From Halomonas sp. (GTDB taxonomy: Bacteria; Pseudomonadota; Gammaproteobacteria; Pseudomonadales; Halomonadaceae), in NCBI RefSeq assembly GCF_030457605.1, contig NZ_JAKDUR010000001.1:124001-188000 (forward strand): a stretch of DNA of 64,000 nt, in the 5' to 3' direction. The translations under genes were made by a program, and so were the position numbers. The notes under the pieces are model-generated. The model saw only the letters and a program-made list of their open reading frames with translations. It had not been told where the DNA came from and did not search any database. Shown piece by piece: positions 1-64,000 of the stretch (positions within the stretch are counted from its first letter, which is position 1; every line of letters begins with the position of its first letter).

Positions 1-569
1 TTCATACCCGCATCGCGCACGTGGTCGAGGGTTTCCAGCCGCTCGCCGAAGGTGCGAGTGGTGATGATTTCGCCGTAGTACTCCGGCGAGGTATCGAGGT
101 TGTGGTTATAGTAGTCAAGCCCGGCCTCGGCCAGCTGTCCGGCCTGTTCACCACTGACGCTGCCCAGGGTCATGCAGGTTTCAAGCCCTAGCGCCTTCAC
201 CTGGCGGACCATCTCTTCGACTACCGGCATATCGCGCTCGCGGGGGCTTTTCCACGCTGCCCCCATGCAAAAGCGGCTTGCGCCGGCTTCTTTGGCGGCG
301 CGCGCCTGGGCCACCACCTTGTCCACCGCCATCAGCTTTTCCTTTTCCAGCTGGGTGTTGTAGTGGCCGGACTGGGGGCAGTATTTGCAGTCTTCGGGGC
401 AGGCGCCGGTTTTTATCGACAGCAGCGTGGAGATTTGCACCGCGTTGGGCTCGAAGTGCTCGCGGTGTACCTTCTGAGCGTCAAACAGCAGGTCGTTGAA
501 CGGCAGGGCGAACAGGGCATTGATTTGTTCAAGAGTCCAATCATTGCGTGGCGCGGCGGTCTCGGTCAT
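1..569 (-). CDS. bioB: Biotin synthase BioB (N-terminal part, cut by window edge)
   Basis: Radical-SAM enzyme that inserts sulfur into dethiobiotin, the last step of biotin synthesis. I translated it by hand because it runs off the window. It starts [20 protein letters not shown], and the radical-SAM cluster motif CPEDCKYC lies at about residues 57-64, followed by the family sequence PQSGHYNT. About 189 residues are present; the C-terminal part lies left of base 1. The ATG at 567-569 follows a leader of roughly 35 nt that carries a promoter and a BirA-type operator. Identity is firm. Whether bioF, bioH, bioC or bioD follow cannot be seen. Confidence 0.95.
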
Positions 570-602
570 GGGTAAACCTGTTTCATTTTTAAAGTTGACG
601 GG

Positions 603-632
603 ACTTTATCGATGCGCCGTATTTCATGTCAA
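603..632 (-). promoter_or_regulatory. bioB sigma-70 promoter
   Basis: TTGACA (627-632), an 18-nt spacer and TAAAGT (603-608), read leftward. The -35 is perfect and the -10 is weak. It lies inside and just downstream of the BirA box, as expected for a biotin-repressed promoter. Confidence 0.6.
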
Positions 633-657
633 CCTGAAATAATAAAATGGTTTACAT
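626..657 (-). promoter_or_regulatory. BirA operator (biotin repressor box) of bioB
   Basis: On the bioB strand the half-sites ATGTAAACC and GGTTGACAT form a near-perfect inverted repeat (one mismatch) separated by 14 nt. This matches the known E. coli BirA operator, TTGTAAACC with a 14-15 nt spacer and GGTTTACAA. The right half-site overlaps the bioB -35 hexamer, so holo-BirA bound here would block RNA polymerase. Assignment is by motif, position and target gene. Confidence 0.85.
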
Positions 658-683
658 GGTGGGCGTCAACAAGAGAGGTGGCG

Positions 684-712
684 TCGTCACACAGAGGCGA
701 CTGCTTTACAAT
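684..712 (+). promoter_or_regulatory. Probable tapT promoter
   Basis: TCGTCA (684-689), a 17-nt spacer and TACAAT (707-712), about 30 nt before the tapT ATG. The hexamers are only moderate matches. The site sits to the right of the BirA box, so biotin control of this direction is possible but not indicated. Confidence 0.4.
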
Positions 713-743
713 GCATGCTTTATGACAAGCAGCGGGAGCGCAC

Positions 744-1472
744 ATGCAGCGCGAGGAAAAGCCTCAGCCGGTACGCGGCGGATTCAAGGCGCGGGGCAGC
801 TTTGTGGTGCGCTGCGAGAGCTGCAACCTGCCGGCGCTTAACTGCCTGTGCCCGTACCGGGTCAGTGCCAGAAGCCGCATTCAGGTGTGGCTGATTACCC
901 ACCGCATGGAACACTACAAACCCACCAATACCGGCCGGCTGATTGGCGATGTGCTGGACGATACCCGCGTGTTTACCTGGCATCGTACCGAGCCTGACGC
1001 CGAGCTTCTGGCGCTGCTGGATGATCCGCGCTACGCGCCCTTTGTGGTGTTTCCCGACGATCAGCCCGACTACGATAGCGGGCGGGTGGTAGGCATTGAT
1101 GCGGTAACAAGCGCGCAGGCGGCGGGCAAGGTGGCGGTGTATATCCTGCTTGACGGTACCTGGCGACAGGCGCGGCGGATTTTTCGCAAAAGTCCCTACC
1201 TCGACCGCTTGCCGGTACTGCCGCTGCGCACCACGCGTGAAACCCGCTATCGATTGCGCAAGCCGGCTTCCAGCGACCACCTGTGTACTGCGGAAGTGGC
1301 CGCCGAGCTTTTGCGCCAGGGCGGCGACGCCAACGCCGCCGATGTGCTGGATGATTACTTCGACGCTTTCAACCAAAGCTACGCGGCCAGCCGTGGCCAC
1401 CGAAAAATCGACACGCCAGGCCCCGCCATGCAGCGGCTGCTGGCGCGGAAATCCCCTGCAAGGAGTGAATAA
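744..1472 (+). CDS. tapT: DTW-domain tRNA-uridine aminocarboxypropyltransferase TapT
   Basis: DTW-domain enzyme that transfers the 3-amino-3-carboxypropyl group of SAM to uridine in tRNA (acp3U47 in E. coli, where the gene is tapT/yfiP). The 242 residues show an N-terminal Cys cluster (C24, C27, C34, C36: CESCNLPALNCLC), a HRMEHYKPTNTGRL segment at about 53-66, and the name-giving motif in the DGTW form at 137-140, followed by RQARRIFRKSPYL. Two bases separate its stop from the next ATG, so it is probably co-transcribed with the BASS transporter. Confidence in the family is high; the exact tRNA site is inferred from E. coli. Confidence 0.85.
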   Translation: MQREEKPQPVRGGFKARGSFVVRCESCNLPALNCLCPYRVSARSRIQVWLITHRMEHYKPTNTGRLIGDVLDDTRVFTWHRTEPDAELLALLDDPRYAPFVVFPDDQPDYDSGRVVGIDAVTSAQAAGKVAVYILLDGTWRQARRIFRKSPYLDRLPVLPLRTTRETRYRLRKPASSDHLCTAEVAAELLRQGGDANAADVLDDYFDAFNQSYAASRGHRKIDTPGPAMQRLLARKSPARSE

Positions 1473-1474
1473 CA

Positions 1475-2437
1475 ATGCAGTATTTCGAGCGTTTTAACCG
1501 GCTGTTTCCCCTCTGGGCCGTGCTGCTGGCGGTAGTGGCCGCGCTGGTACCCGAGTGGTTTACGGGGCTGGCGGGTCAGATCAAGCTGTTGCTGACCGTG
1601 ATCATGTTTGCGATGGGGCTGACGCTCTCGGGCAGTGACTTCGCCCGGGTGGTGAAATCTCCCGCACCGATTGCCGTGGGGGTAGTCTTGCAGTTTTTGA
1701 TCATGCCGCTGGCGGCATTGGCCATCTCCCGGGTGCTTGCCCTGTCGCCCGAGCTGACCGTGGGAATGGTGCTGGTGGGGGCGACCGCCGGCGGCACATC
1801 GTCCAACGTCATGACCTGGCTTGCCGGCGGGCGTGTGGCGCTGTCGGTATCGATGACGATGGTCTCGACGCTTGTCTCCGTGGTGGCCACGCCGCTGTTG
1901 ACGCTGCTGTTGGTCGGACAAAGCGTGGAGGTGCCGGCCGCGGGGATGCTGTTGAGCATCGCGCAGCTGGTGGTAGCCCCGATTGTCGTGGGCGTGGTGG
2001 TGCACCACCTGTTGGGGCATCGCATCAAGGCCGTGGAGCCGGCGCTGGCGAGTCTGGCGATGCTTTCCATCGTGTTGATTATCGCCATTGTGGTGGCCTT
2101 GAATGCCGGCCGTTTGGCCACGCTTGGCCCGATTGTGGCGCTGGCAGTGATTGCCCACAACGGCGTGGGGCTGGCGGGTGGCTATGCGCTGGCGAAAGTG
2201 CTGCGCTTTGATGAGCGCACCGCGCGCACGATTGCCTTTGAAGTCGGGCTGCAAAACTCGGGGCTTGCGGTGGCGCTTGCCAACCAGTTTTTCACCGCCG
2301 GTGCGGCCTTGCCGGGCGCGCTGTTCTCGGTCTGGCATAACGTGTCGGGCTCGTTGCTCGCCGGCTGGTGGAAGCGTCGGCCCCTGTCAGACGCGGACGC
2401 GCTGACAGGCAAAACGTCGCATGCTGCCACCCGGTAA
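1475..2437 (+). CDS. BASS-family (bile acid:sodium symporter-like) transporter
   Basis: A 320-residue, strongly hydrophobic inner-membrane protein with about nine or ten membrane segments. It shows features of the bacterial bile acid:Na+ symporter family: an early GLTLSGSDF turn, AGATAGGTSSNVMTWLAGG in the middle, and EVGLQNSGLAVALA in the C-terminal repeat (a crossover-helix region in ASBT homologues). The true substrate is unknown; bacterial members move organic anions such as pantoate, 2-oxo acids or bile acids with Na+. It starts 2 nt after tapT. The closing sequence is polar and may be cytosolic. Substrate is not assigned. Confidence 0.8.
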   Translation: MQYFERFNRLFPLWAVLLAVVAALVPEWFTGLAGQIKLLLTVIMFAMGLTLSGSDFARVVKSPAPIAVGVVLQFLIMPLAALAISRVLALSPELTVGMVLVGATAGGTSSNVMTWLAGGRVALSVSMTMVSTLVSVVATPLLTLLLVGQSVEVPAAGMLLSIAQLVVAPIVVGVVVHHLLGHRIKAVEPALASLAMLSIVLIIAIVVALNAGRLATLGPIVALAVIAHNGVGLAGGYALAKVLRFDERTARTIAFEVGLQNSGLAVALANQFFTAGAALPGALFSVWHNVSGSLLAGWWKRRPLSDADALTGKTSHAATR

Positions 2438-2442
2438 GCGGG

Positions 2443-3330
2443 CTATGACCGCCTGCGGCGCAGGGCGGAGGCAATCCACTGCCAGCGGTTGATCAGCAGG
2501 GCGAGAAAGATCAGCCCGCAGCCGCCCAGCTGTAGCGCGGTCATGGTTTCGCCATACCACAGGGCGGCAAACAGCGCCGTCCACACCGCTTCAAGCATCA
2601 GGATAATCGAGGCGTGGCTGGGCGTGGTCAGGCTTTGCCCCTTGATCTGCAGGAAAAAACGCAGCGCACTGGCAAGGATGGCGCTGGCCAGAAACCAGCC
2701 CCAGATCGCCGGGGTGAGGGCATAGCTGCCGTGCTCAAAAGCAAACGAGGCCGGCGTGAGCACAACGCCAACCACCAGCAGCTGCAAGGCGGTGAGCGGC
2801 AGCGCCGGCAGGTGGCGCACCACGCGGATGTTGACGTTGATCAGCAGCGCAAAACACGCCGCCGAACAGAGCATGAACAGCTGCCCCGCTTCGAGCCGGA
2901 AGCCTGAGTTGAGCGATAGCAGGGCAAAGCCCAATAGCGCCACCGGCATGGCCACCCAGGTGGTGCGCGGCGGCCGCTCGCCGAACAGCAGGCGCGCTAC
3001 GACCGGCACCATCAGAATACCCAGACTGTTGATAAAAGCGCTTTCGCCCAGGTGGTGTGAATGGGCCAGTCCCAGCACCCAGAAGGCGATGGCCGCGCTG
3101 AACAATAGCCCCACCAGTAACCCGCGGCCCAGCGCCGTCACAGAGAGCCGGCGCAGCCCCGGCCAGGCAAAGCCTGCCAGCAATATTCCGGCAAGCAAAA
3201 ACCGCGTACCGATAAAGCCGATGGGCGGCATGCCGGCCAGTGCCTCCCTGGAGAAAATCCAGCCGGCGGCGGCAATCAGTGTAACGAGCAGCAGCAGGGC
3301 ATCAGCCTGCCAGGAAGCACGGGCGCTGAT
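2443..3330 (-). CDS. EamA/DMT-family permease, apparently with a non-NTG start
   Basis: Drug/metabolite-transporter family protein with ten predicted membrane segments in two EamA repeats, probably a small-molecule exporter of the inner membrane. Homology-like sequence begins at about ADALLLLVTLIAAAGWIF. The ORF is open back to a GTG at 3450, but that would add a 40-residue polar extension inside the TraB gene. The only in-frame ATG nearby (3231) would delete membrane segment 1. A GGAG lies 7 nt before an ATC at 3328-3330 (4 nt before an ATA at 3331-3333), right at the TraB stop. Starting there gives 295 residues, the usual family length. I annotate that start as an inference; a sequence error is the alternative. 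Confidence 0.75.
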   Translation of the reverse strand: MSARASWQADALLLLVTLIAAAGWIFSREALAGMPPIGFIGTRFLLAGILLAGFAWPGLRRLSVTALGRGLLVGLLFSAAIAFWVLGLAHSHHLGESAFINSLGILMVPVVARLLFGERPPRTTWVAMPVALLGFALLSLNSGFRLEAGQLFMLCSAACFALLINVNIRVVRHLPALPLTALQLLVVGVVLTPASFAFEHGSYALTPAIWGWFLASAILASALRFFLQIKGQSLTTPSHASIILMLEAVWTALFAALWYGETMTALQLGGCGLIFLALLINRWQWIASALRRRRS

Positions 3331-4574
3331 TATTCTACTCCGCCCAGCAGCGCACCGGCGATGCGAAAGCCGGCGACCCAGGTGCCCACGGCTGAACCCA
3401 GGGTAGCCATCAAAAACACCAGCAACGTGCGCGAGACGCGATTTTGCCACCAGCCTTTCAGCCGGGTGACGTCGTGGCGCAGGGTGGCAAAGTCACGCAC
3501 CTTGGGCCGGCGCATGTAAAGCTCGACGCCGGCGGCGACAAAGCCCGCGCCGATGGTGGGGTTCAGGGACGTTAGCGGGGCGGCGACAAAGGTTGCCAGC
3601 ACCGTCACCGGATGCGCCAGCGCAATAATGGTGGCCCCGGCGGAGAGCACGCCGTTGATCAAAAACCACTCGCTGACCAGCTGCCAGCCCAGGTCGGTGT
3701 TGCGCGAAAAGCCGATGGCAAAACCGATCAGCACCAGCGCTGATACCACCCAGGGCAGGGCTTTCCAGATTTTTGACGGCGCAGGCGTCGCCTCAAGGGT
3801 TTCCCGCTCTTCGGCAGGGGCCGGAGGAAGCGGCGCGTCAAGATGCTCACCGGTGCCCTGCAGGTGCCCGGCGCCCAGCACCACCAGTACGTTACGATAA
3901 CGCCCGGGCGGTGCGGTTTCGGCCAGCTTGAGTGCCATGTAGCGGTCGCGCTCGCGGATCAGCGGCGTGTAAAGCGACTCGGATTCGGCGGCAAACTCGC
4001 TGAAAGTGGCTTCGAGTACGTCGCCTTCCTTGAGCTTTTCGATATCCTCGGAGGAAATTTTCTGACGCGACAGCACGCTGCCCAAAAGCCCCGATAAAAG
4101 CCCGAAACGCTGCCACCAGGGCACGCTGTGATATACGCGTTTCAGTGTCGTGCCGACGTCGCGGTCGATGAGCAGCAGCGGAAGCTCAAGACGTTCGGCC
4201 TGTTCCACGGCGGCGCGCATTTCGGCCCCTGGCTGAATCTCGGACTGCTCGGCGATACGCTGCTGAAAGGCGCCCAGCGCCAGGCTTGCCGCCACCATGC
4301 CGGCCTTGCCCTGCTTGAATACCTGAAACAGGTCCTGTTCGCCCATGGCGTCGGGCTGGGTCATGCTGTGGTGGCGCGCGGCGCACAGCTCGATAGCTAC
4401 GGCGTCGAATTCGCCGGTGGCCAGCAGCGCGTCTACGTCGTCGGCGCTTTCCCGGGACACGTGGGCGGTGCCCAGCAGAGTGTATTGCGTGGTGCCTACG
4501 GTGACGGTTTTCAGCGGCCCGCTGGTAGCAGGTAATGTGTCGGGCGCAGGTGACAGAACTTCATCTTCGCTCAT
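3330..4574 (-). CDS. TraB/PrgY-family membrane protein
   Basis: A 414-residue protein of the TraB (PrgY/pheromone shutdown) family. The N-terminal half (about 20-240) is the conserved soluble domain with GTAHVS near residue 35 and DAVAIELCAARH; conserved Gly-x-x-His and Glu residues suggest a metal-dependent hydrolase related to the Tiki/GumN fold. A charged Pro/Glu-rich linker follows (about 240-268), then a C-terminal region of about four membrane helices beginning KIWKALPWVVSALVL. The physiological role in gammaproteobacteria is unknown. Its stop overlaps the proposed start of the EamA gene, so the two are translationally coupled. The ATG is at 4574. Confidence 0.8.
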   Translation of the reverse strand: MSEDEVLSPAPDTLPATSGPLKTVTVGTTQYTLLGTAHVSRESADDVDALLATGEFDAVAIELCAARHHSMTQPDAMGEQDLFQVFKQGKAGMVAASLALGAFQQRIAEQSEIQPGAEMRAAVEQAERLELPLLLIDRDVGTTLKRVYHSVPWWQRFGLLSGLLGSVLSRQKISSEDIEKLKEGDVLEATFSEFAAESESLYTPLIRERDRYMALKLAETAPPGRYRNVLVVLGAGHLQGTGEHLDAPLPPAPAEERETLEATPAPSKIWKALPWVVSALVLIGFAIGFSRNTDLGWQLVSEWFLINGVLSAGATIIALAHPVTVLATFVAAPLTSLNPTIGAGFVAAGVELYMRRPKVRDFATLRHDVTRLKGWWQNRVSRTLLVFLMATLGSAVGTWVAGFRIAGALLGGVE

Positions 4575-4610
4575 GCAAGAGTCTCAATCGTCGGCAAATG
4601 GAAGGCGTCG

Positions 4611-6059
4611 CTAGCGACGCCAGAAAGCGGGCGTAAACAGCACCAGTACGGTAAAGATTTCCAGACGTCCGAGCAGCATGGCAACCACCAGCACCCATTT
4701 GGCAAAGGCCGGCATATTGCCGTAGTGGGTGCTGGCTTCGCCCAGCGCAGGCCCCAGATTATTGAGCGCCGAGCCGACCGTCGACCAGGCGGTGATCTGG
4801 TCGACGCCGGTCGCCATGACGCCCACCATCATCAGGAAAAACAGCATCACGTAGACCGAGAAAAAGCCCCACACCGCCTGGGCGATGCCGTCGGGCACGC
4901 TGACCTTGCCCACCTTGACCGCGATCACCGCGTTGGGGTGGATCAGCCGCATGACCTCGCGCATGCCCTGTTTCAGTATCAGGATAATGCGGATGACCTT
5001 CATCCCGCCGGCCGTAGAGCCGGAACAGCCGCCGACAAAGGCGGCAACAAAGAGTAAAAACGGCAGCGCCCCCGGCCAGGTCGAAAAGTCCGCCACGGAA
5101 AAGCCTGACGTGGTGGCAACGGAGACCACCTCGAACAGCGCGTGGCGCAGCCCCAGGGGGCTATCGTAGGTATGGGACAGCCACAGGGTAATCGCCGTGA
5201 TGCTGACCAGCCCCAGCAAAAACAGCATCAGGAATCGCGCTTCGGGGTCCTGAAAATAGTGCAGCAGGCGTTTTTCGCGCCAGGCAATAAAATGCAGGCT
5301 GAAGCTGAACGCCGAAATCAGCATGAAGCCGGCACAGATCAGCTCGATGGCGGCGCTGTCAAAAAAGCCGATGCTGGCATCGTGGGTGGAAAATCCGCCG
5401 ATGGCCACGGTGGAAAAACTGTGGCCGATGGCATCAAACCAGTCCATGCCGGCCGCCATATAGGCCAGCATGCAGCTGATGGTCAGGGTGGCGTAAATGT
5501 ACCACAGCGCCTTGGCGGTTTCGGTGATGCGTGGAGTGAGCTTGGAGTCCTTCAGCGGGCCGGGGATTTCGGTGCGGTAAAGCGCCATGCCGCCGACGCC
5601 CAGCGTGGGCAGAATGGCTACGGCCAGCACCACGATCCCCATGCCGCCGAGCCACTGCAGCTGCTGGCGGTAGTAGCGGATGGATTCGGGCAGGAAATCG
5701 ATCCCGGTGATCACCGTGGCACCGGTGGTGGTAAGCCCCGAGAACGATTCGAATACGGCGTCGGTCAGCGTAAGCGATGCCTCGCCGAAGAGCATCAGCG
5801 GCAGCGAGCCGAACAGGGCGAGTACCGTCCAGAACATCGCCGCGATAAGAAAGCCGTCGCGGATGCGCAGCTCCTTGTGCGCGTGGCGGTTGGGCAGGTA
5901 AAGCATCAGGCCGGTAGCCGCCGTAATAGCAATACCGATGACAAACGCGTCCCATACGCTGTCGCGAAACCATAGCGACACCAGTATTGGTGGCAGCATG
6001 GTGAGGCTGAACAGCATCAGCAACAGCCCCAGAATACGCAGAATCACCCGCAGGCTCAT
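4611..6059 (-). CDS. trkH: Trk potassium uptake channel subunit TrkH
   Basis: Membrane subunit of the Trk K+ uptake system, 482 residues (E. coli TrkH 483). The four pore-loop repeats with selectivity-filter glycines are readable: FSGLTTTGATVITGI, FSTVAIGGFSTHD, VATTSGFSVADF and ALNNLGPALGE. Lies 57 nt downstream of trkA on the same strand, so a trkA-trkH operon is likely, as reported for Halomonas elongata. It supplies K+ as a primary osmotic response in halophiles. Halomonas also has a TrkI paralogue, but this linkage to trkA favours TrkH. Confidence 0.93.
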   Translation of the reverse strand: MSLRVILRILGLLLMLFSLTMLPPILVSLWFRDSVWDAFVIGIAITAATGLMLYLPNRHAHKELRIRDGFLIAAMFWTVLALFGSLPLMLFGEASLTLTDAVFESFSGLTTTGATVITGIDFLPESIRYYRQQLQWLGGMGIVVLAVAILPTLGVGGMALYRTEIPGPLKDSKLTPRITETAKALWYIYATLTISCMLAYMAAGMDWFDAIGHSFSTVAIGGFSTHDASIGFFDSAAIELICAGFMLISAFSFSLHFIAWREKRLLHYFQDPEARFLMLFLLGLVSITAITLWLSHTYDSPLGLRHALFEVVSVATTSGFSVADFSTWPGALPFLLFVAAFVGGCSGSTAGGMKVIRIILILKQGMREVMRLIHPNAVIAVKVGKVSVPDGIAQAVWGFFSVYVMLFFLMMVGVMATGVDQITAWSTVGSALNNLGPALGEASTHYGNMPAFAKWVLVVAMLLGRLEIFTVLVLFTPAFWRR

Positions 6060-6116
6060 GGTCGGCGTGGCTCCTTATGATGTGTCACGCAGGGTGGGCG
6101 CAGGCTGTACGGCATA

Positions 6117-7490
6117 TCAGAAAAAGCTCAGCCCGACCTGAAACAGGCGCTCGACGTCGCGGATGCGCCGCTTGTCGATCACGAACAGGATCACATGATC
6201 GCCTGACTCTACCACTACGTCGCCCCGGGCAATCAGCACTTTCTTGCCGCGCACGATGGCGCCAATGGTGGTGCCCTGGGGCAGGTCGATTTCCCTGATG
6301 CTGCGTCCGACGACCCTGGAGGACTGCTTGTCACCGTGGGCGATGGCTTCGATGGCTTCGGCGGCACCCCGGCGCAGCGAGTGGACATTGACGATATCGC
6401 CACGGCGCACGTGGGTCAGCAGGCTACCGATGGTGGCCTGCTGGGGCGAGATGGCGATATCGATTTCGCCGCCCTGCACCAGATCCACGTAGGCGGCGTT
6501 GTTGATCAGCGTCAGTACCTTTTTGGCACCCAGACGCTTGGCCAGTAGCGACGACATGATGTTGACCTCGTCGTCGTTGGTCAGCGCGCAGAAAATGTCG
6601 CAGTCCTCGATGTTTTCTTCTTCCAGCAGGCGCTTGCTGGTGGCGCTGCCGTGCAGCACCACGGTGCGGTCGAGGCGTTCGGACAGACGGGTGCAGCGTT
6701 TCAGGCTGTGCTCGATGATCTTGACCTGATGGCTGTGTTCCAGATGCTCGGCCAGGCGCTCGCCGATGTTGCCGCCGCCGGCAATCACCACGCGACGAAA
6801 GGTACGCTCGATGCGCCGCAGCTCGCTCATGACCGCGCGGATATCCCGCCGGGCGGCGAGGAAGAAGACTTCGTCGTCGGCTTCGATCACGGTGTCGCCG
6901 CGTGGGATGATGGGTCGGTTACGCCGGTAAATCGCCGCGACGCGGGTATCCACGTTGGGCATGTGACGGCGCAGAAAAGCCAGATCCTGACCCACTAGCG
7001 GGCCGCCGTAAAAGGCCTTGACCGCCACCAGCTGCACCAGCCCGCCGGCAAACTCCAGTACCTGCAGCGCGCCGGGATGTTCGATCAGGCGGCGGACGTG
7101 GTCGGTGACCACCTGTTCGGGGCTGATCAGTACGTCGATGGGGATCGCTTCGTGGGCGAAAAGCCCCTTGCGCGTCAGGTAGGCGGTGGTGCGCACCCGG
7201 GCAATTTTGGTCGGCGTGCGAAACAGCGTGTGCGCCACCTGGCAGGCGATCATGTTGATTTCGTCGGTATTGGTCACCGCGATCAGCATGTCGGCGTCTT
7301 CGCAGCCGGCTTCGCGCAGGATGATCGGATACGAGCCGGGGCCGGTGATGGTGCGGATATCCAGCTTGGTATGCAGTTCGCGCAGCCGGTCGCCGTCGGT
7401 ATCCACCACGGTGATGTCGTTTTCTTCGCGCGCCAGATGTTCCGCCAGCGTGCCGCCGACCTGGCCGGCGCCGAGAATGATGATTTTCAT
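6117..7490 (-). CDS. trkA: Trk system NAD(H)/nucleotide-binding regulator TrkA
   Basis: Cytosolic RCK protein that gates TrkH. It has 457 residues (E. coli 458) and two RCK modules, each opening with a Rossmann glycine motif: [17 protein letters not shown] at the N-terminus and [18 protein letters not shown] near residue 235. The ORF track extends to 7583, but homology begins at MKIIILGAG, so I use the ATG at 7490, which lies 4 nt past the rsmB stop. The def-fmt-rsmB-trkA order is widely conserved in gammaproteobacteria; trkH follows here. Confidence 0.95.
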
Positions 7491-7494
7491 CGCG

Positions 7495-8844
7495 TTAGTG
7501 GGCGTCCGTCGTCGAGCGTTTCTCCAGCCGCGCATAGAAAAAGCCGTCGTGGCTTTCCTGCTGCGGGAAAAGCTGCCGGCCATCGCCGCTGGCCTGCCCC
7601 CAGGTCACGTCGCTGGGTGTGGTGACCCGGGCGTTGGGGGTGCGCGCGAGAAACGCGCTGATCTGTTCGGCGTTTTCTTCCGACAGTACCGAACAGGTGG
7701 CGTAGAGCAGCGTGCCGCCTTCGACCAGTAGCGGCCAGAGGTTGTCCAGGATACGTCCCTGCAGGGCGGCCAGTTTGGTGATGTCCGAGGGGCGGCGCAG
7801 GCGCTTGATATCCGGGTGGCGACGAATCACGCCGCTGCCCGAGCAGGGGGCGTCGAGCAAAATGGCATCGAAGTCGGCCTGGCTCCAGTCGCCGCGCTGG
7901 CTGGCGTCGGCGTGGTGCAGTTCGCCGCGAAGCCCAAGCCGGTCAAGGGTCTCTTCGACCCGGCCCAGCCGTTCGCTGTCGCTGTCAAGCGCGGTCATGG
8001 TGATGTCGAACTGTTCGAGCAGGTGGGCTGTTTTGCCACCGGGGGCGCTGCAGGCATCGAGCACGCGGGCACCGGGGCGCGGCGCCAGTGCCGGGCCAAG
8101 GAGCACGGCGCTTAGCTGTGCGGCTTCGTCCTGCACGCTGACGTGGCCTTCCCTGAAGCCGGGCAGGGCCGCGACGTCGCAGGGTGTTGCCAGGGTGATG
8201 GCATCCGGCGCATGGGCGCAGGCGCGGCCCTCCATGCCGTGTTCGGCCAGCGTCGCAAGATAGGCTTCGCGATGACCGTGGCGAGCGTTAACGCGTAACG
8301 TCATCGGCCCCGGCTGGTTATTGGCTTCGGCCAGTGCGCGCCACTGTTCGGGCCAGGCCTTTTTCAGCGTATCCAAAAGCCAGGCGGGGTGAGCCAGCGC
8401 TACATTGGGATCGCGGTCAACCTGTGATTGTAACGCACCAGACTCACGCTGCAGGCGGCGCAGGCAGCCGTTAAGCACCCGGGTGGCCCAGGCCTTGTCC
8501 AGCAGCCGCGCGGCGCCGGCGGTTTCACCCACGGCCGCATGGGCAGGAATGCGCATGTAAAGCAGCTGGTAAATGCCCAGTAGCAGCAGCGCCTGTACGT
8601 CCTGGTCGCGTTTTTTGAACGGCTGGCGCAGCAGTACACCGGCCAGTGCCTCAAGGCGCGGCAGGTGGCGGCAGGTGCCAAAGCACAGTTCCTTGAGCAG
8701 CGCACGGTCCCGGGGGGGCACGCTGTGCTCGTTGAGGCCGGCAAGCGAGCCCTGCCCCTTGAGCACCGGTGTCAGAGCCCTGGCCGCAGCGGCACGGACG
8801 TCAAGGCCGGTAGATCCGGCGGGCGTGGTGCGTGGCGAGTTCAT
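7495..8844 (-). CDS. rsmB: 16S rRNA m5C967 methyltransferase RsmB
   Basis: SAM-dependent methyltransferase that makes m5C967 in 16S rRNA. The 449 residues comprise an N-terminal NusB-like RNA-binding domain (about 1-160) and a C-terminal RsmF/Nop2-type catalytic domain. The SAM loop [16 protein letters not shown] and both catalytic cysteines are visible: [17 protein letters not shown] and [13 protein letters not shown]. Its ATG overlaps the fmt stop as ATGA, which indicates translational coupling; trkA follows after 4 nt. Confidence 0.95.
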
Positions 8845-9821
8845 TGCGGGGCTCCTTCGCTGTTCCGGCCCAGGCGATTTCCCGCCGCCAGACGTGGCTG
8901 GCGGGCATTCAACAGTTCACGCACGGGCATGGCCTTGCCGCCGGGCAGCTGCGCGTGGGTAACATGCAGTACTTCGTCGCCGCGTGCGCCGCAGGCGATG
9001 CGCAGGCCGTCGTTATCCGGCGCGAGGAGCGTACCGTGTGGCTGTGCGTCGCTGAGGATTTCTCCGGCGCTGGCCATGAACAGCCGCAGGCGTTCTTCGC
9101 CCAGCGTACACCAGGCGACCGGCCAGGGGTTGAAGGCGCGCACTTTGGCGGAAAGTTCGGCAGCGGGGCGGGTAAAATCCAGCTCGGCTTCGGCCTTGGA
9201 GAGCTTGGCGGCGTAGGTGACGCCGCTGTCGGGCTGCGGGGTGGCGTGGGCGCGGCCTTCGGCTATCGCGTCAAGCGTTGCGGTGAGCGTGTCGGCGCCG
9301 AGCACGGCGAGTGCGTCGTGCAGCTCGCCGCCGGTGGTGGTGGCGGTGATCGGCACGCGCGCCTCGTTGAGAACATCGCCGGTATCGAGCCCGGCATCCA
9401 TCTGCATGATGGCCACGCCGGATTCGGCGTCCCGGGCTTCAATCGCACGCTGCAGCGGCGCAGCACCACGCCAGCGTGGCAAAAGCGAGGCGTGTACGTT
9501 GATGCAGCCCCGCCGCGGAATATCCAGTACTGCCTGGGACAGCAGCAGGCCATAAGCTACCACCACCAGCACATCGGCATTGAGTGAGGCAAGCGTCGCC
9601 TGGGCGTCGGCGTCTTTCAACGACACCGGCTGATAGACGTCAAGGGCGTGTTCGAGCGCCAGCGTTTTGACCGGGCCGGGCGTCAGCTTACGGCCGCGGC
9701 CGGCGGGGCGGTCGGGCTGGGTGTAAACCGCGACGACCTCATGATGACTTTGCAGCAGCGCCCGAAGGCTTTGTGCTGCAAAGTCCGGCGTACCGGCGAA
9801 AACAACGCGCAGTGATGGCAT
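8841..9821 (-). CDS. fmt: Methionyl-tRNA formyltransferase Fmt
   Basis: Transfers a formyl group from 10-formyl-THF to initiator Met-tRNA. The 326 residues show VVFAGTPDFAAQSL at the start, the catalytic region NVHASLLPRWRGAAPLQRAI (Asn and His of the active site) and the Asp segment IMQMDAGLDTGDVL, then a C-terminal OB-like tRNA-binding domain. The track start at 9839 is a TTG; I prefer the ATG at 9821, where MPSLRVVFAGTPDF aligns with the family start and a GAGGG lies upstream. Paired with def upstream and rsmB downstream. Confidence 0.95.
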   Translation of the reverse strand: MPSLRVVFAGTPDFAAQSLRALLQSHHEVVAVYTQPDRPAGRGRKLTPGPVKTLALEHALDVYQPVSLKDADAQATLASLNADVLVVVAYGLLLSQAVLDIPRRGCINVHASLLPRWRGAAPLQRAIEARDAESGVAIMQMDAGLDTGDVLNEARVPITATTTGGELHDALAVLGADTLTATLDAIAEGRAHATPQPDSGVTYAAKLSKAEAELDFTRPAAELSAKVRAFNPWPVAWCTLGEERLRLFMASAGEILSDAQPHGTLLAPDNDGLRIACGARGDEVLHVTHAQLPGGKAMPVRELLNARQPRLAAGNRLGRNSEGAPQ

Positions 9822-9934
9822 GAAAAACGCAACCCTCAAGCAAAAAGGTGGTGATCAGGATAGCCCAACGGCGAAAGGCCGGAAAATCCGCGTTGCTGCG
9901 GTATAATCCGGCCTTGAGAGCAGTATGCGGCGCG

Positions 9935-10447
9935 CTAGGCGCCCTGCATCTGTTTTTGCTGTTTTTGCATCTTCTTGCGCACCCGGTCGCGCTTGAGTGG
10001 CGAGAGGTAGTCCACAAACAGCACGCCTTCCAGGTGGTCAAGCTCGTGCTGGATGCAGTGTGCGAGCAGGTCATCGGCTTCAAGCTCGTAGGGCTTGCCG
10101 TCGCGGTCAAGCGCGTTGAGCCTGATGCGCAGATAGCGCGGCACTTCGGCGTAATATTCGGGGATGGACAGGCAGCCTTCCGAGAGCGGCTCCTTGTCAT
10201 CGCCGAGCGCTTCGTAGCTCGGGTTGATGAGCACCAGCGGCTCATTGCCCGACTCGCTGACGTCCATCACCACCACGCGACGGTGCACATCCACCTGGGT
10301 GGCTGCAAGGCCGATGCCGCGTGCGTCGTACATGGTTTCAATCATGTCGTCGACCAGCTGGCGGACGTCGTCGTCGACCGTTTCAACCGGTGCGGCCCTG
10401 GTCCGCAGCCGGTCATCGGGGAAGGTTAATATAGGTAGTTTGGCCAT
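9935..10447 (-). CDS. def: Peptide deformylase Def
   Basis: Metalloenzyme (Fe2+ or Zn2+) that removes the formyl group from nascent proteins. The 170 residues carry all three family motifs: [17 protein letters not shown] (Cys ligand) and QHELDHLEG (two His ligands and the catalytic Glu). The track ORF begins 24 codons earlier, but [15 protein letters not shown] at 10447 matches the family start. The C-terminus is very basic and Gln-rich ([17 protein letters not shown]), as usual for ribosome-associated PDF. First gene of the leftward def-fmt-rsmB-trkAH run. Confidence 0.96.
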
Positions 10448-10528
10448 AGCGTTATGTGTACCGTTATGCTGATTCCGTGAGACACCCAAGCCTTGTGAAA
10501 AACACTGGTAAAAAAACAACAGGTCGGC

Positions 10529-10557
10529 TTGTGCGCTTTGTTACCGCTCATTATATC
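10529..10557 (+). promoter_or_regulatory. Possible promoter of the LysM gene
   Basis: TTGTGC (10529-10534), 17 nt, TATATC (10552-10557), in the 205-nt divergent gap between def and the LysM gene. It leaves a leader of about 90 nt. Both hexamers are partial matches, so this is tentative. Confidence 0.3.
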
Positions 10558-10652
10558 ATGCTCGCCTGGGCATGCCGACAGCGGATGTCAGAGACGCGAC
10601 CAGGTGTCATCCGCCGTTTTACCGCACGATACATCACAGGGTGAGCAGGTAC

Positions 10653-11741
10653 ATGGCAGTACATCAACAGCGTAGCAGACAGGGTAGCAGGCTGATGGCG
10701 GCGGGAATGCTGGCTGCGCTTTTCTGCAGCCCGGTTTTCAGCCAGACAGCAGCGGCGGACAGCGTACGAATACGCGCTGATGCGCCCGCGCGCTATACGG
10801 TCCAGCCCGGCGATACTCTGTGGGATATTTCAGGCACCTTTTTACACTCGCCCTGGCGGTGGCCCAGCGTGTGGCGGAAAAATCCGCAGATCGATAACCC
10901 GCATCTGATCTATCCCGGCGACGTGCTGACCCTGCGCGACTGCGATGGCAATCCGTGCATCAGCCTTGAGCGCGGCCGCCACGTGGTGAAACTCTCGCCC
11001 GAGATGCGTACGCTTCCGCGCCGCGAAGTGGTGACGCCGCTGCCGATGAGCGTGCTGCAAGCGTTCTTGCGCGAGCATCGGGTGGTGGATGACGCGGCGT
11101 CGCCGGACGCGCTGGCCTATGTCATTGCCGGGGACAACAAGCGCCTGATCAGCGGCGCCGGGGATCAGGTGTTTGCGCGGGTGACGGACTCAGCGGATAT
11201 TGCCGCGCTGACGTCAGGCAAGCTGCTGGGCATTTTCCGTCCCGGCGAGCTTTACCATGATGCAGAAGGCAAGCCGCTGGGCTACGAGCTGATTGGTATC
11301 GGCGAGGCCGCGCTGATCAGCCGGACTGACGATGTGATCCGCTTGCGCGTACAAAAAGCCGCCCAGGAAGTGCGCAACAACGACATCCTGCTGCCGCTCG
11401 AGCCCCGTCTTCAGGCACAGGACATGAGACCACGCGTGCCGCAGCACGATATGGCCGGCCGCATTGTCGGCGTGCCCGGCGGCGTGCGTTTTATCGGCCG
11501 CCTGCAGGTAGTGGCAATTGACCTGGGCACCGAAGACGGCATTCAGCCCGGCCACGTGCTGCGTATTGAACAACAGGGCGAGCGGGTGGTGGACCCGCGC
11601 ACCGACGCGCTGGTCAAACTGCCCGATGAGACGGCCGGTACGCTGGTGGTATTCCGGCCTTACGATAAAATCAGCTACGCTATCGTCATGGAAGCCACCA
11701 ACACGCTGGTCGTGGGGGACGCAGTACGCCCGCCGCGCTAG
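10653..11741 (+). CDS. Periplasmic LysM protein, TsaP-like
   Basis: Exported peptidoglycan-binding protein of 362 residues. A signal peptide (about 1-35: basic MAVHQQRSRQ then LMAAGMLAALFCSPVFSQ) precedes a LysM domain at about 55-105 (YTVQPGDTLWDIS ... IYPGDVLTL). The rest is a larger periplasmic region resembling the FlgT_C-containing TsaP group. The orthologous position in Pseudomonas, between def and dprA, holds tsaP (PA0020), a type IV pilus secretin-associated protein. No secretin genes are in this window, so a pilus role is inference. I use the ATG at 10653 with GAGCAGGT upstream, not the longer track start. Confidence 0.75.
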   Translation: MAVHQQRSRQGSRLMAAGMLAALFCSPVFSQTAAADSVRIRADAPARYTVQPGDTLWDISGTFLHSPWRWPSVWRKNPQIDNPHLIYPGDVLTLRDCDGNPCISLERGRHVVKLSPEMRTLPRREVVTPLPMSVLQAFLREHRVVDDAASPDALAYVIAGDNKRLISGAGDQVFARVTDSADIAALTSGKLLGIFRPGELYHDAEGKPLGYELIGIGEAALISRTDDVIRLRVQKAAQEVRNNDILLPLEPRLQAQDMRPRVPQHDMAGRIVGVPGGVRFIGRLQVVAIDLGTEDGIQPGHVLRIEQQGERVVDPRTDALVKLPDETAGTLVVFRPYDKISYAIVMEATNTLVVGDAVRPPR

Positions 11742-11777
11742 CCCGCCGGTCATGATAGCCGCAGCAAGGAGGTAAAC

Positions 11778-12911
11778 GTGAACGCCAGGGAATGGTTGGC
11801 AGTCTTTGCACTGCCGGGGCTTGGCCCTCAGCGGCTGGCCAGAATTGTGGCGCAGGCGCCCGAATGGCCGGAAGGCTGGCTGGCGCTATTGCCCCGGCCG
11901 GCAGCGGCGGCGCTGCGGTTATGGCTTGAGCATCCGGCCAGAAGCCCGCTCACGCCCGCCATTGAGGCAAGCCTGGCCTGGGAGCAGGCAGCCCCCGAGC
12001 ATACGCTGTTACACCGCGACCATCCCGATTTTCCCGCGCTGCTGAGCGAGATACCCGACCCGCCGGCCGTGCTTTGGGCGCAGGGCGATCTGCACGCGCT
12101 TGGTCAGCCCGGGCTTGCCGTGGTGGGTAGCCGGCGCCCCACGGCGGAAGGCGCGGCCAACGCCCGAACGTTCGCACATGACCTTGCCCGGCGCGGTTTT
12201 TGTGTGACCAGTGGCATGGCGCTGGGCATTGATGCTGAAGCCCAGCGCGCCGCGCTGGATATTGGCGGGGCGAGTATTGCCGTGCTTGCCACCGGCATCG
12301 ACGTGATCTACCCCGCCCGCCATCGCGAGCTTTACCAGCGGCTGGGCAGCACGCCCGGCGGGTTGCTGCTGGCGGAACACCCGCTCGGGACTCGGGCGCA
12401 CCCGGCATTTTTCCCGCGTCGTAACCGTATCGTGACCGGACTTTCGCTGGGCACGCTGGTGGTGGAAGCCGCCGAAAAAAGCGGCTCGCTGGTAAGCGCC
12501 AGGCTGGCGCTTGAACAGGGCCGCGAGCTGTTTGCCCTGCCGACTTCGCTGCATAACGTGCAGGCGCGGGGCTCGTTACAGCTGCTGCGTACCGGTGCCA
12601 CGCTGGTATGCGAGAGCGACGATATCGTCGCCGAGCTGACCCAGTGGGCCGGTCATTACCCGTCTTGCCAGCCGCCGCTACAACGCGATGAAGCACCGCC
12701 CCACGCGTCGGCAGAGCCGCTGGACGCGCAAGCCGACGCGCCGCCGGACGAACTGCTGGCTGCGCTGGGCGCCACACCCACGCCGATCGACGCGCTGGTG
12801 CAGCAGGCCGGCCTGAGCGTGGGAGAATGCCAGCAGCGCCTGCTGATGCTTGAACTTGACGGGCGGGTCGCTCAGCAGCCCGGCGGCTGGATACGGCGGA
12901 TGGGCCTCTGA
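11778..12911 (+). CDS. dprA: DNA processing protein DprA (Smf)
   Basis: Loads RecA onto incoming single-stranded DNA during transformation. The 377 residues contain an N-terminal SAM-like region, a central Rossmann core (AVVGSRRPTAEGAANARTFA, ALGIDAEAQRAAL, FFPRRNRIVTGLS, VVEAAEKSGSLVSARLALEQGR) and a C-terminal winged-helix DML1-like domain (about 315-375). Starts with GTG preceded by the very strong AAGGAGGTAAAC. It follows the LysM gene by 36 nt and is probably in one transcript with tsaC. Whether this strain is competent cannot be judged here. Confidence 0.93.
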   Translation: MNAREWLAVFALPGLGPQRLARIVAQAPEWPEGWLALLPRPAAAALRLWLEHPARSPLTPAIEASLAWEQAAPEHTLLHRDHPDFPALLSEIPDPPAVLWAQGDLHALGQPGLAVVGSRRPTAEGAANARTFAHDLARRGFCVTSGMALGIDAEAQRAALDIGGASIAVLATGIDVIYPARHRELYQRLGSTPGGLLLAEHPLGTRAHPAFFPRRNRIVTGLSLGTLVVEAAEKSGSLVSARLALEQGRELFALPTSLHNVQARGSLQLLRTGATLVCESDDIVAELTQWAGHYPSCQPPLQRDEAPPHASAEPLDAQADAPPDELLAALGATPTPIDALVQQAGLSVGECQQRLLMLELDGRVAQQPGGWIRRMGL

Positions 12912-12980
12912 GGCGCCTGCCTGTGGCCCTGATGGCTGTGATACGATAATGCCGCCCGATTGACGCCGCGAGGAGGTCCC

Positions 12981-13577
12981 ATGCCGACGGCTGACCGTAA
13001 CCCTTTCCCCGATGAAAATACGACGCTTGAACACGCCGTACATGCCCTGCGCGGTGGGCAGGTGATTGCCTGCCCTACTGAAGCCGTGTGGGGGCTTAGC
13101 TGTGACCCGCATAATGAGACCGCCCTGACACAGCTGATGCGCATGAAGGCGCGCGATCCGGCCAAGGGCGTGATTGTGGTGGCTGCCAGCATTGTCCAGC
13201 TGGAATCGTGGCTGAAAGACCTGCCGTATGCGCTGTATGCGCCGCTGTTAACCAGCTGGCCAGGGCCGGTGACGTGGCTGGTGCCGGATAACGGCATGGC
13301 CCCGGCGCTGGTACGCGGAGACCACGCGTGCGTGGCGCTGCGCGTGACCGATCACCCCGGTATGCAAGCGCTGTGCAAGACCTTTGGCGGCCCGCTGGTG
13401 TCGACCTCGGCCAATCGGGCCGGCGAGCCGCCGGCGATGAGCGCGGCCGAGGTACGAGCGGCTTTTGACACGGCGTCGGGCGATGAACTGGGCGCGGTGC
13501 TGGCCGGCGAGCTCGGGGGGCATACACGTCCCAGCCAGATCCGCGATCTGGCCAGCGGCCGCGTGCTGCGCGCCTGA
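12981..13577 (+). CDS. tsaC: Threonylcarbamoyl-AMP synthase TsaC
   Basis: Makes threonylcarbamoyl-AMP from Thr, bicarbonate and ATP for t6A37 in tRNA. The 198 residues are the short YrdC/TsaC form without the Sua5 C-terminal domain. The conserved basic-pocket sequence is readable: ACPTEAVWGLSCDPHN, LMRMKARDPAKGVIVVAAS, and PLVSTSANRAGEPP. The track starts at a TTG (12960), but the ATG at 12981 has AGGAGGT at ideal spacing. Position between dprA and hemF matches Pseudomonas. Confidence 0.94.
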   Translation: MPTADRNPFPDENTTLEHAVHALRGGQVIACPTEAVWGLSCDPHNETALTQLMRMKARDPAKGVIVVAASIVQLESWLKDLPYALYAPLLTSWPGPVTWLVPDNGMAPALVRGDHACVALRVTDHPGMQALCKTFGGPLVSTSANRAGEPPAMSAAEVRAAFDTASGDELGAVLAGELGGHTRPSQIRDLASGRVLRA

Positions 13578-13612
13578 TATGCCGGCTTTCCTTCGTTGTA
13601 TTCTGTTTTTAG

Positions 13613-14566
<954 letters not shown>

Positions 14567-14570
14567 CCCA

Positions 14571-15395
14571 ATGGCAGACCGCTATGCGGTGTTCGGTAAC
14601 CCCGTGGCGCACTCGAAGTCGCCGCTGATTCACTCGGCCTTTGCCGAACAAACCGGCCAGACGCTGGAATACACCGCCGTTGAAGCGCCGCAGGATGACT
14701 TCGCCGGCGCCTGGCTGCGCTTTGTGCAAGAGGGCGGGCGCGGGGCCAACGTCACCGTGCCGTTCAAGGGCGACGCGTATGCGCTGAGCGCGACCCTGAG
14801 CCATCGCGCACGGCGCGCCCAGGCGGTGAACACCCTGATTGTGGGCGGCAACGGGCGCACCTATGGCGATAATACCGACGGCGTCGGGCTGGCGCGGGAT
14901 CTGGCGTATCACGGGGTAGCGCTAAAGGGCAGGCGGGTGTTGATCGTCGGCGCCGGCGGCGCGGTACGTGGCGTGTTGGCACCGCTGCTGGAAGAAGAGC
15001 CGGACGAGCTGGTCATCGCCAACCGCACTGCGGAAAAAGCCGTCGCGCTGGCGGAAGCTTTCAGCGACGCCGGACGCGTGACCGGCGGTGGCCTTGAGGC
15101 GATCAGTGGCGCCTTTGACCTGGTGATCAACGGCTCCAGCGCTAGCCTGGCCGGTGATTTACCGCCGCTGCCGGACACGCTTTTTGCCCCCGGTGCCACC
15201 GCCTACGACATGATGTACGGCGCCGAACCCACGGTGTTTTTGCGCTGGGCAAAGGCGCAGGGCGCAACCCCCACCGACGGGCTGGGCATGCTGGTTGAGC
15301 AGGCGGCGGAGTCGTTCTTCCTGTGGCGCAGCGTGCGCCCGGATACCGCCGCCGTGCGCGCCAGGTTGCGCGACGCTTTGGGAAAAGCCGAATAA
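14571..15395 (+). CDS. aroE: Shikimate dehydrogenase AroE
   Basis: NADP-dependent reduction of 3-dehydroshikimate to shikimate in aromatic amino-acid synthesis. The 274 residues carry the substrate-site serines in [15 protein letters not shown], the catalytic Lys in [13 protein letters not shown], the catalytic Asp in [11 protein letters not shown], and the nucleotide-binding [14 protein letters not shown] with NRTAEKA (the Arg favours NADP). The track start is 17 codons upstream inside hemF; the ATG at 14571 with CAGGAGTAACCCA is the true start. Confidence 0.96.
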
Positions 15396-15402
15396 CAGCC
15401 CT

Positions 15403-15666
15403 TCAGGCCGACTTGCGCCGCTGGGCGAGCCCTGTCATGCACAGCAACAGGCCGACCACTGAGGTCATCATGCCGCCGTTGACGATAAACGGGGCGCGTT
15501 CAAGAAACGGCGCAAAATCCTGGGCCGAGTCCCGGCACACGCTGGCGACATAGTCCCAGTGGCCGCCGTCAAGTTGGCAGGCACGCACGTCGCTCAGTTC
15601 CCAGAAATACAAGCCGAGCAGCAGCAGGGGCGGCAGGATCAGTAGCAGTAAACCTAAACGTATCAT
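15403..15666 (-). CDS. Small two-helix membrane protein of unknown function
   Basis: An 87-residue protein that I do not recognise. It has an N-terminal membrane helix (IRLGLLLLILPPLLLLGLYFW), a middle region of about 35 residues with two cysteines (ACQLDGGHWDYVASVC), and a second helix (FIVNGGMMTSVVGLLLCMTGL) ending in a basic tail, QRRKSA. That pattern predicts both termini on the cytosolic side and the Cys-bearing loop in the periplasm, where a disulfide could form. It converges on aroE with only 7 nt between and is followed upstream by the M48 gene on the same strand, 25 nt away. Coding is supported by the hydrophobicity pattern and tight packing. Confidence 0.6.
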   Translation of the reverse strand: MIRLGLLLLILPPLLLLGLYFWELSDVRACQLDGGHWDYVASVCRDSAQDFAPFLERAPFIVNGGMMTSVVGLLLCMTGLAQRRKSA

Positions 15667-15691
15667 GATGTTCTCTGGTTGGTCTCAGAGC

Positions 15692-16504
15692 CTAGGGGCG
15701 CTGGCAATTGGGGGCTTTTCCGGCCTGGCGGGCGCTTTCGTACTCTTCAAGCGACGACTGCATGTTGGCTTCAAGTCCGCTGATGCGCTGGCCCTGGCTC
15801 GGGTGTGTGGACATCCACTCGGGCGGTGCGCCGCCGCCGGCACGCTGCATGTTCTGCCATAGCGTGACGCTTTCGCGCGGGTCAAAGCCGGCCTGTGCCA
15901 TCAGCCGCAGCCCGATCACATCGGCCTCGCTTTCGTGGCGCCGGGAGAAGGGCAGCAGGATACCGTATTGCGCGCCCATGCCCAAAAGCCCCATCAGCTG
16001 TTCGCCGCCGGCACCTTCGATACCGGCGGAGCTTGAAAGTACCGACAGGCCCAGCTGGGTGGCGCTTTCAGTGGAGGCGCGTTCGTTGGCATGTTTAGCC
16101 AGCACGTGGCCCACTTCGTGACCGAGTACCGTTGCCAGCTGTGCCTGGTTGTCGGCCACGTCGAGCATGCCGCTGTTCACGCCCATGTAGCCGCCGGGCA
16201 GGGCAAAGGCGTTGGGCTCGTCGGCCTTGAAGACTTCCACTTCCCAGTTTTGCCGGCGCTGCTCGGCAGGCAGTTCGGCCACAATCGCCTGGGCCACGCA
16301 CTGCACGTAGCGCTGGCTGGCCGTGTCGGCAGCGGGCAGCTTCTGCTGGTACTGGTCAAAGGCCTGGGCGCCCATCTGGTCGAGCTGGTCGTTTGACATC
16401 AGCAGCAGCTGGGAGCGCCCCGTAGGCGAGGTGGTGCAGGCGGCAAGCGCTGTCAGCATCGTGGTACAAAGGGCGGTGACGGCGAGGGGACGAAACCAGC
16501 GCAT
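15692..16504 (-). CDS. M48-family zinc metalloprotease lipoprotein
   Basis: Periplasm-facing outer-membrane lipoprotein protease of 270 residues, similar in kind to E. coli LoiP/YcaL or BepA's protease domain. The signal peptide ends in the lipobox LAAC (Cys about residue 22, followed by TTSPTGRSQ). The zinc site HEVGH lies near residue 130 in ATVLGHEVGHVLAKHANER, and the third-ligand region is SRRHESEADVIGLRLM. No TPR domain follows, so it is not full-length BepA. The track's longer start is ignored; MRWFRPLAV at 16504 gives a normal signal peptide. Substrate unknown. Confidence 0.85.
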   Translation of the reverse strand: MRWFRPLAVTALCTTMLTALAACTTSPTGRSQLLLMSNDQLDQMGAQAFDQYQQKLPAADTASQRYVQCVAQAIVAELPAEQRRQNWEVEVFKADEPNAFALPGGYMGVNSGMLDVADNQAQLATVLGHEVGHVLAKHANERASTESATQLGLSVLSSSAGIEGAGGEQLMGLLGMGAQYGILLPFSRRHESEADVIGLRLMAQAGFDPRESVTLWQNMQRAGGGAPPEWMSTHPSQGQRISGLEANMQSSLEEYESARQAGKAPNCQRP

Positions 16505-16625
16505 AAACGTTTCCTTATCCGGTTGGTGAGCAATCAGTCGCTGAACGCGAGCAGGTGACAGCCAGGCTCGCAGGATAACAAGCAACAAGCGTAACGCCAG
16601 CATAATCTACAACGGAGGAAATTCG

Positions 16626-17498
16626 ATGGATACCGAGCTGACGCGCCGATTGACGCAGCTTCTGGACCGTGTGGAGCACTGGCTGCCGCCGGCGCCCGAG
16701 CAGGTTGACTGGGATACCCACGTGGCGGCCCTGTGGCAGCGCCACCCGCTGGGCGGGCGGCTGGTGCCGGTACCGGTGCGCGACGGCGTCATGCTGGATG
16801 ACCTGCTGGGTATTGAGCGCCAGAAACTCGCGCTGGTGGATAATACCCGGGCTTTTTTGCAGGGGCTGCCGGCCAATCATGCGCTGGTATGGGGTGCCCG
16901 GGGCAGTGGCAAGTCGTCGCTTATGCGCGCGTTGCTCAACTCGTTGGCCGCCGACGGGCTGCGCATGATTCAGATCGATCGCCACGACCTGAGCCGTCTG
17001 CCCTCGCTGGTTGAAGAGTTGCGTCACGTGCCTCACCGCTTTGTGGTGTATTGCGACGACCTGTCGTTTGAAGGCCACGACGATGCCTACAAGGCGCTGA
17101 AAAGCGTGCTTGACGGGGCGTTGACCGGCCCGCCGAAAAACGTACTGCTCTACGCTACCTCGAACCGCCGTCACCTGTTGCCCGAATCCATGGACGACAA
17201 CCAGGGATCACGGCTGGTGGGCGACGAACTGCATCACGGCGATGCCGTGGAAGAAAAAATCTCGCTATCGGATCGTTTTGGCCTGTGGCTGGGCTTTCAT
17301 CCGTTCAATCAGGACGTGTACCTGCAGGCCTGCGGCCATTGGGTCGCGCAGCTGGGCACGGCGGAAGACTGGGACGCCTCGGCGCGTGCCGAAGCGGTGC
17401 GCTACGCCACGCTGCGCGGCGGGCGCAGCGGACGTGTGGCGTATCAGTTCGCCAGCCAGTGGATCGGCGCCAAGCGCCTGCATGCCGCTGACGCCTGA
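16626..17498 (+). CDS. DUF815-family AAA+ ATPase
   Basis: A 290-residue P-loop ATPase of the DUF815 (PF05673) family. Walker A reads WGARGSGKSSLMRALLN at about 97-113, the Walker B-like strand is FVVYCDDLSFE at about 140-150, and a sensor-1-type Asn occurs in LLYATSNRRHLLP. The N-terminal 90 residues are a helical region preceding the core. The family has no settled function in bacteria. It lies alone between the divergent M48 gene and the convergent der gene. ATG at 16626 with GGAGGAAATTCG upstream. Confidence 0.85.
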   Translation: MDTELTRRLTQLLDRVEHWLPPAPEQVDWDTHVAALWQRHPLGGRLVPVPVRDGVMLDDLLGIERQKLALVDNTRAFLQGLPANHALVWGARGSGKSSLMRALLNSLAADGLRMIQIDRHDLSRLPSLVEELRHVPHRFVVYCDDLSFEGHDDAYKALKSVLDGALTGPPKNVLLYATSNRRHLLPESMDDNQGSRLVGDELHHGDAVEEKISLSDRFGLWLGFHPFNQDVYLQACGHWVAQLGTAEDWDASARAEAVRYATLRGGRSGRVAYQFASQWIGAKRLHAADA

Positions 17499-17519
17499 GA
17501 CGCCAGCGGTAGCCTGGAT

Positions 17520-17544
17520 GCAGGGCGCTAGCGGCGCGCCCTGC
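17520..17544. terminator. Perfect 9-bp inverted repeat between convergent DUF815 and der genes
   Basis: GCAGGGCGC (17520-17528) and GCGCCCTGC (17536-17544) with a 7-nt loop, spanning the der stop codon. There is no U tract on either side, so it is at best an atypical bidirectional terminator or a 3'-end-protecting hairpin. Confidence 0.35.
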
Positions 17545-18931
17545 GCGCCTCCCTGGTGCGGTTGAGCTCGCGTTTTTTGGCCTTGGCCTTGTCGCTGGCG
17601 CCGGCCATGTTGTCGTAGGGATTGTGTCCCGAACGAAACTCGAAGCGCATGGGCGTGCCGCGTACCTTCAGCACCTTGCGAAAGGTATTGGTGAGATAGC
17701 GGCGGTACGCCTCGGGCAGTGAGCCGGTCTGGTTGCCGTGCACCACGATAACGGGCGGGTTGCTGCCGCCCTGGTGCGCCATGCGCAGTTTGATGCGTCG
17801 CCCGTGAACCATCGGCGGCGCATGCTGGCTGACGGCATCCTGCAAGAGCGTGGTCAGCCGGTTGGTTGACCAGTGGGCGGTGGCCGCCTCGAAGGCACGG
17901 TTGATGGACGGATACAGGTCGCCCACCGCGGTGCCGTGCAGCGCCGAGATGAAATGCATTTCGGCGTAGTCGGCAAAGCCCAGCCGGCGCTTGATCTCGG
18001 CGCGCATTTTATCCTTGGCTTCGCTTTCCAGCCCGTCCCACTTGTTGACCGCGAGCACCAGCGCGCGGCCGGTGGTGAGCACGTAGTCGAGCAGATGCAG
18101 ATCCTGTTCCACAAGGCCGGTGCGGGCGTCGAGTACCATCACCGCCACGTGGCATTCCTTGATAGCTTCGAGTGCCTTGATGATCGAAAACTTCTCGGTC
18201 ACTTCACGCACGTTCTTGCGCCGGCGCACACCGGCGGTATCCACCAAAACGTAGGGCTTGCCGCGCCGTTCGAAGGGGATTTCGATCGAGTCCCGGGTGG
18301 TGCCGGCTTCGTCATAGACCACGACGCGGTCTTCGCCCAGAAGGCGATTGACCAGCGTTGACTTGCCCACGTTGGGCCGCCCGATCACGCCGATACGCAC
18401 GCCCTTGGTGCCGGTGTCGGCGGGGATCGACTCGTCGCGTTCGGGAAACGGCTCAAGCACCAGGTCAACCAGTGCCGAGACGTTGCGCCCGTGAGCGGCG
18501 GCAATGGCATGCGGATCGCCAAGCCCCAGCGTCCAGAAGTCGGCCATGGCCGAGTGTTCTTCCAGCCCGTCGGTCTTGTTGACCACCAGCCAGGTTTTTT
18601 TCTGATTGACCCGCAGATGATTGGCAATGGCTTCATCGGCGACGTTGAGGCCGGCACGGCCGTCCACCATGAACAGAACGATATCGGCCTCGTCGATGGC
18701 GGCAAGGGACTGCTCGGCCATGGCCGCGTCGATGCCTTGCTCGTCCCCGCTGATGCCCCCGGTATCGATCACCGTATAGGCTTTGCCACCGAGCATGCCG
18801 TTACCGTACTTGCGGTCACGGGTGAGGCCGGGAAAATCGGCCACCAGTGCGTCCCGTGAACGCGTCAGGTGGTTGAACAGAGTGGATTTGCCCACGTTGG
18901 GGCGGCCTACCAGGGCGATAACCGGTGTCAT
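17528..18931 (-). CDS. der: Ribosome assembly GTPase Der (EngA)
   Basis: Essential tandem-GTPase needed for 50S subunit maturation. The 467 residues contain two G domains, each with a P loop: [14 protein letters not shown] at about 8-21 and [14 protein letters not shown] near 185-198. Both NKxD motifs are present ([18 protein letters not shown]), as is a C-terminal KH-like domain from about 360 ending in a basic tail. Its ATG overlaps the bamB stop (ATGA), so the two are coupled; the bamB-der order is conserved in gammaproteobacteria. Confidence 0.97.
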
Positions 18932-20094
18932 GGAGAAACGTCCAGGGTTTCCAGGGTGCCATCGTTGGCGAGCACGTGGATCGTGCCGCCCTCGGTGACG
19001 GGAGTCACGCTGATGCCGGAGCTGTCAACGCGGGTGCGTCCCACCAGATCGCCTTCACGGGCGTCAAGCAGGTGCAGGTAGCCTTCAAAATCGCCGACCA
19101 CAAGGCGTCCGTCGGCAAAGGCCGGCGCCGTCAGCCAGCGGCCTTGCAACTTGTCGTTCTGCCACAGGGCATCGCCGCTCTGGGCGTCAAGCGCAAGCAC
19201 GCGGCTGTCATCGGTGACCACGAACAGGTAGTCGCCCACCATCAGCGGCGTGTGGCGGCTGGAGATGTTGCGCTCCCACATCAGCTGCCCGCGGGTGGCT
19301 TCCAGGGCAAGCAGGCGGCCGTTGTAGCTGGTGACGTAAAGCCGGCCATCCTGGGTCAGCAGCGGCTGGCCGGTCAGGTCCACCAGCCGGTCAACCTCGC
19401 TGCGGCCCTGGGGAATCGCGACCTGCTGCTGCCACAGCGGCTGACCGGTGCGGTTATCCAGCGTGATCAGGCGGCCGTTGGCAAAGCCGGCAAAGGTGAC
19501 GGGATCAATGGTCTGGGGCGTGCCGGTACCGCGCAGGGTGAGCGACGGCAGCGTGCTTTTGTACGTCCAGCGGGCATCACCGCTCTGGCGGTCCAGCGCG
19601 GTAATCTGGCCGTCGGTACTTTGCACGATCAACAGTTCGCGGTTGGCCTGGGGGGCGGCCAGCACTTCGCTGGAGACTCGGGCACGCCATTGCTCGCTGC
19701 CGTCATTCTGGTCAAGGGCGATGATTTCGCCGTTTTTGGTGCCCAGATAAACGTGGCCGGCAATGGCGGAAAGACCGCTGGAAACGGGGCTTTCCAGATC
19801 AACTTCCCAGTTGCGTTCGCCGCTTTCGGCGTTCAGCGAAACGACAAGACCTTCGGCATCAGCGGCAAATACCTGGGCGCCGTCACGGGCCGGGGCGATG
19901 GGGTAGCGTGCCCGCCCCAGGCCTTCGCCAATGCCGGTATCCCAGCGCGTATCGAGACTTGAGGTTGCGTCGATATCACCAAGTTCTGTGGGCGTGTACA
20001 GCGGTTCGCCCTTGCTCGCGCAGCCGGCGAGCAGGGCAAGCACACTGGCGCCCAGTGTCAGGCGCAACGTGTGGGAAAAACGGGTGGCGATCAT
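18928..20094 (-). CDS. bamB: Outer-membrane assembly lipoprotein BamB
   Basis: Eight-bladed beta-propeller lipoprotein of the BAM complex that helps fold outer-membrane proteins. The 388 residues begin with a lipoprotein signal ending LLAGC ([16 protein letters not shown]), followed by PQQ-like repeats (for example [73 protein letters not shown]). Length and repeats match the family. Overlaps der downstream and yfgM upstream by 4 nt each, giving a coupled yfgM-bamB-der block. Confidence 0.95.
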
Positions 20095-20762
20095 GGCGTG
20101 GCCTCGTCTGTGCCCAGGTCATCAAGTTTCAGTGAAACGCCGTAAAGCGGGCGATCCTGTTCGTCGGCAAGGGTTTGTGCCTGTTGCCATGCGGCGCGGG
20201 CTTCATCGTTCTGGCCAAGGGCGAACAAGGCATCGCCGCGCACGTTATGGCGCTGTGCGGTGAGTGGCTTCACAATGCTGTCATCCAGCCGTTCAAGGGC
20301 TGTTTGGGCATCGCCGGCGGCAATGTCGAGGCGCGCCAGGCGCAGTCGTGCCAGGCTTTGCACGTAACGGCGCGGCGAGTCTTCCAGCACTTTTTCCAGT
20401 GCCGTGCGGGCGCCATCCGTATCGTCCTGCTGGATGGCAAGGCGCGCATCAAGCAGCAGTGCCAGCTCGGCGTAAAGCGAGCCGTCGTGGTTTTCAACCA
20501 GCGTTTCGGCGGTGTCGCGGGCGCTGGAAATCGCCTGTTCGTCGATTTCATCCGCCGCGTTCTGGCTGGCACTGATGGCTACCAGCTGCTGGTAGCGAAG
20601 CGAGGCGGCTTCGGCCTGGCCGTCCTGATGGCTTTGCCAGGCCTTGAAGCCAAACACGCCGGCACCGGCCAACACCAGGCCTGCTACCAGCGAGGTGCCG
20701 TTTTCCTTCCACCATCGCTTGATCGCTTCGATCTGTTCTTCTTCGGTTCTCAACTCCGCCAC
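20091..20762 (-). CDS. yfgM: YfgM-like inner-membrane TPR ancillary protein
   Basis: Inner-membrane protein (223 residues) with a short cytosolic N-terminus (MAELRTEEEQIEAIKRWWKENG), one membrane helix at about 23-42 (TSLVAGLVLAGAGVFGFKAW) and a periplasmic TPR-like domain rich in AxxLRLARLDIAAGD-type repeats. In E. coli YfgM joins PpiD at the Sec translocon and links to Rcs signalling. Starts with GTG at 20762, 38 nt after the hisS stop; the stop overlaps the bamB ATG. The hisS-yfgM-bamB-der order supports the name. Confidence 0.88.
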   Translation of the reverse strand: MAELRTEEEQIEAIKRWWKENGTSLVAGLVLAGAGVFGFKAWQSHQDGQAEAASLRYQQLVAISASQNAADEIDEQAISSARDTAETLVENHDGSLYAELALLLDARLAIQQDDTDGARTALEKVLEDSPRRYVQSLARLRLARLDIAAGDAQTALERLDDSIVKPLTAQRHNVRGDALFALGQNDEARAAWQQAQTLADEQDRPLYGVSLKLDDLGTDEATP

Positions 20763-20800
20763 GGGCGGCCTCCTTGAATCTGTACGCGCCGGTGAACGGC

Positions 20801-22120
20801 TTAGGGGGTGTCCGCGACGTTGCTTAACAAGGTGTCAAGCGTGTCGGCAAGCTCGTGCTGGGGCAGCTGCTGCTGGTCGCGGGCATCGCGTAAAAACTTC
20901 AGCGTTACCGCCTGTTCGCGGCGTTCGTCTTCGCCCAGCAGCAGAGCCAGCGCAGCACCGCTCTTGTCGGCTTTTTTCATCCGGCTTTTAAAGCTGCCGC
21001 CACCGCAATGCAGCGTCAGGCGTAGTGCCGGCAGGGCTTCGCGCAGCTGCTCGCCAAGCGTGAGTGCTGCAGGGCTTGAGGCATCATCCATCGGTACCAG
21101 ATACACGTCACAGCCGCCCAGGGCCTCGTCGGGGACGAGGTCGAGGGTTTCCAGCAGCAAAATCAAACGCTCGATACCCATGGCAAAGCCGACCGCCGGC
21201 GTGGGCTTGCCGCCCAGCTGCTCGACCAGGCCATCGTAGCGCCCGCCGGCGCACACCGTGCCCTGGCTGCCCAGCGCATCGGTGGTCCATTCGAACACGG
21301 TGCGCGAATAGTAATCCAGCCCGCGTACCAGACGCGGGTTGATCACGTAGTCGACCCCGGCGGCGTCGAGCATGGCCTTCAGACGTTCGAAGTGCTCGCG
21401 GGAGTCGTCGTCCAGGTGGTCGATGAGCTGCGGTGCACGGTTGAGCAGATCAACCATGGCCGGGTTTTTGGAATCCAGAATGCGCAGCGGATTGCTGGTC
21501 AGCCGGCGTTTGGAGTCGTCATCGAGCACTTCCATGTGCTGCTCGAAGTAGGCCACCAGGGTATCGCGGTAGGCTGCCCGGGCCTCGCTTGAGCCCAGCG
21601 AGTTGAGTTCGAGCGTTACATGCCGGGAAAGCCCCAGCTCCTGCCACAGCCGTGCCGACAGCAGAATGACTTCGGCGTCGATGTCCGGGCCGTCAAAGCC
21701 GTAGGTTTCCACACCCACCTGATGAAACTGACGGTAGCGGCCCTTTTGCGGGCGCTCGTGGCGAAACATCGGGCCCTGGTACCAGAGCCGCTGGGTCTGG
21801 TTGTGCAAAAGGCCGTGTTCCATCGCCGCGCGCACGCAGCTGGCGGTGCCTTCCGGGCGCAGCGTCAGGCTGTCGCCGTTGCGGTCGTCGAAGGTATACA
21901 TTTCCTTTTCGACGATATCGGTCACTTCGCCGATGGAGCGGGCAAACAGCGCGGTTTGTTCGACGATGGGCGTGCGAATTTCGGCAAAGCCGTAGCGCGT
22001 CATGAGCATGCGCACTTTTGCTTCAAAAAACTGCCAGCGCGGGCTGTCGCCGGGCAGCAGATCATTCATCCCGCGAATCGCCTGGATTTTCTTCACGGAT
22101 TGGGCAGCGGACTGGCTCAA
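20801..22120 (-). CDS. hisS: Histidyl-tRNA synthetase HisS
   Basis: Class II aminoacyl-tRNA synthetase charging tRNA-His. The 439 residues contain motif 2 ([25 protein letters not shown]), the histidine-specific loop [28 protein letters not shown], motif 3 ([13 protein letters not shown]) and a C-terminal anticodon-binding domain from about 335. The start is TTG at 22120 (TTGAGCCAGTCC) behind a strong AAGGAGTTTTCA; no ATG fits. A TTG start may moderate expression. Confidence 0.96.
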
Positions 22121-22151
22121 TGAAAACTCCTTGGGTTACGTCGCGGGCAGG

Positions 22152-23267
22152 TTACACGCTGCGGGCGATGGTATCTTTTTCGCGCTGTTGTTTGTCACGC
22201 ACCTTGTCGCGGATCAGCCGCTCAAGGTCGTCGACCAGATTGTCGTTACGCAGCTTTTGCGCCGGCTTGCCGTCCAGGTACACCAGGTTGGCGGGGCTGC
22301 CGCCGGTCAGGCCCAGGTCGCTTTCCTTGGCTTCGCCGGGGCCGTTGACAATACAGCCGATGATCGACACGTCCAGCGGCGTGCGCACGTCATCCAGCCG
22401 TTCTTCGAGCTGGTTCATGGTGTCGATGACGTCAAAGTTCTGCCGCGAGCAGCTGGGGCAGGCAATAAAGTTGATGCCCTTGGAGCGCAGCTTGAGGCTT
22501 TTGAGCATGTCAAAGCCGACCTTGACCTCTTCCACTGGGTCGGCCGCGAGAGATACGCGAATGGTATCGCCGATGCCGTCCATCAGCAGCATGCCAAGGC
22601 CGATGGATGACTTGACGGTGCCTGAACGCAGCCCGCCGGCTTCGGTGATCCCCAAATGCAGCGGCTGTTCGATGCGCGCCGCCAGATCGCGGTAGGCGGC
22701 CACGGCCATGAATACGTCGCTGGCCTTGACGCTGACCTTGAAGTCGGGGAAGTCGAGCCGGTCGAGGTGGTCGATATGGCGCAGCGCCGATTCAACCAGC
22801 GCGGCGGGCGTGGGCTCGCCATATTTGCGCTGCAGGGATTTTTCCAGCGAACCGGCGTTGACGCCGATACGAATGGGTACGCCGTTGTCCCGGGCGGCGC
22901 TGACCACCGCGCGCACGCGGTCTTCGCGGCCGATGTTGCCGGGGTTGATGCGCAGGCAGTCCACACCCAGTTCGGCTACGCGCAGGGCGATCTTGTGGTC
23001 GAAGTGAATGTCGGCCACCAGCGGCACGTTGACTGCCTGACGGATGCAGCCGAAGGCCTCGGCGGCATCCATGCTGGGCACCGAGACGCGGACGATGTCC
23101 GCGCCGGCGATTTCCAGCTGACGGATCTGGCCGACCGTCGCCTCGACGTCAAGGGTGTCGGTATTGGTCATGCTCTGGACGGCGATTGGCGCATCGCCGC
23201 CGACCGGAACATTGCCCACGTGAATCTGGCGCGAAACGCGGCGTTGAATAGGGGACGGGGCGTGCAT
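22152..23267 (-). CDS. ispG: 4-hydroxy-3-methylbut-2-enyl diphosphate synthase IspG (GcpE)
   Basis: [4Fe-4S] enzyme of the MEP isoprenoid pathway, converting MEcPP to HMBPP. The 371 residues contain the TIM-barrel half ([31 protein letters not shown]) and the C-terminal cluster domain with its three Cys ligands ([14 protein letters not shown] and [18 protein letters not shown]). The track starts at a GTG (23279) that overlaps the rodZ stop, but [10 protein letters not shown] at 23267 aligns with the E. coli start MHNQAPIQRR. Coupled to rodZ, and 31 nt before hisS. Confidence 0.95.
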
Positions 23268-23275
23268 ACGGCGGA

Positions 23276-24202
23276 TCACTCTCCCAGGGTAAAGCGGGCG
23301 ACGTTATTGGCGCCGGCCTGCGCGGCAAGGTCAACGACCTTGCCCTGATAGCGCAGCTCGACGCCGGTAGCGTTGCCGATGGTTAAACGAAACGGCGGCT
23401 GGCCTTCTACACTGGCCTCGGTGCCGGGCTGTTGCAGGCCGACAAAGACGCGCCGGTCGCGGGCATCAAAAATTTCTGTCCACGACTGCTGATTGAAGGT
23501 TAGCGCCAGGGTGTTGGCCGCTTCGGCCTGGGCACGCTCTTGTGCCAGGCGTGCCACTTCGGCGGCTGCGGCCAGGGCTTCTCTGGACGGCGTAACCGCT
23601 TCCGGTTCTGCGGTAGAAGCGGCGCGGGGGTTGGGTTCGGTGCCGGAGGTATCGCCCGAATCGGCGGTGTCGCTCGGCGCGTCGTTATCTCCGGTGGATG
23701 GCGCTGACGAGGGGGCGGACGTTGTGGCTTCGTCCTGAGCGGTTTGCGTAGCGGTGGTGTCGTCAAGCCCTGGCGGCGTGTTGCCGCCGCGACTTTGCCA
23801 CCAGGTGACGGTCACGCCAATCAGGCCGATAATCACTAAAAGCGTCACCAGTTTGAACAGCAGCCCGCCCACCCGTGACGGTGGCCGGGTGACCGCAACC
23901 GGCTTTACCTCGCGCTCGGTATCGGGTGCGCCGTGGTGCGCGCGATAGGCGTCAAGCACCGGCTTGTCATCCATGCCCAGATATTTGGCATAGGTGCGCA
24001 GGTAGCCCCGGCGGTAGGTGGCCACGGGAATTTCGGCGTACTGATCTCGTTCCAGCCCTGCCACAACGGCCGGGCGCAAATGCAGGGCCAACGCTGCGTC
24101 CTCGAGGGATATCGCCTGGCGTTCCCGCTCCTGTTGCAAAAGCTTGCCGGGAGAGGCGCCGTGTTGCTCGTCAGCGTATTCGGAAGTGTGTGTGTCGCTC
24201 AT
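23276..24202 (-). CDS. rodZ: Cytoskeletal shape protein RodZ
   Basis: Bitopic membrane protein that connects MreB to the cell-wall elongation machinery. The 308 residues show an N-terminal cytosolic HTH_25 domain ([20 protein letters not shown] ... [16 protein letters not shown], about 18-85), a basic stretch (TRPPSRVG), one membrane helix at about 112-132 ([22 protein letters not shown]), a long Ser/Thr/Asp/Pro-rich periplasmic linker (about 135-215), and a C-terminal DUF4115-type domain. Position between pilW and ispG is conserved. The linker is acidic. Confidence 0.92.
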
Positions 24203-24230
24203 GGCTGAGCATCCTTCATCAAAACGGTGG

Positions 24231-24980
24231 TCAGGGCTGGGAGCCGTTCATGCGCTCAAGCTGGCGCTGGTAGTCAGCAGCAAGGGTGTCATCGCCACGG
24301 GCGCGAGCCAGCGTCACGGCCATGTCCAGGGCTTCACGGGTTGGCCGGGCGAGCTTGAAAAATCGCTGTAGTGCCGCCCGGGCCTGAACATGGTTGCCCT
24401 GGGCCAGTTCGAGTCTGGCCAGATAAAAATAGCTCGACGCATGGCGCGGGTCGATCGTGCTGGCCCGTACCAGACTCTCGCGGGCGCGCTGAGTATCGTC
24501 AAGCGCCATATAGCACTGGCCCAGGTTGGTAAAAAGCCGGGCACGGTGCGCGTACTGTGCATCCTGTGACGCTGTTTCAAGCTGCTGGCAGGCGCGTTTG
24601 TAAGCGCCCCGCTGATACAGGAAGGCGGCATAGTTGTTGCGCCCGCGAGTAAAGTCGGCGTCGGCCTCCAGCGCTTTTTGAAAATAGTCGGAGGCCAGCG
24701 TGTCTTCGCCCTGGCGTTGGTAAACAAGCGCCAGCGCCTGCAATGTTTCGGGATTGCCGGCGTCAAGCTCCCTGGCTCGATCAAGCGCGTGAAGCGCCCG
24801 GGATAAATTGTTCTGTTCAAGATAGGCCACGCCCAGCCGGGTATAGGCACTGTTGGCGTCGGGCTTGTCGATGGTGGAAAGCGAGGAAGATGATGCGCAG
24901 CCGGTTAGCCATAGCGTGCTGATCAATACCCATATGGCCGGCGTACAAAACGTACGCGCCAGTGGTTGGCGAAAGCGCAT
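24231..24980 (-). CDS. pilW: PilW/PilF-type TPR lipoprotein (type IV pilus secretin pilotin)
   Basis: Outer-membrane lipoprotein of 249 residues that, in Pseudomonas (PilF) and Neisseria (PilW), helps assemble the type IV pilus secretin. The signal peptide ends in the lipobox LTGC (TLWLTGCASSSS), then five or six TPR repeats fill the protein (for example AYLEQNNLSRALHALDRARELDAGNPET). The track starts 39 codons upstream; I chose the ATG at 24980 because GAGG lies 6 nt before it. An ATG at 24992 has no ribosome-binding site. Sits in the usual rlmN-pilW-rodZ order. Confidence 0.85.
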   Translation of the reverse strand: MRFRQPLARTFCTPAIWVLISTLWLTGCASSSSLSTIDKPDANSAYTRLGVAYLEQNNLSRALHALDRARELDAGNPETLQALALVYQRQGEDTLASDYFQKALEADADFTRGRNNYAAFLYQRGAYKRACQQLETASQDAQYAHRARLFTNLGQCYMALDDTQRARESLVRASTIDPRHASSYFYLARLELAQGNHVQARAALQRFFKLARPTREALDMAVTLARARGDDTLAADYQRQLERMNGSQP

Positions 24981-25109
24981 CAGTGTCCTCATGGCTGTGA
25001 CATAACGTGATGTAATGAACGGTTCGGTAAAAGTGCCGGCGTACGCCGGGTAATCCACTTGTAGCGCGTGTTCATCAAAGCGCTGTGACCGGCACAAGTC
25101 AAGGCGATG

Positions 25110-26330
25110 CTAGTTGGCGTCAAGCTGTATCGATTGAATGTAGCGAGCGTGGCGCTTGGTACGGTCTTTCACCCGGCCTACCAGCTGACCGCAGGCGGCA
25201 TCAATGTCGTCACCACGGGCGGTACGAATCGGCGCGGTATAACCCAGTTCGTCAAGCCAGCGCTGAAAACGTACGCACTGGTTGCGCGACGGCGTTTCAT
25301 AGCCTGAATGCGGAAACGGGTTGAACGGAATCAGGTTGATCTTGCACGGCAGACCCTTGAGCACGTCGGCGAGTTCCTGCGCATGCTGCTGCTGATCGTT
25401 GACGCCTTTCATCAGGGTATATTCGATGGTGACCTGGCGGTTTTCCGGGCTCTTGTCCAGATAGCGCCGGCAGGCATCCAACAGCGTCTGAATGTTGTAC
25501 TTGCGGTTGAGCGGTACCAGCTCGTTGCGCAGTTCATCGTTGGCGGCGTGCAGCGAAATGGCGAGGCTGACGTCGATATCGTCGCTGAGCTTGTCGATCT
25601 TCGGCACCACGCCCGACGTGGACAGGGTGACGCGGCGCTTGGATAGGCCGTAGCCGTCATCTTCAAGCATCAGGTGCATGGCCGGTACGACGTTATCGTA
25701 GTTAAGCAGCGGTTCGCCCATGCCCATCATCACCACGTTGGTCACGGGACGTTGGCGGGTATCGTGGCGGGGGCCGTCGCTGCGCGAGGCCACCCACACC
25801 TGGCCGATGATCTCGGCGGCGGTGAGGTTGCGCTGAAAACCCTGTTTGCCGGTGGAGCAAAAGCTGCAGTCCAGCGAACAGCCGACCTGGGACGACACGC
25901 ATAGCGTGCGCCGTTTGCCGTTATCAGCGGGGATCAGCACCGTTTCCACGTAGCTGCCGTCTTCCACTTCCAGCACCCATTTGCGCGTACCATCCTGGGA
26001 CGTGCCTTCGTAAACCACGGCGGGCCCACGCACCTCAGCCTGGCGCTCAAGCTTCTCGCGCAGTGCCTTGGACAGGTTGGTCATGGCGGCGAAGTCGTCG
26101 CAGCCTTCGTGATGCATCCATTTCATCACTTGGGCGGCGCGGAATTTCTTCTCGCCGATGGAGAGAAAGAACGCTTCCAGTTGCGCGCGCGACATGCCGA
26201 GCAGGTTGACCCGCTCGGGCGCCTTTTGTGCCGCATTCTTGTGGCGCGGCGCGGACGAGTCCCGAAGACTGTCCGGAGAAGCGGTTGAGGTCGCAGCGTT
26301 GGTAGCGTCGTGGGCAGCGTTGGTGGTCAT
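25110..26330 (-). CDS. rlmN: Dual-specificity 23S rRNA/tRNA m2A methyltransferase RlmN
   Basis: Radical-SAM enzyme making m2A2503 in 23S rRNA and m2A37 in some tRNAs. The 406 residues include the cluster motif [11 protein letters not shown] (CxxxCxxC), [32 protein letters not shown], and the C-terminal catalytic Cys in [13 protein letters not shown]. The N-terminus before [11 protein letters not shown] is a low-complexity Thr/Ala/Ser-rich extension of about 45 residues, longer than E. coli (384 aa in total). I use the ATG at 26330 ([11 protein letters not shown]); the track start lies further upstream. Confidence 0.95.
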
Positions 26331-26410
26331 GATGGTCAGCGTCGGAAAAGGCGGGAGCCAGGCTCCCGCGAAAATGGCCGGCAACGTGAAAAGGTTGCCT
26401 TGCTGCGCGT

Positions 26411-26836
26411 TTAGCGCGGGCAGATTTCGTCGTTGTCGAAGAAGTAGGCGATTTCGCGCTCGGCGCTTTCCACGGAGTCGGAACCGTGAACGGCGTTGGC
26501 GTCGATGGTTTCCGCGAAATCGGCGCGGATGGTACCGGCTTCGGCATCCTTGGGGTTGGTCGCGCCCATCAGGTCGCGGTTCAGGGCGATGGCGTTTTCA
26601 CCTTCCAACACCTGTACCACAACCGGCCCGGATGTCATGAAGCCAACCAGGGCGCCAAAGAAGGGACGCTCCTTGTGCTCGGCGTAGAAACCGCCGGCCT
26701 TGTCTTCGGACAGCTTGAGCATCTTGCTGGCGACGACCTTGAGGCCGGCTTTTTCAAAACGGGCGACAATATCGCCGATGGCATTCTTGGCTACGGCATC
26801 GGGCTTGATGATGGAAAGCGTGCGTTCGTTCGCCAT
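26411..26836 (-). CDS. ndk: Nucleoside diphosphate kinase Ndk
   Basis: Transfers the gamma-phosphate between nucleoside triphosphates and diphosphates through a phospho-histidine. The 141 residues begin [18 protein letters not shown] and contain the active-site His in [20 protein letters not shown]. Length equals the bacterial norm. The ATG at 26836 (behind AGGAGATTTAC) is used in place of the longer track start. A promoter and a GC-rich leader hairpin lie in the gap after iscA, so ndk probably has its own transcript. Confidence 0.97.
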
Positions 26837-26901
26837 GTAAATCTCCTGGATAGGGCGTAACACAAAGTGCCGCTCTGGCGGGCAGGGCGGCAAATGAAAG
26901 G

Positions 26902-26945
26902 CGCCGCCGCCGTAAATCTCGGAGTAAATACGAGCCGGCGGCGGA
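26902..26945 (-). other. GC-rich hairpin in the ndk leader
   Basis: Outer arms CCGCCGCCG-like and CGGCGGCGG, with an inner CTCG/CGAG pairing around a 9-nt loop. It lies between the predicted ndk start of transcription and the ribosome-binding site. It has no U run, so it is not a normal terminator for iscA. Confidence 0.5.
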
Positions 26946-26954
26946 GTGGGCGCG

Positions 26955-26981
26955 ATTATAGCGCTTCATCAGGGCCGTGAA
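26955..26981 (-). promoter_or_regulatory. ndk promoter
   Basis: A perfect TATAAT (26955-26960, leftward) with TTCACG (26976-26981) 15 nt upstream. The -10 is ideal; the -35 is weak and the spacer short. Transcription would start near 26948, leaving a leader of about 110 nt. Confidence 0.6.
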
Positions 26982-27003
26982 TACTGCCAGTGCTGGCTCG
27001 GGG

Positions 27004-27330
27004 TTAAACGGTGAAACTTTCGCCGCAGCCGCACTCGTCCTTGACGTTGGGGTTGTTGAAGCGAAAGTAGCGGTTCAGCCCTTCGTTGACGTAGTCGACC
27101 TCACTGCCGTCAAGCATTTCCAGCGCGTCGGGGGCGACAAACACGCAGGCGCCGTGGTCTTCAAAACTGACGTCGTCCGGGGCGGTTTCGTCGGCAAAGT
27201 CGAGCACGTAGCTATAGCCGGAACAGCCGGACGGCTTGACCGATACGCGCAGGCCGAGCCCTTCGCCGCGTTCGGCAAGTACGTGGTGGATCTGTTCAGC
27301 GGCAGCGGGCGTAATGTTGAGCGTGGCCAT
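27004..27330 (-). CDS. iscA: Iron-sulfur assembly protein IscA
   Basis: A-type Fe-S carrier of 108 residues. All three conserved cysteines are present: SGCSGYSYVLDF and ECGCGESFTV at the C-terminus. The end NPNVKDECGCGESF is typical of IscA rather than ErpA. The track ORF runs back to 27498, but MATLNITPAAAEQ at 27330, with CAGGAGGTCATCC before it, is the start. It follows iscS directly (28 nt); no iscU lies between them, unlike the standard iscRSUA operon. Confidence 0.93.
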   Translation of the reverse strand: MATLNITPAAAEQIHHVLAERGEGLGLRVSVKPSGCSGYSYVLDFADETAPDDVSFEDHGACVFVAPDALEMLDGSEVDYVNEGLNRYFRFNNPNVKDECGCGESFTV

Positions 27331-27358
27331 GGATGACCTCCTGTTGAAATCGACGTTC

Positions 27359-28522
27359 TTAAGCGCGCAGGCCGGTAACGGCGTGTTGTAGCACGCGCAG
27401 GGCATGATCGATGTCGGCTTCGGTGGTAAAGCGCCCGAAGCTGAAGCGCAGAGATGAAAGTGCCAGTCGGCGTGGCACGCCGGCACCCAGCAGGACATAA
27501 GACGGATTAACGCTTGCCGAGTTGCATGCCGAGCCGGTGGATACCGCGACGTCGCGCAGCGCCATCAGCAGCGACTCGCCGTCCACGCCGTCAAAGGCCA
27601 CGTTGATGATGTTGGGCACACTGTGCTCGCTGGCCGCGTTGCGCTGTACGCCTTCCAGTTGGGCAAGTCCTGCGAGAAAACGTTCGGCCAGCGCGGCAAT
27701 ATGTGCCTGATCGGCTTCGCCCTGACGGTCGAGCAGCGCAAATGCCTCGCCCATGCCGGCAATCTGATGGGTGGGCAGGGTACCTGAGCGCATGCCGCGT
27801 TCGTGGCCGCCGCCGTGAATCAGGGCCTCCACGCGGATATCCGGGTGGCGTTTGACGTACAACGCGCCGACGCCCTTGGGGCCGTAGGCCTTGTGCCCGG
27901 AAAGCGAGATCAGGTCGGCGTGCTGGGTGCTTGTGTCCAGCGGAATGCGACCGATGGCCTGAGCGGCATCGGTATGAAATGCCGCGCCAAAGGCGTGGGC
28001 CACGTCGGCAAGCGTAGCAATGTCGTTGACGCTGCCCAGCTCGTTGTTCACCGCCATCAACGAGACCAGCGCGGTATCGTCACGCATGGCTTCGCGCAGC
28101 TGTCCGGGTGTGATGCGCCCGTCGGCACCCGGAGTAAGCCAGGTGACATCGAAGCCTTCGGTTTCAAGCGCCCGGGCGGTATCCACCACTGCCTTGTGTT
28201 CGATGATCGAGGTGACCAGATGCATGCCGCGTGCGCGGTTGGCTCGCATAAAGCCCGTCAGTGCGAGGTTGTCGGCCTCGGTGGCGCCGCTGGTCCAGAC
28301 AATTTCGCGCGGGTCGGCGTTGATGCTGTCAGCCACCTGACGCCGTGCCTGCTCGACGACCTGTTCGGCCTGCCAGCCGAGCATATGACTGCGCGAGGCA
28401 GGGTTGGCGTATAGCTGGTCGACGGTCAGGTAGCGCTGCATGACGGCGGCCACGCGCTCATCCACCGGCGTGGTAGCGGCATAATCAAGATAAACGGGCA
28501 GTGAGGGCGTGGTGTGTGGCAT
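27359..28522 (-). CDS. iscS: Cysteine desulfurase IscS (short C-terminus)
   Basis: PLP enzyme that takes sulfur from cysteine for Fe-S clusters and tRNA thiolation. The 387 residues include the PLP lysine in SLSGHKAYGPKGVGALYVKR and the catalytic-loop Cys in STGSACNSASVNPSYVL. GGGHERGMRSGTLP and FSFGRFTTEADID are typical of IscS. The protein ends at HAVTGLRA, about 20 residues before the E. coli end; that missing tail is the segment known to bind IscU in E. coli. iscU is also absent from the cluster. Active-site residues are intact, so it should be an active desulfurase. Confidence 0.92.
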   Translation of the reverse strand: MPHTTPSLPVYLDYAATTPVDERVAAVMQRYLTVDQLYANPASRSHMLGWQAEQVVEQARRQVADSINADPREIVWTSGATEADNLALTGFMRANRARGMHLVTSIIEHKAVVDTARALETEGFDVTWLTPGADGRITPGQLREAMRDDTALVSLMAVNNELGSVNDIATLADVAHAFGAAFHTDAAQAIGRIPLDTSTQHADLISLSGHKAYGPKGVGALYVKRHPDIRVEALIHGGGHERGMRSGTLPTHQIAGMGEAFALLDRQGEADQAHIAALAERFLAGLAQLEGVQRNAASEHSVPNIINVAFDGVDGESLLMALRDVAVSTGSACNSASVNPSYVLLGAGVPRRLALSSLRFSFGRFTTEADIDHALRVLQHAVTGLRA

Positions 28523-28571
28523 GTGATTTCACATCAGGTCAGTGGGGGGGCGCAGCGCCATGACACGGAAA

Positions 28572-29039
28572 CTACGGCGCAGACGCGAGAATGCCGGCAT
28601 CCAGGCGGGATTGTTGACGCGTCGCTATCTGCTGTATGTCGGGGCGCAGGCGCAGTTGCTCAAGGGTGACGGCTTCGAGAAAGTGGCGAATTTGCCCGGA
28701 AAGCTCGCACCACAGGTGGTGCGTCAGGCAGGTATCGCCCTGCTGGCAGTCGGAAAGCCCCAGGCAGCGGGTGGCGTCCACGCTTTCGTCTACCGCATCG
28801 ATAATGTTCGACACATTGATGGCGGCAGGCGTTTGCGCCAGCAGATAGCCACCGCCCGGGCCGCGTACGCTATGTACCAGCCCGGCGCGGCGCAGGCGTG
28901 CAAACAGCTGTTCCAGATAGGACAGGGAAATACCCTGGCGCCGGGCGATATCGCCAAGGCTTGTAGGGGTGGCGTCGGCGTTGATCGCCAGATCCAGCAT
29001 GGCGGTCACCGCGTAGCGACCCTTGGTGGTCAAGCGCAT
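28572..29039 (-). CDS. iscR: Fe-S-sensing Rrf2-family regulator IscR
   Basis: Winged-helix repressor/activator that senses Fe-S status through a [2Fe-2S] cluster. The 155 residues start [18 protein letters not shown] and carry the recognition helix around [19 protein letters not shown]. The three cluster cysteines are in [13 protein letters not shown], followed by the usual LTHHLW (His ligand region). The track starts at a GTG 3 codons earlier; ATG 29039 has GAGGTG before it. Heads the leftward iscR-iscS-iscA group, as in normal isc operons. Confidence 0.93.
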
Positions 29040-29070
29040 GGCAGACACCTCGACGCTCGATTGAGCGCAT

Positions 29071-29090
29071 TGACGACAAATATGGCGTCA
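29071..29090 (-). promoter_or_regulatory. Candidate operator at the iscR start site
   Basis: TGACG and CGTCA form a 5-bp inverted repeat around 10 nt, directly downstream of the iscR -10, where an autorepressor would bind. It does not fit the E. coli type 1 or type 2 IscR consensus well, so the binding protein is unproven. Confidence 0.3.
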
Positions 29091-29119
29091 TTATGGGAAA
29101 ACCCGAGCGTTGTGGTCAA
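29090..29119 (-). promoter_or_regulatory. iscR promoter
   Basis: TTGACC (29114-29119), 18 nt, CATAAT (29090-29095), leftward, about 50 nt before the iscR ATG. Good hexamers and spacing for sigma-70. Confidence 0.55.
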
Positions 29120-29155
29120 CCTTTCTCCGGAAGAGCCCCTGAGTCAACCATGAGA

Positions 29156-30028
29156 TCAGCTGTCCTTGTCGCCGGTGGGCGTCTCCCGGTCTGTGGCCTC
29201 GGTACCCCGGGGGGCTTTACCGGGCTGGCGTTGGCCGCAGTCGCTGACGGCTTCATCAAGGACGCTGGCAAAGTCCTCGTCGCGCAGCTCGGGTAAATGG
29301 CCGTTGCGGTAGCTGGCGTCAAGCCGGGTCAGCGTGGCGCACATTTGCTCGATGCGCCCGTCGACGGCGTGCATGTGGTCGAGCATGGCCTGCATCGAGC
29401 GGGCCACCGGGTCGGGCATGTCCTGGCTGACGCCATAGGCATCAAAGCCGAACTTCTGACGCATGGCTTCGCGCCGATCGGGGTCCACGTCAAGCGACCG
29501 TTGTGCATCCGGTTCGGCACGTTTGACGACCTTGCCGGGAATCCCGACCACCGTGGCGTCGGCCGGAACATCCTTGGTGACCACGGCGTTGGAACCGACC
29601 TTGACGCCGGCCTCCAGGGTGAGCGGGCCGAGTATCTTGGCGCCGGCGCCGACAATCACGCCGTCGCCCAGGGTGGGGTGGCGCTTGCCTTTATTCCAGC
29701 TGGTGCCGCCAAGCGTAACGCCGTGGTAGAGCGTGACGTCGTCGCCGATCAGCGCGGTTTCGCCAATCACCACGCCCATGCCGTGATCAATGAAAAAGCG
29801 TCGGCCGATGGTGGCGCCGGGATGAATTTCGATGCCGGTCAAAAACCGCGAAAACGTCGACAGCGTGCGTGCCAGCCACTTGGCATCCTTGCCCCACAGC
29901 CAGTGGTTGAAACGATGCAGCAGCAGCGCGTGCAGGCCGGGGTAGTTGGTCAGCACTTCAAAAAAATTGCGTGCGGCCGGGTCGCGGATAAACACGCTGT
30001 TGATGTCTTCACGCAGGCGTTCAAACAT
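29156..30028 (-). CDS. cysE: Serine O-acetyltransferase CysE (EpsC type)
   Basis: Acetylates serine with acetyl-CoA, committing it to cysteine synthesis. The 290 residues have the short N-terminal helical domain of the EpsC/SAT form, then the left-handed beta-helix of hexapeptide repeats ([65 protein letters not shown]). The catalytic His of DHG and HGVTLGG are present. After about residue 175 comes an unusual polar tail of more than 100 residues that is not part of the fold. Lies between trmJ and iscR, supplying the substrate for the desulfurase next door. Confidence 0.92.
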
Positions 30029-30039
30029 GCGGCTTTCCT

Positions 30040-30831
30040 TCAGTGTGTGGGCGTCCGGGGACCGGAATTATCAGCGCGGCGGCGGGGTGGCTTTATAGTG
30101 GCGGCCTTGTCTGTCGCCGTGAGTATGCCGCGCAGGATGTTGAGTTCGATCTGTTCCGGGCGGGCGCGCATGTACAGCCGGCGCAGGCGCGCCATCAGCT
30201 GGCGCGGCTTGTCCGGATCGTGAAATTCGATCGTGGTCAGGGTGTGCTCAAGGTGTGTAAAGTAGCGCTCCAGGTCGGCGTGAGAGGCCAGACGCTCGTC
30301 GCTGGTGCCGTCTGCACCGGCGGGCGCTGCCTGCTGCTCAAGCCATGCCATGCGGCATTCGTAGGTCACTACCTGCACGGCTGCGGCCAGGTTGAGCGAG
30401 CTAAAGTCGGCATTGGTAGGAATATGCACATGGGCGTGGCAGCGGTGCAGCTCCTCGTTGGTCAGGCCGCTGTCTTCGCGGCCGAATACCAGCGCGACCC
30501 GAGCGTTGTCGTGGCGGCACTCTTCGGGCAGGCGGTGGGCAAGCTCCCGGGGGGAAAGCATTGGCCAGGGCAACGTGCGCGAGCGCGCACTGGCGCCGAC
30601 CACAAAGGTGCAGTCGGCCACGGCTTCATCCAGCGTCTGGCTGACACGGGCGTTGTGTAACAGGTGATCGGCACCCGAGGCGCGGGAAATGCTCTCCTGG
30701 GTGATGATCTCGCCGCGCGGGGCGACCAGCCCCAGGTCGGAAAGCCCCATGTTGTGCATGGCGCGGGCAACACCGCCGATATTGCCGGGGTGGCTGGTGC
30801 CGATAAGGACAGTACGAAGGCGCTCAAGCAT
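30040..30831 (-). CDS. trmJ: tRNA Cm32/Um32 methyltransferase TrmJ
   Basis: SPOUT-class 2'-O-methyltransferase acting at position 32 of the tRNA anticodon loop. The 263 residues show the three SPOUT motifs: [17 protein letters not shown] near the N-terminus, [19 protein letters not shown], and [18 protein letters not shown] in the knot. The C-terminal 80 residues are a basic, helical extension. Divergent from suhB, as in E. coli and Pseudomonas; cysE follows 11 nt after the stop. Confidence 0.95.
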
Positions 30832-30859
30832 TGGCTGACTCGGTCATTGGGGTCCAGTG

Positions 30860-30887
30860 GGTCGGGCTCAGGCAGATGAGCCCGACC
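30860..30887. other. Perfect 11-bp stem-loop upstream of trmJ
   Basis: GGTCGGGCTCA and TGAGCCCGACC flank a 6-nt loop, 29 nt before the trmJ ATG in the divergent trmJ/suhB gap. No U run is present. It may be a leader hairpin of the trmJ mRNA or a protein-binding palindrome. Confidence 0.5.
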
Positions 30888-31035
30888 GGTGTTCAAGGGG
30901 GCACAAGTTTAGCATGACTACGTGGCACCCTTGCACGTGCTCTGCTAGAATCGCCGCCCAACGCGGCTACCGCTATCGCCGCCGCTTCGTTCTTTAACAG
31001 TCCTGTCTTTAACCTTACCGTCACAAGGCTCGCCC

Positions 31036-31830
31036 ATGAATCCGATGGTCCAGTTCACGCTGCGCGCAACGCGCAAGGCCGCTGATCAATTTTTACGTAT
31101 CCGCGAACGTATCGAGAACGCTCACGATGCCGCCAACCTTGAACACCTGCTGGCCGAAACCGCGAGCAAGGCCGAGGCCACTATCGTCCAGCAGCTTGAG
31201 CGTGGTTATCCCCAGCACGGCGTTGCCGGTCGTTTTACGTCGCACCGAGCCGGCGAAGGGGACGGCCGCGATACCGTCTGGAAAATCGAACCGATCCACG
31301 GCTACTCCAGCCTCTCGGTAGCCGGCGCGGACTTTGCGCTGTCGGTGGTATGTCTGGTTAAAGGCAGGCCTGAGCACGCGGTGATCGTCTGCCCCTTCTC
31401 CGACGATGAGTACATCGCCAGCCGCGGCAGCGGCGCTCAGCATAACGACAAGCGCATGCGCGTCAGCAAGCCCACCGCACTAGCGGGTACGCGTATCGCC
31501 ATGAGCCTGCCGCCCCTTGACCTGCGCAGCCGCCATTTGCCCGCCTACCTCACATTGACCCAACAGCTCGCCCCGAGCGCGGATACGCTGATTGCCACCG
31601 GCAGCGGCCTGCTGGATATTTGTGAAGTGGCCGCCGGGCGCGTGAGTAGTGCCTTTGTGCTGGGGCTTGAAGAACAGGACATGCACGCTGGCATGCTGTT
31701 TTTGAAAGAAGCCGGCGCATTGACCGGGACCCCGGATGGCCGCCCCGATATCAAGGCAGACGGCATGTTGATGGCCGCCGGCCCCAGGCTTTACAAGGCG
31801 CTGGTCAGGCAGCTGACGCCGCACTTTTAA
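31036..31830 (+). CDS. suhB: SuhB-family protein with a degenerate catalytic site
   Basis: Inositol-monophosphatase-fold protein; E. coli SuhB is a Nus-complex factor in rRNA transcription. The 264 residues align over their full length (NPMVQFTLRATRKA start; LDICEVAAGRV; HAGMLFLKEAGAL). The metal-binding residues are largely lost: the VTxxD Asp is gone (LLAETASKAE), the EE of TEESG is replaced (FTSHRAG), and the hallmark DPLDGT reads EPIHGY. Only the C-terminal Asp (EEQDMHAG) remains. Phosphatase activity is therefore doubtful, while a structural antitermination role fits. Divergent from trmJ; followed by a strong terminator. Confidence 0.85.
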   Translation: MNPMVQFTLRATRKAADQFLRIRERIENAHDAANLEHLLAETASKAEATIVQQLERGYPQHGVAGRFTSHRAGEGDGRDTVWKIEPIHGYSSLSVAGADFALSVVCLVKGRPEHAVIVCPFSDDEYIASRGSGAQHNDKRMRVSKPTALAGTRIAMSLPPLDLRSRHLPAYLTLTQQLAPSADTLIATGSGLLDICEVAAGRVSSAFVLGLEEQDMHAGMLFLKEAGALTGTPDGRPDIKADGMLMAAGPRLYKALVRQLTPHF

Positions 31831-31860
31831 TGGCCTGCTGTAGGGTGTGATACCCGCCAA

Positions 31861-31902
31861 AAAAAAGCGCCCCTGCCGGCTAGCCGGCGGGGGCGCTTTT
31901 TT
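31861..31902. terminator. Bidirectional rho-independent terminator between suhB and secF
   Basis: A GC-rich stem (GCGCCCC-TGCCGGC / GCCGGCG-GGGGCGC) with a 2-nt TA centre, flanked by AAAAAA on the left and TTTTTT on the right. It therefore works for suhB (rightward) and secF (leftward). Confidence 0.92.
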
Positions 31903-31918
31903 GATGTGAGCCGGAACG

Positions 31919-32845
31919 CTAAGGCAGCTCTTCCTCTTCTTCGTCCTGGGTTTTTTGCGGAGGAATCAGGTCTTCACGGCTGAGTTTCAGCGGAATCAGC
32001 AGCGCGCCGGAGATGTAGATCGATGAGAACGTACCCACCACGATGCCGATAAGCAGGGCGATGGAGAAGTTTTCGATCATGTCGCCGCCGAGTATCAGCA
32101 GTGCCAGAAGTACCAGTAGCGTCGTCCCTGATGTGGCAAGCGTGCGCGACAGCGTGGCATTGATGGACTCGTTGATGATGCTGCTCATGTCGGTGATCTG
32201 CGAGGTACGAATGGTTTCGCGTATGCGGTCATACACCACAATGGTGTCGTTGAGCGAGTAGCCGATCACCGCAAGAATCGCCGCCAGCACCGTCAGGTCA
32301 AACTCCAGCCCGAAGAGCGCAAACAGGCCAATGACGATAATCACATCGTGCAGCAGGGCCAGCAGGGCACCAATGGCGAACTTGTACTGAAAACGGAATG
32401 CCACGTAAAGCATGACCACGCCAAGGGCCACCAGCATGCCCAGACCACTCTGGTCGCGCAGCTGGTCGCCCACCTGGGCACCGACAAACTCGGCGCGCAC
32501 CAGGTCCACATTGGCGCCGGCGTCACGCAGCAGCGTAACGACGTTGTTGCCCACCTCGGCATCAAAGGCCTGCTGTAGGCGGATCAATACTTCTGTTGTG
32601 GCGCCAAAGGTCTGGACGGCGACATCCTGAAAGCCATGCTGCTCCAGGGTCTGGCGAATGCCGTCAAGCGCCGGGGCCGTGGCGTAGCGCACTTCGATCA
32701 GCGTGCCGCCGGTAAAGTCCAGCCCCAGATTGAGCTGCTGAACAATCAGGGCGCCAATCGACACCAGCAGCATGATGCCCGAGAGGATCAGCGCCAGATA
32801 GCGCCGCCCCATAAAGTCGATTTGCCGGTTTGTCAGGGATTTCAT
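31919..32845 (-). CDS. secF: Protein translocase subunit SecF
   Basis: With SecD, uses the proton or sodium gradient to pull exported proteins across the membrane. The 308 residues have six predicted membrane helices and the motif GLDFTGGTLIEVRYA after helix 1; the conserved helix-4/5 region reads AVIGYSLNDTIVVYDRIRE. The track uses a GTG at 32851; ATG 32845 (MKSLTNRQIDF) with AGAGGTGGTA is more likely. Acidic C-terminus (DEEEEELP). Lies 35 nt after secD. Confidence 0.95.
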   Translation of the reverse strand: MKSLTNRQIDFMGRRYLALILSGIMLLVSIGALIVQQLNLGLDFTGGTLIEVRYATAPALDGIRQTLEQHGFQDVAVQTFGATTEVLIRLQQAFDAEVGNNVVTLLRDAGANVDLVRAEFVGAQVGDQLRDQSGLGMLVALGVVMLYVAFRFQYKFAIGALLALLHDVIIVIGLFALFGLEFDLTVLAAILAVIGYSLNDTIVVYDRIRETIRTSQITDMSSIINESINATLSRTLATSGTTLLVLLALLILGGDMIENFSIALLIGIVVGTFSSIYISGALLIPLKLSREDLIPPQKTQDEEEEELP

Positions 32846-32880
32846 TACCACCTCTTGAAGTCTGGGCTATGCGCCGGGAG

Positions 32881-34737
32881 TCAAATCCAGAGCTTTTTCA
32901 CCGGCTTGCCGCCGTAGGTCAGATTGACCATGGCGCGCGAGACCAGAAGCGCTGTGAACATGGAGGTCAGGATGCCGATGGAAAGTGTAACGGCAAAGCC
33001 CTTGACCGGCCCGGTACCAATCGAGAACAGAATCACCGCGACCAGCAGCGTGGTGATGTTGGCATCCACGATTGAGGTAAAGGCGCGTTCGTAGCCGGCG
33101 TGAATGGCCTGCTGGGCAGACAGCCCGTTGCGCAGCTCTTCACGAATACGTTCGAATATCAGCACGTTGGCATCCACTGCCATGCCCAGCGTCAGCACGA
33201 TGCCGGCAATGCCGGGCAGCGTCAGTGTGGCGCCCAGAAGCGACATGACGGCGACCAGCAGCGTCAGGTTGAACGCCAGCGCGATGTTGGCAAAGATGCC
33301 GAACACCTTGTAGCGCACCAGCATGAACGCGACGACCAGCAGCAGGCCGAGCTGTACGGAAAGCAGGCCGCGTTCGATATTTTTCTGCCCCAGGCTTGGG
33401 CCGATAGTGCGTTCCTGCACGAAGTAGATCGGTGCGGCAAGGGAGCCCGAACGCAGCAGCAGGGCGAGTTCCGACGACTCGGAGGACGATTCCAGCCCGG
33501 TAATGCGGAAGCTGTTGCCGAAAGCGCTCTGAATGGTGGCCAGACTGATAATGCCACGTTCCACGTAGGGGTCGCGGACGGTGGTGATTTCGCCAGTTTC
33601 CGGGTCGGTGACCTTGCGATCTTCACTCTTGTGCTCGATGAACACGACCGCCATGTTCCGACCAATGTTGGTGCGCGTGGCGCGGTTCATTAACGTGCCG
33701 CCGGTGCCGTCCAGGTTGATGCTGACCTGGGGGCCGCCGTTTTCGTCAAAGCTTTGACTGGCGCTGGAGACGCTGTCACCGGTAATGATCACGTCGCGCA
33801 ATACCGTGGCTTCGCGTGCCGGTGAATTGCGAAAGGCGATGGTTTCGGTTTCACGCTCGGGGGTGTCCGGCCGCGCTTCCAGACGAAACTCCAGGTTGGC
33901 CGTGGCACCGACGATGCGCTTGGCCGCAGTGGTGTCCTGCACGCCCGGGAGTTCGACCACGATGCGGTTGGGGCCCTGGCGTTGCACCTTGGGTTCGGCC
34001 ACGCCCAGCTCGTTGACGCGGTTACGCAGCGTCGTGAGGTTCTGGTTGATGGCGTAGTCCTGAATCTCGTTGACCTTCTGGTCGGTCAGCGACATGACAA
34101 GCGTTGCTCCGCGGCCCTCACCTTCGTTCTGGTAATCAAACTCGGGAAATTCGCGGCTGATCAGGCTGCGTGCCGTATCGCGATCATCAGCGCTGGCAAA
34201 CTCCAGCGATAGCGAGCGATCGTCAATTTCGGTGTTGCGGTAGCGGATGCGTTCGTCGCGCAGCAGCTCGCGCATGGCACTGGCGTTGACTTCCAGGCGC
34301 TGGGTGAGAGCGGCTTCCATATCCACTTCCAGCAGAAAGTGTACGCCGCCGCGCAGGTCAAGCCCCAGCGTCATGGGCGAGGCGTTAAACGCCTTGAGCC
34401 AGCCCGGCGTGGCCTCGGCAAGGTTGAGGGCGACCGTGGCATCCTCATCGTCCAGGGTGGCGCTGATGATATCCCTGGCGCGAAGCTGGTCGTCGGCGTT
34501 TTCAAGCCGCAGCAGCCACTGGCCGTTTTGCTGCTCAATGCGTTTGACGGCGATATCATTGTCGTCCAGGGCACTGCTCACGCGCTCAAGCTTGCGCTCA
34601 CTCAGCGAGCTGTTGCCTTGGGTGCTGATCTGAACGGCGGGATCTTCGGGAAACAGGTTGGGAAGCGAGTAAATCAGGCCAGCCAGCAAAACGACCAGAA
34701 TAATCAGATACTTCCACAGGGGGTAACGGTTGAGCAT
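32881..34737 (-). CDS. secD: Protein translocase subunit SecD
   Basis: RND-type partner of SecF. The 618 residues show helix 1 (YPLWKYLIILVVLLAGLIYSLPNLF), a large periplasmic P1 region (about 35-440) with GLDLRGGVHFLLEVDME, the D2/D4 segment ERTIGPSLGQKNIERG, and helices 2-6 with GMAVDANVLIFERIREELRNG. ATG 34737 (MLNRYPLWK) is used; the track's 23-residue upstream extension is polar and not conserved. The gap to yajC holds two perfect stem-loops that may separate secDF expression from yajC. Confidence 0.96.
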   Translation of the reverse strand: MLNRYPLWKYLIILVVLLAGLIYSLPNLFPEDPAVQISTQGNSSLSERKLERVSSALDDNDIAVKRIEQQNGQWLLRLENADDQLRARDIISATLDDEDATVALNLAEATPGWLKAFNASPMTLGLDLRGGVHFLLEVDMEAALTQRLEVNASAMRELLRDERIRYRNTEIDDRSLSLEFASADDRDTARSLISREFPEFDYQNEGEGRGATLVMSLTDQKVNEIQDYAINQNLTTLRNRVNELGVAEPKVQRQGPNRIVVELPGVQDTTAAKRIVGATANLEFRLEARPDTPERETETIAFRNSPAREATVLRDVIITGDSVSSASQSFDENGGPQVSINLDGTGGTLMNRATRTNIGRNMAVVFIEHKSEDRKVTDPETGEITTVRDPYVERGIISLATIQSAFGNSFRITGLESSSESSELALLLRSGSLAAPIYFVQERTIGPSLGQKNIERGLLSVQLGLLLVVAFMLVRYKVFGIFANIALAFNLTLLVAVMSLLGATLTLPGIAGIVLTLGMAVDANVLIFERIREELRNGLSAQQAIHAGYERAFTSIVDANITTLLVAVILFSIGTGPVKGFAVTLSIGILTSMFTALLVSRAMVNLTYGGKPVKKLWI

Positions 34738-34768
34738 GTAAGCCCTGCCTTCAATAACGAACGGAATG

Positions 34769-34793
34769 CTGCGCGCTGACGGGCAGCGCGCAG
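34769..34793 (-). other. Perfect 10-bp stem-loop in the secD leader
   Basis: CTGCGCGCTG and CAGCGCGCAG around a 5-nt loop, about 30 nt upstream of the secD ATG. There is no U tract. It is close enough to influence ribosome loading. Confidence 0.55.
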
Positions 34794-34821
34794 CAAGGCT
34801 TGCCATCGTTCACCGTGGCAT

Positions 34822-34853
34822 CCCTGCCGGTGTACAGGCGGCGTCCGGCAGGG
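34822..34853 (-). other. Second inverted repeat after yajC
   Basis: CCCTGCCGG and CCGGCAGGG, 9 bp each, with a 14-nt loop, 12 nt downstream of the yajC stop. No U run follows, so termination is uncertain; it could be an attenuator or an mRNA-stability element. Confidence 0.5.
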
Positions 34854-34865
34854 GCGGGGCGATGG

Positions 34866-35198
34866 TCAGATGGACTTGATGGTGCCCTTGGGCAGCACGG
34901 CGGCAACGGCGCTTTTCTGCACGTTCACGTTGGTGCCGTCGGCGACTTCCATGCTGAGGAATTCGTCGCTGACCTTGGTGATGCGCCCGACCAGACCGCC
35001 ACCGATGACGATTTCGTCACCCTTGTCCAGGTTGCCGATCAGCTGCTTGTGCTGCTTGGCGCGCTTGGCCTGGGGGCGCCAGAGCAGGAAGTAGAAAATC
35101 ACGACAAAGCCGACCAGCATGACAATCTGGGCGATACCGCCGCCGGCAGCGCCGCCGGCGTCCTGGGCGTGGGCTTGGGAGATGAAAAAATCCAGCAT
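34866..35198 (-). CDS. yajC: Preprotein translocase subunit YajC
   Basis: Small single-helix membrane protein of the SecDF-YajC complex. The 110 residues begin MLDFFISQAHAQDAGGAAGG, have one membrane helix (IAQIVMLVGFVVIFYFLLWRPQ, about 23-44) and a cytosolic YajC domain (RPQAKRAKQHKQLIGNLDKGDEIVIGGGLVGRI). Length and motifs match the family. Follows tgt by 96 nt and precedes secD in the normal queA-tgt-yajC-secD-secF order. Confidence 0.97.
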   Translation of the reverse strand: MLDFFISQAHAQDAGGAAGGGIAQIVMLVGFVVIFYFLLWRPQAKRAKQHKQLIGNLDKGDEIVIGGGLVGRITKVSDEFLSMEVADGTNVNVQKSAVAAVLPKGTIKSI

Positions 35199-35294
35199 TC
35201 AAAACACTCCTGGGTTGACGGGTAAATAAGCGTCTAATGGGCCTGAAAACAGGCAGATGGGGCTGTTGTTCGGGAACGACGTGCCCGCCAGCGG

Positions 35295-37552
<2,258 letters not shown>

Positions 37553-37653
37553 GGCAAGGCTCGTGGTTCAGTCAAAGGGGAATGAAAAGCAGGGTTTGGT
37601 AAAAACCGGGCGCCTAGGATAGCGCCTCGGCGCGATAAAGTCAGGCGTTACAA

Positions 37654-37681
37654 TTGACGTAAAAGGATGATGGCGTATAAT
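37654..37681 (+). promoter_or_regulatory. tRNA-Leu promoter
   Basis: TTGACG (37654-37659), 16 nt, and a perfect TATAAT (37676-37681), ending 11 nt before the mature tRNA 5' end. A strong sigma-70 promoter. Confidence 0.85.
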
Positions 37682-37692
37682 GCCCGCCTGTT

Positions 37693-37777
37693 GCCGGTGT
37701 GGTGGAATTGGTAGACGCAGTGGATTCAAAATCCGCCGCCTTCGGGCGTGCCGGTTCGAGTCCGGCCACCGGCACCA
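37693..37777 (+). tRNA. tRNA-Leu (anticodon CAA)
   Basis: An 85-nt tRNA with encoded CCA. The acceptor stem GCCGGTG pairs with CACCGGC; the D arm is TGGTGGAATTGGTAGAC; the anticodon arm GGATT-CAA-AATCC puts CAA at 37727-37729, reading UUG. A long variable arm (class II) and the T arm GGTTCGAGTCC follow. It resembles E. coli leuX. It is a single gene, not part of a tRNA cluster. Confidence 0.97.
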
Positions 37778-37788
37778 TTGAATACGAG

Positions 37789-37823
37789 AAAAGGCCCGAT
37801 GCTTTATGCGTCGGGCCTTTTTT
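37789..37823. terminator. Bidirectional terminator between tRNA-Leu and hexR
   Basis: AAAAGGCCCGA and TCGGGCCTTTTTT form a stem with an A run on one side and a U run on the other. It ends the tRNA transcript and probably also hexR, whose stop lies 10 nt away. Confidence 0.88.
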
Positions 37824-37832
37824 GTTGGCAGC

Positions 37833-38699
37833 TTACTTGTCGCCACGCTTTTCTACCGGAAAGCGGGTGTCGCGCAGGCTGTCCTTGATCTTTTTCAGGT
37901 GGGGCAGAAACGCTTCGCCACGGCGCAGGGTGACGCCGGTGGCCAGCGTATCGACCAGCGCCAGCTGGATCATGCGCGACGTCATGGGCATATAATGGTC
38001 GGTATCTTCGGGTGTTACGACACCCAGAATGGCGCTGCATTCATGGGTCAGTGGTGAGTCAGGGGCGGTAATGCCCAGCACCACGGCGCCGGATTCCCTG
38101 GCTACCCGGGCGATGTCCACAAGCTCCCGGGTGCGCCCGGTATAGGAGATCACCACCACGACGTCGCCGGTGTGACAGGCGGCCGCGACCATACGCTGCA
38201 TGAGGATGTCGACGTAGGCCATGACCGGCAGGTTGAAGCGGAAGAATTTGTGCTGGGCATCCTGTGCCACAGCCCCCGAAGCGCCCAATCCGAAAAAATG
38301 AATCTGCTTGGCCTGAGTGAGGTAGTCCACCATGCGTTCGACGGCGTCCATGTCGATACCCTGGCGTGCCTCGTCAAGGGCGGCAATCGTGGCGCCGAAG
38401 ATCTTGTTGGTATACTGGCTGGCGTTGTCGCCGGGTTCCACCGCGCGGGTGACGTAGGGCGTGCCGCCGGCTAGGCTTTGGGCCAGCTTGATTTTGAAAT
38501 CCGGATAGCCCTTGGCGCCGAAATTGCGGCAAAAGCGATTGACCGTGGGTTCGCTGACCCCGGCGGCCTGAGCAAGGCTTGCGATGCTCAGGCTGGTCGC
38601 AGCGGCCGGGTCATCGAGAATCACGCAGGCGACTTTGCGTTCCGAGCGGTTGAGGTCTTCCTGACGCTGGCGTAAGCGGTCGAGCAGGTCGTGGGCCAT
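37833..38699 (-). CDS. hexR: RpiR/MurR-family sugar-phosphate regulator HexR
   Basis: Repressor of central carbon genes that in Pseudomonas and other gammaproteobacteria responds to KDPG, the Entner-Doudoroff intermediate. The 288 residues have an N-terminal HTH_6 domain (about 1-78; [33 protein letters not shown]) and a C-terminal SIS domain (about 120-260; [22 protein letters not shown] and [18 protein letters not shown]). ATG 38699 has GGAG 7 nt before it; the track start is 20 codons upstream. Here it is not next to zwf, edd or eda, so its targets lie elsewhere. Confidence 0.88.
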
Positions 38700-38722
38700 C
38701 AAGGTCTCCATAAGGGGTGGCG

Positions 38723-40465
38723 TCAGGCTGGCCGGGGTGTGTGTTCCCAGGTGGTGCACAGCTCGATGAAGTCAGCGGCGGGCAGCGGCCGTGAATAAAA
38801 ATACCCCTGCATGATTTCGCAGCCGATGGAACGCAGGTAGTCGGCCTGAGCCGGGGTTTCAATGCCCTCGGCCACCACGTTGCAGCCGACGCCGTGCGCC
38901 AGCTGGGTAATGGTGCGTGCCAGCTGGCGATCCACGAGGCTTTCTTCCAGATCCATGACAAAGGCGCGATCGATTTTCAGCGTCGAGAGCGGCAGGGTTT
39001 TCAGGTAGGCAAGGGATGAGTGCCCGGTGCCGAAATCGTCTACCGCGACGGCAATGCCGGCGGTATGCAGCTGTTCCAGCTGCTGACGGGCATTGGTGAT
39101 GTCGTTCATCAGGCCGGACTCGGTCACCTCAAGGCTCAGATGGGCAAGCTCGACGCCATGACGCTTGATTTGGGTAAGCAGTGTATCGGCAAAGTCGCGA
39201 CGACTTAACTGGCGCGCCGAGACGTTGATGGCGATGTTGAAATCTGCCGTCATCCAGGCGGCGTCCTGCCACTCGGCAATAAAGCCAAGCGCCTGTTCAA
39301 TGACCCAGTTGCCGATCGCGAAAATGTCGCCGCTGGCTTCGGCAAGGGGGATGAAAAGCCCCGGTGACACGTGACCGAGCTCGGGATGATACCAGCGTAA
39401 CAACGCCTCGGCACCGATCACACGATGATGCAGGGCGCATATTTTGGGCTGAAACGCTAACGACATTTCATGGCGCGATGTGGCGTCGCGCAGGGCTCGC
39501 TGCACGTGCAGGCGTTGGCGCTGCTGGTCTTCGAGGTCCTGGGAATAGTGCTGTAAACGCACGCCATTGCTTTGGGGGAGCGCCAGCGCCGCCATTTGTA
39601 CCAGCCGGTCGGGATCGAAATGCCCGGCGGCTTCACTGATGCCGATGCGCGCATTGACGCTGAGCAACAGGTCATCCACCAGCAGGTCCTGCTCGAAGGT
39701 GTGCAGTAGCGTAATGCCCAGCGTGCCAAGCGCTGCGGGTGTGTGGCCGGGAGCGATGACAAGAAATTCGCTGCCGCCCCAGAGCCCGAGCTGGTGATTG
39801 TCATCGAGCGGGTTGCCCAGCGTGCTGCCGAGCTGTTTCAGCAGCCGTTCAGCCACGCTGTAGCCGTGCAGGCGGATGATGTCGTCGATGCCGTCCACGG
39901 CGATAAACAAAAGCCCCGCTCCGTTGGCGCTCATGGCGGTTTCGCGCAGGGACTGGGTAAGACCGCGGCGGTTGGCCAGCCGGGTAATGGGGTCGGTGCG
40001 CGACTGGTAATCAAGCTCGCGGGTGCGTTTGGCGACCATCTGCTCAAGCGTGGCGGCCTGCTGGTCGCGTATGCTGAAACGCTGCTCGATTTCGAGAATA
40101 TTACGTATACGCTGCAGCACTTCGTCGTGCTTGAACGGTTTGGTAAGAAAGTCGCGTACGCCCATTTCCAGCGCCCGGTGGCGGGTAGCATCGTCAACCT
40201 GCGCAGTCAGTACGATAACCGGCGGCATGTCGCCGACAAAGTGCTCGCGTAGCTGTTCGATGACGCCATAGCCGTCAAGGTGGGGCATGCGGATATCGAG
40301 CAACAGCAGATCGGGACGGACTGCGCGGCAATAGCCCAGCACTTCGCGAGGGTCGCTCAGGCCGTGGACGTGATCAAAGCCGTGGTCATCCAGCAGGTCC
40401 AGTATCATCTCCACGTTGACGGGATTGTCGTCGACAACGAGGAGGTGTTTGGTGGCGAGCGTCAT
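38723..40465 (-). CDS. Response regulator with REC, degenerate GGDEF and EAL domains
   Basis: A c-di-GMP signalling protein of 580 residues. REC domain (about 6-125): DDNPVN, phosphorylation Asp in [15 protein letters not shown], Lys in LTKPFKH. A coiled-coil linker and a GGDEF domain (about 155-310) follow; its active loop reads GGSEF and no RxxD I-site precedes it, so cyclase activity is unlikely. The EAL domain (about 325-570) keeps all catalytic marks: EALLRW, NVSARQL, LEVTESG, DDFGTG, LKIDRAF and AEGIET. It should be a phosphodiesterase controlled by phosphorylation. It lies 42 nt downstream of the hybrid kinase, its likely partner. Confidence 0.9.
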
Positions 40466-40507
40466 GGTGTCTTCCCTGTCTGCTTGCGGTGCTATATATG
40501 GCCGCGC

Positions 40508-43108
40508 TTAAGTCATCACGTAGCGTCTTAACATGGCCATGAGTTTAGCAATTTCCAGCGGCTTGGTGAGATAGTCGTCGAAACCGGCGCTCAGCGCCTT
40601 GTTGATATCACGTTGCATGGCACTGGCAGAAAGTGCAACGACCGGCAGTTTTGCCAGCTGCGGATCCCGGCAAATGGCGGCCAGTGCCTGGTAGCCATCC
40701 ATGCCCGGCAGATTGATATCCATCATTATCAGCGCTGCAGGCATGATACGCAGGAGTTCCAGCCCCATTTCTGCGCTGGGTGCCGTGTGCAACGAAAGTC
40801 CCGCCACATCCTCGATGATGTCTTCCATCAGCCGCTTGTTGGCGGGGTTATCTTCCACGTAAATCAGCGCTTTTTGATGAAACCCGCGCGCCGGGCATGC
40901 CGTTTCGTGATGAGTGCTGTCGGCTGGTTTATCGGTGCTGCGTGGCAGGGTGAACCAGAACGTCGATCCTTCCCCGGGCGTGCTGTCTACGTCGATCATA
41001 CCGCCCATGCGTTCGATCAGCTCGCGGGTAATCGCAAGCCCGATGCCGGTGCCTTCTATCGTGCCGTTTTCGGCATCCAGCCGGTTGAACGGTTCAAACA
41101 GCTCGTGTTGGCGATGGCGGGCAATCCCCGGGCCGCTATCGGTTACGCTGACGCGCAGCGTGTTGGCACGTTGCTGTGCCGTTACCCGAATGCTGCCGTC
41201 GGGGCTGTTGTATTTGATGGCATTGGAAATCAGGTTGAACAGCACCTGCTTGACGCGGGTGTAGTCGGCGCGGATCTGCCAGTCTGGCGGGGGCAGGGTG
41301 CATGCAAGGTGAATGCCTGCGGCATCGGCGCCGGGCTCAAGGGTCTGGCAGACATCTTCGATCACATGGGCAAGGGTGATGGTTTCCAGCGACAGCGGCA
41401 TGTGGCCGGATTCGATCTTGGCCAGGTCCAGCACTTCGTTGATCAGACTCAACAGATGCTGGCCGCTTTTCTCGATCTGATTGACCTGGCGCGCCTGTTT
41501 TTCGCTCAGCGGCTGGCGCCGGCCAGTGGCCAGCAGCTGGGCAAAGCCGAGAATCGCGTTGAGCGGCGTGCGCAGTTCGTGGCTCATGGATGAAAGAAAT
41601 TCGCTTTTGGCCTGGTTGGCGCGCTGGGCCTGGTCGTGTGCGTGGGCCAGATCCTGCAAGACCCGGTCGCGCTCGGCCATCTGCCGGTACAGGTTGATCA
41701 GCAGAGCACAGGTGGCGGTAAACGGCTCAAGCCAGTGCAGGAGCGTTTGGTCCAGGGTTTGCCGGCTGTTGGCAATCGCGTACATGCCAATCAGCTCGCT
41801 GCCGTTGTAAATCGGTACACCGAGATAGTTGTGGAGCGTGGGATGGCCGGGCGGAAAACCGCCGCGCTGGGGGTGATGATAAAGATCATCAGTCATGACC
41901 ACTTCGCCGTGGGCATAAACCCGCCCGAGCAGGGTGTTAGCGCGGGTCAGCATCATGTCGCCACTGCGCAGTTTTTCCATCAGCCGGCGCGAGGCGGCGT
42001 TCCAGGAGAGGTCGGTGATGGCGTGAATTTTCAGTGCATTGCCGGTGCCGTCGGCCAGTTTGTGATCGACCAGTACCTCGCCGATCAGGGCGTAGTCGCT
42101 GTCGGTCAGCTCGCGCAGTGCCTCCATGAGAAACGTCCACAGTTTTTTGCCGGACATCAATGCCTGATAGTCGGTAATGCCCTGATGCAAAACGCTGAGC
42201 AGAGCCTGCTCTTTACGGATGCGCCGGTTGGCCGCCTGAATGTCGCGCAAATCGGTGAGCACGCCGAGAAACTCCTCGACCTCCCCATGCTCGTTGTGAA
42301 TGGCATTGATGGCCAGATGTACCGGCACGTGATGGCCATCCTTGTGCCGGGCTTCCACCTCGCGCCCCTTGCCGATAACCCGGGGCTCATGACCGTCCAG
42401 GTAGCGCTGGAGGTAGCCGTCGTGATGAGGGTGGATTTCAGGCGGCGCCAGCATGGCTACATTCTGGCCGACCACTTCGCTCTCGGTATAGCCCAGCAGG
42501 TTGAGGGCAAAAGGATTGATGGCAATCACTCGGCCCCGGCGGTCAATGCGTATCTTGGCGGTGGCGCTGGTAAAAAAGATCGTCTCAAAGCGCTTGGCGG
42601 TGTGCGCCAGGTCGGCACTCAGCTTGTTCTGGCGCAGCAGCGCTTCCGCCTGGCCGGCAAGCCCCGCCAGCAGGCGCTGTTCATGGGCGGAAAAGGTTCG
42701 CGGGTGGTAGTCAATCAGGCACAGCGTGCCCACTGGTAGTTCGTCCAGCGGACGCAGTGGATGGCCGGCATAAAAGCGGATGTGCGGCGCGTCGGTCACC
42801 AGCGGGTTATCGGCAAAGCGGCCGTCGGCCAGGGTGTCGGGTACTGTCAGGCTGTCATCGGCGGCGACGGCATGGGCGCAGAAGGAGATGTTGCGACCGG
42901 TTTCGCAGGCCTCGAAACCGGAGTGTGACTTGAACCACTGACGGTTTGCATCAATCAGCGAAACCAGCGCCACGGGCACGTCAAAAATTTCCCGGGCCAG
43001 CTCGGTCAGGCGATCAAAGCTTTCTTGCGCAGGCGTATCAAGTACTGCAAGGTCGCGTAACGCCTGTAAGCGCCGGGATTCATTCGCGGGGGTATCAGGC
43101 GCTTGCAT
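40508..43108 (-). CDS. Hybrid histidine kinase (GAF-PAS-GAF-HisKA-HATPase-REC)
   Basis: A soluble sensor kinase of 866 residues with no membrane segment, so it senses a cytosolic signal. Domains in order: GAF (about 15-160, with FCAHAV), PAS (about 170-290, IDRRGRVIAINPFALNLLGY), a second GAF (about 310-480), HisKA with the phospho-His in SMSHELRTPLNAILG (about 510), HATPase_c (NLISNAIKYNS; DSGPGIARH; EGTGIGLAITRELI) and a C-terminal REC (IYVEDNPANKRL; Asp in IMMDINLPGMDG; LTKPLEI). Upstream of, and probably co-transcribed with, the REC-GGDEF-EAL gene. The signal is unknown. Confidence 0.9.
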   Translation of the reverse strand: MQAPDTPANESRRLQALRDLAVLDTPAQESFDRLTELAREIFDVPVALVSLIDANRQWFKSHSGFEACETGRNISFCAHAVAADDSLTVPDTLADGRFADNPLVTDAPHIRFYAGHPLRPLDELPVGTLCLIDYHPRTFSAHEQRLLAGLAGQAEALLRQNKLSADLAHTAKRFETIFFTSATAKIRIDRRGRVIAINPFALNLLGYTESEVVGQNVAMLAPPEIHPHHDGYLQRYLDGHEPRVIGKGREVEARHKDGHHVPVHLAINAIHNEHGEVEEFLGVLTDLRDIQAANRRIRKEQALLSVLHQGITDYQALMSGKKLWTFLMEALRELTDSDYALIGEVLVDHKLADGTGNALKIHAITDLSWNAASRRLMEKLRSGDMMLTRANTLLGRVYAHGEVVMTDDLYHHPQRGGFPPGHPTLHNYLGVPIYNGSELIGMYAIANSRQTLDQTLLHWLEPFTATCALLINLYRQMAERDRVLQDLAHAHDQAQRANQAKSEFLSSMSHELRTPLNAILGFAQLLATGRRQPLSEKQARQVNQIEKSGQHLLSLINEVLDLAKIESGHMPLSLETITLAHVIEDVCQTLEPGADAAGIHLACTLPPPDWQIRADYTRVKQVLFNLISNAIKYNSPDGSIRVTAQQRANTLRVSVTDSGPGIARHRQHELFEPFNRLDAENGTIEGTGIGLAITRELIERMGGMIDVDSTPGEGSTFWFTLPRSTDKPADSTHHETACPARGFHQKALIYVEDNPANKRLMEDIIEDVAGLSLHTAPSAEMGLELLRIMPAALIMMDINLPGMDGYQALAAICRDPQLAKLPVVALSASAMQRDINKALSAGFDDYLTKPLEIAKLMAMLRRYVMT

Positions 43109-43337
43109 GGGGGCTCCGGAGATCGGTTGAAAAGCATTCTTTTACCTGGCTTCATAAAATAACGGCCAAAGTGCCTGCCACTTGAGCCCGGGGCGGTTCA
43201 CAGGGGAAATTATGCCGGCGGCCGTGGCCGCTTGCCCATGCTTGATGGCATAATGCGGCGGCTTTACGCAGGGCTGCCCAGCGGCTGGGCGCAGGGTTCC
43301 CCTCTTTCTTCAAACAGGCTTTATATAGGCGTATGCG

Positions 43338-43712
43338 GTGAGTAGTAAAACCAAGGCTTGGCCTTTTCGCAAATGGCTCATGCTGGGGCTGCTGGCCCTG
43401 ATGCTGCTGCTGCAGTACAAACTGTGGCTGGGGCGTGGCGGCTGGCAGGATTTGCAGCACGTGCGCTCCCGGGTTGACGCGCAGGAGGCGGCTAACGCGC
43501 CGATGCGTGAACGCAATGCCCGGCTTGCCGCCGAGGTAAGAGACCTGAAAACCGGCCTGGATGCCGTGGAGGAGCGTGCCCGCAGCGACATGGGCATGGT
43601 GCGGGCCGACGAGCAGTTCTTCTGGGTGCCGGGCGTCAGCGCCGATGACACGCCAGCGCGGCAAAATCCCGGCCTGCCTGCTGCGGCGTCATCCGCCGGG
43701 GAAGATTCGTGA
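43338..43712 (+). CDS. ftsB: Cell division protein FtsB
   Basis: Bitopic divisome protein that forms FtsQBL. The 124 residues have a short cytosolic basic N-terminus (MSSKTKAWPFRKW), one membrane helix (LMLGLLALMLLLQYKLWLG) and a periplasmic coiled coil (AQEAANAPMRERNARLAAEVRDLKTGLDAVEERARSDMGMVRADEQFF). The tail after WVPG is about 20 residues longer than in E. coli and low in complexity. GTG start at 43338. Its stop overlaps the ispD start as GTGA; the ftsB-ispD-ispF order is conserved. Confidence 0.92.
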   Translation: MSSKTKAWPFRKWLMLGLLALMLLLQYKLWLGRGGWQDLQHVRSRVDAQEAANAPMRERNARLAAEVRDLKTGLDAVEERARSDMGMVRADEQFFWVPGVSADDTPARQNPGLPAAASSAGEDS

Positions 43713-44404
43713 GCGCACCGGTCTGGCTGATCGTACCTGCTGCGGGACAGGGACGGCGCATGGGTGGCGACCGTCCCAAGCAATACCTGCCGCTGGCCGG
43801 CGCAGCGATTCTTTCCCGCACGCTTGAACGTCTGCACACCGCACTGCCCGAAGCACGGCTGGTGCTGTGCCTGGACGACGGTGACGGCTGGTTTCAGCCG
43901 GAGTGGGTGCCGTTTGCCCGCTGGCAGCGTGTGGCCGGCGGCGATGAGCGCATGGACAGCGTGCTGAACGCACTGCGCGCCATGCCTGCCAATGAGCACG
44001 AGCTGGTGCTGGTGCACGACGTGGCGCGCCCCTGTGTGACGCCAAACGACGTGCGTACGCTGGCTAACGCGGCTCGAAGCAGCGCTGACGGCGCGCTGCT
44101 GGCCATGCCGGTCGCCGATACCATGAAGCGTGCTACGCCCGAGGGGGCTTGCGCCCGCACCGAACCCCGCGAGGGCCTGTGGCACGCGCTGACGCCCCAG
44201 GGATTCACCTACGGCCTGTTGCGCCGCGCGCTTGAACAGGCGCAGGCGAGCGGAGCGCAAGTGACCGACGAAGCCTCGGCGGTTGAAGCGTTGGGCGGCC
44301 AGCCGCGGCTGGTCAGCGGACGGCGGGATAATCTCAAGGTGACCCATCCGGATGACCTGGCCCTGGCGGGCGCCATTATGGCCGCTCAGGATATTCGGCA
44401 TTAA
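43709..44404 (+). CDS. ispD: 2-C-methyl-D-erythritol 4-phosphate cytidylyltransferase IspD
   Basis: Third step of the MEP pathway: MEP plus CTP to CDP-ME. The 231 residues begin with the nucleotide-binding loop [24 protein letters not shown] and contain [16 protein letters not shown] and [23 protein letters not shown] start overlapping the ftsB stop. It is separated from ispF by 95 nt that hold a tandem repeat. Confidence 0.95.
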
Positions 44405-44442
44405 AGCGCCATCGGCCTGCGGCCGCGGCAGTTTTCTTGATC

Positions 44443-44494
44443 GTCTTTCAGGGCGGTCTTTCAGGATGGTTTTTCAAGACAGTCTCTCAGGAGA
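44443..44494 (+). repeat. 13-bp tandem repeat (4 units) forming the ispF leader
   Basis: Four adjacent 13-nt units: GTCTTTCAGGGCG, GTCTTTCAGGATG, GTTTTTCAAGACA, GTCTCTCAGGAGA. A partial unit (GTTTCATG) then contains the ispF ATG. The fourth unit supplies the Shine-Dalgarno AGGAGA; the earlier units contain weaker AGG cores. Units differ at up to five positions, so the array is not very recent. Confidence 0.8.
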
Positions 44495-44499
44495 GTTTC

Positions 44500-44982
44500 A
44501 TGCGCATAGGCCACGGCTTTGATGTCCACCGCTTCGGGCCCGGCGATCATTTGATGATCGGCGGCGTCAAACTGCCGTTTGAGCAGGGGTTTGTGGCCCA
44601 CTCGGATGGCGACGTGCTGCTGCACGCGCTGTGCGATGCGTTGCTGGGCGCCTGCGCGTTGGGCGACATTGGTCGTCACTTCCCCGACACGGACCCGGCC
44701 TACAAAGGCGCCGATAGCCGCGAGTTGCTGCGCCAGGTGCTTGCGCTGGTCGAGGGCGAAGGGTTCACGCCGGTGAACCTGGATGCCACGTTGATGGCGC
44801 AGGCACCTAAAATGGCCGGGCACATCGACGCCATGCGCGAAACCATCGCCAATGATCTCAAGCTGTCGCTGGGTCAGGTGAACGTCAAGGCGACGACCAC
44901 TGAGCGACTGGGCTTTACCGGCCGCGGCGAAGGCATTGCCGCCGAGGCGGTGGTGCTATTAACCCGGCGCAGCGGCGTATGA
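44500..44982 (+). CDS. ispF: 2-C-methyl-D-erythritol 2,4-cyclodiphosphate synthase IspF
   Basis: Trimeric zinc enzyme making MEcPP from CDP-ME 2-phosphate. The 160 residues start [12 protein letters not shown] (Asp and His metal ligands), followed by [26 protein letters not shown] and the C-terminal [19 protein letters not shown]. The track ORF begins inside the 13-bp repeat; ATG 44500 after CAGGAGAGTTTC is the true start. Its stop overlaps the truD ATG (ATGA). Confidence 0.97.
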
Positions 44983-46046
44983 GCCTGACGCTTGACTGGG
45001 CGCGCTGCCTGGACACGACGTTTGGCCCGCCCAATCCCGGCGACTATCGCGCCGTGCCGGAGGATTTTCTCGTCGATGAGGTACTTGATTTCGCGCCGGA
45101 AGGCCACGGAGAGCATCTCTGGCTGCGTATCGAGAAACGCCGCCAAACCACGCTGGATGTGGTGAACATGCTGGCACGACTGTGCGCAGTGACGCCCAGA
45201 GACATTGGCTATTCGGGCATGAAAGATCGTGTGGCGGTCACGCGCCAATGGCTCAGCGTGCACCTGCCCGGCCGCGACGCGCCAGAACAGCTGGAAGAGC
45301 GGCTGGCGGCGCTGGGTACTACGGTACTGGAGCGTGCTCGCCATCCGCGCAAGCTCAAGCGTGGCGTTCATCGTGCCAACCGTTTCAGCCTGCGGATTAG
45401 CGGTGAGGCCGTAAAGGCCGATGATTTTGCCGTGCGCTGGCAGACGCTGTGTGCCTCTGGGGTACCCAACTATTTTGGCCCCCAGCGGTTTGGCGCCGGT
45501 GGGCGCAACCTTGCGCGGGTGCAGGCGCTGTTTGCCCGGGGCTGGCGCAAGCGCGACGATCGTCAGGGCATGCTACTTTCCAGCGCGCGCAGCTTTCTGT
45601 TTAATGAGCTGCTGAATGCGCGCTTGCAAGCCGGCTGCTGGGCGACGCCGCTGGACGGCGATACGCTGATGCTGGAAGGCACCCAGAGCATATTCAGCGC
45701 CGAGCATGCCGACGACAAACTGCGTCGCCGCGCCGCCGAGCTTGATGTGCATCCCGCCGGTCTTTTATGGGGAACGGGCGCGCCCGTGGATGTTGAGTCT
45801 GGCGCGCCGGCGCAGCGGTTTGAGGCTCAGCTGCAAGATCAGCACCCGGCGCTGTGTGCCGGGATCGAGCAGGCCGGCGCCAGCTGTTCACGCCGCGCGC
45901 TGCGCCTGCGCCTTGGCGATCCGGCGTTTGTGGCGCTGGGTGAAGGCGTCAGGCTGACGTTTTCACTGCCGAAGGGCAGTTTTGCCACCGCTGTGCTGCG
46001 CGAGCTGATTGAGCATCCGGACTTTGCGCCGCTGGCTGCCGGCTAA
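44979..46046 (+). CDS. truD: tRNA pseudouridine-13 synthase TruD
   Basis: Makes pseudouridine-13 in tRNA-Glu. The 355 residues contain the TruD catalytic segment with its Asp in [19 protein letters not shown] (about residues 75-93), [20 protein letters not shown] near the N-terminus, and the conserved [25 protein letters not shown] insertion domain occupies about 155-300. Coupled to ispF by a 4-nt overlap. The ispF-truD-surE-pcm order is conserved in gammaproteobacteria. Confidence 0.95.
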
Positions 46047-46120
46047 AACCGTCTGATTAACATCAGCCTGGTTAAGCCAGTTGGGTGAAAACACGGCCGT
46101 TTGCAACAAGGAGATAGATC

Positions 46121-46867
46121 ATGCGGCGACTGCTGCTTTCCAACGATGACGGCGTCCATGCGCCGGGCCTGCGCGCGCTTCACGACGGGCTGTTGGCCCA
46201 TGCCGGAATCCGCGTGGTAGCGCCGGACCGTGACCGCAGCGGTGCCAGCAATTCACTGACGCTGTCGCGGCCGCTTGCGCTGACGGCGCTGGAAAACGGC
46301 TTTTACAGCGTTGACGGCACGCCGGCGGACTGCGTGTACCTCGGCGTGAACGGGGTCTGGGATGAAAAGCCTGATCTGGTGATCGCGGGAATCAATCACG
46401 GCAGCAACCTGGGCGACGACGTACTGTATTCGGGCACCGTGGCCGCGGCCATGGAGGGGCGCAACCTGGGCATGTCGGCCATTGCCATGTCGCTGTGCGG
46501 CAAGCGCCACTTCGACACCGCTGCCCGGGTAGCAGCCACGCTGGTGGGGGCGGCATCCAACCTGTCGCTACCGCCGCGTACGCTGCTTAACGTCAACGTG
46601 CCGGACCTGCCCTGGGAGAAAATCCGGGGCGTACGGGTGACCCGGCTGGGCTATCGCGGCCCGGCAGCCAGACCCGTGGAAACCCGAGATCCGCGTGGGC
46701 GCACGCGCTACTGGATTGCGCCGGTAGGTGCCAATGCCGATGACGGCGAGGATACCGATTTTGCCGCCATCGAGGCCGGCTGGGTGTCGATCACCCCGCT
46801 GCAGACCGACCTTACGCGTCATACGGCGCGTCACGACGTGCAGGATTGGCTGGATGCTTTCGCCTGA
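46121..46867 (+). CDS. surE: 5'/3'-nucleotidase SurE
   Basis: Metal-dependent survival phosphatase acting on nucleoside monophosphates (also exopolyphosphate in E. coli). The 248 residues begin [16 protein letters not shown] (DD metal ligands), with [15 protein letters not shown] (Ser and Asn ligands) and [27 protein letters not shown]. Start ATG 46121 behind AAGGAGATAGATC. Followed by pcm after 31 nt; the surE-pcm-nlpD-rpoS neighbourhood is typical of stationary-phase genes. Confidence 0.96.
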
Positions 46868-46898
46868 ATTGTCTCACCGTGCCCGCCGGGGGCGGGGC

Positions 46899-47531
46899 AT
46901 GACGTCCCAGCGAACCCGGGACCGTATGGTTGAACGCCTCTCGGAACAGGGCATCAACGATGCGCGTGTACTCGACGTTATGGCCGCCGAGCCGCGCCAC
47001 CTTTTCGTCGATGAGGCGCTTGCCCACCGCGCCTACGAGGATACGTCGCTGCCCATTGGCTTTGGTCAGACGCTTTCCCGCCCGTTGACCGTTGCGCGGA
47101 TGACCGAGCTTGCGCTGCAAGAGGCGCCCGGCCGGGTACTTGAGCTGGGTACCGGGTCAGGCTATCAGACGCTGATCCTGTCGCGGCTGGTGCCTTCTCT
47201 GTATTCCGTTGAACGGATCTCGGCGTTGTATCGCCGGGCGGCCGAGCGTCTGGCATGGCTTGATGCGCCGGCGCAGCTGGAAGTTGCCGACGGCAACCAG
47301 GGCTGGCCGTGTGCCGCCCCCTTTGATGTTATTTTATTGACCGCCTGCGCGCGCACGCTGCCGGCAGCGCTGCTTGAGCAGCTCAACGACGGCGGCGTAC
47401 TGATTGCGCCGCTGGAAACCCCCGACGGCAAGCAGTGGCTGACCCGGGTGCGCCGCGTGGGACGAGCGTTTGAGCAGCGCCGTCTTGAAGCCGTGCGCTT
47501 TGTCCCCCTGTTGGAAGGAGTTGTGGATTGA
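46899..47531 (+). CDS. pcm: Protein-L-isoaspartate O-methyltransferase Pcm
   Basis: SAM-dependent repair enzyme that methylates isoaspartyl residues in aged proteins. The 210 residues start MTSQRTRDRMVERLSEQGI, matching the Pseudomonas start; longer ORF starts overlap surE. LFVDEALAHRAYED and the SAM loop VLELGTGSGYQT are standard. Two usually strict blocks are changed: GQTLSRPLTVARM in place of the common GQTISQPYMVARM, and LLTACARTLP in place of VTAAPPEIP. The key Ser of the first block remains. The enzyme may be active, but divergence at the active site is notable. Confidence 0.9.
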   Translation: MTSQRTRDRMVERLSEQGINDARVLDVMAAEPRHLFVDEALAHRAYEDTSLPIGFGQTLSRPLTVARMTELALQEAPGRVLELGTGSGYQTLILSRLVPSLYSVERISALYRRAAERLAWLDAPAQLEVADGNQGWPCAAPFDVILLTACARTLPAALLEQLNDGGVLIAPLETPDGKQWLTRVRRVGRAFEQRRLEAVRFVPLLEGVVD

Positions 47532-48499
47532 ATCGTCCCAGGTTACGTATATTTTTAACCGGTGCCGGCATGGGGGCAGCCGACGCAGTGCCCGGGGTAT
47601 CCGGCGGCACTATTGCCTTTATCAGCGGCTTTTATGCCGAACTCATTCATACCATTCGCCAGTTTGGCCCCAGTGCGTTTGGCGCCTGGCGTCGCGGCGG
47701 CCTGAAGGGGCTGGCGCTTCACCTCAATCTGGCCTTTATTGTGCCGCTGCTGGCCGGCGTCGCACTGGCCGTATTCAGCGTTGCCCACCTTGCGGTATGG
47801 CTGATGGAGGCCTGGCCGCTGTTACTGGACGGTTTCTTTTTTGGCCTGGTGGCAGCCTCGGCACTGGTAGTGAATGAGGCCCGCGAGCGTTTCAAATGGC
47901 GCTACCTGATTGCGCTGGGGCTGGGGTTGTGGCTGGCGCGGGCGTTGCCTTTGCTGATGCCGCTGCTGCTTGCCGTTGGCAATGATTCGCTGGTGCTGGT
48001 GCTCGCCGGCAGCATTGCCATTAGCGCGATGTTGCTGCCGGGCGTGTCAGGCAGCTTTCTACTGCTTTCCATGGGGCTTTACGGCACCATCATGCAGGCC
48101 GTTCGCGGGCTGGATGTCGGCGTCATCGCTCTGTTTGGCGGCGGTTGCGTGATTGGTCTGATGCTTTTTTCGCGGCTGTTGTCGTGGCTGTTGCGCCGTC
48201 ATCATGCCGCTACCATGCAGCTGCTGCTGGGGTTTATCCTCGGCTCGCTGCCGCTTCTCTGGCCGTGGCGCGAGCTGGTACGCTACCAGATGGGGGCTGA
48301 CGGGCAGCTGATTCCGCTGGCGCACCGCTATCTGCTGCCCGGCGACTACGCCACGCTCACCGGCACCTCCGCCCAGACGGCCGGCGTGATTGCGCTGATG
48401 ATCGTGGGCGCGCTGCTGGTGGTGGCATTGAATCATCAGGCCAAACGCCGCACGCTTCGCTCAAATGCTACCCGAACAAGCGCTGATACACAGGAGTAA
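47528..48499 (+). CDS. popT: DUF368 polyprenyl-phosphate translocase PopT
   Basis: Inner-membrane protein of 323 residues with about eight to ten helices. Two related halves each carry the family signature: GAADAVPGVSGGTIAFISGFY near the N-terminus and SAMLLPGVSGSFLLLSMGLY in the second half. DUF368 proteins (PopT) have been shown in other bacteria to flip undecaprenyl phosphate back across the membrane for cell-wall recycling. The start is TTG at 47528 overlapping the pcm stop (TTGA). It lies between pcm and nlpD, which are adjacent in E. coli. Confidence 0.85.
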   Translation: MNRPRLRIFLTGAGMGAADAVPGVSGGTIAFISGFYAELIHTIRQFGPSAFGAWRRGGLKGLALHLNLAFIVPLLAGVALAVFSVAHLAVWLMEAWPLLLDGFFFGLVAASALVVNEARERFKWRYLIALGLGLWLARALPLLMPLLLAVGNDSLVLVLAGSIAISAMLLPGVSGSFLLLSMGLYGTIMQAVRGLDVGVIALFGGGCVIGLMLFSRLLSWLLRRHHAATMQLLLGFILGSLPLLWPWRELVRYQMGADGQLIPLAHRYLLPGDYATLTGTSAQTAGVIALMIVGALLVVALNHQAKRRTLRSNATRTSADTQE

Positions 48500-48506
48500 T
48501 AGCTAC

Positions 48507-49604
48507 ATGCGCAAGATTTTCGTGATGTCTGTGCTGGCGTTGGCCGTTGCCGGCTGCGTCAACCAGCAGAATTCCCGCCCCCAGGTGCGTGACGTGAGTG
48601 ATGCTCAGCAGGCGGTGAAAAACACGCCGCAATACACCGTCAAAACCGGCGATACGCTCTACGGGATTGCCTGGGAGCACAACATTGATTATCGCAAGCT
48701 CGCAACGCTGAATAACATTGCGCCGCCCTACAGCATCTTTCCGGGGCAGACCATCCGCTTGCGCAAGGGTGCGCCGGCCGATGACGGCCGCCAGGTGGCA
48801 CAGGCTGGCGCACAGCCTGCCGCGTCGCAGGGTGGCGCGGTAGCGACCGGTCTGGGGCAGGATGTCGCCAGCAATTCCGCCACCGGACAAGGCGGTGCCG
48901 ATAGTCAGCAGGTGGATTGGCTCTTGCCGGATGAACCGGCCGAGACCGGAGGCACGGCGCCGGCGTCGGCGAAAAACGCGGCCACTGACAGCGCTGATCA
49001 GGCGGGGCAAGCCGAAGACAGTCACTCCGATGCCGACAAGAGTCAGGTCGTAAAAGCCGGTGAGCCCGAGAGCACCGCCGACAAGACCCCGGAGAAGGCA
49101 TCTGAAAAAGCCGCTGACAGCACATCCGGGGACGCCGGGAGCGATGCCACCGACGGTGGCGCTGAACAGAAACAGCCGGCAACTGCCGACTCAAGTGAAA
49201 ATCGCGCTGACCGCAGCTATACGCCCGCTGAAAATATTGCCTGGCAATGGCCGGTGAAAGGCAAGCTCACCGGGCGTTTTGACGAGGAAGGCAGCATTAC
49301 TGCGGGCATTGATATCGCCGGTGAAAAGGGGCAACCTGTCAAGGCAGCTGGCCCTGGTATCGTGGTCTACGCGGGCAGCGGTGTACGCGGCTACGGCAAC
49401 CTTGTGTTGCTCAAGCACAACGACCAGTTTTTGTCGGCGTATGCCCATAACGATAGCCTGAACGTTAGTGAAAACGATGTGGTCAAGGCGGGGGAAGTGA
49501 TTGCGACGATGGGCAACAGCGATGCAGAAAGCGTCAAGCTGCATTTTGAGGTGCGCAAGGATGGCGAGCCACAGGATCCCCTGACGTATCTGCCTTCACG
49601 CTAG
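48507..49604 (+). CDS. nlpD: LysM/LytM lipoprotein NlpD (amidase activator)
   Basis: Outer-membrane lipoprotein that activates cell-separation amidases. The 365 residues begin with a lipoprotein signal (MRKIFVMSVLALAVAGC), a LysM domain at about 44-88 (YTVKTGDTLYGIAWEHN ... IFPGQTIRL), a long acidic low-complexity linker (about 95-240, rich in Ala, Asp, Glu, Ser) and a C-terminal M23/LytM domain. The LytM site is degenerate (AGIDIAGEKG lacks the usual zinc His), as in E. coli NlpD, so it should activate but not cut. The rpoS promoter may lie within this gene, as in E. coli. Confidence 0.93.
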   Translation: MRKIFVMSVLALAVAGCVNQQNSRPQVRDVSDAQQAVKNTPQYTVKTGDTLYGIAWEHNIDYRKLATLNNIAPPYSIFPGQTIRLRKGAPADDGRQVAQAGAQPAASQGGAVATGLGQDVASNSATGQGGADSQQVDWLLPDEPAETGGTAPASAKNAATDSADQAGQAEDSHSDADKSQVVKAGEPESTADKTPEKASEKAADSTSGDAGSDATDGGAEQKQPATADSSENRADRSYTPAENIAWQWPVKGKLTGRFDEEGSITAGIDIAGEKGQPVKAAGPGIVVYAGSGVRGYGNLVLLKHNDQFLSAYAHNDSLNVSENDVVKAGEVIATMGNSDAESVKLHFEVRKDGEPQDPLTYLPSR

Positions 49605-49790
49605 GCTCAGACGGACCCGAGCCTGCCCCCCGAACCAGCCATTGCCAGCGGCAAGCGCTGAACAACGGCGCCGATAAAACAACAAGGCAGGTGGTCAGCT
49701 TGCCAATAGTATCGTGTTCACCGGGTGTTTGCGCTGTTGACGCCTGCGCTCGGTAGACCGCGATAGGTGGGTTCAGGGGAAGGGATAGCG

Positions 49791-50768
49791 ATGAGCATAT
49801 TAGAGCAGGACCTCCAGGAAGTGGATCTGAATGCGGTGGAAGAGGCGCTTGGTGAGCTGGATGACAAGCAAACCGCTGCCGAAGAAGCCGCGTTTGAAAA
49901 AGCACTGGGACGTGAAGGCAGGGTGCATAAACAAAGCCTTGACGCGACTCAGATTTATCTCAATGAAATTGGTTTCTCGCCACTTTTAACGCCGGAAGAA
50001 GAGGTCCATTACGGCCGTCTGGCCCGCAAGGGCGACCCGCTCGGGCGCTCGCGGATGATCGAATCCAACCTGCGGCTGGTGGTCAAGATCGCCCGGCGCT
50101 ATCTGAATCGTGGACTGACGCTGCTGGACCTGATCGAAGAGGGCAATCTGGGGCTGATCCGTGCGGTAGAGAAGTTTGATCCCGAGCGGGGGTTTCGCTT
50201 TTCCACGTATGCGACCTGGTGGATTCGTCAGACCATCGAGCGGGCGTTGATGAACCAGACCCGCACGATCCGCCTGCCGATCCATGTGGTCAAGGAGCTC
50301 AACATCTACCTGCGCGCGGCGCGCGAGCTGACCCAGCGGCTTGACCATGAGCCCACGGCGGAAGAAATCGCCGAGCATCTGGACAAGCCGGTGGCCACGG
50401 TAAAGAAGATGCTGGGGCTCAACGAGCGCGTGTCGTCGGTGGATTACCCGGTTGGTGGCGACAGCGACAAGCCCCTGATCGACACCCTGGCCGACGACGA
50501 TGAAATCGGACCCGAAGCGTCGCTGGTGGATGGCGATGTCAAAGAGCACGTGGACCGCTGGCTTGGGTCGCTTGCCGACAAGCAGCGCGAAGTGGTGGTG
50601 CGTCGGTTTGGCCTGCGCGGCCACGAAGCCGCCACCCTTGAGGAAGTCGGCGTCGAAATCGGCCTGACCCGGGAGCGTGTGCGCCAGATTCAGGTAGAAG
50701 CGCTGAAAAAACTGCGACGCCTGCTGGAAAAGCAGGGGCTGTCGCTGGATGCCATTTTTGAAAGCTGA
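49791..50768 (+). CDS. rpoS: Stationary-phase sigma factor RpoS
   Basis: Sigma-38 of RNA polymerase, controlling general stress genes. The 325 residues contain region 1.2 ([28 protein letters not shown]), region 2 ([55 protein letters not shown]), region 3, and region 4 with [27 protein letters not shown]. The start ATG at 49791 has AGGGAT upstream; the track's GTG 8 codons earlier is less likely. The 186-nt gap after nlpD is a plausible structured leader for post-transcriptional control. Confidence 0.96.
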
Positions 50769-50874
50769 GCGGACTGTAAACGGCCAGCGTCTGCCCCGAG
50801 TGGCGGGCGCTGGCCGGCTGTTATACCTGCCGTTATAATTCCCCTCCTGACGAAAAAGACGAAGCGAGAGAAGC

Positions 50875-51996
50875 ATGCGCCCGCTGGTGGCCCATATTGA
50901 CCTTGACGCGCTGCGTCATAATTATCAGCTGGCGCAGCGCTGTGCGCCACAAAGCCGTTCGGTGGCCGTGATAAAAGCCGATGCCTACGGCCACGGGGCG
51001 CTTGCCTGCGCCCGTGCGCTGGAGTCCTGCGTGCCGGCGTTTGCCGTGGCCAGTCTTGACGAAGCGCTGGTGCTGCGTCGCGGCGGCATTGATGTGCCGA
51101 TTGTGCTGCTGGAAGGCATTTTCAGCGTGGACGAACTGGCGCTGGTAGACACGCACCGGCTATGGATGGCCGTACATAGCCGCTGGCAGCTGGAGGCGCT
51201 ACTGGCCTTTACTCCTGAAGCGCCGATCCCGGTCTGGCTCAAGGTTGACTCCGGCATGCACCGGCTGGGCTTTGCCCCCGCCGAGATTGACGCCGTATGG
51301 CACGCGCTAAGCGCCGCACCCCAGGTGGGCGAACTGCACCTGATGAGCCACTTTGCCACCGCCGATGCGACCGCAAGCGCGCACTACCACCAGCAATGGG
51401 ACTGCGTACACGAGTTGGCGTGCCGGCTTGATGCTCCGCTGTGCCTGGCCAACTCACCGGCCACGCTTGCTCACCCCGAGACTCACGGCGCTTTTAACCG
51501 CCCGGGTGTGATGCTTTACGGCAGCGACCCGCTGGAACAGGCCAACGCGGCGTCACGAGAACTCAAGCCGGTGATGACGCTGCGCTCGGAAGTTATCGCC
51601 CTGCGCGACATAGGCCCCGGCGAGCCGGTGGGCTATGGCGGGCGCTTTTGCGCGTCAGAGCCTGCACGTATCGCCGTAGTGGCGGCGGGCTACGGTGACG
51701 GCTACGATCGCCACGCCGCCGACGGCACGCCGGTGCTGGTCAACGGCCAGCGCGCCGCCCTTGCCGGCAAGGTCTCGATGGATATGCTCACCGTCGACGT
51801 CACCGGTATTGACGACGTACACATCGGCAGTGAGGTTGTGCTCTGGGGGCGGGCGCAGAACGGTGCCGTGCTATCCATTGATGAGGTTGCCCGTCACTGC
51901 GACACCATCAGCTACACCCTGCTCACCGGCGTCTTGCCCCGTGTTCCTCGGCGCTATCATGGCGCGCGGGCGCTTTCTGACGAGACGTTGCGTTAG
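50875..51996 (+). CDS. alr: Alanine racemase
   Basis: PLP enzyme converting L- to D-alanine for peptidoglycan. The 373 residues show the PLP lysine in VAVIKADAYGHGALACA (about residue 35), MHRLGF, NSPATLAHPETHGAFNRPGVMLYG, and the second catalytic base Tyr in VGYGGRFCASEP. The dimer-site block is AALAGKVSMDMLTVDVT. It could be the biosynthetic Alr or the catabolic DadX; there is no dadA beside it, so Alr is favoured. ATG 50875 with GAGAGAAGC before it. Confidence 0.93.
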   Translation: MRPLVAHIDLDALRHNYQLAQRCAPQSRSVAVIKADAYGHGALACARALESCVPAFAVASLDEALVLRRGGIDVPIVLLEGIFSVDELALVDTHRLWMAVHSRWQLEALLAFTPEAPIPVWLKVDSGMHRLGFAPAEIDAVWHALSAAPQVGELHLMSHFATADATASAHYHQQWDCVHELACRLDAPLCLANSPATLAHPETHGAFNRPGVMLYGSDPLEQANAASRELKPVMTLRSEVIALRDIGPGEPVGYGGRFCASEPARIAVVAAGYGDGYDRHAADGTPVLVNGQRAALAGKVSMDMLTVDVTGIDDVHIGSEVVLWGRAQNGAVLSIDEVARHCDTISYTLLTGVLPRVPRRYHGARALSDETLR

Positions 51997-52020
51997 ACTT
52001 TTTCACAGGTTCTTTTCTGT

Positions 52021-52935
52021 ATGGCAAAATCGCGTTATCCCCGCTCGTTTGCTCATCCGCGTTATTGGCCGACATGGCTTGCCATTGGCGCGATGTACGT
52101 GGCGGCCTGGCTGCCGTGGCGGCTGAAAGTGGCCGCAGGCAGCGCTATCGGCCGGCTGGCCTGGCGCTTTGCCAAACGCCGCCGACATATCACCGCGACC
52201 AACATCGCGCTGTGCTTTCCGGAAAAAAGCGTCGAGGCCAGGCGCCGGCTGGTGAGGGACACTTTCATCGCCAATGGCATTGGGTTGGTGGAAACTGCCA
52301 CCGGCTGGTGTCGCGATCCCGAGTCCCTGCGCCACCGTGCGATGTATGTGGGGCAGGAAAACATGGCCCGAGCGCAGGCGCAGGGCAAAGGCGTGCTGAT
52401 TATCGGCGTGCATTTCTCCACGCTGGACATGGGCGGTGCGCTGCATTCGCTGTTTTTCTCCGCGGATGCGGTATATCGTCCCCACGACAACCCGTTGTTC
52501 GAGCGTTTCATGACCCGGGCACGGCATCGGGTGTTTGACCAGACTATCGACCGCCACGACCTGCGCGGCGTGGTGCGCCGGTTAAAGGCCGGTCATGCGG
52601 TCTGGTACTCGCCGGATCAGGATTTTGGCCGTGCAGCGAGCGTGTTTGCGCCGTTTTTTGGCCAGCAGGCGGCGACCGTCAAGCTGACCGCCAAGATCGC
52701 CCGAATGACCGGCGCGCCGGTCGTGCCGCTGGTGTTTCACCGCAATCCGGATAACGCCACCTACACCCTTGAGGCGCTGCCGGCGCTGGAAGATTTCCCC
52801 AGCGGCGACGACGTGGCCGATGCCACGCGCGTCAACGCCTTTATCGAGCAGGCGATCCGCCGGCATCCCGAGCAGTACCTGTGGCTGCACCGGCGCTTCA
52901 AGACCCGCCCCGACGGTGAGGCGGGCGTTTACTGA
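52021..52935 (+). CDS. LpxL/LpxP-type late lipid A acyltransferase
   Basis: Inner-membrane lysophospholipid-acyltransferase-family protein of 304 residues. An N-terminal hydrophobic helix (WPTWLAIGAMYVAAWLPW) precedes the catalytic HxxxxD/E motif as VHFSTLDMGGAL (about 133-144). Further family blocks are VYRPHDNPLFERFM, AVWYSPDQDFGRAASVFAPFFG and TGAPVVPLVFHR. It should add a secondary acyl chain (LpxL-like laurate or similar) to Kdo2-lipid IVA. LpxL, LpxM and LpxP cannot be told apart with certainty. Follows alr by 24 nt; the AGG for ribosome binding is weak. Confidence 0.85.
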   Translation: MAKSRYPRSFAHPRYWPTWLAIGAMYVAAWLPWRLKVAAGSAIGRLAWRFAKRRRHITATNIALCFPEKSVEARRRLVRDTFIANGIGLVETATGWCRDPESLRHRAMYVGQENMARAQAQGKGVLIIGVHFSTLDMGGALHSLFFSADAVYRPHDNPLFERFMTRARHRVFDQTIDRHDLRGVVRRLKAGHAVWYSPDQDFGRAASVFAPFFGQQAATVKLTAKIARMTGAPVVPLVFHRNPDNATYTLEALPALEDFPSGDDVADATRVNAFIEQAIRRHPEQYLWLHRRFKTRPDGEAGVY

Positions 52936-52953
52936 GCGTGTGCCGCCCGGCTG

Positions 52954-53373
52954 TCAGACCTCGACGATCTCGCACGAATGGCTGATGTCGACGCCGCCGT
53001 TGCCCAGCATGATCGAGGCACTGCAGTATTTGTCGGCGGAAAGCTCGACAGCGCGCTGCACCTGTTTTTCCTTGAGCGCGCGGCCGGTCACCACGAAATG
53101 CACGTGGATTTTGGTGAAGACGGACGGCACGCTGTCGGCGCGTTCGGCCTCGATCTCGGCCACGCAGTCGGTGACGTCAGCGCGGGCCTTGTCGAGAATG
53201 TTCAAAATATCAAAAGCGGTGCAGCCGCCCATACCCATCAACAGCATTTCCATGGGCCGCGGGCCGGTGTTGCGCCCGCCGTGGTCGGGTGGGCCGTCAA
53301 TCACGACGCTGTGTCCGCTGCCGGATTCGGCGACAAACTGGCGTCCGTCGGTCCATTTTACTCGTGCTTTCAT
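52954..53373 (-). CDS. OsmC/YhfA-family protein
   Basis: OsmC-fold protein of 139 residues, closest in pattern to E. coli YhfA. Both redox-active cysteine positions are present: LLMGMGGCTAFDILNIL (about residue 51) and DKYCSASIMLG (about 115). An Ohr/OsmC-type peroxidase with thiol catalysis is possible, but YhfA-like members have no settled substrate. Lies 49 nt downstream of the murU stop on the same strand and converges on the acyltransferase gene. Confidence 0.85.
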   Translation of the reverse strand: MKARVKWTDGRQFVAESGSGHSVVIDGPPDHGGRNTGPRPMEMLLMGMGGCTAFDILNILDKARADVTDCVAEIEAERADSVPSVFTKIHVHFVVTGRALKEKQVQRAVELSADKYCSASIMLGNGGVDISHSCEIVEV

Positions 53374-53422
53374 GCGGTGCTCCGTAGTCAGTCGTCAGAT
53401 TCGTGGGTGAGCGTATCACTTC

Positions 53423-54118
53423 TTAAGGGGTGGATGCCGTGGAGGCATCTGTCAGGCTTTTATCCAGCGCGGCAAGCCGCTCGGGCGTACCTACGTCCAC
53501 CCAGCGGCCGGTAAAGTGTTCGCCGCTGACGCGGCCCTGGCGCATTGCCGCCTTTAACAGCGGAGCCAGGGCAAAGGCGCCGGGCGGCTCGCCGGCTACC
53601 AACGCGGGGTTAATCAGGCTGAGACCGGAAAACGTCAGCCGCGGCTCGTCCTTTGTCGCTGTACTGTCAGCGACAATGCGACCTCCTTGCAGGGCAAAAT
53701 CCCCTGCGGGGTGATGGTCGGGGTTATCCACCAGCAGAAGATGGGCCAGATCGTCCTTGCCAAGGGCGGTGATCTGGGGCAGCGTTTCACACCACACATC
53801 ACCGTTGACCAGCACAAAGGGCGCCTCGCCCAGCAGCGGCAGGGCGGCCTGAATGCCGCCGCCGGTTTCCAGCGGCGTGGTTTCGCGGCTGTAATGCAGG
53901 GTTAGGCCGAAGCGCTGGCCGTCGCCCAGCGCGGTGATAATCTGCTCGGCGCGGTAGCTGACGTTGATCACGACTTCCTTGATGCCGGCTTGTGCCAGGC
54001 GCTCCAGATGGTGCTCGATCAAGGGCCTGCCGCCCACCCGCAGCAGCGGCTTGGGGCAGGTGTCGGTGAGCGGGCGCATGCGCGTGCCAAAGCCTGCGGC
54101 CAGAATCATCGCTTTCAT
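53423..54118 (-). CDS. murU: N-acetylmuramate alpha-1-phosphate uridylyltransferase MurU
   Basis: Makes UDP-MurNAc from MurNAc-alpha-1-P in the cell-wall recycling route known from Pseudomonas putida. The 231 residues have the nucleotidyltransferase loop LAAGFGTRMRPLTDTCPKPLLRVGGRPLIEH, the metal Asp in VLVNGDVWCE, and ETGGGIQAALPLLG. Its ATG overlaps the amgK stop, so kinase and uridylyltransferase are made together. The route bypasses de novo MurA and gives intrinsic fosfomycin tolerance in Pseudomonas; the same effect here is inference. Confidence 0.93.
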   Translation of the reverse strand: MKAMILAAGFGTRMRPLTDTCPKPLLRVGGRPLIEHHLERLAQAGIKEVVINVSYRAEQIITALGDGQRFGLTLHYSRETTPLETGGGIQAALPLLGEAPFVLVNGDVWCETLPQITALGKDDLAHLLLVDNPDHHPAGDFALQGGRIVADSTATKDEPRLTFSGLSLINPALVAGEPPGAFALAPLLKAAMRQGRVSGEHFTGRWVDVGTPERLAALDKSLTDASTASTP

Positions 54119-55131
54119 GCGCAGGGCTCCGTGGCGGCCAGACGTTGCATGATTGCCGGGCGCAGGGTGTCGCTTAACCAGCGGGAGAAGTCGGCGTGTT
54201 CGGGCAGCGCAGCCAGGCTGTCTTCCAGGTGATTGAGGAAATGCGGCAAACGCTCAAGATAGCCCGTTTTGCCGTCGCGCAGCGTCAGCCGGCAGAAGAT
54301 GCCGAGCACCTTGAGCGAGCGCTGGGCGGCCATGGCGTTGGCCTGACGCCGGAACGCCTCGGCGCTGACGTGGCTTGTCAGCCGCCCGTCAGCGCGTGCC
54401 TGGTGGTAAAAGCGCTCAACCAGCGCATTGAAAGTATCCGGCGCGAAGCGCCAGTAGCGCCCGCGTAGCATCGACACCAGGTCGTAGCTGAGCGGGCCGG
54501 CCACGGCGTCCTGAAAGTCGATCATGTATAGCACACCGCGATGGGGCATCAGGTTCATGGCATCAAAGTCGCGGTGCACGGTGACCGTCGGTTGGGCCAG
54601 TGCCTGCTCAATCAGCGTTTTGCACAGCGGGTCAAGGCTGGCGGGCGCCTCGATGCCTAGCCAGGCGTTCAGGCACCACTCGGGAAACAGGTTCAGCTCG
54701 CGGCGCAGCAGCGCGGCGTTATAGGCGGGGAGTGCCTCCGGCGTAGTGCGGTTTTGCAGCGCGGCAATCAGCTCAAGCGCGGCGTGATGTTGGGTGAGTA
54801 CGGCATCGTCGCTGTCAAACAGCGCCTGCAGCGGGGTATCACCCAGGTCGTCAAGCAGCAGAAAGCCGTCTTCCAGGTTGGCGGCGTGAACTACGGGCAC
54901 CGGCAGACCGGCGGCGTTAAAGCGCCGGGCGATATCGACAAACGGGGTACTGTCTTCCTGCTCGGGTGGGGCGTCCATGATAATTCGGCTGGCGCCATCC
55001 GGCAGTAAAAGGCGAAAATAGCGGCGAAAACTGGCATCGCCGCCGGCAGGTGATACATCAATTTGTTCAGGCGACAGGCCGTTCTGGCGCGCCGCCCAGC
55101 CCAATAGGGTGTTAAACCGGTAAGAGGACAT
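54115..55131 (-). CDS. amgK: N-acetylmuramate/N-acetylglucosamine anomeric kinase AmgK
   Basis: Aminoglycoside-phosphotransferase-fold sugar kinase phosphorylating the anomeric position of MurNAc and GlcNAc. The 338 residues show GGDASFRRYFRLLLPDG near the N-terminus, the catalytic HRDFDAMNLM (HxDxxxxN) and the Mg-binding MIDFQDAVAGPLSYDLVSMLRGRYW. The track ORF starts far upstream; ATG 55131 (MSSYRFNTLLGW) has GGAG 6 nt before it. Divergent from lptD with 70 nt between, the same arrangement as in Pseudomonas (PA0595-PA0597). Confidence 0.93.
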   Translation of the reverse strand: MSSYRFNTLLGWAARQNGLSPEQIDVSPAGGDASFRRYFRLLLPDGASRIIMDAPPEQEDSTPFVDIARRFNAAGLPVPVVHAANLEDGFLLLDDLGDTPLQALFDSDDAVLTQHHAALELIAALQNRTTPEALPAYNAALLRRELNLFPEWCLNAWLGIEAPASLDPLCKTLIEQALAQPTVTVHRDFDAMNLMPHRGVLYMIDFQDAVAGPLSYDLVSMLRGRYWRFAPDTFNALVERFYHQARADGRLTSHVSAEAFRRQANAMAAQRSLKVLGIFCRLTLRDGKTGYLERLPHFLNHLEDSLAALPEHADFSRWLSDTLRPAIMQRLAATEPCA

Positions 55132-55166
55132 GCAAGCTCCTTGCTGGTCGGGCATCATGCGGACTG

Positions 55167-55172
55167 TATAAT
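55167..55172 (+). promoter_or_regulatory. lptD promoter -10 element
   Basis: A perfect TATAAT 29 nt before the lptD ATG. No good -35 lies at 16-18 nt; TTGCTG at 55141 would need a 20-nt spacer. An alternative sigma factor or an activator may help. Confidence 0.45.
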
Positions 55173-55201
55173 ACGCCTTCTCGACGCCAAGGATAACGAA
55201 C

Positions 55202-57652
55202 ATGGGCAAGCGATTTTTGCGCACAGCGCCCTTTACCCAAACGCTCGCCGGTACCGTACTCGCTAGTGCCACGCTGACAGCACAGGCCAACGCCGAGTCA
55301 CTGCCGGCCCAGGCGCTTGACTGGCAGCCCTGGAATGACGAGCAGGCGGCCAACCGCGTTTGCAGCGGGCGCTACGTGATGCCGGCTTACCGGCTGCCGG
55401 AAAACGACAACCCCCGCGAGCTGTCGGTGGAAACTCGCGAGTCGGACTATTCGTCGGAAGGCAGTGCGCTTTTGCGTGGCGATGTGGTGCTGCGGCGCGG
55501 CAACACCCAGCTGGAAGCCGAGCGCATCTTTGTGCCCGCCAACCGCGAGCGGGTGGATGCCGAAGGCAATCTTGCCCTGCGCGACGGGCGTGCGCTGGTG
55601 CGCGGCACCGAGGCGTCGCTGTCGCTGGTGAGCGATCGCGGCAACGTGAAAAACAGCCACTATGTGCTTTACGAAGAACGCTTGCGTGGCCAGGCCACCC
55701 AGCTTGAACAAACCGGCGACCAGCAGTATCGCCTGCGCAACGCAAGCTTCACCACCTGTGCGCCCGGCGCCAACACCTGGCAGCTGGTGGGCAGTGATAT
55801 TCGCCTTAACCAGAAGGAAGGCTTTGGTACGGCAAAGCATGCCCGCTTGAAAATCAAGGACGTGCCGGTTTTTTACTGGCCGTGGCTGCGCTTCCCGATT
55901 GACGAGCGTCGCCATACCGGGTTTTTGACGCCCACCATCGGCTTTTCCAGCGACCAGTTGGATTACGCGCAGCCGTTTTACTGGAATATTGCGCCCAACC
56001 AGGATGCTACCATTACGCCGCGCTGGATCAGTGATCGTGGGTTGTTGCTGGGTGGCGAATACCGCTATCTGCTGGACCAGAGCGCGGGCAGTATTGAAGG
56101 CGCCTGGCTCAACGATGATCGCGGCGGTTCCGGCGGTGACGCCAACCGCTATGAAGGGCTGGACCGCTGGTACATTGATGCCCGCCATGCCGGTCGCGCA
56201 GGGCCGCGTAGCGGCTATCAGCTGCGCTACGGGGCGGCGAGCGACGGGCGCTACTTTGATGACTTCGGCGGCAGCTTCGGCGACAGTGACCGCGCCGGCA
56301 TGGAGCGTCTGGCGCAGATCGACTATCGCGGCGACACCTGGCAGCTTGACGCCCGCGCCCAGGGCTACCAGCGACTGGACGACCCTCTGAGTGACAGCGA
56401 CAAGCCGTTTTATCGCCTGCCAAGCGTAACCGCCAATGCCCGCTGGCAGCTGGGGCACGGTTTTTACAGCGAATGGCGCTCCAACGCGACCTACTTCTGG
56501 CGCGATGTGGATGAAACCAAAGTGCCCGAACGTGAAGCCGCTACCGGTAGCCGCGTACATGTGGCGCCCACGGTGGGCGCACGCTTCGAGCGCTCCTGGG
56601 GCTACATCGAACCGCGCACCGAACTGTGGAATACCGCCTACTCGCTGGATTACGGCCGCCGCGAAACCTCGCGCGATACCACGCCGACCCGCAACGTCGC
56701 GATCAGCTCGGTGGATGCCGGCCTGACTTTCGAGCGCGAGCTTTCCCTGGGCGGCGAAGGTTACCATCAGACGCTGGAGCCGCGCCTGAACTATGCTTTT
56801 GTGCCGCGCACCGACCAGCGCGACCTGCCCGAATTCGACAGCCGCGAACGAGCGTTTTCGTGGGAGCAGCTGTGGTCGCCGCACCGCTTTTCCGGGGTAG
56901 ATCGCGTGGGTGACCTGAACCGCCTGTCCTTCGGCCTGCAAACGCGCTTTCTGCAGGACGACAGCGGGCGTGAAAAGCTCTCTGCAGGCATCGGCCAGAG
57001 CGTGTACTTTGACGACCGCCGCGTGGGGCTGGACGGCAATGACGAAACCCTGCCGCCGCGCCCGGAGCTCAATCCTGACGTCAATCCGGAAAGCTACTAT
57101 CAGGCGACCCGGGACCGCTCGCCGATCGTTACGCACCTTGACTGGCAGATCAATCCGCGCTGGAGCACCGGCGCCGAGTGGCTTTACGATGACCATCGTG
57201 ACCTGACCGAACGTACCAGCCTGGATTTGCGTTATCGTCATCCGGACGGCCACGTGGTCAACCTTGGCTATCGCTGGGAAATCGAAGGCTTTTCCCCCAG
57301 CCTGGTGCCCGGTGACGACGCCTATCGCAACTACGACCGCGAAGAATGGGACCTTTCCTTTGCCTGGAATGCCAGTCCGGAGATTGATTTGATCGGCCGC
57401 TACCTGCACGATCAGACCAACAATCGCCCCCTTGAACAGCTGGCCGGCGTGCAGTGGAACAGCTGCTGTTACGGTGTGCAGGTCGTGTGGCGCCAGTGGG
57501 TGGATGACAACGACACGGCGAGGATACAAGACGACTTCAACGACCGCGGACTGTTTTTGCGCTTTGTCCTTCACGGGCTTGGCGGCGCAGGACAGGACGC
57601 CGACAGCTATTTTGAACGCACCATTCCGGGCTATCGCCCGCCGGCACTCTAA
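55202..57652 (+). CDS. lptD: LPS assembly outer-membrane protein LptD
   Basis: Beta-barrel that inserts LPS into the outer leaflet together with LptE. The 816 residues have a signal peptide (about 1-31, TLTAQANA), an N-terminal OstA/LptA-like beta-jellyroll (about 75-200; LLRGDVVLRRGNTQLEAERIF) and a large C-terminal barrel. The four cysteines needed for the LptD disulfides are in place: one at NRVCSGR, one at FTTCAPG and the adjacent pair in WNSCCYGVQ. Ends in TAATG with a possible surA start. First gene of the rightward lptD-surA-pdxA-rsmA-apaG-apaH run. Confidence 0.95.
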   Translation: MGKRFLRTAPFTQTLAGTVLASATLTAQANAESLPAQALDWQPWNDEQAANRVCSGRYVMPAYRLPENDNPRELSVETRESDYSSEGSALLRGDVVLRRGNTQLEAERIFVPANRERVDAEGNLALRDGRALVRGTEASLSLVSDRGNVKNSHYVLYEERLRGQATQLEQTGDQQYRLRNASFTTCAPGANTWQLVGSDIRLNQKEGFGTAKHARLKIKDVPVFYWPWLRFPIDERRHTGFLTPTIGFSSDQLDYAQPFYWNIAPNQDATITPRWISDRGLLLGGEYRYLLDQSAGSIEGAWLNDDRGGSGGDANRYEGLDRWYIDARHAGRAGPRSGYQLRYGAASDGRYFDDFGGSFGDSDRAGMERLAQIDYRGDTWQLDARAQGYQRLDDPLSDSDKPFYRLPSVTANARWQLGHGFYSEWRSNATYFWRDVDETKVPEREAATGSRVHVAPTVGARFERSWGYIEPRTELWNTAYSLDYGRRETSRDTTPTRNVAISSVDAGLTFERELSLGGEGYHQTLEPRLNYAFVPRTDQRDLPEFDSRERAFSWEQLWSPHRFSGVDRVGDLNRLSFGLQTRFLQDDSGREKLSAGIGQSVYFDDRRVGLDGNDETLPPRPELNPDVNPESYYQATRDRSPIVTHLDWQINPRWSTGAEWLYDDHRDLTERTSLDLRYRHPDGHVVNLGYRWEIEGFSPSLVPGDDAYRNYDREEWDLSFAWNASPEIDLIGRYLHDQTNNRPLEQLAGVQWNSCCYGVQVVWRQWVDDNDTARIQDDFNDRGLFLRFVLHGLGGAGQDADSYFERTIPGYRPPAL

Positions 57653-57687
57653 TGCCGGTGCGGAACTACTCAAGAGATCAACGTGTT

Positions 57688-58752
57688 ATGACGAAGAAAA
57701 CGCCCTGGCTTTTGCGCGCCAAAATGCGCACTCCGTCTTTTTTGCCTGAAACGCTGGTGTTTTCCAGCGCGTTGGCACTGTGCCTGGGTGCCGGTACGGC
57801 GCTGGTGCCGCTGACGGCCAGCGCCCAGCAGGATTCCGCCAGCCAGCAGGCATACAGCAGTGAGCGACAGCAGCTTGATCGCGTGGTGGCGGTGGTCAAC
57901 GACGGCGCCATCATGCAAAGCGAGCTTGATGACCGGCTGGCGCGCATTACGCATCAGGCACAGGCGAAAGGCAGTGCGCTACCCCCGCGTGCGGAGCTTG
58001 AACAGCAGGTGCTGGAACGCATGGTACTGGAGGAAATCCAGCTGCAGATGGCAAGTGATGCCAAACTGAGCGTGGATGACACCCGGCTGAATCGTCAGCT
58101 GCGCGGCATTGCCGAGTCCAACGGTCTGTCGCTTGAAACCTTTGCCGACCAGCTTGAAGCGGAGGGCACCAGCCTGGCGCAGGTGCGCTCACAGGTGCGT
58201 CGCGAGATGCTGATCCGTCAGGTACAGCAGCGCCAGATTGGTCAACGCGTCTCGATCAGCAATCGCGATGTCGAGCGCACGCTTGAGCAGCAGGGTGGTG
58301 CTGACAATGGCGTGATCGAAGAAATTCGTGCTCGCCATATTCTGATTGCCGTCACGCCCGAGCGCAGCGAAGACGATGCCCGCATGCTGGCTGAAAAAGT
58401 GCGCCAGCGCATTGTTCAGGGCGCAGACTTTGCCGCCGTGGCCCGGGAAGTGAGCGATGACGATGGCAGTGCGCTCAACGGCGGCGAGCTTGGCTGGCTG
58501 CGCCCCGGCCAGACGGTGCCGGCGTTTGAAGATGCCATGAAAACCCTCGCCGTTGATGAGCTGTCCGAGCCCGTGCGCTCGCAGTTCGGTTTTCACCTCA
58601 TCGACGTGGAAGAGCGCCGTCGTCAGCAGGTTGACCAGAAAGAGCAGCGCGAACAGGCGCGTCAGGCCATCTTCCAGCGCCGTGCCAATGAAGAGCTGAC
58701 CACCTGGCAGCGTGAGCTACGCTCTCAGGCGTTTGTGGATATCAGGCTTTAA
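57688..58752 (+). CDS. surA: Periplasmic chaperone SurA, single-parvulin form
   Basis: Chaperone for outer-membrane proteins. A signal peptide is followed by the N-terminal chaperone domain (RVVAVVNDGAIMQSELDDRLARI ...), then one parvulin domain (ARHILIAVTPERSEDDARMLAEKV ... LNGGELGWLRPGQTVPAFEDAM) and the C-terminal helix. E. coli SurA (428 aa) has two parvulin domains; this protein, about 354 residues, has room for only one. I use ATG 57688 (MTKKTPWLLRAK); a TAATG-coupled ATG at 57652 is an alternative and would lengthen an already long signal n-region. pdxA follows with no gap. Confidence 0.9.
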   Translation: MTKKTPWLLRAKMRTPSFLPETLVFSSALALCLGAGTALVPLTASAQQDSASQQAYSSERQQLDRVVAVVNDGAIMQSELDDRLARITHQAQAKGSALPPRAELEQQVLERMVLEEIQLQMASDAKLSVDDTRLNRQLRGIAESNGLSLETFADQLEAEGTSLAQVRSQVRREMLIRQVQQRQIGQRVSISNRDVERTLEQQGGADNGVIEEIRARHILIAVTPERSEDDARMLAEKVRQRIVQGADFAAVAREVSDDDGSALNGGELGWLRPGQTVPAFEDAMKTLAVDELSEPVRSQFGFHLIDVEERRRQQVDQKEQREQARQAIFQRRANEELTTWQRELRSQAFVDIRL

Positions 58753-59823
58753 ATGGCAGCGTTAGCGCCAGCCTCAGGCCGCGCGCCCGAGCGCCTGCCG
58801 GTGGCGATTACCACCGGTGAGCCCGCCGGCATCGGCCCCGAACTTGTGCTGATGCTGGCCGCCAGGGGAGAGCTGCCGGCGGCCAGCGTCGCCATTGGCG
58901 ACCCGGCAATGCTGTCGGCGCGGGCCGCTGTGTTGGGGCTTGACGTTACGCCGATGCCCTGCCAGCCGGGCGAGCCGCTTTTGGACGCCGGGCGCGGCGT
59001 ACTGCCGGTGTGGCCGGTAGCGCTAAAGGCGCCGTGTACGCCGGGCGTGCTTGAGCCGGCCAACGCCGACTACGTGATTGACACGCTTGCGGTGGCCGTG
59101 GCCGCCTGCCGGGCCGGCCATGCGGCCGCCATGACCACCGCACCGCTGCACAAGGGTGTGATTATCGAGGGCGGTCATACGGGGTTTACCGGCCATACGG
59201 AATGGCTGCGCGACGCCTGCGGCGTGGAAGAAGTCGTCATGCTGCTGGCCACGGATACTGCCCTGCACGCTACTCGGGACGATTACCGCGGCAATCCCGA
59301 GCTCAGAGTGGCGCTGGTGACGACGCATTTGCCGCTACGCGAGGTGGCCGACGCCGTGACCGCCGAGCGCATTGGCCGTGTGGCGCGTATTCTTGACGCC
59401 GGCCTGCGTGACCAGTTCGGCATCAAGGCCCCGCGTATCGCGGTGTGCGGGTTAAACCCTCACGCCGGCGAGGACGGCCATCTGGGGCACGAGGAAATCG
59501 ACACCATCATTCCCGCGCTTGCCGCGCTCTGCGACGAGGGGCTCGACGTGGGCGGCCCCTGGCCGGCGGATACACTGTTTACCCCGCGCCACCTGGCCGA
59601 CGCAGACGCGGTGCTGGCCATGTACCACGACCAGGGGCTGGCCGTGCTCAAATATGCCGGGTTCGGCAGCGCGGCCAATATCACCCTGGGTCTGCCGCTG
59701 GTGCGCACCTCGGTGGACCACGGCACCGCGCTTGATCTGGCCGGTAAGGGGGTGGCGTCGCCGGCGAGTCTTGAAGTGTCGATCAACCTTGCCCGCCGGC
59801 TGGCCGAGCAGCGCGCCACCTAG
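58753..59823 (+). CDS. pdxA: 4-hydroxythreonine-4-phosphate dehydrogenase PdxA
   Basis: NAD-dependent step of DXP-dependent pyridoxal phosphate synthesis. The 356 residues begin (after a short Ala-rich lead) VAITTGEPAGIGPELVL, with metal-site histidines in GGHTGFTGHTEWLRD, CGLNPHAGEDGHLGHEE and AMYHDQGLAVLKY. The ATG directly follows the surA stop (TAAATG). The surA-pdxA-rsmA order is conserved. Confidence 0.95.
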   Translation: MAALAPASGRAPERLPVAITTGEPAGIGPELVLMLAARGELPAASVAIGDPAMLSARAAVLGLDVTPMPCQPGEPLLDAGRGVLPVWPVALKAPCTPGVLEPANADYVIDTLAVAVAACRAGHAAAMTTAPLHKGVIIEGGHTGFTGHTEWLRDACGVEEVVMLLATDTALHATRDDYRGNPELRVALVTTHLPLREVADAVTAERIGRVARILDAGLRDQFGIKAPRIAVCGLNPHAGEDGHLGHEEIDTIIPALAALCDEGLDVGGPWPADTLFTPRHLADADAVLAMYHDQGLAVLKYAGFGSAANITLGLPLVRTSVDHGTALDLAGKGVASPASLEVSINLARRLAEQRAT

Positions 59824-59880
59824 TTTTCTGCCGTTATCCTTTACCGCTACTTTGTATCGCTACCCTGGGAAATTCGCTTC

Positions 59881-60705
59881 ATGGCATCAGTGACGCATCA
59901 TCGTGCTCGTAAACGCTTCGGGCAAAACTTCCTCCGCGACACTGGCGTGATCGGGCGTATCGTTAGGGCCATCGGCCCGCGCCCGGATGACCGCCTTGTG
60001 GAAATCGGCCCGGGGCAGGGCGCGCTGACCGAGCCACTGCTGGATGCTGCGGGCCGTCTGGAGGTGATCGAGCTTGACCGCGACCTGATCCCCGGGCTGC
60101 GGGTGCAGTTTTTCAACTATCCGGGGTTTGTCATCCACGAAGGTGATGCGCTCAAGTATGACTTTGCCGAGCTGCGTGGAGACGGCGCGCCACTGCGCGT
60201 GGTGGGGAACCTGCCATACAACATCTCCACGCCGCTGATTATCCACCTGCTGGGCGCCGGCAGCGCGGTGGCCGATATGCACTTCATGCTGCAAAAGGAA
60301 GTGGTCGAGCGCATGGCGGCAGAGCCGGGCGGCCCTGACTGGGGGCGGCTGTCGGTCATGGCGCAATACCACTGCCAGGTCGATCAGCTGTTCATTGTGC
60401 CGCCCGAGGCCTTTGTGCCGCGTCCGGCGGTGGATTCCGCGATTGTACGCCTGACGCCCCACGCCGAGCTGCCCCATGTGGCCGATGACCCGGCGCTGCT
60501 GTTCGAGCTGGTCAAGCAGGCGTTTGGGCAGCGGCGCAAAACGCTGCGCAACAACCTCAAGGGCCGGGTCAGTGCCGAGACGCTCGAAACGATCGGGATT
60601 GATCCGCGCCGCCGTCCGCAAACGCTCAGTGTGGAAGAGTTTGTGCGTCTGGCCAACTGCGTGGCACGCCACGAAGCGCCTGCAACCGGCGAGGACACCA
60701 CGTGA
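59881..60705 (+). CDS. rsmA: 16S rRNA dimethyladenosine transferase RsmA (KsgA)
   Basis: Dimethylates A1518 and A1519 of 16S rRNA, a late check in 30S assembly. The 274 residues show KRFGQNFLRDTGVIGRIV, the SAM loop VEIGPGQGALTEPLL, the catalytic NLPYNIS and FVPRPAVDSAIVRL. The ATG is at 59881; its GTGA end overlaps apaG. The 57-nt gap from pdxA contains two imperfect copies of a CTTT...CGCTA segment that I do not interpret. Confidence 0.96.
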   Translation: MASVTHHRARKRFGQNFLRDTGVIGRIVRAIGPRPDDRLVEIGPGQGALTEPLLDAAGRLEVIELDRDLIPGLRVQFFNYPGFVIHEGDALKYDFAELRGDGAPLRVVGNLPYNISTPLIIHLLGAGSAVADMHFMLQKEVVERMAAEPGGPDWGRLSVMAQYHCQVDQLFIVPPEAFVPRPAVDSAIVRLTPHAELPHVADDPALLFELVKQAFGQRRKTLRNNLKGRVSAETLETIGIDPRRRPQTLSVEEFVRLANCVARHEAPATGEDTT

Positions 60706-61118
60706 ACGAATACGCAACAGCAAGCGCGGCAGAGGGCGTGCCCGACGCGCCGGCAATCCGCATCACCATCAAGCCCCGGTACCGTGAGCAGGAGTCCAGC
60801 GATGCCGAAGCGCGCTACGTGTTCAGCTATACGGTGAGTGTGCACAATCAGAGCGACTGCAGCGTGCAGCTGCTGGCACGCTACTGGAAAATTACCCAGG
60901 GCAGCGGCGAAGCGCAGGAAGTCCGCGGCAAGGGAGTGATCGGGCAGCAGCCCCTGATCGGCCCTGGCCAGCGCTTTCGCTACACCAGCCGCGCGGTACT
61001 GCAAACGCCGGTAGGCACCATGGAAGGCGCCTATACGCTGCTGGATACCACCACCCAGCGAGCCTTTGATGTGCCGGTATTGCCGTTTCGTCTGGCGCAG
61101 CCTCGGGCTATCCATTAA
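60702..61118 (+). CDS. apaG: ApaG-domain protein
   Basis: Small fibronectin III-like (DUF525) protein, 138 residues, of unknown biochemical role, usually found with apaH and ksgA; the same domain occurs in F-box proteins and PDIP38. Family blocks are readable: IRITIKPRYREQESS, YVFSYTVSVHNQSDCSVQLLARYWKIT and GQRFRYTSRAVLQTPVGTMEGAYTL. GTG start overlapping the rsmA stop. The first 20 residues are variable. Confidence 0.93.
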   Translation: MNEYATASAAEGVPDAPAIRITIKPRYREQESSDAEARYVFSYTVSVHNQSDCSVQLLARYWKITQGSGEAQEVRGKGVIGQQPLIGPGQRFRYTSRAVLQTPVGTMEGAYTLLDTTTQRAFDVPVLPFRLAQPRAIH

Positions 61119-61140
61119 CGCCCTGGGCAAGCCCTTGAGC

Positions 61141-61196
61141 ATGAATACCTGACGTTGAGTATCTGTACATGAGCACCTGTCCATGAGCACCTATGT
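61141..61196 (+). repeat. 14-bp tandem repeat (4 units) ending in the apaH start codon
   Basis: Units ATGAATACCTGACG, TTGAGTATCTGTAC, ATGAGCACCTGTCC and ATGAGCACCTATGT (61141, 61155, 61169, 61183). Each begins NTGA. Because 14 is not a multiple of 3, the second and third units each open a five-codon ORF whose TGA overlaps the NTG of the following unit; the last of these is the apaH ATG. Confidence 0.85.
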
Positions 61197-61998
61197 CATC
61201 GGCGACCTGCATGGCTGTCATGCCGAGTTTATTGCGCTGCTGGAGGCGCTTTCCTTCGACCCGCGTCGCGACCGGCTTTGGCTGGTGGGCGATCTGGTCA
61301 ACCGTGGGCCGGACTCGCTGGGCTGCCTGCGCGAGGTCCGGGCGCTGGGCGATGCGGCGCGCTGCGTGCTGGGTAACCACGATTTGCATTTTCTGGTGGC
61401 CGCCCGGGGCGGTACGGTCAAGACGCGCAGCGCCTTTGGCTCCATCGTTAATGCGCCGGACGGCGATGCGCTGCTGGATTGGTTGCAGCAACAGCCGCTG
61501 GCCGTGCGCCGCGACAATATTCTGATGACCCATGCGGGCGTGTTGCCTCAGTGGAGTCTTGATCAGGTCGAGACGTTAAGCGTGGAAGTCGAGGCGGCGC
61601 TGTCCGGCGAGCAGAGCGGCGAGTTTCTGGCGCGCCTGTTTGGCGATGAGCCCAGCCGCTGGCGCGATGATCTGGAAGACATGGACCGGCTGCGCTTTAT
61701 CGTTAACGCCCTGACACGGATGCGTTTTATCAACGCCGAAGGCCAGCTGGACTTTTCCGCCAAGCGAGGGCTGGGTAGTGCCCCCGAAGGTTTTTCGCCG
61801 TGGTTCCAGTTTCCTCGCCGAGATGATGCCACGCTGCTTTTTGGCCATTGGGCAGCGCTTGAAGGGCGTACGCCCGAAGCCGCGGTCAACGCCCACGCGC
61901 TGGATACGGGCTGCGCCTGGGGCGGCACGCTTACTGCTCTTGAGCTTGAAACCGGCCGCCGCACCCAGGTGCCCAGCCACCAGCGGCAGGAGGCCTGA
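61183..61998 (+). CDS. apaH: Diadenosine tetraphosphatase ApaH
   Basis: Symmetrical Ap4A hydrolase of the PPP metallophosphatase family; also removes Np4 caps from RNA in E. coli. The 271 residues have the three metal motifs in order: [22 protein letters not shown] and GNHDLHFL, then [11 protein letters not shown] and a distal FGHWAAL. ATG 61183 is the last unit of a 14-bp tandem repeat, and no ordinary Shine-Dalgarno precedes it. Translation may depend on reinitiation after the short upstream ORF MSTCP, whose stop overlaps it. cca overlaps its end (TGATG). Confidence 0.95.
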
Positions 61999-63149
61999 TG
62001 GGCAAGCCAGCTGATGATGCCACGCCCGTGGCCGGCCTTGAGGTATACCGCGTGGGCGGTGCAGTGCGTGACGCGCTGCTTGGTCGGCCGGTATGGGATA
62101 ACGACTGGGTGGTAGTGGGCACCACGCCCGAAGCCATGCGGCAGCGCGGCTTCAAACCGGTGGGGCGGGATTTTCCGGTCTTTCTGCACCCGGAGACAGC
62201 CGAAGAATATGCGTTGGCGCGTACCGAGCGTAAAGCCGGCCACGGCTACAGTGGTTTTACGGTACACGCAAGCCCTGACGTGACCCTGGAAGAGGACCTG
62301 GTCCGCCGGGACCTGACCATCAACGCCATTGCCGAGGCGCCTGACGGCACGCTGGTTGACCCTTACGGCGGCCGTGATGACCTTGAGCGCCGCCTGCTGC
62401 GCCATGTGTCTGAAGCGTTTAGCGAAGATCCGCTACGGGTGCTGCGCACGGCGCGCTTTCTGGCGCGCTACGCCGGGCTCGGGTTTACCATCGCCCCGGA
62501 AACCCTGGCGCTGATGGCCCGGGTCAGTGAAAGCGGCGAGCTTGCCTACCTGGCCGCCGAACGTGTATGGACGGAGAGTGAAAAGGCGCTGGGCGAGTCA
62601 AACCCCGACGCCTATTTCAACGCCCTGGATGCCTGTGGCGCGCTTGCCCAATGGTGGCCGGAGTTGGTGTCCAAAACGTCTGATGACAGCTTGTTTGAAA
62701 CCTGTCTGGGTGCCATGCAGACGCTGCCGGACTGGCCTGAAATCGCGCTTGCCCACTGGCGCTACGCGCGCCTGGTGTCGCCGCTTTCCGACCGTGACCG
62801 GGAGGCGCTTGCCGAGCGGCTGAAGTTGCCCCGGGCGGTAGAGCAGCTGGCGCGCCATAGTGCCGCTACTGCGCGGCTGATTGCGCAGCCGTTAACCGTG
62901 CAGAGTGTCATGGGCTGGCTTGAAGGTCAGGACAGCTGGCGCAAGCCACAACGGGCTCACGCTCAGCTGGCGCTGGTTGAGGCACTCGCTCCGGCACAGC
63001 AAGGCACGCTGGCGCGAGCCTTGCAGGCTGCGGCGGCGGTCAGCCCGCAAACGTTGATGGTCGAGGGTTACAAGGGGGCGGCGCTGGGCCGGCAGATCCG
63101 CATCAGTCGCGTTGATGCCGTGGCGCAGGCGCTGGCTGACGCAGGCTGA
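61998..63149 (+). CDS. cca: CCA-adding tRNA nucleotidyltransferase without HD domain
   Basis: Class II nucleotidyltransferase that builds or repairs the tRNA 3' CCA end. The 383 residues carry the pol-beta signature [11 protein letters not shown], the metal DxD in [10 protein letters not shown], the [10 protein letters not shown] motif, and the neck region [20 protein letters not shown]. The E. coli enzyme has a C-terminal HD phosphohydrolase domain; no HD motif is readable here, so phosphatase activity is not expected. The ATG overlaps the apaH stop. Converges on folK with no gap. Confidence 0.92.
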
Positions 63150-63686
63150 TTATGCATGGCACCAGCTGAACGCCACCGGCCACAGGCGCTGGTCGGCCAT
63201 GTTATGGCCCGTGTGGGCACGCTGCCAGAGCTCGGCGTAGGTATCGCCGGTCTGTGGGTGGCGGGCATCGGGCAACAGCTCCGCCAGCGGCCTGAGCACG
63301 AAGGCGTTGACGGTAATCTCGGCGCTGGGCAGGGTCATGACGCCAGACTCGCTTGCGAACTCACCACACAGCTCGCCCACGGCCAACAGGTCAATGTCGA
63401 TAGGATGCCGGCTGGCGCCGGCGCTTTTTGGCAAGCGCCCCTGGCTTTTTTCCTGGCGTTTGCTCCAGGCGTTCAGTGCCGCCGCTGAAGCGTTGCTGTT
63501 AAACGCCACGACCATATTATGGAAGTTTTCCTGAGCCTCGGAGTCGGGTACGACGCCCACCGGCTCGCTTTCGAATACCCGTGACACCTGCAGCTCGCCG
63601 AAGCGCTCATGCAGGGCATCCAGGCACCTGTGAAAGTTTTCCAGCGCATCGAGATTGCTGCCCAGGCCCAGAATAATCAGGCACAT
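63150..63686 (-). CDS. FolK-like HPPK paralogue
   Basis: Resembles 6-hydroxymethyl-7,8-dihydropterin pyrophosphokinase (folate pathway), 178 residues. It opens LIILGLGSNLDALENFHRCLDAL and retains FVLRPLAELLPDARHP. The HPPK signature, normally GPRTLDLDLL, reads ASRHPIDIDLLAVG: both metal aspartates (DID) remain, but the Arg is one residue further away and the GPR context is lost. In Pseudomonas the gene between folB and cca is a similar divergent paralogue, with true folK elsewhere. ATG 63686 overlaps the folB stop by 10 nt. Confidence 0.75.
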   Translation of the reverse strand: MCLIILGLGSNLDALENFHRCLDALHERFGELQVSRVFESEPVGVVPDSEAQENFHNMVVAFNSNASAAALNAWSKRQEKSQGRLPKSAGASRHPIDIDLLAVGELCGEFASESGVMTLPSAEITVNAFVLRPLAELLPDARHPQTGDTYAELWQRAHTGHNMADQRLWPVAFSWCHA

Positions 63687-64000
63687 GGATCGCCTGCCAC
63701 AGAGGCGGGAGCGGCAGGTAGCGTGCCTCGAGTGATTTCCAGTCCTACGCTGCGCGCGGCGGGCACGGCGCCGGGCTTGCGCAGGGTCAGGCGCAGCCAG
63801 CCGATGGAGAACTCGTCGCGCAGGGTCTGGACCAGTCGTTCGGCAAAGGTTTCCACCAGCTCGAACTCGTGATCCCGAGCAAAACGCTGAATACGCTCGC
63901 AAATGGCGGCGTAGTTCAGGGTCAGTGTCAGGTCGTCGGTGGCCGCTGCCGGACGAATGTCGGTGGCCAGCTGAAGATCCAGGCTCAGCCGCTGTTCAAT
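63677..64000 (-). CDS. folB: Dihydroneopterin aldolase FolB (C-terminal part, cut by window edge)
   Basis: Cleaves dihydroneopterin to the hydroxymethyl pterin used by HPPK. Read by hand from the window end: IEQRLSLDLQLATDI, LTLTLNYAAICERIQRFARDHEFELVETFAERL, and the catalytic-Lys region LTLRKPGAVPAARSVGLEITRG. 107 residues are visible; the start lies beyond 64000. After LEITRG there is a short Pro/Ala tail. The stop overlaps the FolK-like start, indicating coupling of the two pterin genes. Confidence 0.9.
   Translation of the reverse strand: MEQRLSLDLQLATDIRPAAATDDLTLTLNYAAICERIQRFARDHEFELVETFAERLVQTLRDEFSIGWLRLTLRKPGAVPAARSVGLEITRGTLPAAPASVAGDPCA

Follow-up and report, generated by a model that had tools for sequence, protein, structure and literature searches.

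The suhB gene of the window (the whole 64-kb stretch of DNA analysed) encodes a SuhB protein in which most of the metal ligands of inositol monophosphatase (IMPase) are replaced and which has very probably lost IMPase catalysis. The best reading of the sequence data, and one that we consider highly probable, is that the protein represents a natural pseudo-enzyme kept for its role in the Nus transcription complex. The earlier note on this DNA had proposed that only the RNA/transcription role was selected, and the clade-wide loss of the site, purifying selection, the boxA upstream of the gene and the conserved lysine K251 all speak for that proposal.

Identity and Descent of suhB

The open reading frame begins with ATG and has no internal stop (Table 1). 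Its product is a member of PF00459 (84.5 bits; cut-off 27), and its best matches in the PDB are the SuhB proteins of Pseudomonas (E 2e-42) and E. coli (E 1.5e-33). The top NCBIfam model was NF008027 (PRK10757, inositol-1-monophosphatase) with 126 bits, below the curated cut-off of 332 bits; that cut-off is passed by 5 of 146 genomes, and intact relatives mostly fall below it too. The divergent gene trmJ adjoined the degenerate suhB at all 180 loci compared, each with 1.5 to 5 kb of flank (153/153 in the family and 27/27 in other families). On the tree with CysQ as the outgroup, the degenerate proteins all formed one group inside the SuhB clade (support 99), clearly separated from both CysQ and a second IMPase group. 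Thus, the synteny with trmJ, the best matches and the nesting within the SuhB clade identify the product as SuhB by descent. On the far side of trmJ, cysE (29156-30028) lies between trmJ and iscR in the window, whereas in E. coli trmJ adjoins iscR.

Table 1. Features of the suhB region, with positions in the window.
Feature	Position	Strand	Basis
trmJ, divergent neighbour of suhB	30040..30831	-	Same arrangement in E. coli K-12
Promoter-like GTGGCA-18-TAGAAT, TG before the second hexamer, 5' of boxA	30922..30951	+	Consensus match only
boxA GTTCTTTAACA, suhB 5' UTR	30989..30999	+	Perfect GYTCTTTAANA match (PMC5725501)
suhB CDS, 264 aa, catalytically degenerate SuhB	31036..31830	+	ORF, PF00459, NCBIfam, PDB matches, alignment
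A43 for D44 of intact SuhB	31162..31164	+	Alignment
R66-F67 for E67-E68 (metal ligand and neighbour)	31231..31236	+	Alignment
EPIHGY (residues 85-90) for DPLDGT: D84 to E, D87 to H, T89 to Y	31288..31305	+	ORF, alignment
R140-x-R142 (E. coli R139, R141), SuhB-specific arginines	31453..31461	+	Alignment
D215 (E. coli D212), sole metal-ligand aspartate left	31678..31680	+	Alignment
K254 (E. coli K251), NusA-AR2 contact residue	31795..31797	+	Alignment; role from PMC6614801

The protein resembles E. coli SuhB (PDB 6ib7, 6tqo) in its trmJ neighbour, its length, the 5' UTR boxA, the N-terminal MxPM, the conserved arginine positions and the C-terminal K251 for NusA-AR2. It differs in that E. coli SuhB keeps E67, D84, D87, T89, D212 and D44, whereas the window protein keeps D212 only and has alanine for R184. 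Pseudomonas-type SuhB (PDB 8wdq, 9j90), the best match by sequence in the PDB, aligned over 263 residues, likewise differs in keeping the DPLDGT site. CysQ and the second IMPase-family protein, recognizable by its DPIDGTVN motif, share PF00459 with SuhB; however, they keep the catalytic residues and are without the SuhB N-terminus, R139/R141, K251 and the upstream boxA.

The Catalytic Site

At positions E67, D84, D87, T89 and D212 (E. coli SuhB numbering), all 39 intact reference proteins (38 from the order plus E. coli SuhB) read EDDTD in the alignment, a string found in none of the 60 degenerate proteins; the window SuhB reads R, E, H, Y and D. The alignment confirmed the replacements that the earlier note had read by eye, namely EPIHGY for DPLDGT, FTSHRAG for TEESG (E67 to R66 and E68 to F67) and the absence of the VTxxD aspartate (D44 to A43). 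Its statement that "most" metal ligands are replaced was likewise apt, and "all" would be wrong, as D212 is kept as D215. In addition, W211 is replaced by Q214, and G88 is kept as G89.

Of the 81 columns conserved in intact SuhB, eight are catalytic (44, 67, 68, 84, 87, 89, 211, and 212); retention in the degenerate set was 13% for these and 62% for the others (permutation p 2e-5). The catalytic loss is therefore selective, and chance is excluded. The same eight columns were kept at 99% in the intact IMPase paralogue. The contrast in retention is confined to the eight catalytic residues: non-catalytic SuhB-specific columns and enzyme-core columns, taken as whole classes, did not differ (0.58 vs 0.54), which tells against the pseudo-enzyme reading. 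The structure predicted for the window protein together with 30 close relatives (mean pLDDT 42.7, pTM 0.34) was too poor for use.

Distribution of the Loss

The suhB gene was present in all 201 sampled Halomonadaceae genomes, which cover 24 genera; the loci of the nearest relatives (L034-L113) come from Vreelandella, Halomonas, and Billgrantia. The site was lost in each Halomonadaceae sequence read, the deepest genera included, in which the motif reads, for example, VNPLVGE or VHPAHGW. In the rest of the order, SuhB was intact in most families and degenerate in seven (f6, f7, f20, f27, f38, f39, and f45). Of these, f38 is intermediate, D87 being kept by some members (PIDS, PVDS, PLDG). A single degenerate SuhB was found in family f40, in genome G316, the family being otherwise intact. 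The earlier note had guessed at a loss in "this lineage" and suggested a comparison across the clade; the loss is indeed clade-wide, and its extent, one whole family, seven others and G316, is wider than had been guessed. We infer the label "Oceanospirillales-type" for the families other than Halomonadaceae.

On the RpoB tree, f1, f6, f7, f20, f27, f38, and f39 formed one group (SH-aLRT 95), and the addition of f45 to this group was not rejected (AU p 0.60). The tree and the test together suggest that the site was lost once or twice in this part of the order, besides the loss in G316. Three separate losses, at which the RpoB tree hints, were considered and set aside, given that one clade including f45 was not rejected; one origin plus G316 is equally possible.

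Two lineages were unusual. Genome G316 (f40; L234, L297) stands on a very long branch of the RpoB tree (1.26); its RpoB is enlarged and its NusA divergent (41% identity). The genomes of f15 (G050, G301, and G269; L175, L235) are 1.6-2.2 Mb in size, with RpoB near the outgroup; a SuhB orthologue was not found in these three genomes, only another IMPase-type gene.

A Second, Intact IMPase Gene

Besides the degenerate SuhB and CysQ, most complete Halomonadaceae genomes encode an intact IMPase-family protein with the motifs DPIDGTVN(F/Y)A and WDxxA. Its orthologues formed one group with support 100 across f1, f6, f7, f20, f27, f38, f39, and f45. A profile of this paralogue, run over 146 genomes of the order, scored at least 354 bits in 26 genomes, each of which has a degenerate SuhB; no other gene exceeded 224 bits, which is the level of intact SuhB itself. 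The paralogue was present in 26 of the 33 sampled genomes with a degenerate SuhB and in none with an intact one. This co-occurrence suggests a division of labour between two genes. As an association clustered on the tree, it reflects few independent events.

Neither the genome of the window itself (79.6% complete) nor the complete genome G009 yielded the paralogue: the former showed just two CysQ-like genes besides SuhB, the latter CysQ and a different IMPase-like gene. It was absent from six more of the sampled degenerate genomes (G239, G262, G250, G286, G341, and G316). The division of labour is therefore not universal. The second intact IMPase gene that the earlier note advised looking for exists in most genomes of the family. 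The two CysQ-like genes of the window's genome (L001, L002) lie on contigs C7 and C40, the C7 copy beside a cysNC-like gene. An IMPase-like gene of G009 (L388, G009:C1:191800-193600), next to a gene of ABC-transporter type, contains DPLDGTNNF; about 22 positions that neither of its two profile matches covers hint at an internal deletion.

Retained SuhB Residues and NusA

R139 and R141 were kept in 60/60 degenerate proteins. At the K251 position, lysine or arginine occurred in 59 of the 60, and the L254 position was mostly V, L or I. In E. coli, the loss of K251 and L254 lowers the affinity for NusA-AR2 more than a thousand-fold (PMC6614801). NusA of the window's genome (G000) is full to the end of AR2 (residues 1-494 of 495), and it reaches the AR2 end in the other relatives sampled, except in G316. 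Two substitutions in the window SuhB, E. coli R184 to A187 and L254 to V257, count against a pseudo-enzyme kept for the Nus role.

boxA and the Probable Autoregulation of suhB

In E. coli, a boxA in the suhB 5' UTR recruits the Nus complex and represses suhB; the gamma-proteobacterial consensus is GYTCTTTAANA, and boxA autoregulation is already known for suhB homologues from many genera (PMC5725501). The boxA upstream of suhB ends 37 nt before the ATG and is the only match to the consensus in the window. A perfect boxA was found upstream of 146/153 Halomonadaceae suhB loci (L004-L156), mostly at -32 to -48; as some of these loci are near-copies, the count over distinct 60-nt upstream sequences was 107/121. 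The 80 named loci, searched on both strands, gave 80 matches, one per locus, in the suhB upstream region. No perfect boxA was found upstream of the paralogue (0/18) or of cysQ (0/12). At degenerate loci outside Halomonadaceae, it was present in just 5/27.

Unlike the window, the intact suhB upstream regions sampled in the order were mostly without a perfect boxA. The motif preceded suhB at 3/56 intact loci (L157-L206, L298-L307, and L267, E. coli included) vs 146/153 degenerate Halomonadaceae loci, so that loss of the SuhB enzyme goes with a higher frequency of the consensus autoregulation site. Genus g24 has a variant boxA, GTTCCTTAACA. In complete relatives, pairs of boxA lie 1.8-2.3 kb apart, a spacing to be expected of an rrn leader and spacer. 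Patterns requiring GCTCTTTAACA, which cannot match the suhB boxA GTTCTTTAACA, gave no boxA in the window's own genome. rRNA operons are often absent from incomplete assemblies.

Selection and Alternative Explanations

The dN/dS of suhB between the window and 14 relatives was 0.09-0.21, a range that resembles those of trmJ, cysE, iscR, iscS, and secF of the same genomes and thus indicates purifying selection and no gene decay. In 79 sequences of the same length from Vreelandella, Halomonas, and Billgrantia, E85, P86, H88, and G89 (window numbering) were invariant, and D215 was kept in 78. Since the EP-x-HG motif recurs in many independent genomes, an assembly artefact, which would have undone the earlier note's reading, is excluded. 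The window's genome is incomplete (79.6%, 121 contigs), which might favour an error or a decaying pseudogene; however, the frame is open in the family genomes sampled, the new motif is invariant, dN/dS is at the level of the neighbours and the boxA is conserved, and we dismiss this explanation as having a negligible probability.

The strictness of EPxHG in the nearest genera exceeds that of free decay and may reflect a structural role or a new pocket. The site could accordingly have been remodelled, with E85-P86-x-H88-G89-Y90 and D215 forming a new metal or phosphate site for another activity or for sensing; the invariance just described goes beyond plain decay, and E, H, and D can each serve as a metal ligand. 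Yet the corresponding residues elsewhere are unrelated (VNPLVGE, VHPAHGW, IQILDSQ, IDAIQGQ), so no new site is shared by the clade, and E67, T89, and D44 are gone; we regard remodelling as improbable. A narrower version, rated slightly lower still, is that in Halomonadaceae an E85-H88-D215 pocket might bind metal, nucleotide or RNA phosphate and provide a new input to the Nus complex, such as sensing in salt adaptation. Residual metal binding or changed chemistry is possible because D215 and the acidic E85 remain, and the retained D215 and the conservative D84-to-E change might also allow some IMPase activity, weak or altered, that has a different metal requirement. Catalysis by the IMPase fold depends on exactly E67-, D87-, and T89-type residues. 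These three were lost together, with R and Y put into the site, and we therefore give such activity very little chance, even though SuhB of E. coli is normally an IMPase (PMC4807359).

The pseudo-enzyme reading agrees with laboratory work on E. coli, in which IMPase activity is dispensable (PMC4807359, PMC6614801); the D87N allele that the earlier note named is unmentioned in those two papers. SuhB variants without IMPase activity resemble the window protein in that growth tolerates the loss of catalysis (PMC4807359, PMC6614801), but they are engineered, whereas the window-type site was wholly replaced during the evolution of several families.

Under the pseudo-enzyme reading, the catalytic site would have been freed in an ancestor of several Oceanospirillales-type families, although the order of events is our reconstruction. 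The enzyme and the transcription factor would be encoded by separate genes, as suggested by the separate intact IMPase of one orthologous group in most genomes with a degenerate SuhB, and the Nus role would retain SuhB. The Nus function of the degenerate protein is most likely that of the E. coli protein: SuhB would join the complex of boxA, NusA, NusB, NusE, and NusG on nascent rRNA, partly via its C-terminal lysine on NusA-AR2, would there aid rRNA synthesis and folding, and would repress its own mRNA through the 5' UTR boxA.

Implications

No report of a natural loss of the catalytic site in SuhB was found in the literature searched, from which subscription papers were mostly excluded, and novelty is thus unproven. 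The question whether the enzyme activity of SuhB matters to its Nus role, or the converse, has so far been judged from E. coli mutants. The degenerate proteins offer a natural experiment across about eight families, which have lost the enzyme site but retain trmJ as neighbour and the NusA contact; in Halomonadaceae, the autoregulation site is kept too. They represent a clean non-enzyme SuhB for structural and in vivo work, and R139, R141, K251, and the N-terminal helix may be among the parts that the transcription role requires. The annotation "inositol monophosphatase" is misleading for degenerate SuhB, and, given the co-occurring intact paralogue, a division of labour between two genes can be put to the test.
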